Shown here in pieces: positions 1 through 64,000 of a stretch of DNA of 64,000 nucleotides. A program made the position numbers and the translations under genes. Each line of letters begins with the position of its first letter. Position 1 is the stretch's first letter. Under the pieces are notes generated by a model. It was given only the letters and a program-made list of their open reading frames with translations, ran no database searches and was not told where the DNA came from. The stretch comes from Platerodrilus igneus (lineage: Eukaryota > Arthropoda > Insecta > Coleoptera > Lycidae), in assembly GCA_036346225.1 (NCBI GenBank), contig JARFIW010000115.1, forward strand, positions 1,824,501 to 1,888,500. The letters are read 5' to 3'.

Positions 1-2045
1 ATCAATTCGCTATGTTCTATTCTCAATGCGCTATAGTCAATGCTCAATGATCAATGCTTTATACGTACTTTGCATAATGTACAATGCGTAACGAGCAGTG
101 CGTAGACGTCAAGCGCAGTACGTAACGAGTAGTGTGTAAACGTCATGCGTAATACGTAAACCGTAATGCGGAATACGCGACACGAAACGTGAAATTCTCT
201 AAACAAAAAGAGCAATGCGTAGCACGTAATGTGCAATATGTAATGCTCAATGTACAATACGTAGTACCTGGTACGTAATTCACTCGGTGTAATTCGTAAT
301 ATGTAATACGCGTAAGATACGAAATACACAATGCGTAATGCGTGATACACGTGCATTCCGCATTACGCATTACGTATTCCGTACTAAACGTTACACTTTA
401 CGTTATGCGTTACGTGTTACATGATACGCGTTACGCGCTACGCATTATATATTACGCATTACGCATTGGACATTAGGCAATACGCATTGAGCATTACGAA
501 TCGTACATTGAGCATAAGACATTGCGTTATTGCGTATTGCACATTGCGCGAAGCTTATTGTCCATAATGCGTTAGTCCTATAGCATTACGTAATGTGGTT
601 TACGTATTGCGCTTTTCGCTCTACGCATTGCGAATTACGCGTTACGCGTTTCCGATTACGCTAAATGTAATACGCTCTACGCATAATGCGTTGGTCCTTG
701 CGTAATACGTACTACACATAACGTATTACGCATTACGCAACACGTATTTAGCATTGCATGCTACGCATTACGCATTCCTCGTAACTTATGTAGTATGCAT
801 TACTCATTATGAATTGTAAATTACGCATTATATATTATATGTTAGATATTACGCTTTACGCGAAACAAGTTACGTATTACGCATTATGCATCACGCATTT
901 TGCATTACGAATAGCATTCCACGCTTTGCGCGCATAACACATCACGAAATACTCAACACGAATCAGGCATTACGCATCATGCATCACACATAGTATATCA
1001 CGCATCACGCATCGCGCGGCGCGACTTGCGTATTACGCATTGCGCATTGCTTATTACGCATTATATGTTACGCATTACGCATACATATTGCGCATTGTGC
1101 GTTACACATTACGCATTACGGATTACCCATTTCGGATTACGCATTACGCATTACGCATTGCGCATTATGCAATACGCATTACGAATTGCGCATTACACTT
1201 ACATATTACGCGTTGCGCATTACGCATTATGTATTACGCATTGCGCATTATGTATTACGCATTACGCATTACGTAATGCGCATGGCGCATGACGCATTGC
1301 GTATTGCGTATTACGTATTGCGCATTACGCGTTGCGCACTACGCATTACGCATTATACATTACGCATTACGTATTACGCATTATGCGTTGCGCATTACGC
1401 ACTACGCATTAGCCATTACGCATTACACATTACGCATTGTGCATTTCTCGTTGCGTATTACGCATTACGCATAACGCATTACGCACTACGCATTACACAT
1501 ACCGCACTGCGCATTGTACATTGCATGTGCGCATTACGCATCACGCATTGTACATTGTTCACTGCGCATTCCACATTACGCATTACGCAATATGAATTAC
1601 GCATTACGTATTACGAATTATGTCTTGCGTTTTGCGCATTGTGTATGTTGAGTATTGCGCACAGTGCAATTCGCAGTACGGATTGCGCATTACGTAATAT
1701 GAATTACGCTGTGCGTATTACGAATTACGCATTGCGTTTTGCGCACTGCGTATGTTGCGTATTGCGCACAGTGCTATGCGCATTACGCATTGCGAATCGC
1801 GTGTAACGCACGTGTGAGTTACGCAATAGGCGATACGCAATACGCGTTACGAGTTATGCGTTACGAGTTACTTATTACGCATTACGGAATACGCATTATG
1901 CGTTACGCATTTCGCGTTACGCATTGCGCACTACGCGTTACGCGTTACGCATTACCCGTTATGCATTACGCATAACGCATTGCGCATTATGCATTGCGTA
2001 TTACGCAATGCGCGTTGTGCGTTGTGCGCTGAGCCTTGCGCGTTG
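1..2045. repeat. Degenerate 7-bp tandem array (TACGCAT)
   Basis: Nearly the whole stretch is built from TACGCAT with substitutions (TATGCAT, TACACAT, TGCGCAT). Seven bases times three frames gives pseudo-peptides of period 7 (RITHYAL), so the open frames here are not genes. From 1 to about 350 the unit is in the opposite orientation (ATGCGTA), switching near 350-360. Confidence 0.9.
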
Positions 2046-2900
2046 TGCTGTTTCTTGCGCTTCATGGTTGTTTTAGTAATTAACGATTAAACAATTTTTG
2101 TCTTTTTAATTAATTATGTACTCTGTCTAAGGGTGCAATTAATGTGTTTGCAACAATTGAGTAATGACTGCCATTGCATTCAATTAGTTGCACTAGTGCT
2201 AATGATACGTTTTAATTGGTTCCTTATAAATACATAAAACCTGTTGTTTAGAAGATAAATTTTAACAAAAAGTTTCTCATTTTATTAAACATCAAAAGAA
2301 AACAATCAACGTACAATAAATAAAACAAAACAAACCCGTAGTAGCTTTTTAAAATTTATATAACTTCTCATAGCTTTACAAAAAAATATTTCAAACTTAA
2401 AAAAATGACATAGTTTTTTATTTTTGTCAACATTAGTGGTTATTGGAAGATTGTGGCTCTTCCGGAGGAGTGACGTCATAGGGACCGTTGATGCGTGTCG
2501 TCATAACCAAGCACTTTGGGTGCGGTTATTTATCCTGTGGTACAAATATGATTTTTAAATCGGGCTCTACGATGCCAGAGAGTTAATAAATACAGGACCT
2601 GACCCCGCGATATTGATGTATGAGCTTTAAGTACAATGAGCTGTGTGGTGCGGTCACTGACGTCACAACCACGCCTCTTCAATATCCACTACATACTCTG
2701 ATACTACTTCTTCGTTTCCGTTGCGTAGCTTTTCTGTTTCTTTTTTAAACACAAAACCAAGGTCAAGCTGGAAATGAATCACTTGTCCCCAAAGTCGGGG
2801 TATGCTTTCTGCGATGGCTCCTTGCAAAGGCGTCGTATCAAAAATAAAATCGGCTTCAAGCAGGAACTGTGTGTTTATACTGACGTCACCACAAACTACG
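2046..2900 (-). promoter_or_regulatory. lmx1 3' flank/3' UTR with candidate poly(A) signals
   Basis: Non-repetitive AT-rich sequence downstream of the lmx1 stop. On the gene strand AATAAA occurs at 2417-2422 and 2281-2286, giving a plausible 3' UTR of roughly 500-640 bases. The palindromic octamer TGACGTCA occurs at 2471, 2658 and 2881, the last just past the stop codon. No other gene is evident; the plus-strand open frame at 2774-2977 is antisense to the last exon. Confidence 0.5.
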
Positions 2901-3118
2901 TTAATGTTCTAGAACAGGCGCTTCGGAACCGCAGAAGTAAGAAGTCTGCATCGAATACAGACGATCGATGGGATTGATATCCAAATGAACTCCGTGTGTC
3001 ATTATGTTTTTGTGTGCGGGGGGAGGCGTCATTATCATTGACAGGTGCGTTGAGTCCAAACTGCCGAAAGGAAAGCCGACGTATCCTGAGGTGAATTTGC
3101 CAGGACTCAAACTCAAGC
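2901..3118 (-). CDS. lmx1: lmx1 terminal exon with the conserved LMX1 tail
   Basis: A 218-bp terminal coding exon after acceptor TTATTTCGTAG, ending with TAA at 2901-2903. It encodes 71 residues, including [14 protein letters not shown], which matches the closing NPIDHLYSMQ.SYF of vertebrate LMX1. Here the protein continues about 14 residues past that motif (..[10 protein letters not shown]). The strong match at the far end of the gene shows that the split exons belong to one locus despite 46 kb of intervening repeat. Confidence 0.94.
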
Positions 3119-6100
3119 CTACGAAATAAAAGAAAGATTAGTGGTTAAAACTAAATAGTAAGTGTATTGTTGCGTGACGTGTCTGTCAGATACCCGCGAT
3201 CACGTAAGAAACGAACACGCAAACTTTTCGCAGGCGTAAGGAAGCCCCGTTGCACTGAAACATTGACCACAACCCCCTGTTATCGATGTATCCCCGTTAG
3301 CGGTTAAAAGTGATGTGTGTCAACGTGCGAAGAAACAGTAAGAAATTAGTTACCTGCGTGATGTAGCAACCTCGCAGAATCCTCCGGTTTAAAATAGTTC
3401 TCTTCACTATTAGACTCTTCCTTTATGTTCGCAAAAATGTTTCTGTCTCCTTTCAATTGAGAAAAAACATCGCTTTTCCCATTTTCAGAGTCGCTGCAGC
3501 TGTCGTTCATAAACGGTGTCGAACGTGGACCTGGAAACAAGTGATAGTTATAGTCTAGGTTAGAAAATCATTAGAATTAGAACGAAACGGTCGCGAAGTT
3601 CGTCGAAAGCACAGATTGAGAATGCGCGTTGCTAATATAATATGTTCGTGTAAATAATGCGTGGGGCGAGGGAACGGTTGGGGCGGTATGATATGTTACG
3701 ATAATCTACGTATGATACGCTTCCATACACTACGTTACGCTACGGTACGCTAAAGTGCGCTACGATACGCTAATCTGCGTATACAACTCTACGACGTGCT
3801 ACGATACGATACGATATGCTACAATACGCTACGATGTGCTACGATTCGCGACGATACGCTTCGATACGCTACTGCTACAATACGCTACGATACGGTACTA
3901 TGCGCTAATATACCCTACCATACGTAAAGATACGGTACAATTCGCTACAATATGTCACAATACGCTACGATACACCACGATACGATAAGCAACGATACCC
4001 TACAATTCGCTACGTAACGCTACGGTACGGTACAGTAAGTTACCGTAACCTGCGTATAACTACTGCTCTAAACTACAAAATTCGACACCCTACGTTAGTC
4101 TAAATCGCTCCGATACGCTACAATACGCTGCGATACGCTACGATTTGCTATGTTACGTTAAGATATGCTACGATACACTATGACACGCTACGACACGCTG
4201 CGATAAGCTATGATACGCTACGATACGCTACGGCATGCTAAGATGCTCCACAATGTGTTACGAAAGGTTACGATAGAATACGATGCGCTACGATGCGTTT
4301 CGATGCGCTACTATAAGATACGATACGCTACTACACTCTACGATACGCTACAACACGCTACGATACCCTATGATACGCTACAGTACGGCACGATAAGTTA
4401 CAATACGCTACAATAAGCTATGAAACGCCTTGATACACAACGATACGCTACGATGCGCTACTATACGTTATGATACGCTACGATATACTACGATACGCTA
4501 CGATACGCTACGATACGCTACGATACGCTACGATACGCTACAATACGCTACAATACGCTACAATACGCTACAATACGCTACAATACGCTACGAATACGCT
4601 ACAATACGCTACGATACGCTACGATACGCTTCGATACGCTACGATACACTGCGATACGCTGCGATACGCCACGATACGCTACGATACGCTACGATACGCT
4701 ACGATACGCTACGATACGCTACGATACGCTCCGATATGCAATGACACGCTACGAAAAGCTGCGATACGCTATGATACGCTACGATATGCTACAATACGCT
4801 ACGATACGCTACGATACGCTACGATACGCTACGATACGCTGCGATACGCTTCAATACGCTCCGATATGCTACGGTACGCTTCGATACGCTACGATACACT
4901 GCGATACGCCTTGATACACAACGATACGCTACGATGCGCTACTATACGTTATGATACGCTACGATATACTACGATACGCTACGATACGCTACAATACGCT
5001 ACGATACGCTACAATACGCTACGATACGCTACAATACGCAACAATACGCTACAATACGCTACAATACGCTACGATACGCTACGATACGCTTCGATACGCT
5101 ACGATACACTGCGATACGCTGCGATACGCCACGATACGCTACGATACGCTACGATACGCTACGATACGCTACGATACGCTACGATACGCTCCGATATGCC
5201 ATGACACGCTACGAAAAGCTGCGATACGCTATGATACGCTACGATATGCTACAATACGCTACGATACGCTACGATACGCTACGATACGCTGCGATACGCT
5301 TCAATACGCTCCGATATGCTACGGCACGCTACGATACGTTGCGATACGCTACGATACCCTACAATACGCTACGATTCGCTACGATACGCTACGATACGCT
5401 ACGATACGCTACGATACGCTACGATACGCTACTATACGCTACGATTCGCTACGATACGCTATGCTACGCTACGATATGCTACGATACGCTACGACGCGCT
5501 ACGATACGATACGATACGACACGCTACTACGCGCTACAACGCCCTACGATGCGCTACAATACGCTACGATTTGCTACGATGCACTAGAGTACGCTACGGC
5601 ACGCTATGGTACGGTAGGGTGCGCTACGACGCGCTCGGTGCGCTACGGCACTCTACGGTACGCTACGGCACGCTACGGTACGCTACGGCACGGTACAGTA
5701 CGCTACGGTACGCTAGGTACTCTACGGTACGCTTCAATACGCTACGGCACGCTGCGGCCCGCTACGGTACGCTACGGTACGTTATGATACGGTAATGTAC
5801 GCTATGATACGCTACGATATGCCACGTTACACCACGACACGCTACGGTACGATACGCTACAATACGCTACGATACGCTAAGAAACGCAAAGATACGCTAC
5901 GATACGCTACTATGCGCTACGATACGCTAAGATATGCTTCGATACTGTACATTGCGCTACTATACGCTACAATATGCTACGATGCGCTACAAAACGCTAC
6001 GGTACGTTATGATACGCTACGATATGCCACGTTACACCACGACACGCTACGGTACGATACGCTACGATACGCTACGATACGCTAAGAAACGCAAAGATAC

Positions 6101-9100
6101 GCTACGATACGCTACTATGCGCTACGATACGCTAAGATATGCTTCGATACTGTACTATGCGCTACTATACGCTACAATATGCTACGATGCGCTACAAAAC
6201 ACTACGGTACGCTACGGCACGCTACGGTACGCTACGGTAAACTATGGTACGCTGCGGTACCCTATAAAACGCTACGATACGCCAACATACGCCACGGTAC
6301 GCCACAATGCGCTACGACGCACTACGATACGCCACGATGTGCTACGGCGCACAACGATACGCTACGATAAGCTACGATACGCTACGATACGTTACGATAC
6401 GCTACGATACGCTACGATACGCTACGATACGCTACGATACGCTACGATACGCTATGATACGCTACGATACGCTACGATACGCTACGATACGCTACGATAC
6501 GGTACGATACGCTACGATACGCTTCTCTACGCAATGTTACGATACGCTAAAAAACGATATAATACGCTACGATATGCTACGATACGCTACGGTGATCTAC
6601 GATACGCTACGAGAAGCTGTGATACCTTATGATACGCTACGATACGCTAAGATACGCCATGATATGCTACGATACGTTTCTATACGCTGTAACACGTTAG
6701 AATACGCTACGATACGTTCGGTACGCTACGATTTGCTACTATACGCTACAATACGATACTCTGCGTTACGATACGTTACAATACGTTACGATACGTTAGG
6801 ATACGTTACGATACGTTTTGATACCTTACGATACGTTAGGATACGTTACCCTACATTTGGATACGTTACGATACGTTACGATACGTTACGATACGTTACG
6901 ATACGTTACGATACGTTACGATACGTTACGATACGTTACGATACGTTACGATACGTTACGATACGTTACGATACGTTACGATACGTTACGATACGTTACG
7001 ATACGTTACGATACGTTACGATACGTTACGATACGTTACGATACGTTACGATACGTTACGATACGTTACGATACGTTACGATACGTTACGATACGTTACG
7101 ATACGTTACGATACGTTACGATACGTTACGATACGTTACGATACGTTACGATACGTTACGATACGTTACGATACGTTACGATACGTTACGATACGTTACG
7201 ATACGTTACGATACGTTACGATACGTTACGATACGTTACGATACGTTACGATACGTTACGATACGTTACGATACGTTACGATACGTTACGATACGTTACG
7301 ATACGTTACGATACGTTACGATACGTTACGATACGTTACGATACGTTACGATACGTTACGATACGTTACGATACGTTACGATACGTTACGGTACGCTACG
7401 ATACGTTACGATACGCTACGATACGCTACGATACGCTACGATACGCTACGATACGCTACGATACGCTACGATACGCTACGATACGCTACGATACGCTACG
7501 ATACGCTACTATACGCTACGATACGCTACGATACGCGACGCTACAGTACGCTACGGTACGCTATGGCACGCTACGATAAGCAACGATACGTTACGATACG
7601 CTAGGATGCGCTACGATACGTTACGATACGCGACGATATGCTACTATGCTCTACTATACGCTACGATACGCTACAATACGCTACGATAAGCTGTGACACC
7701 CTGGACCACTGGCTCAAGGTTAACGGGTTTTTGGTGAAATAGTCAGTTAGGCTCAAGCTAGGGGAGTGTCCAACCTTGTTCCGTGTTCCGCTACTACAAC
7801 AGCATAGACCAACTTACTCAGTTCTTCTTCTTTAATCATCAATTTTTTCTCATCACTCTCAAAATCAATCCCTTTATCACCGGCCTTTTTCTTCATCTTC
7901 TTCATCTTTGCCCTTTGGTTTTGAAACCACACCTACAACCCAAAATTATATAAATTCTACGAGAACTCAAACGTACCTGGACGATCCTTATACTCAATCC
8001 TGTATCCTTTGCCAAGGCTTCTCGTACTTTCCGACAGGGCTTTGGGCTAACCTCAAATGACGCCTTAAACGCCCTTCGTTGTTGTGTTGTTAGAATAGTT
8101 CGTGGTCGCTTAGGCCCTCTACGTCCGTCTATCGAGCGGGTCGCTTGTATGATTTCGTCGCAAAAGTAGTCCACTGCAAAAAAGCTAAATTAGGATTGGT
8201 TTTAAAACGTGCAAAATCTCGCGGCAAGTCGGGTGCAAATGAGACGTATTTCGCGTGCAAACCCAATGTAGTACCTTCAGATGCGTCTACGTACATCGAT
8301 GTTTACTTTACGCGGCAAGGTTGCGTAGAGGTTTTATTAGTGCGCGAGTGGGTCTGAGTGACTCGTAAACCCTCTAGGTTTCATAACTTGATCACAGAGC
8401 GCGCGCCTTGTGGCTGTCAACTCGTCTAAACCTAAGAATCTACATACCATGCGGAATCCCCTGAAGCATCTCGACCTCCTTCTCATAATCAGGCTTACAG
8501 AACACCTGTCCTTGTTTGAAAACGTACTGGTCTCCTTTCTGCAGACGCATTCCACACACAACGCACGCGAAACAGCGTACGTGAAATACGTTCTCACACG
8601 TTCGCATCACAAGCTCTTCGGGCGATATACGCTCTGAACATCCAAGACACTTCTTTGCGTAAAGCCTGAAAGAAAGTATAACATTAATATTGCTTGCTGT
8701 ACGATGACGTGGATACGGTTTTCAGTATTTGTGTAAACTTTGCTCTTTTATTTGTTCGTTTTGTTCGTGCAGTGGGCTTTGGCGGGTCACGTGCGGCTTC
8801 TAGAGGGTGACAGTTGAATTAGAAATGGCAAGCGGTTGCTGTTTTTGTTACTAAATAAATATTTGACGCTGAAACGTTTGTCCGAAAATATCAATTCGTT
8901 TGATAGTGTAAGTGTGAACGCATCCTTTTAGTTTTAAGGTTAGGAAAGTTGAAGGTTATAGTCGCGAAGTGCGACACTCTTCTACAGTTTATTTTCCTAA
9001 GGAAATAGTCCTGAACGTAGTCAATTCTAACAAGCTTTTGAGAATTGGTTTCAGCTTCGTTCCAACAGGCAACAATTGTGGCTGATAGCCAGTTCTGTTA

Positions 9101-12100
9101 GCAAATTTGGTGGTGCTACTGTCAGTGACACAAAAATGGCTACACGTTACCGTCAGCTTTGTTCTAAATTCGTAAACGTTCACAAGCCTAGGCAACTAGT
9201 TACACTTACGTCCCAACAGGCAAAAGCACACTGTAGCCTCCTGAAAATGTTTCAACTTCATCCCAATATGGCAACAATTGTGGTTGAAGCCAATTCTCGT
9301 AGCACAGTTGGTTGTGCTGCTGTTAGTGACACAAGAATGGCTACACGTTATCGTCAGCTTTGTTCTAAATGCGTACACGTTCACAAACCTAGGCAACTAG
9401 TTGCACTTTCGTCCCAACAGTCAGAAGCACATAGTAGCCTCCTGTAAATGTTTCAACTTCATCCCAACAGGCAACAATTGTGTCCGATAGCCGGTTCTGG
9501 CAGTACATTTGGTTGTGCTGCTGTTAGAGGCACAGGAATGACTACACGTTATCGTCAGCTTTGTTTTCAATCCGTACACGCTTACAAGCCTAGGCAACTA
9601 GTTACACTTTCGTCCCAACAGGCAAAATCACTCTGTAGCCTCCTGTAAATGTTTCAACTTTATTCCAACAGGCAACAATTGTGCCTTATAGCCTGGCAGT
9701 ACATTTGGTTGTGCTGCTGTTAGAGACACAGGAATGACTACACGTTATCGTCAGCTTTGTTCTCAATTCGTAAACGTTCACAAGCCTAGGCAACTAGTTA
9801 CACTTTTGTCCCACCAGGCAAAATCACTCTGTAGCCTTTTGTAAATGTTTCAACTTCATCCCAACAGGCAACAATTGTGTCCGATAGCCGGTTCTGGCAG
9901 TACATTTGGTTGTGCTGCTGTTAGAGGCACAGGAATGACTACACGTTATCGTCAGCTTTGTTTTCAATTCGTACACGCTCACAAGCCTAGGCAACTAGTT
10001 ACACTTTCGTCCCAAAAGGCAAAATCACTCTGTAGCCTCCTGTAAATGTTTCAACTTCATCCCAACAGGCAACAATTGTGACTGATAGCCTGGCAGTACA
10101 TTTGGTTGTACTGCTGTTAGAGGCACAGGCATGACTATACGTTTTCGTCAGCTTTGTTCTCAATTCGTAAACGCTCACAAGCCTAGGCAACTAGTTACAC
10201 CTTCGTCCCAACAGGCAAAAGCACACTGTAGCCTCCTGAAAATGTTTCAACTTCATCCCAATATGGCAACAATTGTGGTTGAAGCCAATTCTCGTAGCAC
10301 AGTTGGTTGTGCTGCTCTTAGTGACACAAGAATGGCTACACGTTATCGTCAGCTTTGTTCTAAATTCGTAAACGTTCACAAGCCTAGGCAACTAAGTAGA
10401 CCATTTTCAGGGAACCCACCACCACATTTGCTCCAGAATCCCACATTTGCTCCCACATCTGGACCAATTTACATGTAAATTCCCATAAGGAGCAAATGAG
10501 GGAGATGAATCTTATCCTTGCTCCGCCCTGTGGACCGCCTTGTGGAATAATTTTTTACACCAACCATTTTGATTACATCACACCCGCATTCTTTCCACCC
10601 GCGAGATAAATCTTTCTCCACATTTCCACCCACGAGATAAACCTATCTTGTTTGGTATCAATTAATATTAGAATTTTCTTAGCTACCCGAATCTCTAGGA
10701 ATTTTTTAGATTGCAACATCCCCCAGGGAGCTACCCTCATTTTAAGATTTCTTACCTGTAGCGACTTTTGAGCGTTCTTATAAATTTTTTTATACATGCG
10801 ATACATTAAATTAGCTTCGAATTTTATGCACATCCCGAATCTGTAAACAGATTTGAAATCGGACCACGCCCTGCAAAGTTATACCCCTTTAAAGTCCTGA
10901 TCTTCTAATTTTGCTATTTGCTCTATAAGCAAACCTAACAAATAGTTTTCTTCGTCTAGCCATTGCATCTTTCGAGATAAACCTATCTTGTTTGGTATTA
11001 ATCAATATTAGAATTTTCTCAGCTACCCAAATCTCTAGGAATTTTTCAGATTGCACCATCCCCAAGGGAGCTACCCTAATTTTAAGATTTCTTACCTGTA
11101 GCGACTTTTGAGCGTTCTTATAAATTTTTTTATACATGCAATACATTAAATTAGCTTCGAATTTTATGCACATCCCGAATCTGTAAACAGATTTGAAATC
11201 GGACCACGCCCTGCAAAGTTATACCCCTTTAAAGTCCTGATCTTCTAATTTTGCTATTTGCTCTATAAGCAAACCTAACAAATAGTTTTCTTCGTCTAGC
11301 CATTGCATCTTTCGAGATAAACCTATCTTGTTTGGTATTAATCAATATTAGAATTTTCTCAGCTACCCAAATCTCTAGGAATTTTCAGATTGCACCATCC
11401 CCAAGGAGCTACCCTAATTTTAAGATTTCTTACCTGTAGCGACTTTTGAGCGTTCTTATAAATTTTTATACATGCAATACATTAAATTAGTCTACAATTT
11501 TACGCACAACCCGAATCTGCAAACAGATTTGAAATCGGACCACGCCCTGCAAAGTTACACATATACCCTCTGCGAGATAAATCTTTCTCCACATTTCCAC
11601 CCACGAGATAAACCTACCTTGTTTGGTATCAATCAATATTAGAATTTTCTAAGCTATCCAAATCTCTTTAAATTTTTCACATAGCACCATCCCCAGAGAG
11701 CTACCCCATTTTAAGATTTCTTACCTGTAGCGACTTTTGAGCGTTCTTATAAATTTTTATACATGTAGCACATCTTGTTAGTCTAGAATTTTATGCACAA
11801 TCCGAATCTCTAAATAGATTTAAAATCGAACGACCCTTACCATTTTACACACACCTTTAAATTATAAATTTCCTGCGGCTTATACATAAAAGAAAATCTA
11901 AAACCATTCTTAAAACTTTTATTACAAACAATTTTTACTAATACAGTTTAAATTTTTAAAACCACATTTCTAAATACATATTTACAATTTTTATTTTCAA
12001 CCTAGAACTTGTCATATCGGGTCATACTTATTAATATTTATTTCTAAATAGAGCACTTTTTCCAAAGACCAACCGGACTCGCATGTTTCAAATTCCTCTG

Positions 12101-15100
12101 ATTTTGTTCGCATGGTTTCGCTTAAGACCTCGTACGTATTTTCCAGATTACTAGAAGACGTTATAACCACATTTTTGTGTTAAAGGATTTCACATCGGAC
12201 TTCTCTTCCCCATTTTGGTGTAAACGCCGTAGAGTTCGCAATAGACTTTTACTGCTGTATGTTGTATTCTTTTTCATTTATTAATCGAATAAATCGCTCT
12301 TTCTGCTTCCAAAGAAACTCGGACACTCCATCGTCGACGCTGGCGTTATTTATGCGATAGCTAGCCATACGGTTGTTAAACGCAGTGCTAACCATTTCTA
12401 CACCATCGTCGCTAGTAGCGGTAACTGATACATTTTATGTCTGTTGCTCCTTAAATGTGCGGCATACGTAGTTTTTTCCATCTCGAAATCGCATACTTTA
12501 CACATAATTCGTGGTTGTTTCGTACAAGGTCCTTTAACAGCTGGCGGAGCTGAACGTTTACGGCTTAATGACATACCATGCTGTTTTTCCTTGTGTCGCT
12601 GTAAGTATCCATTCTCGTAAAAGCGAAACCGCAAGTCCCACAGTTTAAGTACTTTGCTGCGGGCGGATGTATAAGCTTAACCTTGGACGATGTTGCACCA
12701 CGACATTTGTTCTGATGCCGTTTGAGAGCATCCCTCCTGGTAAAGTAGACGTCACAGGGCTCGCATTTAAAAACGTTTGCAGGTACCATTTTAGTACAAA
12801 ACAAAATCCACACTATAAGACTTGACTTGTAAGCGAACTAACTTATAACTAAAGAGTTTACTCGCGTACCTGCTTTATGTACCCTATAGAATGCAAACCG
12901 AAGGTTTCCGAAGACACCGAACGAAGTCTCGGATTTAGCGAGGAACCAAATGACGTCATAATCCTCGCAGCTCGTCCAATACATTTAGCACCAATGTATG
13001 CGCCCGGTTCGCTTTGTCCATGCTGCGAATGCCGTTAGTAAAACATCGGAAACGTCTTCCATGTTATACGGATCGCGTGCATATTAAAATCAAAGGGTGG
13101 TAGCACACACACACAAATTGTGTGCAAGTCGTGCTGTAGAAGATGCAGTGCTACTATAACCAAAAACACTTTAAACCATTACTAAGAAAATACCAACTTG
13201 TTGTCTACAGGATACTTACAACAATTTAATTTTAAATAACTTCTACGTCATACTTTAGGAAATGATAGGCTTGAATATTTTTCAAATGAATCACCAAGCG
13301 AAAGTATATGCTTAGCACTATTAAAATTACCCATTAATTTCCCATTTTTACGACTGTGGTTAATTATAGATTAAAATTTAATTTGTGCACGTTCGAGCTT
13401 CTCGTAAACTAACATATTTTATAGCAACAATGCGCTGTATAATACATGCATACCCCTTCGCCGCGCTACTGCTATTCTTGTAGTTGCTAGAAAAGTCACT
13501 CTCCTTTTACTGTTAGGACCGATGCAAAGCACCAATTTTTTATACTTTCTATAGCACATCGCGCGCTTTTTCGTATGATAATTAAATTTGCTTCTGTAGG
13601 CTTTTACACTTTCGCATAGCGGTCAATCGCACGTAATGATTTCTAGAACCGGTAAGTACTCGATATCGCCCAATAGAGAATTAGATGCTCGATGTCTGTC
13701 AATTTCCGATTCCCTCGTAAAGGTAGGAAAACCCAGTCAATAATCCATTATACTTCAACCCGCTCCTGTTCTGATAATTTACAAACATTTTTCGAACGAC
13801 AATGGGCCGAGAATTTTTAAACCTCCGAGGGATCTTTAAGTCGTGATCAATTACACATCCGAGCTACGCGTAAACTAACATATTTTGCAGCAACTGTATA
13901 ATACATGCATACCCCTTCTCTGCGCTACTGCTATTCTTGTAGTTGCTTGGAAAAGTCAGTCGCCCTTTTTACTGCTAGGGCCGCTAAAAAGCACCATTCC
14001 ATACTTTATTTATAAGTGTAGCACATCGCGCACTTTTTTGTCGGTTAATTAAATTTTTGTTTATGTAGGCCTTTACACTTTCGCTTATTTAAACATCTAA
14101 TACGATCGATTAACCACTTTCGATTATTCTAACGGGGAACCACCATACATCCCACCGCACCGTTCTTTTTGAATCCAACGATCCTATGGGCTTCCGCACA
14201 CTAACACCTAACGTATCTTTCCTACTAGTTGTTAAACAAAAACTACCGGTATCGCCATTGTGGATATAAGCAGATGTTTGTGGATGTGTACGAGAATATG
14301 TAACCATATACATTAATTAGTCTAAGCTATTTTATTTAGTCCAAGAAAATTATTATTTTTCTAATCCACAACTAATAATCGTCTTTATAGGTTTAACATT
14401 TCTACCATTTCCCAATGACTGGTGCTACGTACATGTAAACTTTAATTTCTTATTAGAGAGAATTCTTATTATCCCACGCACTGCTGCGTAGTTGCATGCC
14501 CACCCCTTTTGGGAATATATGCTCGTTATAGGTTGTAGCACCCGCGGTTTTACTTAACTACACTTCGTGAGACCCTTTAATCTTTTAATCGTATCTTTCT
14601 CGCTTACAATACACTCGGACTTAGCCCTACTACCAACAAATTCTAATACTAGACCCCCATTAAATTCGTCTTTAAATTTCCCTACAAGTTTTTATCGACA
14701 AGTGTTATATTGTATTTATTATACGCGGGGTAGTCACTCTTTTAAGATAAATATATTTTGCTAGGTATCAACTAATATTAAATTTTTCTAGGGACCCCAA
14801 ATCTGTAAATAGATTTTAAATAGGACCACCCCATACAAAGTTATGCCTTTTAAAGACTAATTTTTACCCATCTTTATTTAACCCCATCTTTAAAACCCTT
14901 TTTTTCGCTAACCGAGACATATGCTTTAACTAACCATTCCCCTAGAAATCTAAAACCGCAGTGTCCCGCGAATACTACGTGGAGGTAACACGTATACTCT
15001 GTCAACCAGGATAGAAGCAGGAAAGATTTGGAAGGTGGGCGAAGAACTTAAAAATTATGGAATTTAAAAACTAATATATACAATAGATTTACAAAATCTA

Positions 15101-18100
15101 TACAACTATCTTAGATCTATATCTTTACGTCCCCATGCGTAGATTGTTGTACTATTAGGAATGATATACCTTTTGTCATCTTCGCTCGATAAACTAATTT
15201 TATTAATTATCTGCGTGTACAAATCGTGTTTTTACTCCGGATACATACACCGGCAAGTACTCCACACCAAATAAAGAATTAGATGCTTGGTAACTGTTAA
15301 CTTCCGCATCCCTCGTGTACGCCTAAGCACGCCTGTGCACATGCACACCCCTGCGCGTGCGCACCCCTGCCCATGCGCGCTGCCCATGCGCACCCCTCTC
15401 TGTGCGACTGCTATTTCGTGGTAACGTCACAGCCTTTTATTAATAAAGAACAATGTTATATACTATTATAAAATGTTTATTCTGACATTATACATAACAA
15501 ATTTAAAAAACAACTAATGCCAAGCATGGACCCATTTAAACTTAATTTTAATACAAAGTTATACACAGAAGACAGTCCTTTCTTTATGTTTGTTTGCGGT
15601 GGTTTTAATTTTATCTAATTTTATTCGCAGCTTAAAATTTAAATCGACACCCAAGTCTTCTATCTCCTTTTCTAGCCAATAGTTTGATACATAAAGACCG
15701 TCTAGGTTTTCGAATTGTAAAATGTACCGAAGTTTGCCTCTATATTTAAAGTCTTTGATTCCGCCGACAACCAGATCCATTCCTTCGTGTAATTCTTGCA
15801 GCTTGTGACAATCTTTTAATCGCAGTTTTCCCACTATATCCTGCATACGTATCTTGTTAGCTTGATCGACTTCTTCTTGTCGGTATTGGAGGAAATCCTT
15901 TTTCTCCCACACACTGTTGCGTAGTTGCATGTCCACCACTTTTGGGAATATATGGTTGTTATAGGTTGTAAGACCCTCGGTTTTAAATGATCCGAAAGGT
16001 TCTTTACTGGGCAAATATACAATGTTTAGCGGAACCCCTTTACGTGTGGTGTACGCCAAGGTTACGAAACCCGCATTCCTTAGTTCTTCTTTGTTATCTG
16101 CCATTTTGATAAATACGTTTTTAGAATAACCTTTAAAAGTATACGGATTTAGTACCATCCTTTTCCGCAAGAACGCCTACATAACTAAAAGAGTCTTTCT
16201 TACTAACCGCAAATGCAAACAGCTTGTAGAACCCGGATGTATTTAAGTCACTCCATCGGCACATAAAATAATCTTTAATTCTTCCCCATTTTCTCTAATA
16301 AGATGTTCTTTGTATAACACATCTTTGTATTGTTCGCGTATTGTCGCAGTGTTTTCCATGTACTCCAATTTTCGTCTTTTGCATCCATTTCCTCTAATTC
16401 CAGTTGTCTTTTCCTTCCACTTACAGCGTATGGTATGCATAATGGAGCAATTTCCTTTAGCGTAAACGGATAAAGTTTACTACCAATATTTACGCGTTGT
16501 CGTACAACCTCTGGACGAATGTTATGCGTATCTATCAACCCCAATTCCGAAATGATTATTTCTTTTGGAATTGTAGAATATGGTGTTGCAGATTGTGTAA
16601 AATATGTACTGCCTGCTTTAATGTAGCACTTGTGTAAGATTTTTATTTTATCTGAGCTGTCTTCCTCCTCTACTATCTCCAAATAATTTACGGGTAAATA
16701 GTTAAAACTAAAAGCCGAAAGCACATACTTTATCAATTTTTCCCTTTCTTTTGGTTTTTCGGACAACTTAATTTGCAAGCCCGTCAATTTCTTTGTATTA
16801 CCATTCCCCCAATACACGTACTGTAGCAGGTTATTAAACACTAAACAGCAGCTATTTTGTAGCTTGTCCGATAGCTTACTCCACATTTTGGCAAGTGGTA
16901 CCGAGTACATTGGCGCCTTTAGGAAGTATAACTTACTATCTTCCAATAACTTTAAACAGTCTTTTAAGGGATTATACACCCGTCCCGCACTGACATAGGT
17001 TAGGTCAGGGCGAATACGAAGAAAAGTGTAATATTATAGTTGACAACGATAAAACTGTAGGAATTGATTGTTTAACATGGCTAACAACCAATGCAAGAAT
17101 TAAGATATACAACAAATTTGTGTGTCAGATAACAAGTCCTGGTGTTAATAAACAACTTGGCAATCATATACTAGATTTTTTACGTTGTCCAGATGTGCGT
17201 TTTAAGGGAAACATTTGCGTCTACTTTGGCTAAAGAATATGGTATTACGCGATTGGAAGCGACAATATACAACTGTGCAATTGGAAGCTATGTCAGTGCG
17301 GGACGGGTGTATAATCCCTTAAAAGACTGTTTAAAGTTATTGGAAGATAGTAAGTTATACTTCCTAAAGGCGCCAATGTACTCGGTACCACTTGCCAAAA
17401 TGTGGAGTAAGCTATCGGACAAGCTACAAAATAGCTGCTGTTTAGTGTTTAATAACCTGCTACAGTACGTGTATTGGGGGAATGGTAATACAAAGAAATT
17501 GACGGGCTTGCAAATTAAGTTGTCCGAAAAACCAAAAGAAAGGGAAAAATTGATAAAGTATGTGCTTTCGGCTTTTAGTTTTAACTATTTACCCGTAAAT
17601 TATTTGGAGATAGTAGAGGAGGAAGACAGCTCAGATAAAATAAAAATCTTACACAAGTGCTACATTAAAGCAGGCAGTACATATTTTACACAATCTGCAA
17701 CACCATATTCTACAATTCCAAAAGAAATAATCATTTCGGAATTGGGGTTGATAGATACGCATAACATTCGTCCAGAGGTTGTACGACAACGCGTAAATAT
17801 TGGTAGTAAACTTTATCCGTTTACGCTAAAGGAAATTGCTCCATTATGCATACCATACGCTGTAAGTGGAAGGAAAAGACAACTGGAATTAGAGGAAATG
17901 GATGCAAAAGACGAAAATTGAGTACATGGAAAACACTGCGACAATACGCGAACAATACAAAGATGTGTTATACAAAGAACATCTTATTAGAGAAAATGGG
18001 AAGAATTAAAAGATTATTTTATGTGCCGATGGAGTGACTTAAATACATCCGGGTTCTACAAGCTGTTTGCATTTGCGGTTAGTAAGAAAGACTCTTTAGT

Positions 18101-21100
18101 TATGTAGGCGTTCTTGCGGAAAAGGATGGTACTAAATCCGTATACTTTTAAAAGGTTATTCTAAAACGTATTTATCAAAATGGCAGATAACAAAGAAGAA
18201 CTAAGGAATGCGGGTTTCGTAACCTTGGCGTACACCACACGTAAAGGGGTTCCGCTAAACATTGTATATTTGCCCAGTAAAGAACCTTTCGGATCATTTA
18301 AAACCGAGGGTCTTACAACCTATAACAACCATATATTCCCAAAAGTGGTGGACATGCAACTACGCAACAGTGTGTGGAGAAAAGGATTTCTCCAATACCG
18401 ACAAGAAGAAGTCGATCAAGCTAACAAGATACGTATGCAGGATATAGTGGAAAACTGCGATTAAAAGATTGTCACAAGCTGCAAGAATTACACGAAGGAA
18501 TGGATCTGGTTGTCGGCGGAATCAAAGACTTTAAATATAGAGGCAAACTTCGGTACATTTTACAATTCGAAAACCTAGACGGTCTTTATGTATCAAACTA
18601 TTGGCTAGAAAAGGAGATAGAAGACTTGGGTGTCGATTTAAATTTTAAGCTGCGAATAAAATTAGATAAAATTAAAACCACCGCAAACAAACATAAAGAA
18701 AGGACTGTCTTCTGTGTATAACTTTGTATTAAAATTAAGTTTAAATGGGTCCATGCTTGGCATTAGTTGTTTTTAAATTTGTTATGTATAATGTCAGAAT
18801 AAACATTTTATAATAGTATATAACATTGTTCTTTATTATAAAAGGCTGTGACGTTACCACGAAATAGCAGTCGCACAGAGAGGGTGCGCATGGGCAGCGC
18901 GCATGGGCAGGGTGCGCACGCGCAGGGTGTGCATGTGCACAGGCGTGCTTAGGCGTACACGAGGGATGCGGAAGTTAACAGTTACCAAGCATCTAATTCT
19001 TTATTTGGTGTGGAGTACTTGCCGGTGTATGTATCCGGAGTAAAAACACGATTTGTACACGCAGATAATTAATAAAATTAGTTTATCGAGCGAAGATGAC
19101 AAAAGGTATATCATTCCTAATAGTACAACAATCTACGCATGGTGACGTAAAGATATAGATCTAAGATAGTTGTATAGATTTTGTAAATCTATTGTATATA
19201 TTAGTTTTTAAATTCCATAATTTTTAAGTTCTTCGCCCACCTTCCAAATCTTTCCTGCTTCTATCCTGGTTGACAGAGTATACGTGTTACCTCCACGTAG
19301 TATTCGCGGGACACTGCGGTTTTAGATTTCTAGGGGAATGGTTAGTTAAAGCATATGTCTCGGTTAGCGAAAAAAAGGGTTTTAAAGATGGGGTTAAATA
19401 AAGATGGGTAAAAATTAGTCTTTAAAAGGCATAACTTTGTATGGGTGGTCCTATTTAAAATCTATTTACAGATTTGGGGTCCCTAGAAAAATTTAATATT
19501 AGTTGATACCTAGCAAAATATATTTATCTTAAAAGAGTGACTACCCCGCGTATAATAAATACAATATAACACTTGTCGATAAAAACTTGTAGGGAAATTT
19601 AAAGACGAATTTAATGGGGGTCTAGTATTAGAATTTGTTGGTAGTAGGGCTAAGTCCGAGTGTATTGTAAGCGAGAAAGATACGATTAAAAAGATTAAAG
19701 GGGTCTCACGAAGTGTAGTTAAGTAAAACCGCGGGTGCTACAACCTATAACGAGCATATATTCCCAAAAGGGGTGGGCATGCAACTACGCAGCAGTGCGT
19801 GGGATAATAAGAATTCTCTCTAATAAGAAATTAAAGTTTACATGTACGTAGCACCAGTCATTGGGAAATGGTAGAAATGTTAAACCTATAAAGACGATTA
19901 TTAGTTGTGGATTAGAAAAATAATAATTTTCTTGGACTAAATAAAATAGCTTAGACTAATTAATGTATATGGTTACATATTCTCGTACACATCCACAAAC
20001 ATCTGCTTATATCCACAATGGCGATACCGGTAGTTTTGTTTAACAACTAGTAGGAAAGATACGTTAGGTGTTAGTGTGCGGAAGCCCATAGGATCGTTGG
20101 ATTCAAAAGAACGGTGCGGTGGGATGTATGGTGGTTCCCGTTAGAATAATCGAAAGTGGTTAATCGATCGTATTAGATGTTTAAATAAGCGAAAGTGTAA
20201 AGGCCTCACATAAACAAAAATTTAATTAACCGACAAAAAGTGCGCGATGTGCAACACTTATAAATAAAGTATGGAATGGTGCTTTTAGCGGCCCTAGCAG
20301 TAAAAGGGCGACTGACTTTTCCAAGCAACTACAAGAATAGCAGTAGCGCAGAGAAGGGGTATGCATGTATTATACAGTTGCTGCAAAATATGTTAGTTTA
20401 CGCGTAGCTCGGATGTGTAATTGATCACGACTTAAAGATCCTCGGAGGTTTAAAAATTCTCGGCCCATTGTCGTTCGAAAATGTTTGTAAATTATCAGAA
20501 CAGGAGCGGGTTGAAGTATAATGGATTATTGACTGGGTTTTTCCTACCTTTACGAGGGAATCGGAAATTGACAGACATCGAGCATCTAATTTCTATTGGA
20601 GCGATATCGAGTACTTACCGGTTCTAGAAATCATTACGTGCGATTGACCGCTATGCGAAAGTGTAAAAGCCTACAGAAGCAAATTTAATTATCATACGAA
20701 AAAGCGCGCGATGTGCTATAGAAAGTATAAAAAATTGGTGCTTTGCATCGGTCCTAACAGTAAAAAGGAGAGTGACTTTTTCTAGCAACTACAAGAATAG
20801 CAGTAGCGCGGCGAAGGGGTATGCATGTATTATACAGCGCATTGTTGCTATAAAATATGTTAGTTTACGAGAAGCTCGAACGTGCACAAATTAAATTTTA
20901 ATCTATAATTAACCACAGTCGTAAAATGGAAATTAATGGGTAATTTTAATAGTGCTACATATACTTTCGCTTGGTGATTCATTTGAAAATATTCAAGCCT
21001 ATCATTTCCTAAAGTATGACGTAGAAGTTATTTAAAATTAAATTGTTGTAAGTATCCTGTAGACAACAAGTTGGTATTTTCTTAGTAATGGTTTAAAGTG

Positions 21101-24100
21101 TTTTTGGTTATATTAGCACTGCATCTTCTACAGCACGACTTGCACACAATTTGTGTGTGTGTGCTACCACCCTTTTGGATTTTTAATATGCACGCGATCC
21201 GTATAACATGGAAGACGTTTCCGATGTTTTTACTAACGGCATTCGCAGCATGGACAAAGCGAACCGGCGCATACATTGGTGCTAAATGTATTGGACGAGC
21301 TGCGAGGATTATGACGTCATTTAGTTCTCGCTAAATCCGAGACTTCGTTCGGTGTCTTCGAAACCTTCGGTTTGCATTCTATAGGGTACATAAAGCAGGT
21401 ACGCGAGAGTAAACTCTTTAGTTATGTTAGTTCGCTTACAAGTCAAGTCTTATAGTGTGGATTTTGTTTTGTACTAAAATGGTACCTGCAAACGTTTTTA
21501 AATGCGAGCCCTGTGACGTCTACTTTACCAGGAGGATGCTCTCAAACGGCATCAGAACAAATGTCGTGGTGCAACATCGTCCAGGTTGCTTATACATCCG
21601 CCCGCAGCAAAGTACTTAAACTGTGGGACTTGCGGTTTCGCTTTTACGAGAATGGATAGCTTACAGCGACACAAGGAAAACAGCATGGTATGTCATTAAG
21701 CCGTAAACGTTCAGCTCCGCCAGCTGTTAAAGGACCTTGTACGAAACAACCACGAATTATGTGTAAAGTATGCGATTTCGAGATGGAAAAACTACGTATG
21801 CCGCACATTTAAGGAGCAACAGACATAAAATGTATCAGTTACCGCTACTAGCGACGATGGTGTAGAAATGGTTAGCACTGCGTTTAACAACCGTATGGCT
21901 AGCTATCGCATAAATAACGCCAGCGTCGACGATGGAGTGTCCGAGTTTCTTTGGAAGCAGAAAGAGCGATTTATTCGATTAATAAATGAAAAAGAATACA
22001 ACATACAGCAGTAAAAGTCTATTGCGAACTCTACGGCGTTTACACCAAAATGGGGAAGAGAAGTCCGATGTGAAATCCTTTAACACAAAAATGTGGTTAT
22101 AACGTCTTCTAGTAATCTGGAAAATACGTACGAGGTCTTAAGCGAAACCATGCGAACAAAATCAGAGGAATTTGAAACATGCGAGTCCGGTTGGTCTTTG
22201 GAAAAAGTGCTCTATTTAGAAATAAATATTAATAAGTATGACCCGATATGACAAGTTCTAGGTTGAAAATAAAAATTGTAAATATGTATTTAGAAATGTG
22301 GTTTTAAAAATTTAAACTGTATTAGTAAAATTGTTTGTAATAAAAAGTTTTAAGAATGGTTTTAGATTTTCTTTTATGTATAAGCCGCAGGAAATTTATA
22401 ATTTAAAGGGTGTGTGTAAAATGGTAAGGGTCGTTCGATTTTAAATCTATTTAGAGATTCGGATTGTGCATAAAATTCTAGACTAACAAGATGTGCTACA
22501 TGTATAAAAATTTATAAGAACGCTCAAAAGTCGCTACAGGTAAGAAATCTTAAAATGGGGTAGCTCTCTGGGGATGGTGCTATGTGAAAATTTAAAGAGA
22601 TTTGGATAGCTTAGAAAATTCTAATATTGATTGATACCAAACAAGGTAGGTTTATCTCGTGGGTGGAAATGTGGAGAAAGATTTATCTCGCAGAGGGTAT
22701 ATGTGTAACTTTGCAGGGCGTGGTCCGATTTCAAATCTGTTTGCAGATTCGGGTTGTGCGTAAAATTGTAGACTAATTTAATGTATTGCATGTATAAAAA
22801 AATTTATAAGAACGCTCAAAAGTCGCTACAGGTAAGAAATCTTAAAATTAGGTAGCTCCTTGGGGATGGTGCAATCTGAAAAATTCCTAGAGATTTGGGT
22901 AGCTGAGAAAATTCTAATATTGATTAATACCAAACAAGATAGGTTTATCTCGAAAGATGCAATGGCTAGACGAAGAAAACTATTTGTTAGGTTTGCTTAT
23001 AGAGCAAATAGCAAAATTAGAAGATCAGGACTTTAAAGGGGTATAACTTTGCAGGGCGTGGTCCGATTTCAAATCTGTTTACAGATTCGGGATGTGCATA
23101 AAATTCGAAGCTAATTTAATGTATTGCATGTATAAAAAAATTTATAAGAACGCTCAAAAGTCGCTACAGGTAAGAAATCTTAAAATGAGGGTAGCTCCCT
23201 GGGGGATGATGCAATCTAAAAAATTCCTAGAGATTCGGGTAGCTAAGAAAATTCTAATATTAATTGATACCAAACAAGATAGGTTTATCTCGTGGGTGGA
23301 AATGTGGAGAAAGATTTATCTCGCGGGTGGAAAGAATGCGAGTGTGATATAATCAAAATGGTTGGTGTAAAAAATTCCACAAGGCGGTCCACAGGGCGGA
23401 GCAAGGATAAGATTCATCTCCCTCATTTGCTCCTTATGGGAATTTACATGTAAATTGGTCCAGATGTGGGAGCAAATGTGGGATTCTGGAGCAAATGTGG
23501 TGGTGGGTTCCCTGAAAATGGTCTACTCAACTAGTTACACTTACGTCCCAACAGGCAAAAGCACACTGTAGCCTCCTGTAAATGTTTCAACTTCATCTCA
23601 ACAGACAACAATTGTGGCTGATAGCCAATTCTCGTAGCACAGTTGGTTGTGCTGCTGTTAGTGACACAAGAATGGTTACACGTTATCGTCAGCTTTGTTC
23701 TAAATGCGTACACGTTCACAAACCTAGGCAACTAGTTGCACTTTCGTCCCAACAGTCAGAAGCACATAGTAGCCTCCTGTAAATGTTTCAACTTCATCCC
23801 AACAGGCAACAATTGTGTCCGATAGCCGGTTTTGGCAGTACATTTGGTTGTGCTGCTGTTAGAGGCACAGGAATGACTACATGTTATCGTCAGCTTTGTT
23901 TTCAAGGCTCACAAGCCTAGGCAACTAGTTACACTTTCGTCCCAAAAGGCAAAAGCACATAGTAGCCTCCTGTAAATGTTTCAACTTCATCCCAACAGGC
24001 AACAATTGTGCCTGATAGCCAGTTCTGGTAGTACATTTGGTTGTGCTGCTATTAGTGACACAAAAATGGCTACACGTTATCGTTAGCCTTGTTCTAAATT

Positions 24101-27100
24101 CGTAAACGTTCACAAGCCTAGGCAACTAGTTACAATTTCGTCCCAACAGGCAAAAGCACACTGTAGCCTCCTGTAAATGTTTATGTATACAAAACGGACA
24201 GCCACCATTAGTTGCATAGGATTATGAGTGCGTAATTATGCCGACTACGGCTTCGGTCCAACAGAAACAAACACTGTAGCCACCTGTACATGTCCTTGTG
24301 TCCGAAAGAGACAACACAAATAGTTGCCTAAGATTGTGAGTACGCAATTAGGCGGACAACAATGTTTCGGCTTCGCCCCAAAAAGCTAAAGAACACTGCA
24401 GCCTTATGTCCAAGTCCATGTGTCCGAAACAGGCAACTACCAATAGTTGCCTAAGATTGTAAATACGCAATTAAGCTGACAACGATGTTTAAACTTTGCC
24501 CGAGAAGAAAAAGCACACTGTAGCCTTATGTAAATGTTTATGTATACGAAATGGACAACCACCGTTAGTTGCCTGGATTATAAATGCGCAATTAAGGCAA
24601 CAACGATGTTTTGGCTTTGGCCTAACAGGAAAAAACACTGTAGCCACCTGTACATGCCCATATGTCTGGAACAGACAACACCAATAGTTGCCTAGGATAG
24701 TGAGTAGGCAACTAGGCGGACGATGTTTCAACTTCGCCTCAAAGAGCTATAGTATATTATAGCCTTCAGTACAAGTCATGTGTCCGAAACAGGCAACTAC
24801 CAATAGTTGCCTAGGATCGTAAATACGCAATAAAGCCGTCAACGATGTTTGAGTTTTGTCCCAACATGAAAAAGCACACTATAGCCTCCTGTAAATGTTT
24901 ATGTATACGAAGCGGACAACCACCGTTAGTTGCCTAAGATTATGAATGCACAATCAAGGCGAAAACGATGTTTCGGCTACGGCTCAACAGAAAAAAAAGC
25001 TGTAGCCACCTGTACATGTGCATGTGTCTGAAACCGACAACACCAATTATTGCCTAGGATTGTGAGTACGCAAGTAGCCGGATAATGAAGTTTCAGCTTC
25101 GCCCCAAAAAGCTAAAGCACACGGTAGCCTTCTGTACAAGTCCATGTGTTCGAAACAGGCAATTACCAATAGTTGCCTGGGATCGTGAATACGTAATTAA
25201 GCCTACAACGATGTTTGAGATTTGCCCCAACAGGAAAAAGCACGCTGTAGCCTCCTGTATATGTTCATGTATACAAAACGGACAATCACCCTTAGTTGCC
25301 TAGGATAATGAATGCGCAATTAAGGCGACAACAATGTTTCGGCTTCGGTTCAAAAGGAAAAAAAACTGTAACCACCTGTACATGTTCATGTATCTGGAAC
25401 AGACAACACCAATAGTTGTCTATAATTGTGAGTACGCAATTAGCCGGACAATCTAAAGAACACTGTAGCCTTATGTACAAGTCCATGGGTCCGAAAAAAG
25501 CAATTACCAATTGTTGCCTAGCATCGTGAATACGCAATTAAGCCGACAACGATATTGAAGCTTTATTCCAACAGGAAAAAGCACACTGTAGCCTCCTGTA
25601 AGTGTTTATGTATGCAAAACGGACAACCACCGTTAGTTGCCTAAGATTATGAATGCGCAATTAAGGCAACAACGATGTTTTGGCTTTGGCCTAACAGGAA
25701 AAAACACTGTAGCCACCTGTACATGCCCATATGTCTGGAACAGACTACACCAATAGTTACCTAGGATTGTGAGTACGCAATTACGCGGACAACGATGTTT
25801 CAGCTTCGCTCCAAAAAACCCAAAGTACACTGTAACCTTCTGTACAAGTCCATGTGACCGAAACAGGCAATTACCAATAATTGCCTAGGATCGTGATATA
25901 CGTAATTAAGCCTACAACGATGTTTGAGGTTTGCCCCAGCAGGAAAAAGCACACTGTAGCCCCCTGTCAATGTTTATGTATACGAAACGGACAACCACCG
26001 TTAGTTGCCTAGGATTATGAATGCGCAATTAAGGTGGCAACAATGTTACGGTATCGGCCCAACAGGAAAAGACAGTGTTGCCACCTGTACATGTCCATGT
26101 GTTTGGAACAGATAACACCAATAGTTGCCTAGGATTGCGAGTACGCAATTAGGCGGACAACGATGTTTCAGCTTCGCCTCAAAAAACTAAAGAACACTGT
26201 AGCCTTTTGTACAAGTCCATGTGTCCGAAACGGGCAACTACCAATAGTTGCTTAGGATCGTGAATACGCAATTAAGCCGACAACGATGTCTGAGCATTGC
26301 TCCAACAGGTAAAAGCACACTGCAGCCTCATGTTCATCCCTGTATTTCAAACGGATAGTACCAATAGTTGCCTAGGATAGTAAGTACTCAATTAAAGCGA
26401 GAGGAAGCTGCCAGAACAAAAGAAACCCCATCAACTAGTCTAAGCAACGATTCTAAAAGCTCTCAATTCCAGTAAATAAGTAGTAGCCTATTATACCTTC
26501 GCTTTGTTAGGTAGACGCACACTGTAGGCTCTTGTGCTAGTACATGCGTCTGAAACAGACAACCGCCAAATATTGTCTAGGATTAAGCAGACAACAATGC
26601 TTGAGTTTCATCCCAACAGAAAGAAGCACACTGTAGCCTGCTGTTCATTCATTTATCTCAAACGGACAACACTTATAGTTGCCTAGGATTGTAAGTGCGC
26701 AATTAAACCTACAACAGAAAATACCCTATCAACTAGTCTAAGCTACTGGTTCTGAACGCTCTCAACTTTAGCAAGTAAACAGTAGCCTGTTGCACTTTCG
26801 TCTCGTTAGGTAGAAGCACACCGTAGGCTTATGTTCTAGTCCATGAGTAGGAAACAGACAATCACGAAATGTTGCCTAGAATTGTGAGTGCGCAATTAAG
26901 CCGACAACGATGTTTAAGCTTTGCCTCAACAGGAAAAGATAAACTGTAGCCTCCTCTTCATCCAAGTATCTTAAACGGACAATAACAATAGTGCCTATGA
27001 TTGTAAGTGCGCAACTAAACCGAGAAGCAGCTGCCAGAACAAAAGAATACCCTATTAACTAGTTTAAGCTACTGTTTCTGAACGCTCTCAATTCTAGAAA

Positions 27101-30100
27101 ATAAACAGTAGCCTGTTGCACCTTCGCCTCGTTAGGTAGAAGTACACTGTCGGCTCATGTGCGTGTCCATGAGTAGGAAACAGACAATCACGAAATGTTG
27201 CCTAGGATTGTGAGTACGCAATTAAGCCAACAACGATGTTTCAGCTTTGCCCCAACAGGAAAAAGTACACTGTAGTCTCTTCTTCATTCATGTATCTTAA
27301 ACGGACAACAACAATAGTTGCCTAGGATTGTAAGTGCTCAATTAAACCGAGATGCCGCTGCTAGGATAAAAAATAGCTCTATCAAGTAGTCTAAGCTACT
27401 GATCTTGAAACTCTCAATTCTAGCAAGTAAGTAGTAGCCTGTTAAAACTTTACTTCGTTAAGCAGAATCACACTGTAAGCTCTCGTGCTAGTCTACGAGT
27501 TTGAAACACGCAATCACCAATGGTTGCTTATTGCGAGTACACAATTAAGCCGACAAAGATGTTTGAGATTCGTCCCAACAGGCAAAAGTACACTGTATCC
27601 TGCAGTACATGTCCATGTATCTGAAACGGACAACCACCAATAGTTGCCTAGGATTATGAGTACGTAATTAAGCCGACAACGATGTTTCAGCTTCGCCCCA
27701 ACAGGAACAAGCACACTGTAGCCTCCTCTTAATCCATGTATCTTAAACGGACAACACCAATAGTTGCCTACGATTGTAAGTACTCAATTAAATCAAGATG
27801 CTACTGCCAGGATAAAAAATAGCTCTATCAAGTAGTCTAAGCTACTGATCTTGAAAGCTCTCAATTCTAGCAAGTAAGTAGTAGCCTGTTACACCTTTGC
27901 CTCATTAGGCTCATGTGCTAGTCCACGAGTCTGAAACAGGCAATCACCAATGGTTGTCTATGATTGCGAGTACACAATTAAGCCGACAATGATGTTTGAG
28001 CTTCGCGCCAACAGGCAAAAGCACACTGTAGCCTGCAGTACATGACCATGTGTCTGAAACGGACAACCACTAATAGTTGCCTAGGATTGTGAGTACGCAT
28101 TTAAGCCACAACGATGTTTCAGCTTTGGTCCAACAGGAAAAAACACTGTAGCCTCCTGTACACGTCCATGTGTCTGGAACAGACAAAATTGAGAATTTGC
28201 AATTAGGCGGCAACTATGTTCCAGCTTCGCTCTAAAAACTAAAGTACACTGTAGCCTTCAGTACAAGTCCATGTGTCCGAGACAGGCAACCGCTGATAGT
28301 TGCCTAGGATCGTGATTACGCAATTAAGCCGACCACGATGTTTGAGCTTCGCCCAACAGGCAAAAGCACACTGTAGCCTGCAGTACATGTCCATGTCTCT
28401 GAAACGGACATCCACCAACAGTTGCCTAGGGTTGTGAATACGCAATGAAGCCGACAACGATATTTCAGCTTCGCCCCAACAGGAAAAAACACTGTAGCCT
28501 TTTGTACATGTTCATGTGTCTAGAACAGACAACATCAATACTTGCCTAGAACTGAAAGTACACAATTAAACTGAGAAGTAGCTCCCAGAATAAAAAAACC
28601 GTATCAACTAATCTAAGCAACTGATTCTGAACGCTCTCAATTTTAGCAAATAAGTAGTAGTCTGTTACACCTTTGCCTCGTTAGGCAAAATCACACTGTA
28701 GGCTCATGTGCTAGTCCACATGTCTAAAACAAGCAATCACCAATGGTTGCCTATGATTGCGAGTACACACTTAAGCCGACAATGATGTTTGAGCTTCGCC
28801 CCAACAGGCAAAAGCACACTGTAGCCTGCAGTACATGACCATGTGTCTGAAACGGCCAATCACTAATAGTCGCCTAGGATTGAGAGTACGCATTTAAGCC
28901 ACAACGATGTTTCAGCTTTGGTTCAACAGGAAAAAACTATAGCCTCCTCTACATGTCTATGTGTCTAGAACAGACAACACAAATAGTTGCCTAGGATTAG
29001 AAGTATGCTATTAAACGAAGAAGCAACTCCCGGAATTAAAAAACCTTACCAACTGGTCTAAGCAACTGATTCTGAACGATCTCAATTCTAACAAATAAGT
29101 AGTAGCCTGTTGTACCTTCGCCTCGTTAGGCAGAATCATACTGTAAGGTCACGTGTTAGTCTACGAGTCTGAAACAGGCAATCATCCATAGTTGCCTATT
29201 GCGAGTACACAATTAAGCCGACAAAGATGTTTGAGCTTCGTCCCAACAGGCAAAAGCACGCTGTAGCCTGCAGTACATGTACATGTGTCTGAAACGGACA
29301 ATCACCAATAGTTGCCTAGGATTGTCAGTACGCAATTGAGACGATAATAATATTTCAACCGCACCATAGTTTACTGTACATGTCCAGGTGTCTAAAACAG
29401 GCAATCACCAATACTTGCCTAGGAGTACGCAATTAAGCCGACAACGATGTTTGAGCTTCGCCCCAACAGTCAAAAGCACACTGTAGTCTGCAGTACATGT
29501 CTATGTGTCTAAAACGGACAACCACCAATAGTTGCCTAGGGTTGTGAGTACGCAATTAAGCTGACAACAGCCCAACAGGACAAAACACTGTAGCCTCCTG
29601 TACATGTCCATGTGTCTGAAACAGACAACACCAATAGTTGCCCAAGATTAAAATTCCGCAATTAAACCGAGAAGCAGCTCCCAGAATAAAAAAACCCTAT
29701 CAAGTAGTCAAAACAACTGATTCTGAACGCTTGCTATGCTAGCAAATAAGTAGTAGTTCGATACGCTTTCGCCTCATCAAGGCAAAAGCACACTTTAAGC
29801 TCATGTGCTAGATTACGAATCTGAAACAGGCAATCACCAATAGTTGCCTAGGATTGTGAGTACGCAATTTAGTCGACAACAATGTTTCAGCTTTGGCCCA
29901 ACAGAAAAAAAAACCTGTAGCTTCCTGTACATGTCCATGTGTCTTGAACAGACAACACCAATAGTTGCCTAACATTGAAAATACACAACTACGCAATTAA
30001 ACCGGGAATCAGCTTCCAGAATAAAAAACCCTATCAGCTAAACTAAGCAACTGATTTTGAACGCTCTCAATTCTAGCAAATAAGTAGTAGCCTGTTACAC

Positions 30101-33100
30101 ATTTACCTCGTTAGGCAAAATCACACTGTAGGCTTATGTGCTAGTCTACGAGTCTGAAACAGGCAATCACCAATAGTTACCTATAATTAAGAGTACGCAA
30201 TTAAGCCGACAACGATGTTTGAGCTTCGTCCCAATAGGCGAAAACACTTTGTAGCCTCCGCTACACGTCCATGTGTTTGAAACAGGCAACCACCAATAAT
30301 TGCCTAGGTTTGTAAGTTCGCAATTAAGCCTACAACGATGTTTGAGCTTCGCCCCAACAGTTTCCTAAGTTTGTGTGTACATGAATAGCATTACAACCGA
30401 TTGCGCTGCCAAAACAACCGGTTTAAAAGCCGCAAAGCTATATTGCGGTTTATTGCTGATGAAGTAAACTGTATCAGACTACCGCCATAGAGTACATAAG
30501 CCAAGTTGTTGCCTGACGAGTATAAGCTGAAGCATACTATCACCACTGATTGCCTATGATTGTGTGAACAGAAATAGTCTTACAACAGAATGTGTTGTCC
30601 AAAAAACCGGTGTTATAGCCGCGAAGCCTTATTGCTGTCTGTTGTCTGGTGAGGCAAGCTGTAACTTCCTACCGCCATAAGGTGTCAAGGGTTTTGTTAC
30701 GGGAACAGCATTAAAACTAAATGCGCTTTCAGAACAAGCGGTGTACAAGCGACAGCGACGAAGCTGTATTCTACTTTGTTGCCTGGCGGGGCTATGCTGA
30801 AACAGACTACCACCACTAGTTGCTTATATTTGTTTGCACGGAAACAACAGTAAGAGCCTCGAAGCTCATTGCGTTTTCTTGTCTGGTGAGGCAAACTGCA
30901 ACAGACTACCGCCATAAGTTGCCTAGGCTTGTATGTACGGAAACAGCATTATAACTTAATGCGCTTTTAGAACATCCAGTGTACAAGCGACAGCGGCGTA
31001 GCTGTATTGCACTTTGTTGCCTGGTGCGGCTAAGCTGAAACACCTAAAACACAGCAAAAGCCTCAAAGCTTATTGCGGTTTGTTGTAGAGTGAGGCAAGC
31101 TTGAACGGACTACCCCCATTAGTTGCCTAGGCTTGTATGTACGGAAACAGCATTATAACTAAATTCGCTTTCAAAGCAACCGGTGTATAAGTGACAGCGG
31201 CGAAGCTGTATTGCACTTTGTTGCCTGGTGAGGCTGAGCTGAAACAGACTACCACCAGTAGCTGCTTACGTTTGTGTGCAGCTAAACAACGGTAAAAGCC
31301 TCGAAGTTTATTGCGGTTTGTTGTCCGGTGAGGCAAACTGTAACAGACTTCCGCCATAAGTTGCCTAGGCTTGTATATACGGAAACAGCATTATAACTAA
31401 ATGCGCTTCAGATTAATCGGTGTACAAGCGACAGCAGCAAAGCTGTATTGCACTTTGTTGCCTGGTGGGGCTAAGCTGAAACAGACTACCACCACTGTTG
31501 CTTATGTTTGTTTGCACCGAAACAACAGTAAAAGCCTCGAAGCATATTGCGGTTTGTTGTCCGGTAAGGCAAACTGTAACAGACTACCACCATAAGTTGC
31601 CTAGCCTTGTAGGTACGAAAACAGCATGATAACTAAATGCGCCTTCAGAATAACCGGTGTACAAGCGACAGCAGCAAAGCTGTATTACACTTTGTTGCCT
31701 GGTAAGGTGAAACTGAAACAGACTACCACCGCTAGTTGTTTATGTTTGTGTGCAGCGAAACAACACTTTCTTGTCCGGTGAGGCAAGGTGTAACAGACTA
31801 CCACCATAAGTTGCTTAGGCTTGTATGTACGAGAACAGCGAGAGCGGCAAAGATGTATTGCACTTTGTTGCCTGGTAAGGCTAAACTGAAACAGACTACC
31901 ACCACTAGTTGCTTATGTTTGTTTACACGGAAACAACAGTAAGAGCCTCGAAGCTTATTGCGTTTTCTTGTCTGGTGAGGCAAACTGCAACAGACTACCG
32001 CCATAAGTTGCCTAAGCTTGTATGTACGGAAACAGCATCATAACTCAATGCGCTTTTAGAACATCCAGTGTACAAGCGACAGCGGCGTAGCTGTATTGCA
32101 CGTTGGTGCCTGGTGAGGCTAAGCTGAAACAGACTACCACCACTAGTTACCTATGTTTGTATGCACCGAAACAACAGTAAAAGCCTCGAAGCTTATTGAT
32201 GTTACTTGTCTGGTGAGACAAACTGTAACAGACTACCGCCATAAGCTGTCTAGACTTGTATGTACGGAAACAGAATTATAACTTAATGCGCTTTTAGAAC
32301 ATCCGGTGTACAAGCGACAGCGGCTAAGCTGTATTGCGCTTTGTTACCTGGTGAGGCTAAACTGAAACAGACTACCAACACTAGTTGCTTATGTTTGTAT
32401 GCACCGAAACAACAGTAAAAACCTCGAAGCTTATTGCGGTTTGTTGTCCGGTGAGACAAACTGTAACAAACTACCTCCATAAGTTGCGTAGACTTGTATG
32501 TACGAGAACAGCATTAAAACTAAGTGTGCTTTCAGAATAACCGGTGTACAAGCGACAGCGGCGAAGCTGTATGGCACTTTGTTGGCTGGTGAGGCTAAGC
32601 TAAATCAGACTACCACCACTACCTGCTTACGTTTGTGTGCAGCTAAACAACGGCAAAAGTCTCGAAGTTTATTGCGGTTTGTTGTCCCGTGAGGCAAGCT
32701 CGAAACAGACTACCGCCATAAGTTGCCTAGGCTTGTATGTACGAGAACAGCAAAACAACTAAATGCTCTTTCAGAAAACCCTATGCAAAAGTGACAACGG
32801 CAAAGTTGTATTGCACATTGTTGCCCGTTTAGGCTAAACTGAAACAGACTACTACCACTAGTTGCCTAGAATTGTGTGTACAGGAACCACGTTACAACTA
32901 AATTCGCTGTCAAAACAAACGGTTTAAAAGCTATTAAGCTGTCTAGCGGTTTGTTGCCTAGTGTGACAGGCTGTAGCAGGCTACCACCATACGCTGCCTA
33001 GACTTGTGTGCACGTAAATAGTACTGCAAGCTAGTACGCTGTCAGACAACTGGAGTAAGCGACAGCGATGAAGCTGTATTGCATTCTGTTGCCTGGTGAG

Positions 33101-36100
33101 ACTAAGCTGTAACATACTACTGCCACTAGTTGCCTAGACTTGTGTGTACAGAATAAACGTTACAACTAAATGCGCTCTCAAAACTGTCCAGCGGTTTGTT
33201 GCCGAGTGTGTCATGCTGTAACAGGCTACCACCATAGGTTGCCTTGGCTTGTGTGCACGTAAACAGTACTGCAAACTAGTTCGCCGTCAGACAACCGGAG
33301 TAAGCGATAGCGGTAAAGCTTATTGCACTCTGTTGCCTGGTGAGACTAAGCTGTAACAGACTACCACCTCTAGTTGCTTAGTTTTCTGTGTAGCTCTCCT
33401 TGCGCCGACAAACAATCACAAACAAAAATTTTGTCTGAATAAAACAAAAGCGTAAAGTAGCCTAAGCAACTGGTTCAAAACACACAGTTCTGAAAAAAAC
33501 GTTGTAGTCTGTTTTAGCTTCGTCTTAACAGGCAACGACTGTTGCTATCATTAAAAGATAATTTTTTAAAGATGCGTTTTGAACATTGTTTTACACGTTT
33601 TACAGAGCTTGCACTCAAACAAACCGCGCCAAAACTTAGCAATCGCCCTGAAAAGGCATTCATTCTTCTAACTCATTAAATACTGACGTCATTTAAATAG
33701 GGCTCAAACCGAGCACGTGTTCTATTGTATCAAAGACCGCCGCATATTAATATAATATTCAGATCATCGTAACTGCTGTTAAAGTTGCATAAATCAAGGC
33801 AAAGCGCAATATCATTCAAATACAACGTCTAGGGTTGGGGAAGACGCGAACGCGCATACATTAACCTATAATACGCGCATGTGTCGAACCCCTAAAGTAA
33901 TTACAGAACTCAAAGATTTACTATTTACTCGAAAACTTCGAGCTGTTCTAGATACATAAAAACTTTCCAGAATTCTCCAAATATTTGAGTTCACGGGTCA
34001 AAAGTTGTACAACTTTCTGACATTGATACGATGGTTGGAAAGTTTCACGAGAGACTTGTACTAAGGGGAAACTTTTCTAACTTTATAAGGACGAAGCTGA
34101 AATGTTGTTTGAGGCTAGAGTTGTGTTTGGAGAGTTGCGACATCCACTTGAGAGATCTGCATCGAGGCTGAAGGGTTTGTACGTGAGAGTTGAGGACTGG
34201 CTTCTCGTTCTACGAGTGCATGTCGATAATAATATTACCTAGCGGTAGTCACAAGCTAGCTTCGCTTTTGCTCGTATTTCTCAACGCGTCATTTTGGACG
34301 ATCAAAGCCGGCTGAAGTTGACGTAGCTGTCGCTTTGCGACGCGTTACGTTACTCTGTACATTACATCACCTTGTGACACATTACGATACGCTACGCGCG
34401 TTACGTCACATTGCGCTACGTCATGTTAGCTACGTTGCGTCACTTTCAGTCACTTTGCTCATATGCCATGCTACGTCGAGCTACGTCACGTTACTTTAGG
34501 TCACTCATTTCTACACGAATCAAAGGTGATTCGTAAAAAATCGATACTTACGTTATAGCTAGTTGTGCAATAGCGTGATGTTACGTCATGTCACGTTACA
34601 CCACGCTACGGTACGATACATAATTACGTTACTTTACGCAACGCACGTCACTCGAGTCACTTAATTTCACTTCATACCGCATTGCATCATCCTACGCAGT
34701 TTTTTGCGCTTCGCTACGTTACATCACATTGCGTAGCTTGCTTGCGTCACTTTATACCTCACTGCGTCAGCATAGGTCGCGGTTTGTTGCTCATCGATAC
34801 GTCGCGTAATAAGTAACCTGGCGCCGCTTTGGGTAACGTTACGTGTCCACTACGTCAAGTGCAATTCGTTACATTTTGTTATATCAGAATAGGTCACGTT
34901 GAGTTACGCTACAACACACTGAGTGACTTACGTTACGCTGTGTTAAGTCACGTTGTCACTTTGTACAGCTGTGCGTCACGCTCCGCTGCGTTAAGATACG
35001 TTGTACACGTTGTACCGCATGACGTAACGCTTACATCATGTTGGCTGTATTGTGTCACTTGTAGTCACTTAGCTCATTGTACCAAGCTATAGCGTTTCGT
35101 CTAGCTACGTCACGTTACTCTAGGTTACCCAAAAAATCAAAGTTTATTTTTGGCACCCTCAAGGTGATTCATTAAAAATCGATGCTTGTCTTAGCTAGTT
35201 GTGCAATAGCGTGACGTTACGTCATGTCACGCTACATCACGCTACGGTACGATACATAATTACGTCACTTTACGCAACGCACGTCACTTGAGTCACTAAA
35301 TTTCACTTCATACCGCATTGCATCATCCTACGCAGTTTTTGCGCTTCCCTACGTTACATCACATTGCGTAGCCTGCTTGCGTCACTTTATACCTCACTGC
35401 GTCAGCATAGGTCGCGGTTTGTTGCTCTTCGATACGTTACGTAATAAGTAATCTTGCGCCACTTTTGTTTGTTACGTAACGTTATGTGACGACTACGTCA
35501 AGTGCAATGCGTTACCTTTCGTTATATCGCAATACGTCACGTTATGTTACGTTGCAGCACACTGAGTGACTTACGTTACGCCGCGTTAAGTCACGTTGTT
35601 ACTTTGTACAGCAGTGCGTCACGCTCTGCTGCGTTAAGATACGTTGTACACGTTGTACCGCATGACGTAACGCTTACATCATGTTGGCTGTATTATGTCA
35701 CTTGTAGTCACTTAGCTCATTGTGCCAAGCTATAGCATTTCGTCGAGCTACGTCACGTTACTTTAGGTCACTCAAAAATCAAAGTTCATTTTTGATTCGT
35801 TACAAATCGGTACTTACGTCAAAGCTAGTTGTGCAATAGCGTGACGTTACATCATGTTACGCTACATCACGCTACGGTACGATACATAATTACGTTACTT
35901 TACGCAACGCACGTCACTCGAGTCACTTAATTTCACTTCATACCGTATTGCATCATCCTACGCAGCGTTTAGCGCTTCGCTGCGTTACATCACATTGCGT
36001 AATTTGCTTGCGTCACTTTATACCTCACTGCGTCAGCATAGGTCGCGGTTTGTTGCTCATCGATACCTCACGTAATAAATAACCTTGCGTCGCTTTGGGC

Positions 36101-39100
36101 TACGTTACGTGTTCTCACTACTTCAAGTACAATTCGTTACATTTTGTTACATCATCATAATAGGTCACGTTATGTTACGCTACAACACACTGTGTGACTT
36201 ACGTTACGTTGCGTTAAGCCACGTTGTCACTTTGTACAGCACTGCGTCACGCTACGCTGCGTTAAGATACGTTGCATCACGTTGTACAGCAAGATGTAAC
36301 GCTTACATCATGTTGGCTGCATTGTGTCATTTGTAGTCGCTTAGCTCATTGTGTAAAGCCCATTGTGTCGAGCTACGTCGCGTTACTTTATGTCAGTCAT
36401 TTTACACGAATCAAAGTTTATTTTTGACATCTTCGTGATGATTCGTTAAAAATCGATACTTATATCATAGCTAGTTGTGCAATAGTGTGACGTTACGTCA
36501 TGTCACGTTACAGCACACCACGGTACGATACATCAACACGTTACTTTCTCAACGCACGTCATATCACGATGCTTTGAGTCCCTTAATTTCACTTCATACC
36601 GCATTGCATCATCCTACGCAGTTTTTGTGCGCTTCGCTACGTTACATCACATTGCGTAGCTTGCTTGCGTCATTTTATACCTCACTGCGTCAGCATAGGT
36701 CGTGGTTTGATGCTCTTTGTTACGTTACGTAATAAATAACCTTGCGCCGCTTTGGGTTGCCACGGTACGTGACGACGCATCATGCTACGTCAAGTGTAAT
36801 ACGTTAACTTTCGTTATATCACAATACGTCACGTTACGAGTGACTTACGTTACGCCGTGTTAGATCACGTTGTCATTTTGTGGAGCACAGCGTCACGCTA
36901 CGCTGCGTTAAGAAACGTTGCATCACGTTGTACCGCAAGACGTCACTCTTACATCATGTTGGCTGCATTGTGTCACTTGTAGTCACTTAGCTCATTGTGT
37001 CAAGCTATAACGTTTCGTCGAGCTACGTCACGTTACTTTAGGTCACTCATTATTGGCACCTTTAAGGTGATTCGTTAAAAATCGATACTTATGTCATAGC
37101 TAGTTGTGCAATAGCGTGACGTCACGTCACGTTCTTGCTTTACATCACGCTATGGTATGATACATCATTACGTTACTTTACGCAACGCCGCGTTGAGTTA
37201 CTTCAGCTCACTTTATACTGCATTGCGTCATCCTAGAGTTTTGTTGTACTTCACTGCGTTACATCACGTTGCGTAGTTTGCTTGCGTCATTTTACTTTAT
37301 TACGTAAGCAAAGGTTGTGGTTTGTTGCTCTTCGACACCTCACGCCGCTTTAGATTGTCACGTTACGTCATGCTATGTTTAGTACAATACGTCATGTTAT
37401 ACTAAGTTACATCACACTGAGTTATTTACGTTACGCCCCGTTAAGTCACGTCACTTTGTACCGCATTGCGTTAACCTTACGCTGCCTTAAGATACTTTGG
37501 ATCACGTTGTAACGCGTGACGTATCTTTTCGATGTATTCCGTTACATCACGTAAAGTCAGTGTTATTACGTCTCGTTACCCCATTTAAGTCACGTTTAGT
37601 TTGGTATCCAGTTGAGTGACCGTATATTTCGTCGCGTTACGCAACATCCACCATGTTGAGTTACTTCAAGCTAATTCCAGGCCGTGCTGCGTCACCATAC
37701 GCTGCGTTAATCATATAACGTCACGTTATGTTACGATGCATCACGTCTCTTTACGCCAAGTCTGTCACTTAAGTGTCTTCAAGTTATTCCATACAGTGAT
37801 ACGCCACCTTAAGTTGCGTTACACCACTTAACGTCACGTTATGTTGCGCTACATTTTGTTGAGTCACTATACGCTACGTTTTGTTACGCCATGCCTGTCG
37901 CGTTGAGCCACTTAAAAGTTTTTCTATGTGTTACGATGCGTTACACAACATAAGGTCACGTTATGTTACATTACATCATGTTGAATTAAGATACGTTGCA
38001 TCTCCTAATGCCACGCCCGTCACATTGAGCCACACGCTACGTCACGTTATGTTAAGCTACATTACGTTAGGCTACGATACGTCGTGTTACGCATCCTCTG
38101 CCACGTTAAGCTATTTCAAGTTGTTCCATGCCTCGCTATGTTACGGTACGTAGATTTACACGTTATGTTGCATTACACCACTTTGATTCACCTTACGTTA
38201 TGTTACGCTACGCCACATCCGTCCCGCTGAGTCACTTCAAGTTATTCCTATTTGGGCTACGTCACCTTTTGCTGCGTTATACTGTGTAACGTCACATAAT
38301 GTTACATTACACCACGTTGAACCACTTTACGTTGCGTCTTGTTACGCCATGTTGCTACGTTGAGTCACTTGAAGATATTTCATACCGTGCTCCGTCACCA
38401 TATGTTACGTTACACCACATAACATCACGTTATGTTGCATTACATTTTGTTGAGTCACTATACGATACGTTTTGTTACGCCATGTCTGTCACGTTGAGTC
38501 ACTTATAATTATTCAATGCGTTACGTTACGTTATACCTCATACCTTCACGTTAGGTTACTTTACATAATGTTGAGTCACTTTACATTCAAGCTATTAAAT
38601 GCGCTACGTTACGTTATGCATCATTACACTATATAATGATATGTAGTGTTACGTTACAACACGTTATGGTACGTTACGTCTCATAATGCCTCACCCGTTA
38701 CCCTTGTCGCTCTGTCACGTTATGTTAAGTTACATCCCGTTGACTCACTTTACGATACGTCTCGTTATGTCATATCCGTCACGTTAAATTACTTCCAGCT
38801 ATACCATGCAGCGCTTCGTCAAGTTGCGTATCGCTACGCTACACAACGTAGGTCATGTTACGTTACATTATGTCGAGTCACCTCATGTTACGTCGCACTA
38901 AACTACGTCCGTCATGTTGAGTTACTTTAAGATATTCCATACCTTACGTTGCGTTATACCACATAACGTCGCGTTATGTTTCATTAAATGACGTTGAGTC
39001 ACCTTACGCTATGTTGTGTTACGTAACGTCCGTTACGTTGAGTCGATTCAAATTATTACATTCCATGCTGCATTACGTTATGTTACATTACACCACATAA

Positions 39101-42100
39101 CGTTAGGTTATGTTATATTACATAGCGTTGAGTCACATTACGTTACGTTGTGTTACTCAACGTCTGCTTCAAGTTATTCCATTCCGCGTTGCGTCATGTT
39201 AAGTTACATTACACCACATAACGCCTTGTTGTGTTACGTTATGATACGTGATATGTTACTTCACATTGAGACAATTAATATTACGTATCGTTACGCTATT
39301 TGCGTCACTTTGAGTCACTTCAAGTTTAAGCATGCAGCAACACGTCCGATCCATTGCGTTACGCCCCCTAACGTCACTTCACGTTGAGGTACCTCATATT
39401 ACGTTTCGTTACGCCACGTTCGTCACGTTATGTCACTTCAGGTTATTCTATTCCGTACTACGTCACGGTACGCTGCGTTTACCAGGTCACGTTATGTACG
39501 TTAAATCACGTTGAGTTACCTTACGTTACGCCACCTTCGTCAGCTTGGGTCTATCAAGTCATTCCATTTCGCGTTTTATTACGTTTTGTTGCGTTACACT
39601 ATATAATGTTGCGTTATATTACATTAAATCACATTGAATTGCCTTACGTTAGGTCTCGTTAAGCTATTTCAGTCACGTTGAGTCACTTCAAGTGATTCCA
39701 AGCTGTTTTACGTCACGTTACACCACATAACGTCACGATATGCTACTATACGTTGAGTCACCTTTCGTTACGTCTCATTGCGGCACGTTCGTCACGTTAA
39801 GTCGCTTCAGGTTATTCCATTCCGTCTACGTCCCGGTATGTTACTTTAAATCACGTCGAGTCACCTTACGTTACGTACGTTGTGCCACCTTTGTCACCTT
39901 GGCTTTATCAAGTCATTCCTTTTGGCGTTTCGTCTCATTAAGTTACGTTACACCACATAACGTTGCGTTATATTACGTTAGATCACGTTGAGTGGCCTTA
40001 CGTTAGGTCTCGTTATGCTATTTCAGTCCCGTTGAGTCACTTCAAGTGATTTCAAGCTGTTTTACGTCACGTTATGCTACTGTACGTTGAGTCACCTTAT
40101 GATACGTCACGTTCGTCAAGTTAGGTCGCTTCAGGTTATTCTATTCCGTTTACATCCCGGTATGTTACTTTAAATCACGTCGAGTCACTTTACGTTACGT
40201 CACGTTACGCCACCTTCGTCACCCTAGGTCTATCAAGTTTTTCCATTCTGCGTTTCGTCACGTTACGTTACGTTACACCACATAACTTTGCGTTATATTA
40301 TGTTAGATCACGTTGAGTCCCTTTACCTTAGGTCTCGTTATGCCATTCCAGTCACGTCGAGTTCCTTCGAGTGATTTCAAGCTGTGTTACGTCAAGTTAC
40401 GCCACATAACGTCACGTTATGCTACTATACGTTGAGTCACCCTACGTAACGTCTCATTACTCCACGTTCGTCGGGTTAAGTTGCTTCAGGTTATTCCATT
40501 CCGTACTACGTCGTGGTATGTTATTTTAAATCACGTTGAGTCACCTTAAGTTACGTCAAGTTACGCCACCTTTGTCACCTTGGGTCAATTAAGCCATTTC
40601 ATTCCACGTTTCATCACGTTAAGTTGCGTTGCACCACATAACGTCGCGTTATATTACGTTAGATGATGTTGAGTCGCCTCACGTTCGGTTTCGTTATGCC
40701 ATTTCAGTCACATTGAGTCACTTCAAGTGATTTTAAGCTGTGTTACGTTACATTACACCATATAACGACACGTTATGCTACTATACGTTGAGTCACCTTA
40801 CGTTACGTCTCATTGCGCCACGTTAAGTCGCTTCAGGTTATTTCATTCCTTACAACGTCTCGGTATGTTACTCTAAATCACGTTAAGTCACCTTACGTTA
40901 CGTTACGTTACGTCACCTTGGTCACCTTGGGTCTATTAAGTCATTCAATTTCGCGTTTCGTCACGTTAAGTTGCGTTACACTACATAAAGTTGCGTTATA
41001 TTACGTTAGATCACGTTGAGTCGCTTTACGTTAGGTCTCGTTATACCGTTTCAGTCACGTTGAGTCACTTCAAGTGATTTCGAGCTGAGTTACGTCACGT
41101 TATACCATATAACGTCACGTTATGCTACTATACGTTGGGTCACCTTATGTTACGTCTCATTGCGCCACGTTCGTCTCGTTAAGTCGCTTCAGGTTATTCC
41201 ATTCAGTTTACGTACCGGTATGTTACTTTAAATCACGTTGACTCACCTTACGTTACGCCTTTTTCGTCACCTTGGGTCTATCGAGTCATCTCATTCCGCG
41301 TTTCGTCACGTTACGTTGCATTACACCAAATAACTTTGCGTTAATTTACGTTAGATTACGTTGAGTCGCCTTACGTTAAGTCTCGTTATGCTATTATAGT
41401 TACGTTGAGTCACTTGAAGTGATTTCAAACTATGTTACTTCAAGTTACACCACATAACGTCACGTTATGTTACTATACGTTGAGTCACTTTACGCTACGT
41501 CTCAATTGCGCCACGTTCGTCACGTTAAGTCGCTTCAGGTTATTCCATTCTGTACTACGTCCCGGTATGTTACTTTAAATCACATTGAGTCAGGTTGCGT
41601 TATGTCACGTTACGCCACCTTCGTCACCTTGGGTCTATCAAGTCACTCCATTTAGCATTTTATCATTTTAAGTTGCGTTACACCTCATAACGTTGCGTTA
41701 TATTACGTTAGATTACGTTGAGTCGCCATACGTCAAGTCTCGTTATGTCATTTCAGTCACTTTGAGTCACTTCAAGCGATTTTAAGCTGAGTTACGTCAC
41801 GTTACACTATAAAACGTCACGTTATGCTACTATACGTTGAGTCACTTTACGTTACGTCTCGTTGCGCCACGTTCGTCACGTTAAGTCGCTTCAGGTTATT
41901 CCATTCCGTTTACGTCCCGATATGCTGCTTTAAATCACGTTGAGTCACCTTACGTTACGTCAGGTTACGCCACCTTCGTCACCTTGGGTCTATCAAGTCA
42001 TTCCATTCCACGTTCCCTCACGTTAAGTTGCGTTACACCACATAACGTTGCGATATATTACAATAGATAACATTGAGTTGCCTTACGTTAGGTCTCGTTA

Positions 42101-45100
42101 TGCCATTTTAGTCACGTTGAGTCACTTCAACTGTTTTCAAGCTGTCTTACGTCACGTTACACCATATAACGTCACGTTATGCTATTGTACGTTGAGTCAT
42201 CTTACGTTACGTCTCATTGCGCCACGTTCGTCACGTTAAGTCGCTTCAGGTTATTCCATTCCGTACTACGTCCCGGTATGTTACTTTTAAATCACGTTGA
42301 GTCACCTTAAGTTTACGTCAAGTTACGCCACCTTCGTCACCTTGGGTCAATGTCAAGTCATTTCATTCCACGTTTCATCACGTTAAGTTGAGTTACACCA
42401 CATAACGTCGCGGTAATATTACGTTAGATCACGTTGAGTCGCCTCACATTAGGTCTTCGTTATGCCATTTCAGTCACATTGAGTCACTTCAAAGTGATTT
42501 CAAGCTGTGTTACGTCACATTACACCACATAACGACACGTTATGCTACTATACGTTGAGTCACCTTACGTTACGTCTCATTGCGCCACGTTCGTCACGTT
42601 AAGTCGCTTCAGGTTATTCCATTCCGTTACAACGTTCTCGGTATGTTACTCTTAAATCACGTTAGAGTCACCTTACGTTACGCCTTACGTCACCTTCGGT
42701 CACCTTGGGTCTATTAAGTCATTCAATTTCGCATTTCGTCACGTTAAGTTGCGTTACACCACATAAAGTTGCGTTAATATTACGTTAGATCACGTTGAGT
42801 CGCCTTTACGTTAGGTCTCGCTTATACCATTTCAGTCACGTTGAGTCACTTCAAACGATTTTAAGCTGAGCTTACGTCACGTGATAGCACATATAACGTC
42901 ACGTTATGCTACGTATACGTCTCGTAACGCTACGACCATCACGTTGACGTCACTATCTGCTGCGCTACGTTCGACCTACGCTTAGAGACGGATAACAGAT
43001 AACATTAAAATGACAAAAACGACCTTCAGATTCTTACGTACGCAAGTATGTTACTTATACACGTTGGCGGCAGCCTGTTTCGACTACGACTCTTCAACGG
43101 ATAATTATCCAGCCCAAATTTTGCTACGTATGAGGGCACCTTGCGGTCTATCGGAGTCAATCTCATTTCCGCGTTTCGTCACAGTTACGTTGCATTACAC
43201 CAAACTAACTTTAAAGCGTGGGTGAATTTACGTTAGATTACGTTGAGTCGCCTTACGTTAAGTCTCGTTATGCTATTATAGTTACGTTGAGTCACTTGAA
43301 GTGATTTCAAACTATGTTACTTCAAGTTACACCACATAACGTCACGTTATGTTACTATACGTTGAGTCACTTTACGCTACGTCTCAATTGCGCCACGTTC
43401 GTCACGTTAAGTCGCTTCAGGTTATTCCATTCTGTACTACGTCCCGGTATGTTACTTTAAATCACATTGAGTCAGGTTGCGTTATGTCACGTTACGCCAC
43501 CTTCGTCACCTTGGGTCTATCAAGTCACTCCATTTAGCATTTTATCATTTTAAGTTGCGTTACACCTCATAACGTTGCGTTATATTACGTTAGATTACGT
43601 TGAGTCGCCATACGTCAAGTCTCGTTATGTCATTTCAGTCACTTTGAGTCACTTCAAGCGATTTTAAGCTGAGTTACGTCACGTTACACTATAAAACGTC
43701 ACGTTATGCTACTATACGTTGAGTCACTTTACGTTACGTCTCGTTGCGCCACGTTCGTCACGTTAAGTCGCTTCAGGTTATTCCATTCCGTTTACGTCCC
43801 GATATGCTGCTTTAAATCACGTTGAGTCACCTTACGTTACGTCAGGTTACGCCACCTTCGTCACCTTGGGTCTATCAAGTCATTCCATTCCACGTTCCCT
43901 CACGTTAAGTTGCGTTACACCACATAACGTTGCGATATATTACAATAGATAACATTGAGTTGCCTTACGTTAGGTCTCGTTATGCCATTTTAGTCACGTT
44001 GAGTCACTTCAACTGTTTTCAAGCTGTCTTACGTCACGTTACACCATATAACGTCACGTTATGCTATTGTACGTTGAGTCATCTTACGTTACGTCTCATT
44101 GCGCCACGTTCGTCACGTTAAGTCGCTTCAGGTTATTCCATTCTGTACTGCGTCCCGGTATGTTACTTTAAATCACGTTGAGTTACCTTACGTTTGCTCA
44201 TGTTACGCCACCTTCGTTACCTTGGGTCTGTCAAGTCATTTCCTTCCGCGTTTCGTCACGTTAAGTTGAGTTACACCACATAACGTTGCGGTAATTTACG
44301 TTAGATCACGTTGAGTCGCCTTACATTAGGTCTCGTTATGCTATTTCAGTCACATTGAGTCACTCAAAGTGATTTCAAGCTGTGTTACGTCACGTTACAC
44401 CACATAGCGTCACGTTATGCTACTATACGTTGAGTCACCTTACGTTACGTCTCATTGCGCCACGTTCGTCACGTTAAGTCGGTTTAGGTTATTCCATTCC
44501 GTTTACGTTCCGGTATGTTACTTTAAATCACGTAGAGTCACCTTACGTTACGCCTTTTTCGTCACCTTGGGTCTATCGAGTCATTCCATTTCGCATTTCG
44601 TCACGTTAAGTTGCGTTACACCACATAACGTTGCGTTAATTTACGTTAGCTCACGTTGAGTCGCCTTACGTTAGGTCTCGCTATGCCATTTCAGTCACGT
44701 TTAGTCACTTCAAACGATTTTAAGCTGTGCTACCTCACGTGATAGCACATTACGTCACATTACTTTACGTTACGTCTCGTAACGCTACGACCATCACGTT
44801 GAGTCACTTCTGCTGCGCTACGTGACCTACGCTAGGAGACGGATAACAGATAACATTAAAATGACAAAAAACGACCTTAGATTCTCATACGCAAGTGGTT
44901 TTATACACGTTGGCGGCAGCCTGTTTCGGCTACGCCTCTTCAAGGATAATTATCCTTAGCCCAAATTTTGCTACGTATGAGGGCACGCGAGCGTAGCGGC
45001 TCTGTCGGAGCAGCTAGCAACTCTAATTTTGTACGCGTTTAGGACCACAGAGGAAGGTGTGGAGTCCAATCTAACAGCTAAACCTGTAAAACTTTAAAAG

Positions 45101-48100
45101 GTGGGAGAGGCTGGACCACTTCTTTGCGTAGCATAAACGCGTTACTCCGTAGATAGTGTCGTACGCCTTCTCCTCGCAATCTTAAACCCCTTACAGCGAT
45201 TTTAATAACAAGAAATCTTAGACCCTCGACTTTGTATGCTTAAGCTACGCTAGAACGCTTGTACAAACCTTTTTTTGTTTACTACGCGCAATTGAATAGA
45301 CAACGCATGCGCGTAACACGCCAACCATCAAATTGAGCCGTAAAACAATTAAATTAAATCTTCTGATAAAAAGATCACGTAATAAATTGAACAGAAGTTA
45401 CGATTTGATCGCCCTCCCTGTATATCAGCCATCAGCCAGCAAGTCAACCCCCCAATAATATTAACCACGGCACGCGACGCCTCGAAAACATATTGCATCT
45501 AAGGGAAGCAGAGCAATATGCTCACGGAGAACGGTATTTACCCTAATCCCCGTCACACATACGAGGGCTAGGGGAGCGAGAGCGTTCAGAAATTCCTTAC
45601 AATTCAAATTGAAATATATTGTTTTGTTTCGTACGGTGAATGAATGAAACGGACGCGCTTATTAAATTTTGGATGTGTCTATATGAGCGTCTCGAGGGAC
45701 GATTGGTAGGTTTTGTTAAAGTTGCGGGAGAAATTGGAAGGTTATTTTTTAATTGAGGAGAAATTGGCGAATCTGCATCAAATCTTTGTGTTAATTACAT
45801 CACAAACTACCCCAATTTAGACTATCCTCTAAAGATTTTTCAGGATTTTCTTTGCATTTAGGATGTTTCAAGGATCTGAAAACTGAAAAAATACTGAAAA
45901 TACATAAAAATGGTGAAAAATCGAACATGACAAATTCTAGGCAATCTTAAAAATCAGGTCCTGAAAAACTATACAAATCCTGAAAATATTAAAATTAAAG
46001 CAATTTTGATACATCCTGGTAATCCTGAAAACCCTAAAACCGCGCAAATTGAAAAATATCTACAAAATCCTGAAAATCTTGAAAATCTTAAACATCCAAA
46101 ACATCTTGAAAATCCTGCAAAATTCCAAGAAGAAGTTTAAAAACCTTAAAAATCGCAAAATTTGTGCAATCCTGAAAACACAAAAAATACTGAAAAATTA
46201 AATGATCCTAAAAAATGTAGCATTAAACCTGTATTACTTTGAGCCACCGAGACACGCTGCTGGTCGCTCTGATTTCAGATAGTGTAGGTAGCTGAAAGAT
46301 CTTGAAAATTCTGAAATTTGTGCAATTCTGATAAACCTTGAAGCAACGAAAATCCTGAAAAATCTTGAAGATCTGTCCTGAAATATCCTAAAAGAAATTT
46401 AAATCCTAAATATCTGAAATTCATGCAATCTTAATACGCTTTAAGCTATCTTGTAAATTATCTCCTGAAATAACCTAAAAAATCCCGAATATTCTGAAAA
46501 ACCCTAAAAATTCCGAAATTGTTGCAAACTTGTTAAATCCTGAAAATCATAAAAATCGTGCAATCTTGATTAATCCTGAAACATTTTCAGTCCTAAATAT
46601 TTTGAAAATTTTTAACACTCTGATAATCATGAAATCCTGAAATATCTTCAAAATCCTGAAAGATCCCTGAAAGCCTGAAAATGCAAGAAATCACACAATA
46701 CTGAAAACCCAATAAATCTTGAAAATTTATGTCCTGAAATATCCTAAAGAAATTAAAATCCTGAATATCTGAAATTCATGCAATCTTTATACGCGTTAAG
46801 CTATGTTCCTAAAATAACCTAAAAAATCTTGAAAATTCTGAAAACCTTAAAAATTCCCAAATTCCTGCAATCTTGTTAAACCACGAAAATCCTAAAAATC
46901 ATGTACTGTTGATTATTCCTGAAATATCTTCAGCACTAAAGACTTGAAAATTCTGAACATTCTGGTAATACGAAATTCTGAAATATCTTCAAAGTTCTGA
47001 AAAATCCCCAGACGCCTGAAAACGTAAAAAATCACACAGTACTGAAAAACCAATAAATCTTGAAAATTTATCCTGAAATATCCTAAAGAAATTAAAATCC
47101 TGAATATCTGAAATTCGTGCAATCTTCGTACGCTTCAAGCTATGTCCTGAAATATCCTAAAAAAACATGAATTTTCTGAAAAACCTTAAAAATTCCAATC
47201 TTGTTAAACCAAAGAAATCCTAAAAATCATGTAATGTTGATTATTCCTGAAATATCTTTAGTCCTAAAAATCTTGAAAATCCTTAACATTCCGGTAATAC
47301 GGAATTCTGAAATATCTTCAAAGTCCTGAAAAATCTCCAGAAGCCTGAAAACGCATAAATCACAGTACTGAAAACCCAAGAAACCATGAAAATGTATGTC
47401 CTGAAATATCCTAAAAGAAATTAAAATCCTGAATATCTGAAATTCATGCAATCTAAGTACACTCTAAGCTATGTCCTGTAATATCCTAAAAAATCTGGAA
47501 TATTCTGAAAACCTTAAAAGTCCAATCTAGTTAAACCACAAAAATCCTAAAAATCATGTAAAGTTGATTATTCCTGAAATATCTTCAGCCCTAAAAAAAT
47601 CTTGAAAATCCCTAACATTCCGGTAATACGGAATTCTGAAGCGTCTTCAACATCCAGAAAAATCCCCATAAGCCTGAAAACGCAAAAAATCACACAGTAC
47701 TGAAAACCCAAGAAGTCTTGAAAATTTATGTTCTGAAATATTCTAAGAGAAATTAAAATCCTGAATACCTGAAATTCATGCAATCTTAATACGCTTTAAG
47801 CTAAGTTCCTGAAATAATCTAAAAAATCTTGAATTTTCTGAGAAGTCTTAAAAATTCACGCAATCTTGTTAAACCACAAAATCCTAAAAATCATGTAATG
47901 TTGATTATTCCTGATATATCTTCAGCCCTAAAAATCTTGAAAATCCTTAACATTCCGCTAATACGGAATTCTGAAGTATCTTCAAAATCCTGAAAAATCC
48001 TCAGAAGCCTGAAAACGCAAGAAATCACACAATACTGAAAACCGAAGGCATCTTGAAAATTTGTCCTGAAATATCTTAAAAGAAATTAAAATCTTGAATA

Positions 48101-51100
48101 TCTGAAATTCATGCAATCTTCGTACGCTTTAGGCTATGTCCTGAAATATCCTAACAAATTTTGAATTTTCTGAAAACTTTAAAAATTCCAAAATCCCTGC
48201 AAAACTTGTTAAACCACGAAAATTCTAAAAATCATGTAATGTTGATTATTTCTGAAATATCTTCAGCCCTAAAAGTCTTGAAAATTCTGAGCATTCTGGT
48301 AATACGAAATTCTGAAATACCTTCAAAGTCCTGAAAAATCCCCAGAAGGCTGAAAACGTAAGAAATCACACAGTACTGAAAACCAAGAAATTTTGAAAAT
48401 TTGTCCTGAAATATCCTAAAGAAATTAAAATCTTGAATATCTGACATGCATGCAATCTCAGTACGCTTTAAGCTACGTCCTGAAATATCCTAAAAAATCT
48501 TGAATTTTCTTAAAACCCAAAAAATTCCAAAATCCCTGCAATTTTGTTAAACCACGAAAATCTTAAAAATCATGTAATGTTGATTATTCCTGAAATATCT
48601 ACAGCTCTATAAGTCTTGAAAATTTTGAACATTTTGGTAATACAAAATTCTGAAATATCTTCAAAGTCCTGAAAAATCTCCAGAAGCCTGAAAACGTAAG
48701 AAATCACACAGTACTAAAAAACCAAGAAATCTTGAAAATTTGTCCTGAAATATCCTAAAGAAATTAAAATCCTGAATATTTAAAATTCATGCAATCTCGG
48801 TACGCTTTAAGCGCTGTCCTGAAATAACCTAAAAATCTTGAATTTTTCGAAAAACCTTAAAAATTCATGCAATCTTGTTAAACCACAAAATCCTAAAAAT
48901 CAGTTAATGTTGCTTATTCCTGAAATATCTTCAGACCTAAAAATCTTGAAAATCCTTAACATTCCAGTAATACGGAATTCTGAAACATCTTCAAAATCCT
49001 GAAAAATCCCCAGAAGCCTGAAAACGCAAGAAATCACACAGAACTGAAAACATAAGAAATCTTGAAAATTTATGTCCTGAAATATCCTAAAAGAAATTAA
49101 AATCTTGAATACCTAAAATTCATGCAATCTTTAATACGCTTTAAGTTTTGTCCTGAAATAACCTAAAGAATATTGAACCTTTTGAAAAACCTTAAAAATT
49201 CCAAAATTCCACGCAAACTTGTTAATCCACAAAATCCTAAAATATTTTCAGTCCTAAAAATCTTGAAAATCCTTAACATTCCGGTAATACGAAATTCTGA
49301 AATATCTTCAAAATTCTGAAAAATTCTCAGAACCCTGAAAACGTAAGAAATCACACAATACTGAAAACCGAAATCATCTTGAAAATTTGTTCTAAATATC
49401 CTAAAAGAAATCAAAATACTGAATATCTAAAATTCATGCAATCTTCGTACGCTTCAAGCTATGTCCTGAATATCCTAAAAATCTTGAAAATTCTGAAAAC
49501 CTTAAAAATTCCCAAATCCTGTAATCTTGTTAAACCAAGAAATCCTAAAAATCATGTAATGTTGATTATTCCTGAAATATCTTCAGCCTTAAAAGTCTTG
49601 AAAATTCTGAACATTCTGGTAATACGAAATTCTGAAATATCTTCAAAATCCTGAAAAATCCCCAAAAGCCTGAAAACGCAAGAATTCACAGTACTGAAAA
49701 CCCAAGAAATCTTGAAAATTTGTCCTGAAATATCCTAAAGAAATTAAAATCCTGAATATCTGAAATTCATGCAATCTCAGTACGCTTTAAGCGCTATCCT
49801 GAAATAACCTAAAAAATCTTGAATTTTCCGAAAAACCTTAAAAATTCACGCAAACTTGTTAAACCACAAAATTCTAAAAATCATGTAGAGTTGCTTATTC
49901 CTAAAATATTTTCAGCCTTAAAAATATTAAAATCCTTAACATTCCGATAATACGGAATTCTGAAGTATCTTCAAAATCCTGAAAAATCCACAAAAGCCTG
50001 AAAACGCAAGAAATCACACAATACTGAAAACCGAAAGGCATCTTGAAAATTTATGTCCTGAAATATCCTAAAAGAAATTAAAATTTTGTATATCTGAAAT
50101 TCATGCAATCCTCGTACTCTTCAAGCTATGTCCTGAAATATCCTAAAAATCTTAAAAATTCTGAAAACCTTAAAAATTCCCAAATCCTGTAATCTTGTTA
50201 AACCACGAAACTCCTAAAAATTATGTACTGTTGATTATTCCTGAAATATCTTCAGCCCTAAAAGTCTTGAAAATTCTGAACATTCTGGTAATACGAAATT
50301 CTGAAATATCTTCAAAGTCCTGAAAAATCCCCAAAAGCCTGAAAACGCAAGAAATCACAGTACTGAAGACCCAAGAAATCTTGACAATTTGTCCTGAAAT
50401 ATCCTAAAGAAATTAATATCCTGAATATCTGAAATTCATGCAATCTCAGTACTCTTTAAACGCTATCCTGAAATAACCTAAAAAATCTTGAATTTTCCGA
50501 AAAACCTTAAAAATTCACGCAAACTTGTTAAACCACAAAATTCTAAAAATCATGTAGAGTTGCTTATTCCTAAAATATTTTCAGCCTTAAAAATATTAAA
50601 ATCCTTAACATTCCGATAATACGGAATTCTGAAGTATCTTCAAAATCCTGAAAAATCCACAGAAGCCTGAAAACGCAAGAAATCACACAATACTGAAAAC
50701 CGAAAGGCATCTTGAAAATTTATGTCCTGAAATATCCTAAAAGAAATTAAAATTTTGTATATCTGAAATTCATGCAATCCTCGTACTCTTCAAGCTATGT
50801 CCTGAATTATCCTAAAAAATCTTGAAAATTCTGAAAACCTTAAAAATTCCCAAATTCCTGCAATCTTGTTAAACCACGAAAATCCTAAAAATATTGTGAT
50901 GTTGATTATTCCTGAAATATCTTCAGCCTTAAAAGTCTTGAAAATTCGGAACATTCTGGTAATACGAAATTTTGAAGTATTTTCAAAATCCTGAAAAATC
51001 CTCAAAAGCCTGAAAACGCAAGAAATCACAGTACTGAAGACCCAAGAAATCTTGGAAATTTGTCCTGAAATATCCTAAAGAAATTAAAATCTTGAATATC

Positions 51101-54100
51101 TGAAATTCATGCAATCTCGGTACGGTTTATACGCTGTCCTGAAATAACCTAAAAAATCTTGAATTTTCCGAAAAACCTTAAAAACTCTCGCAATCTTGTT
51201 AAACCACAAAATCCTAAAAATCATGTAATGTTGCTTATTCCTGAAATATCTTCAGCCCTAAAAATATTAAAATCCTTAACATTTCGATAATACGGAATTC
51301 TGAAATATTTTCAAAATCCTGAAAAATCCAAAGAAGCCTGAAAACGCAAGAAATCACACAATACTGAAATCCGAAGGCATCTTGAAAATTTGTCCTGAAA
51401 TATCTTAAAAGAAATTAAAATCTTGAATATCTGAAATTCATGCAATCTCAGTACGCTTTAAGCTATGTTCTGAAATATCCTAAAAAATCTTGAATTTTCT
51501 GAAAAACCTTAAAAATTCCAAAATTCACGCAATCTTGTTAAACCACGAAAATCCTAAAAATCATGTAATGTTGATCATGTCCTGAAATAACCTAAAAAAT
51601 CTTGAATATTCTGAAAAACCTGAAAAGTGCTAAAATTCATGCAATCTTGTTAGACCACGAAAATTCTACAAATCATGTAATGTTGATTATTCCTAAATTA
51701 TCTTCAGTCCTAAAAATCTTAAAATCCTTAACATTCCGGTAATACGGAATTCTGAAATATCTTTAAAATCCTGAAAAATCCCCAAAAGCCCGACAACGCA
51801 AGAAATCACAGTACTGAAAACCCAAGAAATCGGGGAAAATCGTTTCTCAGCAACGTGGTTTACAAAAAAAAGCATCTTACAATTGTGGATTTGGAAAAAA
51901 TGCTTCTTTGAAACTTCTTTTCTTAGAAACGTAGATACAGAAAATTGTTTTTCGCTAGCCAGAAACGTGAATTCAAAAAAAATATTTGCTAGAAACATGG
52001 ATTAGAAGAAAACTGATTCTTAGAAACGTGGATTTGAGTATAATTGTTTATTAGAAACGTGGATTAGAAAAAGTTGTTTTTTAGAAAAAGGTATAAATAA
52101 AAATTGCTTTTTACAAACTTCGATTAGAAAAAAATTGCTCCCTAGACACTCGGTTTCAGGAAAATCGTTTCTCAGAAACGTAGATTACGAAAAAGAAGCT
52201 TTTTAGAATCGTGGATTTGGGAAAAACGCTTCTTAGAAACTTTCTTTCTTAGAAACGTCGACAAACGGAATTGCTTCTCGCTTGCCAGAAACGTTAATTC
52301 AAAAAAATATTTGATAGAAACATGGATGAGAAGAAAATTGTTTCTTATAAACGTGGATTCGAGTATAATTGTTTATTAGAAACGTAAATTAGAAACAGTT
52401 GATTCTTAGAAAAATGCATAAATGAAAATTGCTTCTACAAACTTCGATTAGAAAAACATTGCTTCTTAGGAACGCGGTTTAGGAAAAATCGTTTGCCAAA
52501 AACGTGGATTAGGAACAAGATGCTTCTTAGACATATTGATTTGGGAAAAATGCTTCTTAGAAACTTCTTTTCTTAGAAACGTGACAAGCGAATTGCTTCC
52601 CGCTTGCTAGAAACGTGGAATCGGAAAAATATTTGTTAGAAATATGAATTAGAAGAAAGTTGCTTCTTAAAAACGTAGATTCGAGTAAAATCATTTGTTC
52701 GAAACGTGGATTAAAAAAAGTTGTTTCTTAGAAAAATGGATAAATGAAAATTGCCTCTTACAAACCTAGTTTAGCAAAAAATGCTTCTTAGAAACGCAGT
52801 TTCAGGAAAATTGTTTCATAGAAAGGTGGATTAGGAAAAAGATGCTTTTTAGAAACGTGGATTTCGAAAAAAGTGCTTTTCAGAAACATCCTTTCTTAGA
52901 AACGTGGACAAAGGAAATTGCTTTTCGCTTGCAAGAGACGTGGATTCGTAAAAATGTTTGTTAGAAATATGGATTAGAAGAGTGTTGCTTTTAAAAACGT
53001 GGATTTGAGTAAAATTACTATTAGGAACGTGGATTAAGAAAGGTTGTTTTATATGAAAAATGGATAAATGAAAATTGCATCGTACAAACCACGATTAGAA
53101 AAAAACTGCTACCTAAAAACGCGGTTTTAGGAAAATCGTTTTTCAGAAACGTGGATTACGGAAAAGAAGCTTCTTAGTATCGTGGATTTGGGAAAAATGC
53201 TTCTTTGAAACTTCCTTTCTTATAAATGTGGACAAAGGGAGTTGCTTCTCGCTTGCTCGAAATGCGGATTCAAAAAAACATTTGTTAGAAATATGAATTA
53301 GAAAAAAGTTGCTTCCTAGAAGCGTGGATACGAGTAAAATTGTTTATTAGAAACGTGGTTTAGAAAAGGTTGTTTCTTAGAAAAATGAATAAGTGAAAAT
53401 TGTATCTTACAAACCTCGATTATAAAAAATGCTTCTTAGAATCGCGGTTTCAGGAAAATCGTTTCCTAGAAACGTGGATTAGAAAAAAAAGCTACTTAGA
53501 ATCGTGGATTTGGGAAAAATGCTTTCCTTTCTTAGAAACGTCGTTGAAAAGAATTGCTTCTCGCTTGCTAGAAACGTGAATTCAGAAAGATATTTGTGAG
53601 AAATATGAATTAGAAAGAAGGTTTTTTAGATACGTGGATTTGAATAAAATTGTTTATTGGAAACGTGGATTAAAAAAGGCGATTCTTAGAAAAAAGCATA
53701 AATGAAAGTTGCTTCTTAAAAACTTCGATTAAAAAAAATTGCTTTCTAGAAACGCGGTTTCAGGAAAATTGTTTCTCAGAAACGTGAATTACGAAACAGA
53801 AGCTTCTTAGAATCGCAGATTTGGGAAAAATGCTTTTTAAAAACTTTCTTTCTTAGAAACGCGGATAAAGCAAATTGCTTCCGACTTGCTAGAAACGTAG
53901 AATCGGAGAAATATTTGTTAGAAATATGAATTAGAAGTAAGTAGCTTTTGAGAAACGTGGACTAAGTAAAATCGTTTGTTAGAAACGTGGATTATTTCTT
54001 AGAAAAATGGATAAATAAAAATTGCTTCTTACAAACTTCGATTAAAAAAACTGCTTCTTAGAAACGTGTTTTCGGGAAAATCGTTTCATAAAAACGTGGA

Positions 54101-55241
54101 TGCGGAAAAAGATGCTTCTTAGAATTGTGAATTTCGAAAAAAATGCTTTTCAGAAACTTCCTTTCTTAGAAACGTGGACAAAGGGAATTGCTTCCCGCTT
54201 GCTAGCAGAGTAGATTCGAAAAAATGTTTGTTAAAGGTATGAATTAGAAGAAAGTTGCTTTTTAGTAACGTGGATTCGAGTAAAATCGTTTATTAGAAAC
54301 GTGGATTAGAAAAAGTTGTTTCTTAGAAAAATGGATAAGTGAAAAATGTATCTTACAAAAAAAAGCTTCTTAGAAACGCGGATTCAGGAAAATCGTTTCA
54401 TAGAAACGTGGATTAGGAAAAAGATGCTTCATAGAATCGTGGATTTGGAAAAAATGCTTCTTTGAAACGTCGTTTGTAAAAAACCTAGACAAAGGGAATT
54501 GCTTCTCGCCTGCTAGAAACGTGGATTTGAAGAAATATGTGTTAGAAATATGAATTAGAGGAGAGTTGCTTCTTAGAAATGTGGATTCGACTAGAATTGT
54601 TTATTAGAAACGTGGATTAGAAAAAACAGCTTCTTAGAAAAATGGAAAACTAAAAATTGCTTCTTACAAACTTCGATTAGAAAAAATGCTTCTTAGAAAC
54701 ACGGTTTCAGTAAGATCGGTTCTCAGATGCTTCTTAAAATCGTGGATTTGGAAGAAAAGCTTCTTAGAAAATTGCTTTTCGCAAACGTGGATAAGGAGTA
54801 TACTGTTTTTTAGAAACGTGGATTCGTAAAAATGTTTGTAAGAAACGTGGATTGCAAAAAAGTTACTTGTTAGAAACGTGGACTAGACATTTCCTTTTAA
54901 CAGGTCAAATACAGATAGAGGCGTTGTACCTTGCCACCGGTTGACAAATTGGAATAGATGTTCGATGTACATAAATCAAGCGTTCTGGCACCGTTTCATG
55001 TTGGTACCTTGGTAAACAAACAACAATGTTGCCAATTTTACAGTTGGTACATAATAAATTTCTTACCTATCATAATCAATTCTACAAAAAGGTTTCGATT
55101 CCTTGACAAAGCAGGTCTGATACAGCCGATCTCCGCATGCGTAGCATTGTAGACAACGTTCGTGGTACGAGATATCCATAACTTGTAGGATGTAGCGGTC
55201 TTTGATTGGTCTACAACAGTTTCCACAGATCCGTCCAGCGG
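2901..55241 (-). CDS. lmx1: LMX1-class LIM-homeobox transcription factor gene, 5'-partial, six exons, join(55241..55067, 8665..8448, 8173..7977, 7932..7818, 3530..3354, 3118..2901)
   Basis: This is a nuclear DNA-binding transcription factor of the LIM-homeodomain family, which in animals patterns nervous system and other tissues. Joined at the five GT..AG introns, the six exons give an uninterrupted frame of 365 residues and a stop: LIM1 (about residues 1-57), LIM2 (about 63-122), homeodomain (151-210), a variable linker and a conserved tail. Vertebrate LMX1A/B are about 380-400 residues, so only a short N-terminus is missing. Identity rests on the homeodomain segment [17 protein letters not shown] and the tail [14 protein letters not shown], both LMX1-like. 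Intron sizes along the gene are 46401, 274, 44, 4287 and 235 bp. Phase agrees at every junction, which would not happen by chance. The first coding exon and promoter were not recognised up to base 64000. Confidence 0.95.
3119..3353 (-). other. lmx1: 235-bp lmx1 intron before the terminal exon
   Basis: Phase-1 GT..AG intron of non-repetitive sequence. I see nothing else in it. Confidence 0.85.
3354..3530 (-). CDS. lmx1: lmx1 exon encoding an acidic C-terminal linker
   Basis: A 177-bp exon with acceptor TTGTTTCCAG and donor GCAG|GTAACT. It encodes 58 full codons rich in Ser, Asp, Glu and Asn (for example [11 protein letters not shown] and [11 protein letters not shown]). It has no known fold and corresponds in position to the divergent region between homeodomain and tail of LMX1. 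Both splice phases (2 bases in, 1 base out) agree with the flanking exons, which is the main support. It lies 4.3 kb from the homeobox because the 10-bp tandem array sits in the intron. Confidence 0.87.
3686..7690. repeat. 10-bp tandem array (ACGATACGCT) within an lmx1 intron
   Basis: About 4 kb of degenerate ACGATACGCT lies inside the 4287-bp intron. The commonest variants change one CpG (CAATACGCT, TGATACGCT, CGATATGCT, CGATACACT). Sub-blocks show GGTACGCTAC variants (about 5590-5790). Segments are duplicated at offsets of ~481 bp (4431 and 4912) and ~206 bp (about 5876 and 6082). Period 10 never meets a stop, so open frames up to 460 codons are meaningless. Confidence 0.95.
6861..7390. repeat. 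53 perfect copies of a 10-bp unit (ATACGTTACG)
   Basis: Every 10-base block of these 530 bases reads ATACGTTACG. After variants at 7391-7410 there are ten perfect ATACGCTACG units (7411-7510). Perfect homogeneity inside a decayed array indicates a recent expansion, or an assembly that collapsed or copied one unit. Confidence 0.97.
7818..7932 (-). CDS. lmx1: lmx1 exon encoding homeodomain residues 47-60 and a basic/acidic linker
   Basis: A 115-bp exon starting [12 protein letters not shown] after a GTTGTAG acceptor. It carries homeodomain Trp48, Phe49, Asn51 and Arg53, the recognition-helix residues that contact DNA. A lysine-rich stretch and then an acidic stretch ([14 protein letters not shown]) follow. 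I end it at CTGA|GTAAGT because this donor is strong and leaves one base that completes a Ser codon with exon 3354-3530. If not spliced there, the frame would run on to a TGA at 7753-7755, which would be a truncated alternative product. Confidence 0.93.
7933..7976 (-). other. lmx1: 44-bp intron within the lmx1 homeobox
   Basis: The intron runs GTACGT..GTTGTAG and is only 44 bp long. Removing it restores the homeodomain across positions 46/47. It is close to the minimum size for animal introns and contrasts with the 46-kb intron in the same gene. Confidence 0.95.
7977..8173 (-). CDS. lmx1: lmx1 exon encoding the linker and homeodomain residues 1-46
   Basis: A 197-bp exon with acceptor TTTTTTGCAG and donor CAG|GTACGT. 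It encodes a short linker, then homeodomain positions 1-46, including Arg5 and the LMX1-diagnostic [17 protein letters not shown]. It stops exactly after position 46 (..RIVQ), a homeodomain intron position seen in several classes. Reading on past the donor gives a spurious tail, so the open frame seen without splicing is misleading. The upstream 274-bp intron (8174-8447) contains nothing else I can recognise. Confidence 0.96.
8448..8665 (-). CDS. lmx1: lmx1 exon encoding LIM2 domain
   Basis: A 218-bp exon with acceptor TTTCTTTCAG|G and donor ATG|GTATGT. It encodes 72 full codons with LIM spacing: CLGC, then a His of the HVRC segment followed by C-x2-C-x2-C, and a final CKPD. The segment [11 protein letters not shown] resembles the KGDEFVLKEGQ region of LMX1 LIM2. 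One leftover base at each end matches the neighbouring exons. Longer open frames over this stretch on either strand are out of phase with the LIM motif and are shadows. Confidence 0.94.
8666..8989. other. Non-repetitive 3' end of the giant lmx1 intron
   Basis: About 325 bases of unique sequence between the LIM2 exon acceptor and the satellite. On the gene strand it ends in a pyrimidine-rich TTTCTTTCAG. No gene or RNA recognised. Confidence 0.7.
8990..10394. repeat. ~198-bp satellite array, left part (about 7 copies)
   Basis: Units recur about every 198 bases, marked by CCTAGGCAACTAGTTACAC and CAACAGGCAAAAGCACACTG. Several copies contain 66-codon open frames on either strand; these are repeat by-products with no recognisable domain. 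The array is interrupted at 10394 by the palindromic element and resumes at 23528 in the same orientation. Confidence 0.93.
10389..10394. repeat. Left 6-bp target-site duplication (CAACTA)
   Basis: CAACTA immediately precedes AGTAGACC, the start of the element. Intact satellite units read GGCAACTAGTTAC; removing the element and one CAACTA restores exactly this. Confidence 0.92.
10395..10520. repeat. Left terminal region with repeated CATTTGCTCC motifs
   Basis: The motif ACATTTGCTCC occurs twice directly (about 10425-10455) and once inverted (GGAGCAAATG, about 10490), around the 12-bp palindrome TTTACATGTAAA. The right end (about 23405-23527) mirrors this. The arrangement is that expected of transposase/integrase or replication-protein binding sites; no protein is known. 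Confidence 0.6.
10573..11850. repeat. Left subterminal repeats, about four ~340-bp units
   Basis: Each unit carries GAGATAAACCTATCTTG, AATCTGTAAACAGATT (a short palindrome) and CTTACCTGTAGCGACTTTTG. The last two units are more diverged. Open frames within (for example 10573-10833 and 10889-11173, minus) share a peptide because they are copies of one unit; I see no domain. A degenerate further copy lies near 14755-14860. Confidence 0.85.
11851..12397. other. AT-rich stretch downstream of the left zinc-finger gene
   Basis: No convincing open frame. Mirrored at about 21866-22390. Likely 3' untranslated sequence of the zinc-finger gene. Confidence 0.4.
12398..12789 (-). pseudogene. C2H2-type zinc-finger gene of the element, left copy, frameshifted
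   Basis: From ATG at 12787-12789 the frame encodes a first finger (CEPC..HQNKC) and the start of a second (CGTCGFAF). A one-base difference near 12607 then shifts it; the second frame completes the second finger (LQRHKEKQH) and adds a third zinc-binding segment CKVC..HLRSNRH before TAG at 12398-12400. The right arm has the base missing here but other breaks of its own, so the two copies are differently damaged, or the breaks are sequencing errors. Zinc-finger proteins of this kind bind nucleic acid; the role in the element is unknown. Confidence 0.75.
13430..14100. repeat. Direct repeat inside the left arm
   Basis: CTACTGCTATTCTTGTAGTT with the following ~160 bases occurs at about 13462 and again at about 13925, diverged. 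The mirror pair is in the right arm (about 20250-20340 and 20700-20830). Confidence 0.7.
14110..14313 (-). CDS. Short open frame of unknown function, left arm
   Basis: A 67-codon ATG-started frame ([16 protein letters not shown]..) with no recognisable domain. The right-arm counterpart (19963-20163) is identical apart from shorter T and A runs that break the frame. It could be a fragment of a larger gene or chance. Confidence 0.3.
   Translation of the reverse strand: MYMVTYSRTHPQTSAYIHNGDTGSFCLTTSRKDTLGVSVRKPIGSLDSKRTVRWDVWWFPVRIIESG
14470..14560. repeat. Diverged duplicate of part of the 203-codon gene
   Basis: The sequence around TTTTGGGAATATATGCTCGT resembles 15905-15990 within the neighbouring gene, implying a partial internal duplication. 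Its mirror is at about 19730-19805. Confidence 0.65.
15330..15415. repeat. GC-rich purine/pyrimidine-alternating block
   Basis: Runs of CCCATGCGC, TGCGCGTGCGCA and GTGCACATGCACA stand out in an AT-rich arm. Mirror at about 18880-18957. Such sequence favours left-handed DNA; no function shown. Confidence 0.5.
15559..16170 (-). CDS. Unrecognised 203-codon protein of the element, left copy (intact frame)
   Basis: The longest undamaged frame in the element that is not repeat. It is Lys- and Asp-rich, lacks a signal peptide or membrane segment, and includes [20 protein letters not shown] and [16 protein letters not shown] do not recognise a family. The upstream frame in the same direction reaches close to this start through a further shift, so it may be the C-terminal part of one larger protein with 16275-16979 rather than a separate gene; the Met at 16170 is therefore provisional. 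A poly(A) signal AATAAA (15476-15481 on this strand) lies about 80 bases beyond the stop. Confidence 0.6.
   Translation of the reverse strand: MRKRMVLNPYTFKGYSKNVFIKMADNKEELRNAGFVTLAYTTRKGVPLNIVYLPSKEPFGSFKTEGLTTYNNHIFPKVVDMQLRNSVWEKKDFLQYRQEEVDQANKIRMQDIVGKLRLKDCHKLQELHEGMDLVVGGIKDFKYRGKLRYILQFENLDGLYVSNYWLEKEIEDLGVDLNFKLRIKLDKIKTTANKHKERTVFCV
16275..16998 (-). CDS. 3' portion of an unrecognised larger gene, left copy, cut at the palindrome centre
   Basis: Open from the arm's inner edge; no natural start exists because the palindrome boundary removes the N-terminus (the apparent GTG start at 16979 is internal). About 235 residues, including [19 protein letters not shown] and the [20 protein letters not shown] segment. 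Downstream the reading frame continues in other frames through small shifts (about 16375 and 16270), suggesting a longer protein. I do not recognise the family; a replication-associated role would be a guess. Confidence 0.55.
16994..17921 (+). pseudogene. Longer right copy of the same gene, including loop-encoded upstream part, one frameshift
   Basis: The 289-bp loop encodes about 70 further residues (for example [20 protein letters not shown]) in a frame that opens just inside the palindrome boundary, after a TGA at 16991-16993. Near 17200 it shifts into the frame of the ATG at 17193 ([17 protein letters not shown]) that runs to 17921. The start of the gene is missing here too, so both copies are 5'-truncated, the left more than the right. 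Confidence 0.6.
16999..17287. other. 289-bp asymmetric loop of the palindrome
   Basis: The only substantial part of the element without an inverted partner. It continues the gene of the right arm and is unrelated to the left-arm side, so it marks the turn-around point of the inverted duplication. Confidence 0.93.
18180..18721 (+). pseudogene. Right copy of the unrecognised 203-codon protein, frameshifted
   Basis: Same protein as 15559-16170. The frame shifts near 18370-18375 (GAGAAAAGG against GAGAAAAAGG on the left) and near 18450 (GTGG against GTGGG), leaving open pieces at 18180-18464 and 18500-18721. AATAAA follows at 18798-18803. Confidence 0.6.
18798..18803 (+). terminator. Poly(A) signal of the right-arm gene
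   Basis: AATAAA lies 77 bases past the stop at 18719-18721 and is mirrored in the left arm at 15476-15481. Confidence 0.5.
19963..20163 (+). pseudogene. Right-arm counterpart of the short open frame, frameshifted
   Basis: Starts ATGTATATGG as in the left arm but has a T-run one base shorter near 20035 (AGTTTTG for AGTTTTTG) and an A-run one base shorter near 20105. Confidence 0.3.
21082..21276 (-). CDS. Short open frame of unknown meaning in the right arm
   Basis: A 64-codon frame with a Cys cluster (CKSCCRRC). The corresponding left-arm sequence (about 12990-13190) is conserved at DNA level but I could not confirm an equivalent open frame, and an overlapping frame exists on the other strand (21098-21334). 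It may be non-coding. Confidence 0.2.
   Translation of the reverse strand: MYAPVRFVHAANAVSKNIGNVFHVIRIACILKIQKGGSTHTQIVCKSCCRRCSANITKNTLNHY
21300..21478 (+). promoter_or_regulatory. Candidate promoter of the right zinc-finger gene
   Basis: The 180 bases before the ATG contain TGACGTCA (21312-21319) and TCTATAGGGTACATAAAG (about 21379). The same elements precede the left copy (TGACGTCA at 12951-12958). Position relative to the gene is suggestive only. Confidence 0.3.
21479..21865 (+). pseudogene. C2H2-type zinc-finger gene of the element, right copy, frameshifted
   Basis: Inverted counterpart of 12398-12789, starting ATGGTACCTGC. It differs by short deletions (GGAGG for GGAGGG near 21535, a small gap near 21585, and A-run shortenings near 21680 and 21790), which break the frame several times. 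The second-finger junction that is shifted in the left copy is in frame here. Confidence 0.72.
22390..23345. repeat. Right subterminal repeats, about three ~340-bp units
   Basis: Mirror of the left subterminal block with one unit fewer. The open frame at 23092-23352 is the counterpart of the minus-strand frame at 10573-10833. Confidence 0.85.
23528..23533. repeat. Right 6-bp target-site duplication (CAACTA)
   Basis: Directly follows the terminal ..GGTCTACT of the element and continues into GTTACAC as in uninterrupted satellite units. Confidence 0.92.
23534..24180. repeat. ~198-bp satellite array, right part (about 3 copies)
   Basis: Continuation of 8990-10394 in the same orientation. One copy has an internal deletion near 23900. 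At about 24165-24180 the core GCCTCCTGTAAATGTTT leads into the next, related array. Confidence 0.92.
24181..30360. repeat. ~120-bp satellite array with interspersed longer variants
   Basis: Units of about 118-125 bases marked by GTTGCCTAGGATTGTGAGTA and AGCACACTGTAGCCTCCTGT. From about 26395 onward, blocks with CTCAATTCTAGCAAATAAG and CTCATGTGCTAGTCCA are inserted at intervals, forming composite units. It shares the AACAGG..AAGCACACTGTAGCCT core with the 198-bp array. Open frames of 60-80 codons inside are repeat by-products. Confidence 0.9.
30361..33545. repeat. ~237-bp satellite array (dimers of ~118 bp)
   Basis: AACAGCATTATAACTAAATG-type sequence recurs at about 235-241-base spacing (31147, 31385, 31619, 32031, 32272, 32511, 32745). 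Each unit holds two related halves, GTTGCCTGGTGAGGCTAAGC and GTTGTCCGGTGAGGCAAACT. The ACTACCACCACTAGTTGCCT segment ties it to the preceding array. Confidence 0.88.
33546..34320. other. Unique spacer between arrays
   Basis: About 775 bases without tandem structure, including TGACGTCATTTAAATAGG near 33687. No exon, RNA or mobile element recognised. Confidence 0.6.
34321..37560. repeat. TCACGTTACG-type array with ~635-bp higher-order units
   Basis: Built from short CACGTTACG/TACGTCA motifs. The marker GCTAGTTGTGCAATAGCGTG occurs at 34558, 35194, 35824, 36470 (one base different) and 37099, so higher-order units are 629-646 bases. CpG is very frequent. Confidence 0.92.
37561..39300. repeat. Irregular TCACGTTATG-type array
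   Basis: Same short motif (ACATAACGTCACGTTATG, TTGAGTCACTT) without a clear long period. Probably an older, diverged stretch linking the two ordered arrays. Confidence 0.8.
41343..42262. repeat. First copy of a ~920-bp near-identical segment
   Basis: Matches 43225-44144 at an offset of 1882 bases without visible differences over the parts compared, far more alike than neighbouring units. Confidence 0.88.
43225..44144. repeat. Second copy of the ~920-bp segment
   Basis: Copy of 41343-42262. Identity starts at AATTTACGTTAGATTACG and ends where ATTCCG on the left becomes ATTCTG. Confidence 0.88.
44991..45840. other. Unique spacer between arrays
   Basis: About 850 non-repetitive bases. No gene, exon or RNA recognised. 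Confidence 0.6.
45841..51830. repeat. ~340-bp A-rich array built on CCTGAAAATC
   Basis: The marker TTGATTATTCCTGAAATATC (with variants) recurs at about 46909, 47229, 47566, 47900, 48240, 48580 and onward, spacing 320-340. The region 49829-50490 is repeated almost unchanged about 665 bases later, so a two-unit higher-order block exists. Read on the lmx1 strand, each unit contains several TTTTCAGG-like strings. Minus-strand frames of 60-100 codons are by-products. Confidence 0.92.
51831..54890. repeat. ~320-bp array built on CTTAGAAACGTGGATT
   Basis: The marker GCTTCTCGCTTGCTAGAAAC and variants occur near 51950, 52272, 52594, 52919, 53233, 53556, 53876, 54189 and 54500, so about nine units of ~320 bases. 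Shorter AGAAACGTGGATT steps lie inside each unit. Confidence 0.93.
54891..55066 (-). other. lmx1: 5' end of the 46.4-kb lmx1 intron
   Basis: Unique sequence directly downstream of the LIM1 exon donor (GTAAGA at 55066-55061 on the gene strand). The short plus-strand frame at 54958-55152 overlaps the exon in antisense and is not a gene. Confidence 0.7.
55067..55241 (-). CDS. lmx1: lmx1 exon encoding LIM1 domain
   Basis: A 175-bp internal exon between a TTTTAG acceptor and the strong donor AG|GTAAGA. It begins with two bases completing a codon from a missing upstream exon, encodes 57 full codons, and leaves two bases that join the LIM2 exon to make an Arg codon. The translation has the zinc-binding spacing of a LIM domain: CGNC, then [10 protein letters not shown] (H-x2-C-x2-C-x2-C), then C-x2-D at CRID. 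LIM domains bind partners such as LDB/CLIM rather than DNA. The exon stands alone between a 46-kb intron and a repeat-filled upstream region. Confidence 0.93.
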
Positions 55242-55319
55242 CTAAAAGTATAAAAATAATACTGTGAATAGCCGATTACCGAATTAAAACAAAAATAAAA
55301 AGACAGACGTAGGGAAAGA

Positions 55320-57640
55320 AACAGATCCTGGTTTGGTTTTGTTATACTTTAAGCAACAGTTTAACAATTTTAATAAAATTTTATTGCTCCAATAATAATT
55401 TTAACAAAATATTTTAAAATTCTAGTAAATTTAACAAAATTTTAACAGCTTTAAAATGTTTTACGTCGACAAATTTTGAACAGGTTTAGAAATTTTAATA
55501 ATTTTAACAACATTTCAACACTTTTACAAATTCCAATGATTTTAATAAAATTTTATTGTTTCATTAATTACAATAACAAAATATTTTAAAATTCCAGTAA
55601 ATTTAACAAAATTTTAACAGCCTTAAAATGTTTAACGCCGACAAATTTAGAACAAGTTTAGGAATTTTATATAATTTAGCAAAATTTTAACACTTCTACA
55701 AATTCCAATGATTTAAATAAAATTTTATTGCTTCAATAATAACTTTAACAAATTTTTTTAAATTCTAGAAAATTTAACAAAATTTTAACTACCTTAACAT
55801 TTTAAGAATGTTCAACGTCAAGAAATTTAGAACAAATTTAAGAATTTTAATAATTTTAACAAAATTCCAACACTTCAAATTTCAATGATTTTAATAAAAT
55901 TTTATTGTTTCAATAATAACTTTAACAAAAATTTTCAAAGCTATAGTAAATTTAACAGCTTTAAAATGTTTAACCCGACATATTTCGAACAGGTTTGGGA
56001 ATTTTAATAATTTTAACCAAATTCCAACGCTTCTTCAAATTCCAATAATTTTAATAAAATTTTATTGCTTCAATAATAATTTTAACAAAATATTTTAAAA
56101 TTCTAGTAAATTTAACAAAATTTTAACAGCTTTAAAATGTTTAACGTCGAGAAATTTAGAACAAGTTTTGGAATTTTAATAATTTTAACAAAATTTCAAC
56201 GTTTGAAATTTCAATAATTTTAATAAAGTTTTATTGCTTCAATAATAGCTTTAACAAAATATTTTGAAATTCTAGTATTTTAACAAAATTTTAACAGCTT
56301 TAAAACGTTTAACACAGGCAAATTTTAATAATTTTAACAAAATTTCAACGCTCCTTCAAATTCCAATGATTTTAGTAAAATTTTATTGCTTCAATAATAA
56401 CTTTAACAAAACGTTTTAAAATTCTAGTAAATTTAATAAAACTTTAACCGCTTTAAAATGTTTAACGTCGATAAATTTAGAACAAGTTTTGGAATTTTAA
56501 TAATTTTAACAAAATTTCAACGTTTGAAATTTCAATAATTTTAATAAAGTTTTATTGCTTCAATAATAGCTTTAACAAAATATTTTGAAATTCTAGTATT
56601 TTAACAAAATTTTAACAGCTTTAAAACGTTTAACACAGGCAAATTTTAATAATTTTAACAAAATTTCAACGCTCCTTCAAATTCCAATGATTTTAGTAAA
56701 ATTTTATTGCTTCAATAATAACTTTAACAAAACGTTTTAAAATTCTAGTAAATTTAATAAAACTTTAACAGCTTTAAAATGTTTAACGTCGATAAATTTA
56801 GAACAAGTTTTGGAATTTTAATAATTTTAACAAAATTTCAACGTTTGAAATTTCAATAATTTTAATAAAGTTTTATTGCTTCAATAATAGCTTTAACAAA
56901 ATATTTTGAAATTCTAGTATTTTAACAAAATTTTAACAGCTTTAAAACGTTTAACACAGGCAAATTTTAATAATTTTAACAAAATTTCAACGCTCCTTCA
57001 AATTCCAATGATTTTAGTAAAATTTTATTGCTTCAATAATAACTTTAACAAAACGTTTTAAAATTTTAGTAAATTTAATAAAACTTTAACAGCCTTAAAA
57101 TGTTTATTGTCGACAAATTCAGAACAGGTTTAGGAATTTTAATAATTTTAACACAATTTCAACACATCTTTAAATTCCAATGATTTTAATGAAATTTTAT
57201 TGTTTCAACAATAACTTTAACAAAATTTTTCAAAATTCAAGTAAATTTAACAATATTTTGACAGCTTTTAAATGTTTGACGTCGACAAATTTAGAACAAG
57301 ATTAGGAATTTTAATAATTTTAACAAAATTCTAACACTTCTTCAAATTCCAATGCTTTTAATAAAATTTTATTGCTTCAATAATAACTCTAACAAAATCT
57401 TTTAATATTCTAGTAAATTTGAAATTATTGTAACAGCCTCAAAATGTTTAACGTCGACAAATTTAGAACAAGCTTAAGAATTTTCATAATTTTAACAACA
57501 TTTTACAAATAAAATTTCGGCAATTTTAATAAATTTTAAAATTTTTAACAATTTATTAATTTAAATTGTCATCAAGTTTTGTAATTTTAATAAATTCTCA
57601 GTCAAACTTTTACAATTAATTTTTATAAAAACGAGATCAC
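55320..57640. repeat. ~165-bp AT-rich array built on TTTTAACAAAATT
   Basis: The marker TTTTATTGCTTCAATAATAA recurs at about 150-180-base spacing. Between about 56150 and 57065, two-unit blocks of ~320 bases are nearly identical (CGTCGATAAATTTAG at 56466 and 56787). Confidence 0.9.
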
Positions 57641-58240
57641 TTCGCTAATTTTAGTAAAATTTTAAAATTTAAATGTTATTGATTTTAATAAAATCTTAAG
57701 TTGACACGTGCGGATGCGCATGCCCAGCTAAAAGTTTGCACGACCTAACCTCGCTTTTCGAAACCAAAAAATAGGTTACACGTTTGTAGCTACAGGTGCA
57801 CCTCTCCCCCGGCTCGTCTTAAGCATAACTTTTCGTTTGCACTATAATTTTCCGATTAATCCTAAAATGCAGTGGCGAGCAAGCAGCCCCAAGATAATAA
57901 CGGGGTTGTCTACTATATGAATCAATTAATCACGCTCCAAATAAGCTCAATAATCCCTTACAATCCGATTATTCGGTTCTCTGCCTACGTTGCGTTTTGC
58001 CCTGTCATCTATAGCATACAGGAACGTAAATACCCCAACATTTTTTAATATTTATTACAGCTGAATCGCTAAATTAAAGTAGTTTCTACAACAATAACAA
58101 AGATACAACCTACTGTCGAGTGAATTTCGCTAATTAACAACCAGGTTGTCATTGGTTTTGTAAAAAGTGGCTGCCACGAAAGGTGGCGCTACTTTGTACA
58201 GCTTTTATAAACAAATTTCAAAATTAGTTTTTAAAATTTG
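57641..58240. other. Unique spacer upstream of the LIM1 exon
   Basis: About 600 bases less AT-rich than the surroundings. I looked for the missing first lmx1 exon on the minus strand and did not find a convincing one. Confidence 0.5.
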
Positions 58241-61200
58241 TTAAAATTGTGACGTATTACAATTTTATTAAAGTTAGTAAAATTCCATTAAAATCATAAA
58301 CATTTTGTTAACATTATTGGAAATTTCAAAATCATTAAATTTTTAAATCGCAGAAATTTTAAACATTTAGCTAAACTTTTTACAATTTGAATAATTTTTA
58401 CGATTTAGTTTAAATTACTAAATTTTTAGAGCTGACGGATTTTGTTAAAATCATTTGAAATTGTTAAAATTTTGTTAAAATGATAGGAATTTTAAGAATT
58501 ACCTCAAATTATTATTCATTAGTTTGGCGTAAATTTTAAAATATTTATTAAAATTGTTAAAATTTTAAAAGTATCAGTGATGTGGTAAAAATTATTAAAA
58601 TCTGATTAGGATTTTTATTATAGTAAAAATAATACTCTAACTTCTAAAACTGTTGACACTTTGTTAAAATCTCTAAAGAATTTAAAAATTTTGTTAAAAT
58701 AATTGGAATTTTAAAAATCATTAAATTTTAAAATCGTAGAAATTTTAAAAACTTGTAAGAATTTTACAACTTAAATAATTTTTACGATTTGGTTTAAATT
58801 ACTAAAGTTCAATTAGGCTTCTTATTATTGTAAAAATCCTATTCAAATTTTTAAAACTGCCGGTATTGTGTTGAGATTACTGAAATTTTAATAATTTTTA
58901 GAATTACGATTAACTTATTAAATTATATAAATGCGTAAATTTTAGCAATTTTATTAAAATTAGTAAAAATTTTAGAAGTATTAAAATTGTTAAAATTAGT
59001 AAGTTTCTTTTAAAATTAATAAATCTGTTAAGGTTTTAATAAAGTTAGTAGAATGTTTAAAAATTCGATCAAGATTCTTAATAAAACTAAAAGCAGTTTT
59101 AAATTTTTAAAGCTGTTGGTGTTTTGTTAAAATCTCTAAAATGTTAAAATTATAAAATTTTCAGATCACAGAAATTTTAAAAATCTTATTAAAATTGTTT
59201 TAAAAGTTTTTAAATTATTAAAATTGGGTTTAAATTATTGAAAACTGATTAGGATTCTTAATATTACGAAAAACATATCCAACTTTTAAAGACGCCCGAA
59301 GTATGTTAAAATCTTTGAAATTTTTTAAATCTTGTTAAAATTATTAGAATTCTTAAAAATTCAAATAATTTTAACAAAATTTAGGTGTGTAGAGATTTTA
59401 ACAAAATGCTTATCGTTCTAATAATTTGAAAGTGGTATACGCAATATTAAAAATACTAATCAGTCAATTTAATAACTTTGTTAAAATCCCAATAATTTTA
59501 ATAATTTTAACCAAATTTTAAAAATTTTGATAATTTAAAAATTTTTATATTTTTTTTTAATTTCTGCCATTTCAAATTTTAACAATTTTTAAAATTCAAG
59601 TAAATTTAACAAAATTTAGATGTTGAAAGATTTTAACAATATGTTTACCGTTTTAAAAATTTGAAAATGGTATTTGCAATATTTATAACTCTAATCAGTC
59701 AATTTAATAATGTTATTAAAATCTCAATAAATTTAATAATTTTAACCAAATCTTAAAAATTTTGATAATTTAAAAAATTTTTAAAATATTGATAGCCTTA
59801 ATTTGAATATTTATAGTGAAATTGTACAAATTCAAATACATTTAACAAAATTTTAACAAGTTTAATAAATCGATTATGATGCTTGACGATTTTAATAACT
59901 TTAATAAAATTTAATTTAAATTTTACAACTGTTAACATTCTTTGTAATAATAAAAATTATATTAAAATCAATATTCAAAATTTTTGAAAATTTCGCCAAC
60001 ATTTTAACAAAATTGTATACATTTTCACTACTCTAACAAAATTTTAAGAAATTATTTTTATTGAATTGGTTCACCATTTGGGATGACCTCATTTATTTTC
60101 TAACAATTTCTGAAATTTTAAAATTTTAACAAACTTTGCAAAGTTTTAATAATTACAATTTTTTCTTAACTACACTGAATATTTAATAAAATTAGAGCCA
60201 TACTAATAATTTAAATAAAATTTAACAATTATAATAAATTCCTAGTGAAGATTCTAAACATTTTAATAATTTAAACACGATTTAAACAATTTCTATAAAA
60301 TTTTAAAAAATTCAAAATTTTAAAATTTAAATATAAAATAAATTAAAAACTATTAATAATCTCGACAACATTTTAACAATTTTTAAATATTTAATTTTTT
60401 AATTTCAATAGTTTTAACAGAATTTTAACAAATTCTTAAATTTGAATTTAATTTTTTAAAATATCAATAATTTTAACAAAGGTTTAACAATATTCTCGTA
60501 ATGTTATTAACATTTTAACAATTTTTCAAATTTTGACAATTTTAATAATTTTAGTGATATTCTCGTAACTTTACTAACATTTTAACAATTCTATTGATCT
60601 TAAATTTTTATATTCTTAGCAGAATTTTAGAAGCTTCAATAATTATGACAAGATTTTCGCAATTTTAACAATTCGGGTATAATTTTAACATAATTTAACA
60701 ATTTTGAGAAAAATTCAACAATATTCCAATAGTTTTATCAACATATTAACAATTTTACAAGTTTTAACAGCTTTCAGAAAATTTTAATATCTTTTAAGAT
60801 CTTAAATTTTAAATTTTTAACATAATTTTTAAAATTTTAATAATTTTAACAGAATTTTAGAAATGTTCAATATTTTAATACAATTTCTACCGATTTTGAT
60901 AACAGCTAACAGAATTTAAAAAATTTAGTAATTTTTATTTTTGCAGTTTTTGAAATTTCCGTAAGTTAAAATTGCCTTTAAATTATTAAAAGTGTTGGGT
61001 TTTTGTTAAAAATTTAATAAAATTGACAAAAAATTAATTTTTATTAACACTGACGCATTTAGTCTTAGCAATAATAAAATTTTAAAGAACGGTAATAGAA
61101 TTAATAAAGTTGTATTAATTTTATTAAATTATTAAAGTTGTTGAGATTGCTAAAACTTTGTTAAAGTTGTTAAAATTTAATTAAAATTAGAAATTAAAAC

Positions 61201-64000
61201 CATTACAATATTAAATTTACTTAAAATTGTTAAAATTTAGAATTGCAAATCGTTTTAATATTTTTAAAAAATTGTTAAAATGTTAAAAACTGTATGATAT
61301 TGTTAAACATTTATTAAAATTATTAAAACTTGTAAAAAATATTAAAAGTTTGCGCGAACTATATCTTTAAAAATTTATTAAAATTGACAAGATTACTAAA
61401 AAGTTAATACAATTATGAGAGTATTGTTAAGCATTTATCAAAAGTATTAAAACTAATAAAAATAATATTCGACTTGCTAAAATTTGTTTAATATCATAGA
61501 AATTTTTCACTTTTTTATAATTCTGCTAAGGTGATTAAAATTTAGGGTGACTAAAGCTTTTAAAATTTTATTAAAATTGTTAAACAATTCATTGTAATAT
61601 TGTTAATCATTTATTAAAATTTAAAAAGTATAAACTGCTAAAGCTTTGTTAAAACTTGAAAGTTTTAAAATTTATTAAAATTGTTAAAATATCAAAAATT
61701 GTTAAAATGTTAATAACATTACGAAAATATTATTAAACCTTTGTTAAAATTATTAAAATTGATAAAAATCAAATTTAGATTAAAGAATTTGTTAAAATTC
61801 TGTTACAACTATTGCAATTAAAAAAAAGAATTTCAAATATTTAAAATTTGTTAAAATGTTGTTGAGATTATCAATAATTTTTAATTTATTAAAGTTTCTA
61901 TCAGTCAAATTATTAAAACTGGTAAAATTTAATTAAAATGAATTATTCATAAAATTTCTAAAATTTTAAAAATTTTATTAAAATTTTAAAATTATGAAAA
62001 CTTTTATGATTCGTTAAAATTATTAAATTTGTTGGGATTTTAATTTTAATAAAGTTATTAATTTGAGTAAAAATCCAATTAGTATTCTTAATAATGTGAA
62101 AAACATTTTCAGATTTTTAGAACTGTCAGTATTTTGTTAAAATTTCTAAAAACGTAAATTTTGTTAAAATTATTTGATCTTTTAAAATTATCCCAAAATT
62201 ATTAAAATTTAAGGTCGCAGAAATTAAAGAAATTTTATTAAAATTGTTAAAATTTTTTTAATTATCAGAGTTTTAGGATTCGGTTAAAATTATTAAAATC
62301 TGTATAGAATTCCTTTTATTGTGAAGATCATATTCAACATTTTAACACTGCCAAAAATTTGTTAAGGTCATTGAAATTTTACGAATTACATTAAATTATT
62401 AAAATTTTTAGAATTTTCAAAATTCCTATAGTTGGTAGATATGGTAAAAATTAATAAAATTGTTAGGGTTTTTATGAAGTTGTTAAAATGACCAAAATAT
62501 TATTAAGATCCATAACATTGCAAAAATTATTTTCAAATTTTTAAAACTGTTGGCATTTTAATAAAATCTCTAAATATTTTTAAAAATTTTTTAAATTTTT
62601 GGAATTTCCAACTTATACAAGATTATAAAATTTTAAAATCGCAAAAAATTTACAAATCTTACTAAAATTGTTAAAATTTTATTTTTATTAAAAACGGATT
62701 AAAATTTTTATTATTGTAAAAATCATATCTAAATTTGTAAAGCGGCCGAGTTATGTTAATATCATTAAAGTTTTTAACATTTTGTTTAAAATTATTGAAA
62801 TTTTTTAAATTATGCAAAAAATGATACATTTGAAAATTGCAAAAAATTTTAAAATTTTATTAGAGTTGCTAAAATTTTTAAAATTATCAGAATTTTTAAT
62901 ATTTCGTTACAACTATTAGAACCCGTCTAAGATTTTTGTTGTTTTATAAATCATATTCAGATTTTTAAAATTGCCGCAATTATTTTAAAGTCATTCAAAT
63001 TTTTAAATGTTAAAATTATTGGAGTTTTTAAACTGTGGTAAAATTATCAAATTTTTAGGTCGCAAAAGTTTAAATATTCTTATTATTAGCAAAATTATTA
63101 AAATTTGGCTGGATTTTAGTTAGAATTTTTAAAATTTGGACAAAATTAATAAAATTTAAGATTATTTTATTAAAATCGTTAAAATTATTAAAATTTTTAA
63201 AATTGTTTTAGTTAAAATAATATAATTGTTAAAATGTTCATAATGATTTTGAAATCACTCAACTTTTATTAGGATTCTTATAATTGACAAGAGTCATTTC
63301 CCAATTCTTAGCACTTGGAATTTTGTTAAAATCATGAAAAAATTTTAATTCAGCTAAAATATGAAAGTTTAAGTAACTTGAAATATATATTAAAATAATT
63401 AAAATAATGGAAATGCTAAAATTATTAAAATTCAAGATCGTTAAAATTTTAAGAATTTTATTAAATTGTTAAGCTTTTAAAAATTATCAAGTTGAAAGAT
63501 TTGTTGAAATTTATGAAATAGCTAAGATTTTAATAGTTATTAAACTCTGATTAAGATTCGAATATAACTTTTACCAACTCTGAAAGGGATAAAAAGCATT
63601 TAACAATATTTTTATAACTTTATCAACATCTCAACAATTTTGCAAATTTATCAATTTTAATAAAATTTTAAAACTTCTATAAATTTAAATTTTAATAACT
63701 ATAACAGATTTCTAAAGATATAAATAAATTTCATATAATTTTAGAAATTCTATTAATTCGCTCACAAATTTTAATAATTTTTATAAAAGTATAAAACCTT
63801 GTTAAAATCTTAAAAATTCTATAAATTTTAATATTTTAATAAAATTTTAAAAATTATCATGATAATAAATTTTTATATTTTTGGCAGAATTTAAAAAATT
63901 TCAATAATTATAACACAATTTTCGCAATTCTAGTAATTCGGGTATAATTTTAACCTAATTTAACAATTTTGAGAAAACAACAATTTTCTAATAGTTTTAT
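58241..64000. repeat. Degenerate TTGTTAAAATTATTAAAA simple sequence in alternating orientation
   Basis: Almost only A, T and short TTAAAATT-type words. The diagnostic asymmetric word is TGTTAAAAT at about 58240-59350 and 60970-63550, but its complement ATTTTAACA at about 59350-60970 and 63570-64000. No gene recognised. Confidence 0.85.

Follow-up and report, generated by a model that had tools for sequence, protein, structure and literature searches.

The window analysed here, a stretch of 64,000 nucleotides from the lycid beetle Platerodrilus igneus, contains at positions 10395–23527 a palindromic element in which two inverted arms surround a central loop. The left arm (10395–17001, forward strand; 6,607 bp) begins AGTAGACCATTTTCAGGG, and the right arm, an inverted version of it (17285–23527, reverse strand; 6,243 bp), ends CCCTGAAAATGGTCTACT; both were delineated by self-BLAST, supplemented for the left arm by alignment of the two. 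The loop (17002–17284) measures 283 bp, rather than the 289 bp given in the first-pass annotation, and it lacks the hairpin tip that other copies have at the centre, along with the start of P1 on either side. Positions 10973–17001 match 23292–17285 in inverted orientation over 6,050 columns at 98.7%, and an outer match pairs 10395–11224 with 23527–22703 at 98.1%; across 20 mononucleotide shuffles of the element, the longest inverted match spanned 29 columns. Over 6,228 aligned positions, the arms are separated by 42 substitutions and 46 indels (99.3% alike by substitutions), and the sole indel of at least 4 bp, of 336 bp, corresponds to one additional ~340-bp subrepeat in the left arm. This subrepeat is part of a tandem subterminal array at 10633–11557 (forward strand; 2.7 units by TRF), of which the right arm has one unit fewer, as seen from the 336-bp gap. 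The palindrome is real: the two arms of ~6.2–6.6 kb that had been described are confirmed by self-BLAST, and the fold-back shape proposed in the first-pass annotation is correct.

Each arm of the family to which this element belongs carries two genes, P1 and P2, reading outward from the centre, and the window holds remnants of both. P1 (~795 aa), which is conserved in Hemiptera, is represented in the left arm at 15562–17000 (reverse strand; codons ~315–794, frameshifted and with the start missing; located by tblastn and homologues), and on the right side at 17006–18718 (forward strand; codons ~222–794, with frameshifts; located by tblastn), where it begins in the loop and includes the ORF 17175–17921. 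The frameshifted remnants of P2 (~260 aa) lie at 12015–12789 in the left arm (reverse strand), where C2H2 zinc fingers accompany a polymerase N-terminal (terminal-protein-like) region, and at 21479–22248 in the right arm (forward strand); both were found by tblastn, the former with an intact P2 as the query. In the window, Rfam, tRNA and ORF searches (the latter against Pfam, PHROG and PDB sequences) yielded no identity except for the zinc fingers. The window copy is dead, because the tip and both P1 starts are lost and frameshifts are carried; it represents a large mobile family in decayed form, with its centre deleted.

The element is flanked by target-site duplications of CAACTA at 10389–10394 and 23528–23533, and the empty site, GGCAACTAGTTAC, has seven exact occurrences in the 201-bp satellite that flanks the element, and two more with a single mismatch, as compared with 0.1 occurrences expected by chance. 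The contention that the palindrome integrated as one unit is thus borne out, both by the duplication on either side and by the empty site in neighbouring satellite units. A 6-bp target duplication is present in all 12 copies for which both ends were read (the window, C998, C780a, C1566, C565, C1628, C780b, C672, C1154, the outer element of C624, C1016 and C1646): it abuts the element in 11 of them, and lies after three extra bases in C565. The end motif AGTAG...CTACT is likewise found in all 12, and the Polinton-like ends and 6-bp duplication proposed for the window hold throughout this set. When four end sequences were compared, one of them belonging to a genuine Polinton in which domains for integrase, ATPase, phospholipase and capsid are present, the first five bases, AGTAG, were all that they had in common. 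Vertebrate Mavericks, according to PMC8097293, have 6-bp duplications and the end motifs (AGT)2//(ACT)2 or (AG)3//(CT)3.

The search for other copies with these ends was productive, giving 40 scored matches with 94–100% identity to the first 306 bp. These were drawn from 4,287 first-look candidates (this figure, and the corresponding 28,906 and 25,855, count candidates and not copies), and 21 of the 40 sit as inverted pairs in 10 loci, the window included. In the most symmetric copy the arms, each of 7.5 kb, are 98.9% identical. Palindromes are a known cause of assembler failure, and in C998 and C672 the flank plus left arm is duplicated in tandem, as might be the case if the structure were an assembly artefact or a local inverted segmental duplication; this is scarcely credible, however, given that the flanks differ among the 12 loci, that every locus has a 6-bp duplication of its own, and that the arms differ by both substitutions and indels.

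P2 matches the N-terminal, terminal-protein part of the genome's own Polinton polymerase and ends before the remainder: for an intact copy, the match to a genomic PolB N-terminus is 43% over residues 3–276 of 276 (E 1.8e-68). In polymerases of this kind, according to PMC11071308, it is the N-terminal domain that constitutes the terminal protein. At the level of sequence, the comparison establishes P2 as a separate version of this part of the local Polinton polymerase. The frame is stop-free in 106 of 140 scored genomic copies, with a dN/dS of about 0.33 (the median for 53 pairs drawn from 11 intact copies); scans of IMG/VR with P2 and two P1 pieces gave no relatives. The claim that the element lacks every Polinton core gene is incorrect: remnants of the polymerase N-terminal part are found in both arms as a separate gene. 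The element additionally carries a second, conserved gene of replication type, P1.

With the integrase of the Polinton at C624 as query, tblastn at E ≤ 1e-3 detected nothing in the window element, nor in 20 pieces taken from 10 further copies; capsid, ATPase and phospholipase sequences from the same source, used as queries, were likewise without a match. For the polymerase, the query was the 339 residues that follow the N-terminal part in one genomic PolB, used in place of the polymerase core, and it gave no match at E ≤ 1 in the same pieces. Polintons with integrase, capsid and later polymerase parts are common in the same genome. A proximity test of the hit lists, which drew on 91 of 150 rows for the integrase and on 87 places representing 115 rows for the polymerase, has little power, because Polinton polymerase and integrase hits fail to meet there too. 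No full-length integrase-bearing relative with the same ends was found among the 12 copies fetched. C624, the sole locus where AGTAG-type ends enclose an integrase, was considered for this role and rejected: the integrase belongs to a separate Polinton with ends of its own, nested inside a palindromic element, and the two have separate duplications, TATGTG and GTAGAA. A P1 fragment inside this Polinton falls within a 1.8-kb insertion.

P1 is stop-free in 24 of 62 scored genomic copies, with a dN/dS of 0.36 (one pair), and resembles the Rep_trans rolling-circle initiators in its motifs and, weakly, in its fold. In Rep_trans, as set out in PMC4797284, the catalytic Tyr has a Lys at +2 and a basic residue at −2, and is followed by R-x-E. 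A K-x-Y-x-K motif is found in 23 of the 30 P1 sequences scanned (the remaining seven begin beyond the motif, stop short of it or diverge at that point), and its Tyr, which matches this pattern, is the putative catalytic residue. RLE lies 47 residues further on, in the same order as in Rep_trans, and is present in 18 of 20 sequences reaching the site (LLE and QLE in the other two); D/N-x-D/N-x-T-x-D occurs in 23 sequences, and the spacing of both motifs is unlike that of RepD. Additionally, Rep_trans structures (4cij; 4cwc) topped both of two Foldseek searches of 350,542 chains, although these PDB fold matches do not reach significance. Similar scores are obtained by PR-10, phosphoglucomutase and TBP domains, and P1 shows no evident counterpart of the T-x-Y-x-G residues that Rep_trans is described as having, which would favour P1 being no nickase of this type, but a protein with some other DNA-binding or structural role and a fold of the TBP-like or helix-grip kind; given the first rank of Rep_trans in both searches, and the presence and order of K-x-Y-x-K and RLE (PMC4797284), we regard this as rather unlikely. 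The PF02486 profile gave no hit at E ≤ 10 in 24 P1 members scanned singly with HMMER, the filters of which may drop weak matches, and PHROG scans of 21 P1 homologues gave weak, scattered matches only. Relative to Rep_trans proteins (PF02486: RepD, RepSTK1; archaeal Rep-Arvir), P1 may share the order of K-x-Y-x-K, D-x-D and R-x-E and, through weak matches, a TBP-like fold, and it likewise has hairpin-rich DNA beside its gene; it differs in being eukaryotic and ~795 aa long, and has a long Tyr-to-RLE insert, additional C-terminal domains and no profile hit.

The own arms of a copy are far more alike than are the subfamilies. In quartets across subfamilies, sites pairing own arms compare with those for the two other pairings as 133:0, 92:0, 61:0, 50:4 and 50:0 for positions 13250–15320, and as 33:0 and 28:0 for 11840–13240. 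The arm-specific differences that sister copies have in common are few, and inherited; a scheme in which the arms are remade in every cycle was rejected, as quartets with such sister-inherited differences do not bear it out. A GC-rich central hairpin is kept in two copies, C1566 and C780a, with perfect stems of 19 and 21 bp, and where the centre is broken, the far side varies by copy and the tip side is common to copies.

Palindromic defective genomes are known for protein-primed viruses such as adenovirus, and the agreement of own arms across subfamilies, together with a centre break of constant tip side and differing far side, could likewise be produced if palindromes arose anew by snap-back from one end of a longer, unseen linear parent, with P1 and P2 on a single arm. 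None of the 12 loci read at both ends is a one-armed parent, and integrase or further polymerase sequence is absent from the 11 copies tested; moreover, sister copies must have moved as ready palindromes, because they have arm-specific differences in common, and we consider this origin quite improbable. Those shared differences are, by contrast, expected if the palindrome moves unchanged, as it would were it a non-autonomous Polinton of the ordinary sort, whose terminal repeats happen to be very long: double-stranded DNA would be cut or copied, the Polinton integrase would be used, P1 and P2 would be passengers, or helpers without a special mechanism, and chromosomal gene conversion, a known process between inverted repeats, would keep the arms alike. 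The Polinton-like ends and 6-bp duplication are in keeping with this also. Passengers are nevertheless disfavoured, because many copies have intact P1 and P2 frames with dN/dS near 0.33, and the GC-rich central hairpin is unexplained by conversion alone. Moreover, the published terminal repeats of vertebrate Mavericks reach 1,447 bp (PMC8097293), as against ~7.5 kb here; overall, an ordinary long-repeat Polinton appears unlikely.

The explanation that we favour, with confidence and doubt in about equal measure, is that the window element is one copy of a satellite that is non-autonomous and dependent on Polintons, its genome being an inverted duplication throughout and able to replicate via a hairpin form. 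Mobilization in trans, as suggested in the first-pass annotation, stays the likeliest reading; presumably, a Polinton integrase would join the AGTAG ends to the target. With P2 as terminal protein, a Polinton polymerase supplied in trans could begin copying at the ends; the displaced strand, because it is self-complementary, could then take up a hairpin form, and both arms would be rebuilt from one as synthesis passes round the tip. Such rebuilding would take place often enough to hold the arms alike within a subfamily, yet not at every move, since sister copies have arm-specific differences in common. P1, as a Rep_trans-like nickase, may open or resolve the hairpin-rich centre that adjoins its start.

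We know of no animal Polinton satellite of this kind, and in the literature searched, exclusive of subscription papers and Repbase, neither palindromic derivatives of Polintons nor a eukaryotic Rep_trans were seen to be described. Tentatively, this may be a new eukaryotic element: a hairpin-genome Polinton satellite with a stand-alone terminal protein, the first eukaryotic Rep_trans-like initiator and a GC-rich tip at the dyad, its 15-kb palindrome being integrated by the Polinton integrase. Stand-alone terminal proteins are found in adenoviruses, and, if the proposal is correct, a satellite with a terminal protein split from the polymerase would show a step from fused to stand-alone forms; it would also bear on the means by which a near-perfect 15-kb palindrome spreads within a chromosome. 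In 2026 the Rep_trans family was described as apparently confined to bacteria, apart from a first relative in archaea (PMC13107129); an animal enzyme of Rep_trans-like type would widen its range to eukaryotes.

The palindromic family has the 6-bp duplication, AGTAG ends, polymerase N-terminal domain (as P2) and host genome in common with Polinton/Maverick (adintovirus-like) elements, but it is an inverted repeat over almost its entire length, without detected integrase, capsid, ATPase or further polymerase, and it carries P1, which is not identified as a Polinton gene. Polintons themselves are viewed as a root of several eukaryotic DNA virus groups. Foldback (FB/TU) elements are also mostly inverted repeat; their arms are simple repeats and their duplication is longer, whereas the palindromic family has ends of the Polinton type and, in each arm, conserved coding genes. 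The palindromic defective genomes of adenovirus and the hairpin replication of parvoviruses would work alike, through copying round a hairpin tip, although the palindromic family is integrated, multi-copy and transposon-like.

Self-comparison of the element at positions 10395-23527 bears out the near-complete inverted duplication described in the first-pass annotation, with the left arm at 10395-17001, a loop at 17002-17284 and the right arm at 17285-23527. Alignment of the arms over 6,228 positions shows 42 substitutions and 46 indels; a single indel of 336 bp represents one additional copy of the subterminal tandem repeat, whose unit is ~340 bp. The claimed target-site duplication also stands: CAACTA is present on both sides, and the unbroken site, GGCAACTAGTTAC, occurs in the surrounding 201-bp satellite (seven exact occurrences and two with one mismatch).

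The search for further copies with these ends, proposed in the same annotation, was successful. Using the first 306 bp of the element as a query against the 2.71-Gb genome, 40 matches (94-100%) were scored from 4,287 first-look candidates; by our own count, 21 of the 40 fall in 10 loci (window included), with the ends facing and 5.3-22 kb apart. Both ends were read in 12 copies (the window element, the nine other paired loci, and those at loci C624 and C1016), and all 12 have a 6-bp duplication: CAACTA in the window, AATCTG, TATATG (twice), GTGGTC, TTGGAG, TATATT, AATAAT, TATGTG (the palindromic element of C624), CTCTAG (C1016), CACACC (C1646) and GCCCCG (C565), the last being set off by three extra bases. 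C1154 and C672, at only 5.3 and 5.7 kb, are deletion products in which the inverted ends are retained. At both C998 and C672, the left flank plus left arm is tandemly duplicated, with an identical 20-bp flank, for which assembly, haplotype or replication may be responsible.

The symmetric form is seen in C1016, where the arms are 98.9% identical over 7,482 alignment columns and the inner inverted pair leaves 114 bp unpaired; the apparent loop is mostly an insertion, presumably mariner-like, that lies in the palindrome centre (C1016:1768447-1769730) and has CAGTACTGAAA ends. The C1016 element is itself inserted in an ORF that we take to be LINE-like. On both strands, the candidate initiator gene P1 reads outward from the centre, with the second gene, P2, farther out. 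In C933, two P1 genes lie back to back, their matches separated by 312 bp; over the part that was read, one is complete at its start and the second sets in near codon 16. In each of C998, C1628, C780a, C1566 and C565, one P1 spans almost its whole length, with lesions, and the opposite P1 is truncated at a different point. The centres of C1566, C565, C780a, C1628 and C1646 extend beyond the region shared with C1016, into a GC-rich dyad that is absent from C1016. At the dyad, perfect stems closed by a 4-base tip form in C780a (21 bp, z -11.7) and C1566 (19 bp, z -10.0); folding is weak in C1646 (z -1.6) and C565 (z -0.1), and C1628 retains one side only. An adjoining array of short palindromes folds better than shuffles in all five sequences tried (z -4.0 to -9.3). 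We read the dyad as the true centre, with the one-sided deletions beginning just beyond it.

P1 (~795 aa) has no Pfam match above chance. Its 62 scored genomic copies, 24 of them without stops, are 54-56% identical to an outside homologue; named homologues occur in Planococcus citri, Cacopsylla melanoneura, Laodelphax striatellus, Aphis glycines and Cinara cedri. The two in P. citri have consecutive gene numbers (LOC135836843/44), and may represent opposite arms of a single palindrome; in A. glycines, a P1 fragment is fused in one predicted protein with a protein bearing PF13843, presumably the piggyBac-type transposase domain. AlphaFold2 models were made of a 720-aa and a 336-aa homologue (pLDDT 78.0 and 76.5, respectively). 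Foldseek against the PDB placed Rep_trans top for both, with E values of 0.011 (4cij) and 0.024 (4cwc), neither significant alone; against viral models, the sole match below 0.001 was an uncharacterised phage protein (1.7e-4). With VIA-align, TBPs (7.7 and 6.9) came ahead of 4cij (6.4), 4cwc (6.0) and 4cwe (5.9) for the first model, and 4cij (5.4) lay among PR-10 and TBP folds (5-6) for the shorter one; a resemblance of the Rep_trans fold to TBP is noted in the Rep papers themselves (PMC4797284; PMC13107129). K-x-Y-x-K is found in 23 of the 30 sequences scanned, the remaining seven not reaching the motif, and RLE in 18 of the 20 that reach its position (LLE and QLE in the others). The word at the RLE position lies 47 residues after K-x-Y-x-K in the 18 sequences spanning both (one being LLE), and D/N-x-D/N-x-T-x-D precedes these words in 23. 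On balance, we favour P1 being Rep_trans-like, with a fair margin of doubt.

P2 (~260 aa) comprises C2H2 fingers and a conserved region. Its 140 scored genomic copies are 84-100% identical, 106 being without stops by our own count, and the protein database has eight homologues at 28-50% identity; several of the six compared continue past the point at which P2 ends. Over residues 3-276, P2 is 43% identical to a genomic PolB on C90 (E 1.8e-68), whose frame is open to the fetched edge; at that point begins an open frame of 1,361 aa that matches DNA_pol_B_2. P2 ends ahead of the PolB stretch carrying a Cys motif, which is presumably a vOTU domain. In Polinton polymerases, an N-terminal domain assigned to terminal proteins is followed by a vOTU (PMC11071308). 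The median dN/dS of P2 is 0.33 (53 of 55 pairs, dS >0.02) among 11 copies picked for intactness, and one P1 pair gives 0.36; purifying selection on both genes is suggested.

Polintons inhabit the same genome. A separate one of 16.7 kb is nested in the right arm of the C624 palindromic element, from which it is distinct both in its ends (AGTAGGG..) and in its duplication (GTAGAA); it encodes integrase (rve, E 8e-13), Pox_A32-type ATPase, phospholipase A2-like and double-jelly-roll capsid domains, and no PolB reading frame was seen in it, one PolB query finding no match there. A ~1.8-kb insertion within its right terminal repeat contains a P1 fragment (C624:9190884-9191914). Including itself, 150 relatives of its integrase were scored at 93-100%, and DNA_pol_B_2 matches occur at 115 places, with open frames of up to 1,361 aa. 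Ten further palindromic copies, represented by 20 pieces, were searched along with the window element: none of eight Polinton ORF queries found a match, nor did 339 residues of one PolB from beyond the P2 region, a stretch outside the polymerase core, whereas P2 was found in the window element and in all but one of the 20 pieces. The genome thus contains helpers, whose genes did not turn up in any tested palindromic copy.

In the inner region (window 13250-15320), a copy's own arms are 0.1-1.1% apart in six of eight copies, subfamilies being 2-8% apart; the exceptions, C565 (6.4%) and C780b (7.4%), each have one deviant arm. Sites in cross-subfamily quartets join own arms by 133:0, 92:0, 61:0, 50:4 and 50:0 in the inner region and by 33:0, 28:0 and 3:0 in the outer (11840-13240). 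Among sister copies, left joins left by 4:0 for window/C1566 (inner), by 4:0 for C565/window (inner; own arms 2:1 in the outer) and by 2:0 for C1628/C780b (outer; own arms 3:0 in the inner); no site is informative in three of the outer quartets. In the outer region of C998, the right arm is near other copies and the left arms are 1.2-1.5% away. Together, the quartet counts and the C998 arms indicate that palindromes can move as they stand, their arms being evened out over longer times. Copying through a hairpin would produce such evening, as would gene conversion.

The best explanation, for which we put the chances at about even, is a Polinton-dependent satellite that replicates through a hairpin form. 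The AGTAG ends and 6-bp duplication would be the work of a Polinton integrase, P2 could provide protein-primed starts of copying, and P1, with the hairpin-rich centre, might nick at the dyad. That a hairpin-genome Polinton satellite with its own terminal protein and Rep_trans-like initiator is a categorically new element is a more doubtful proposition, which we advance tentatively; the sister quartets lowered our confidence in both. The palindromic family differs from Polintons in that no integrase, complete polymerase or capsid was found in the copies tested, and P1 differs from PF02486 in giving no profile match; yet the element probably works with the former and like the latter, and is therefore classed as a Polinton satellite.

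Much of the remainder of the window (1-10394 and 23528-64000) consists of satellite DNA of several unrelated kinds, with units of 7, 10, 201, 123/366, 99/238, ~355, ~335, 30/325 and 172/321 bp; these surroundings are perhaps pericentromeric.
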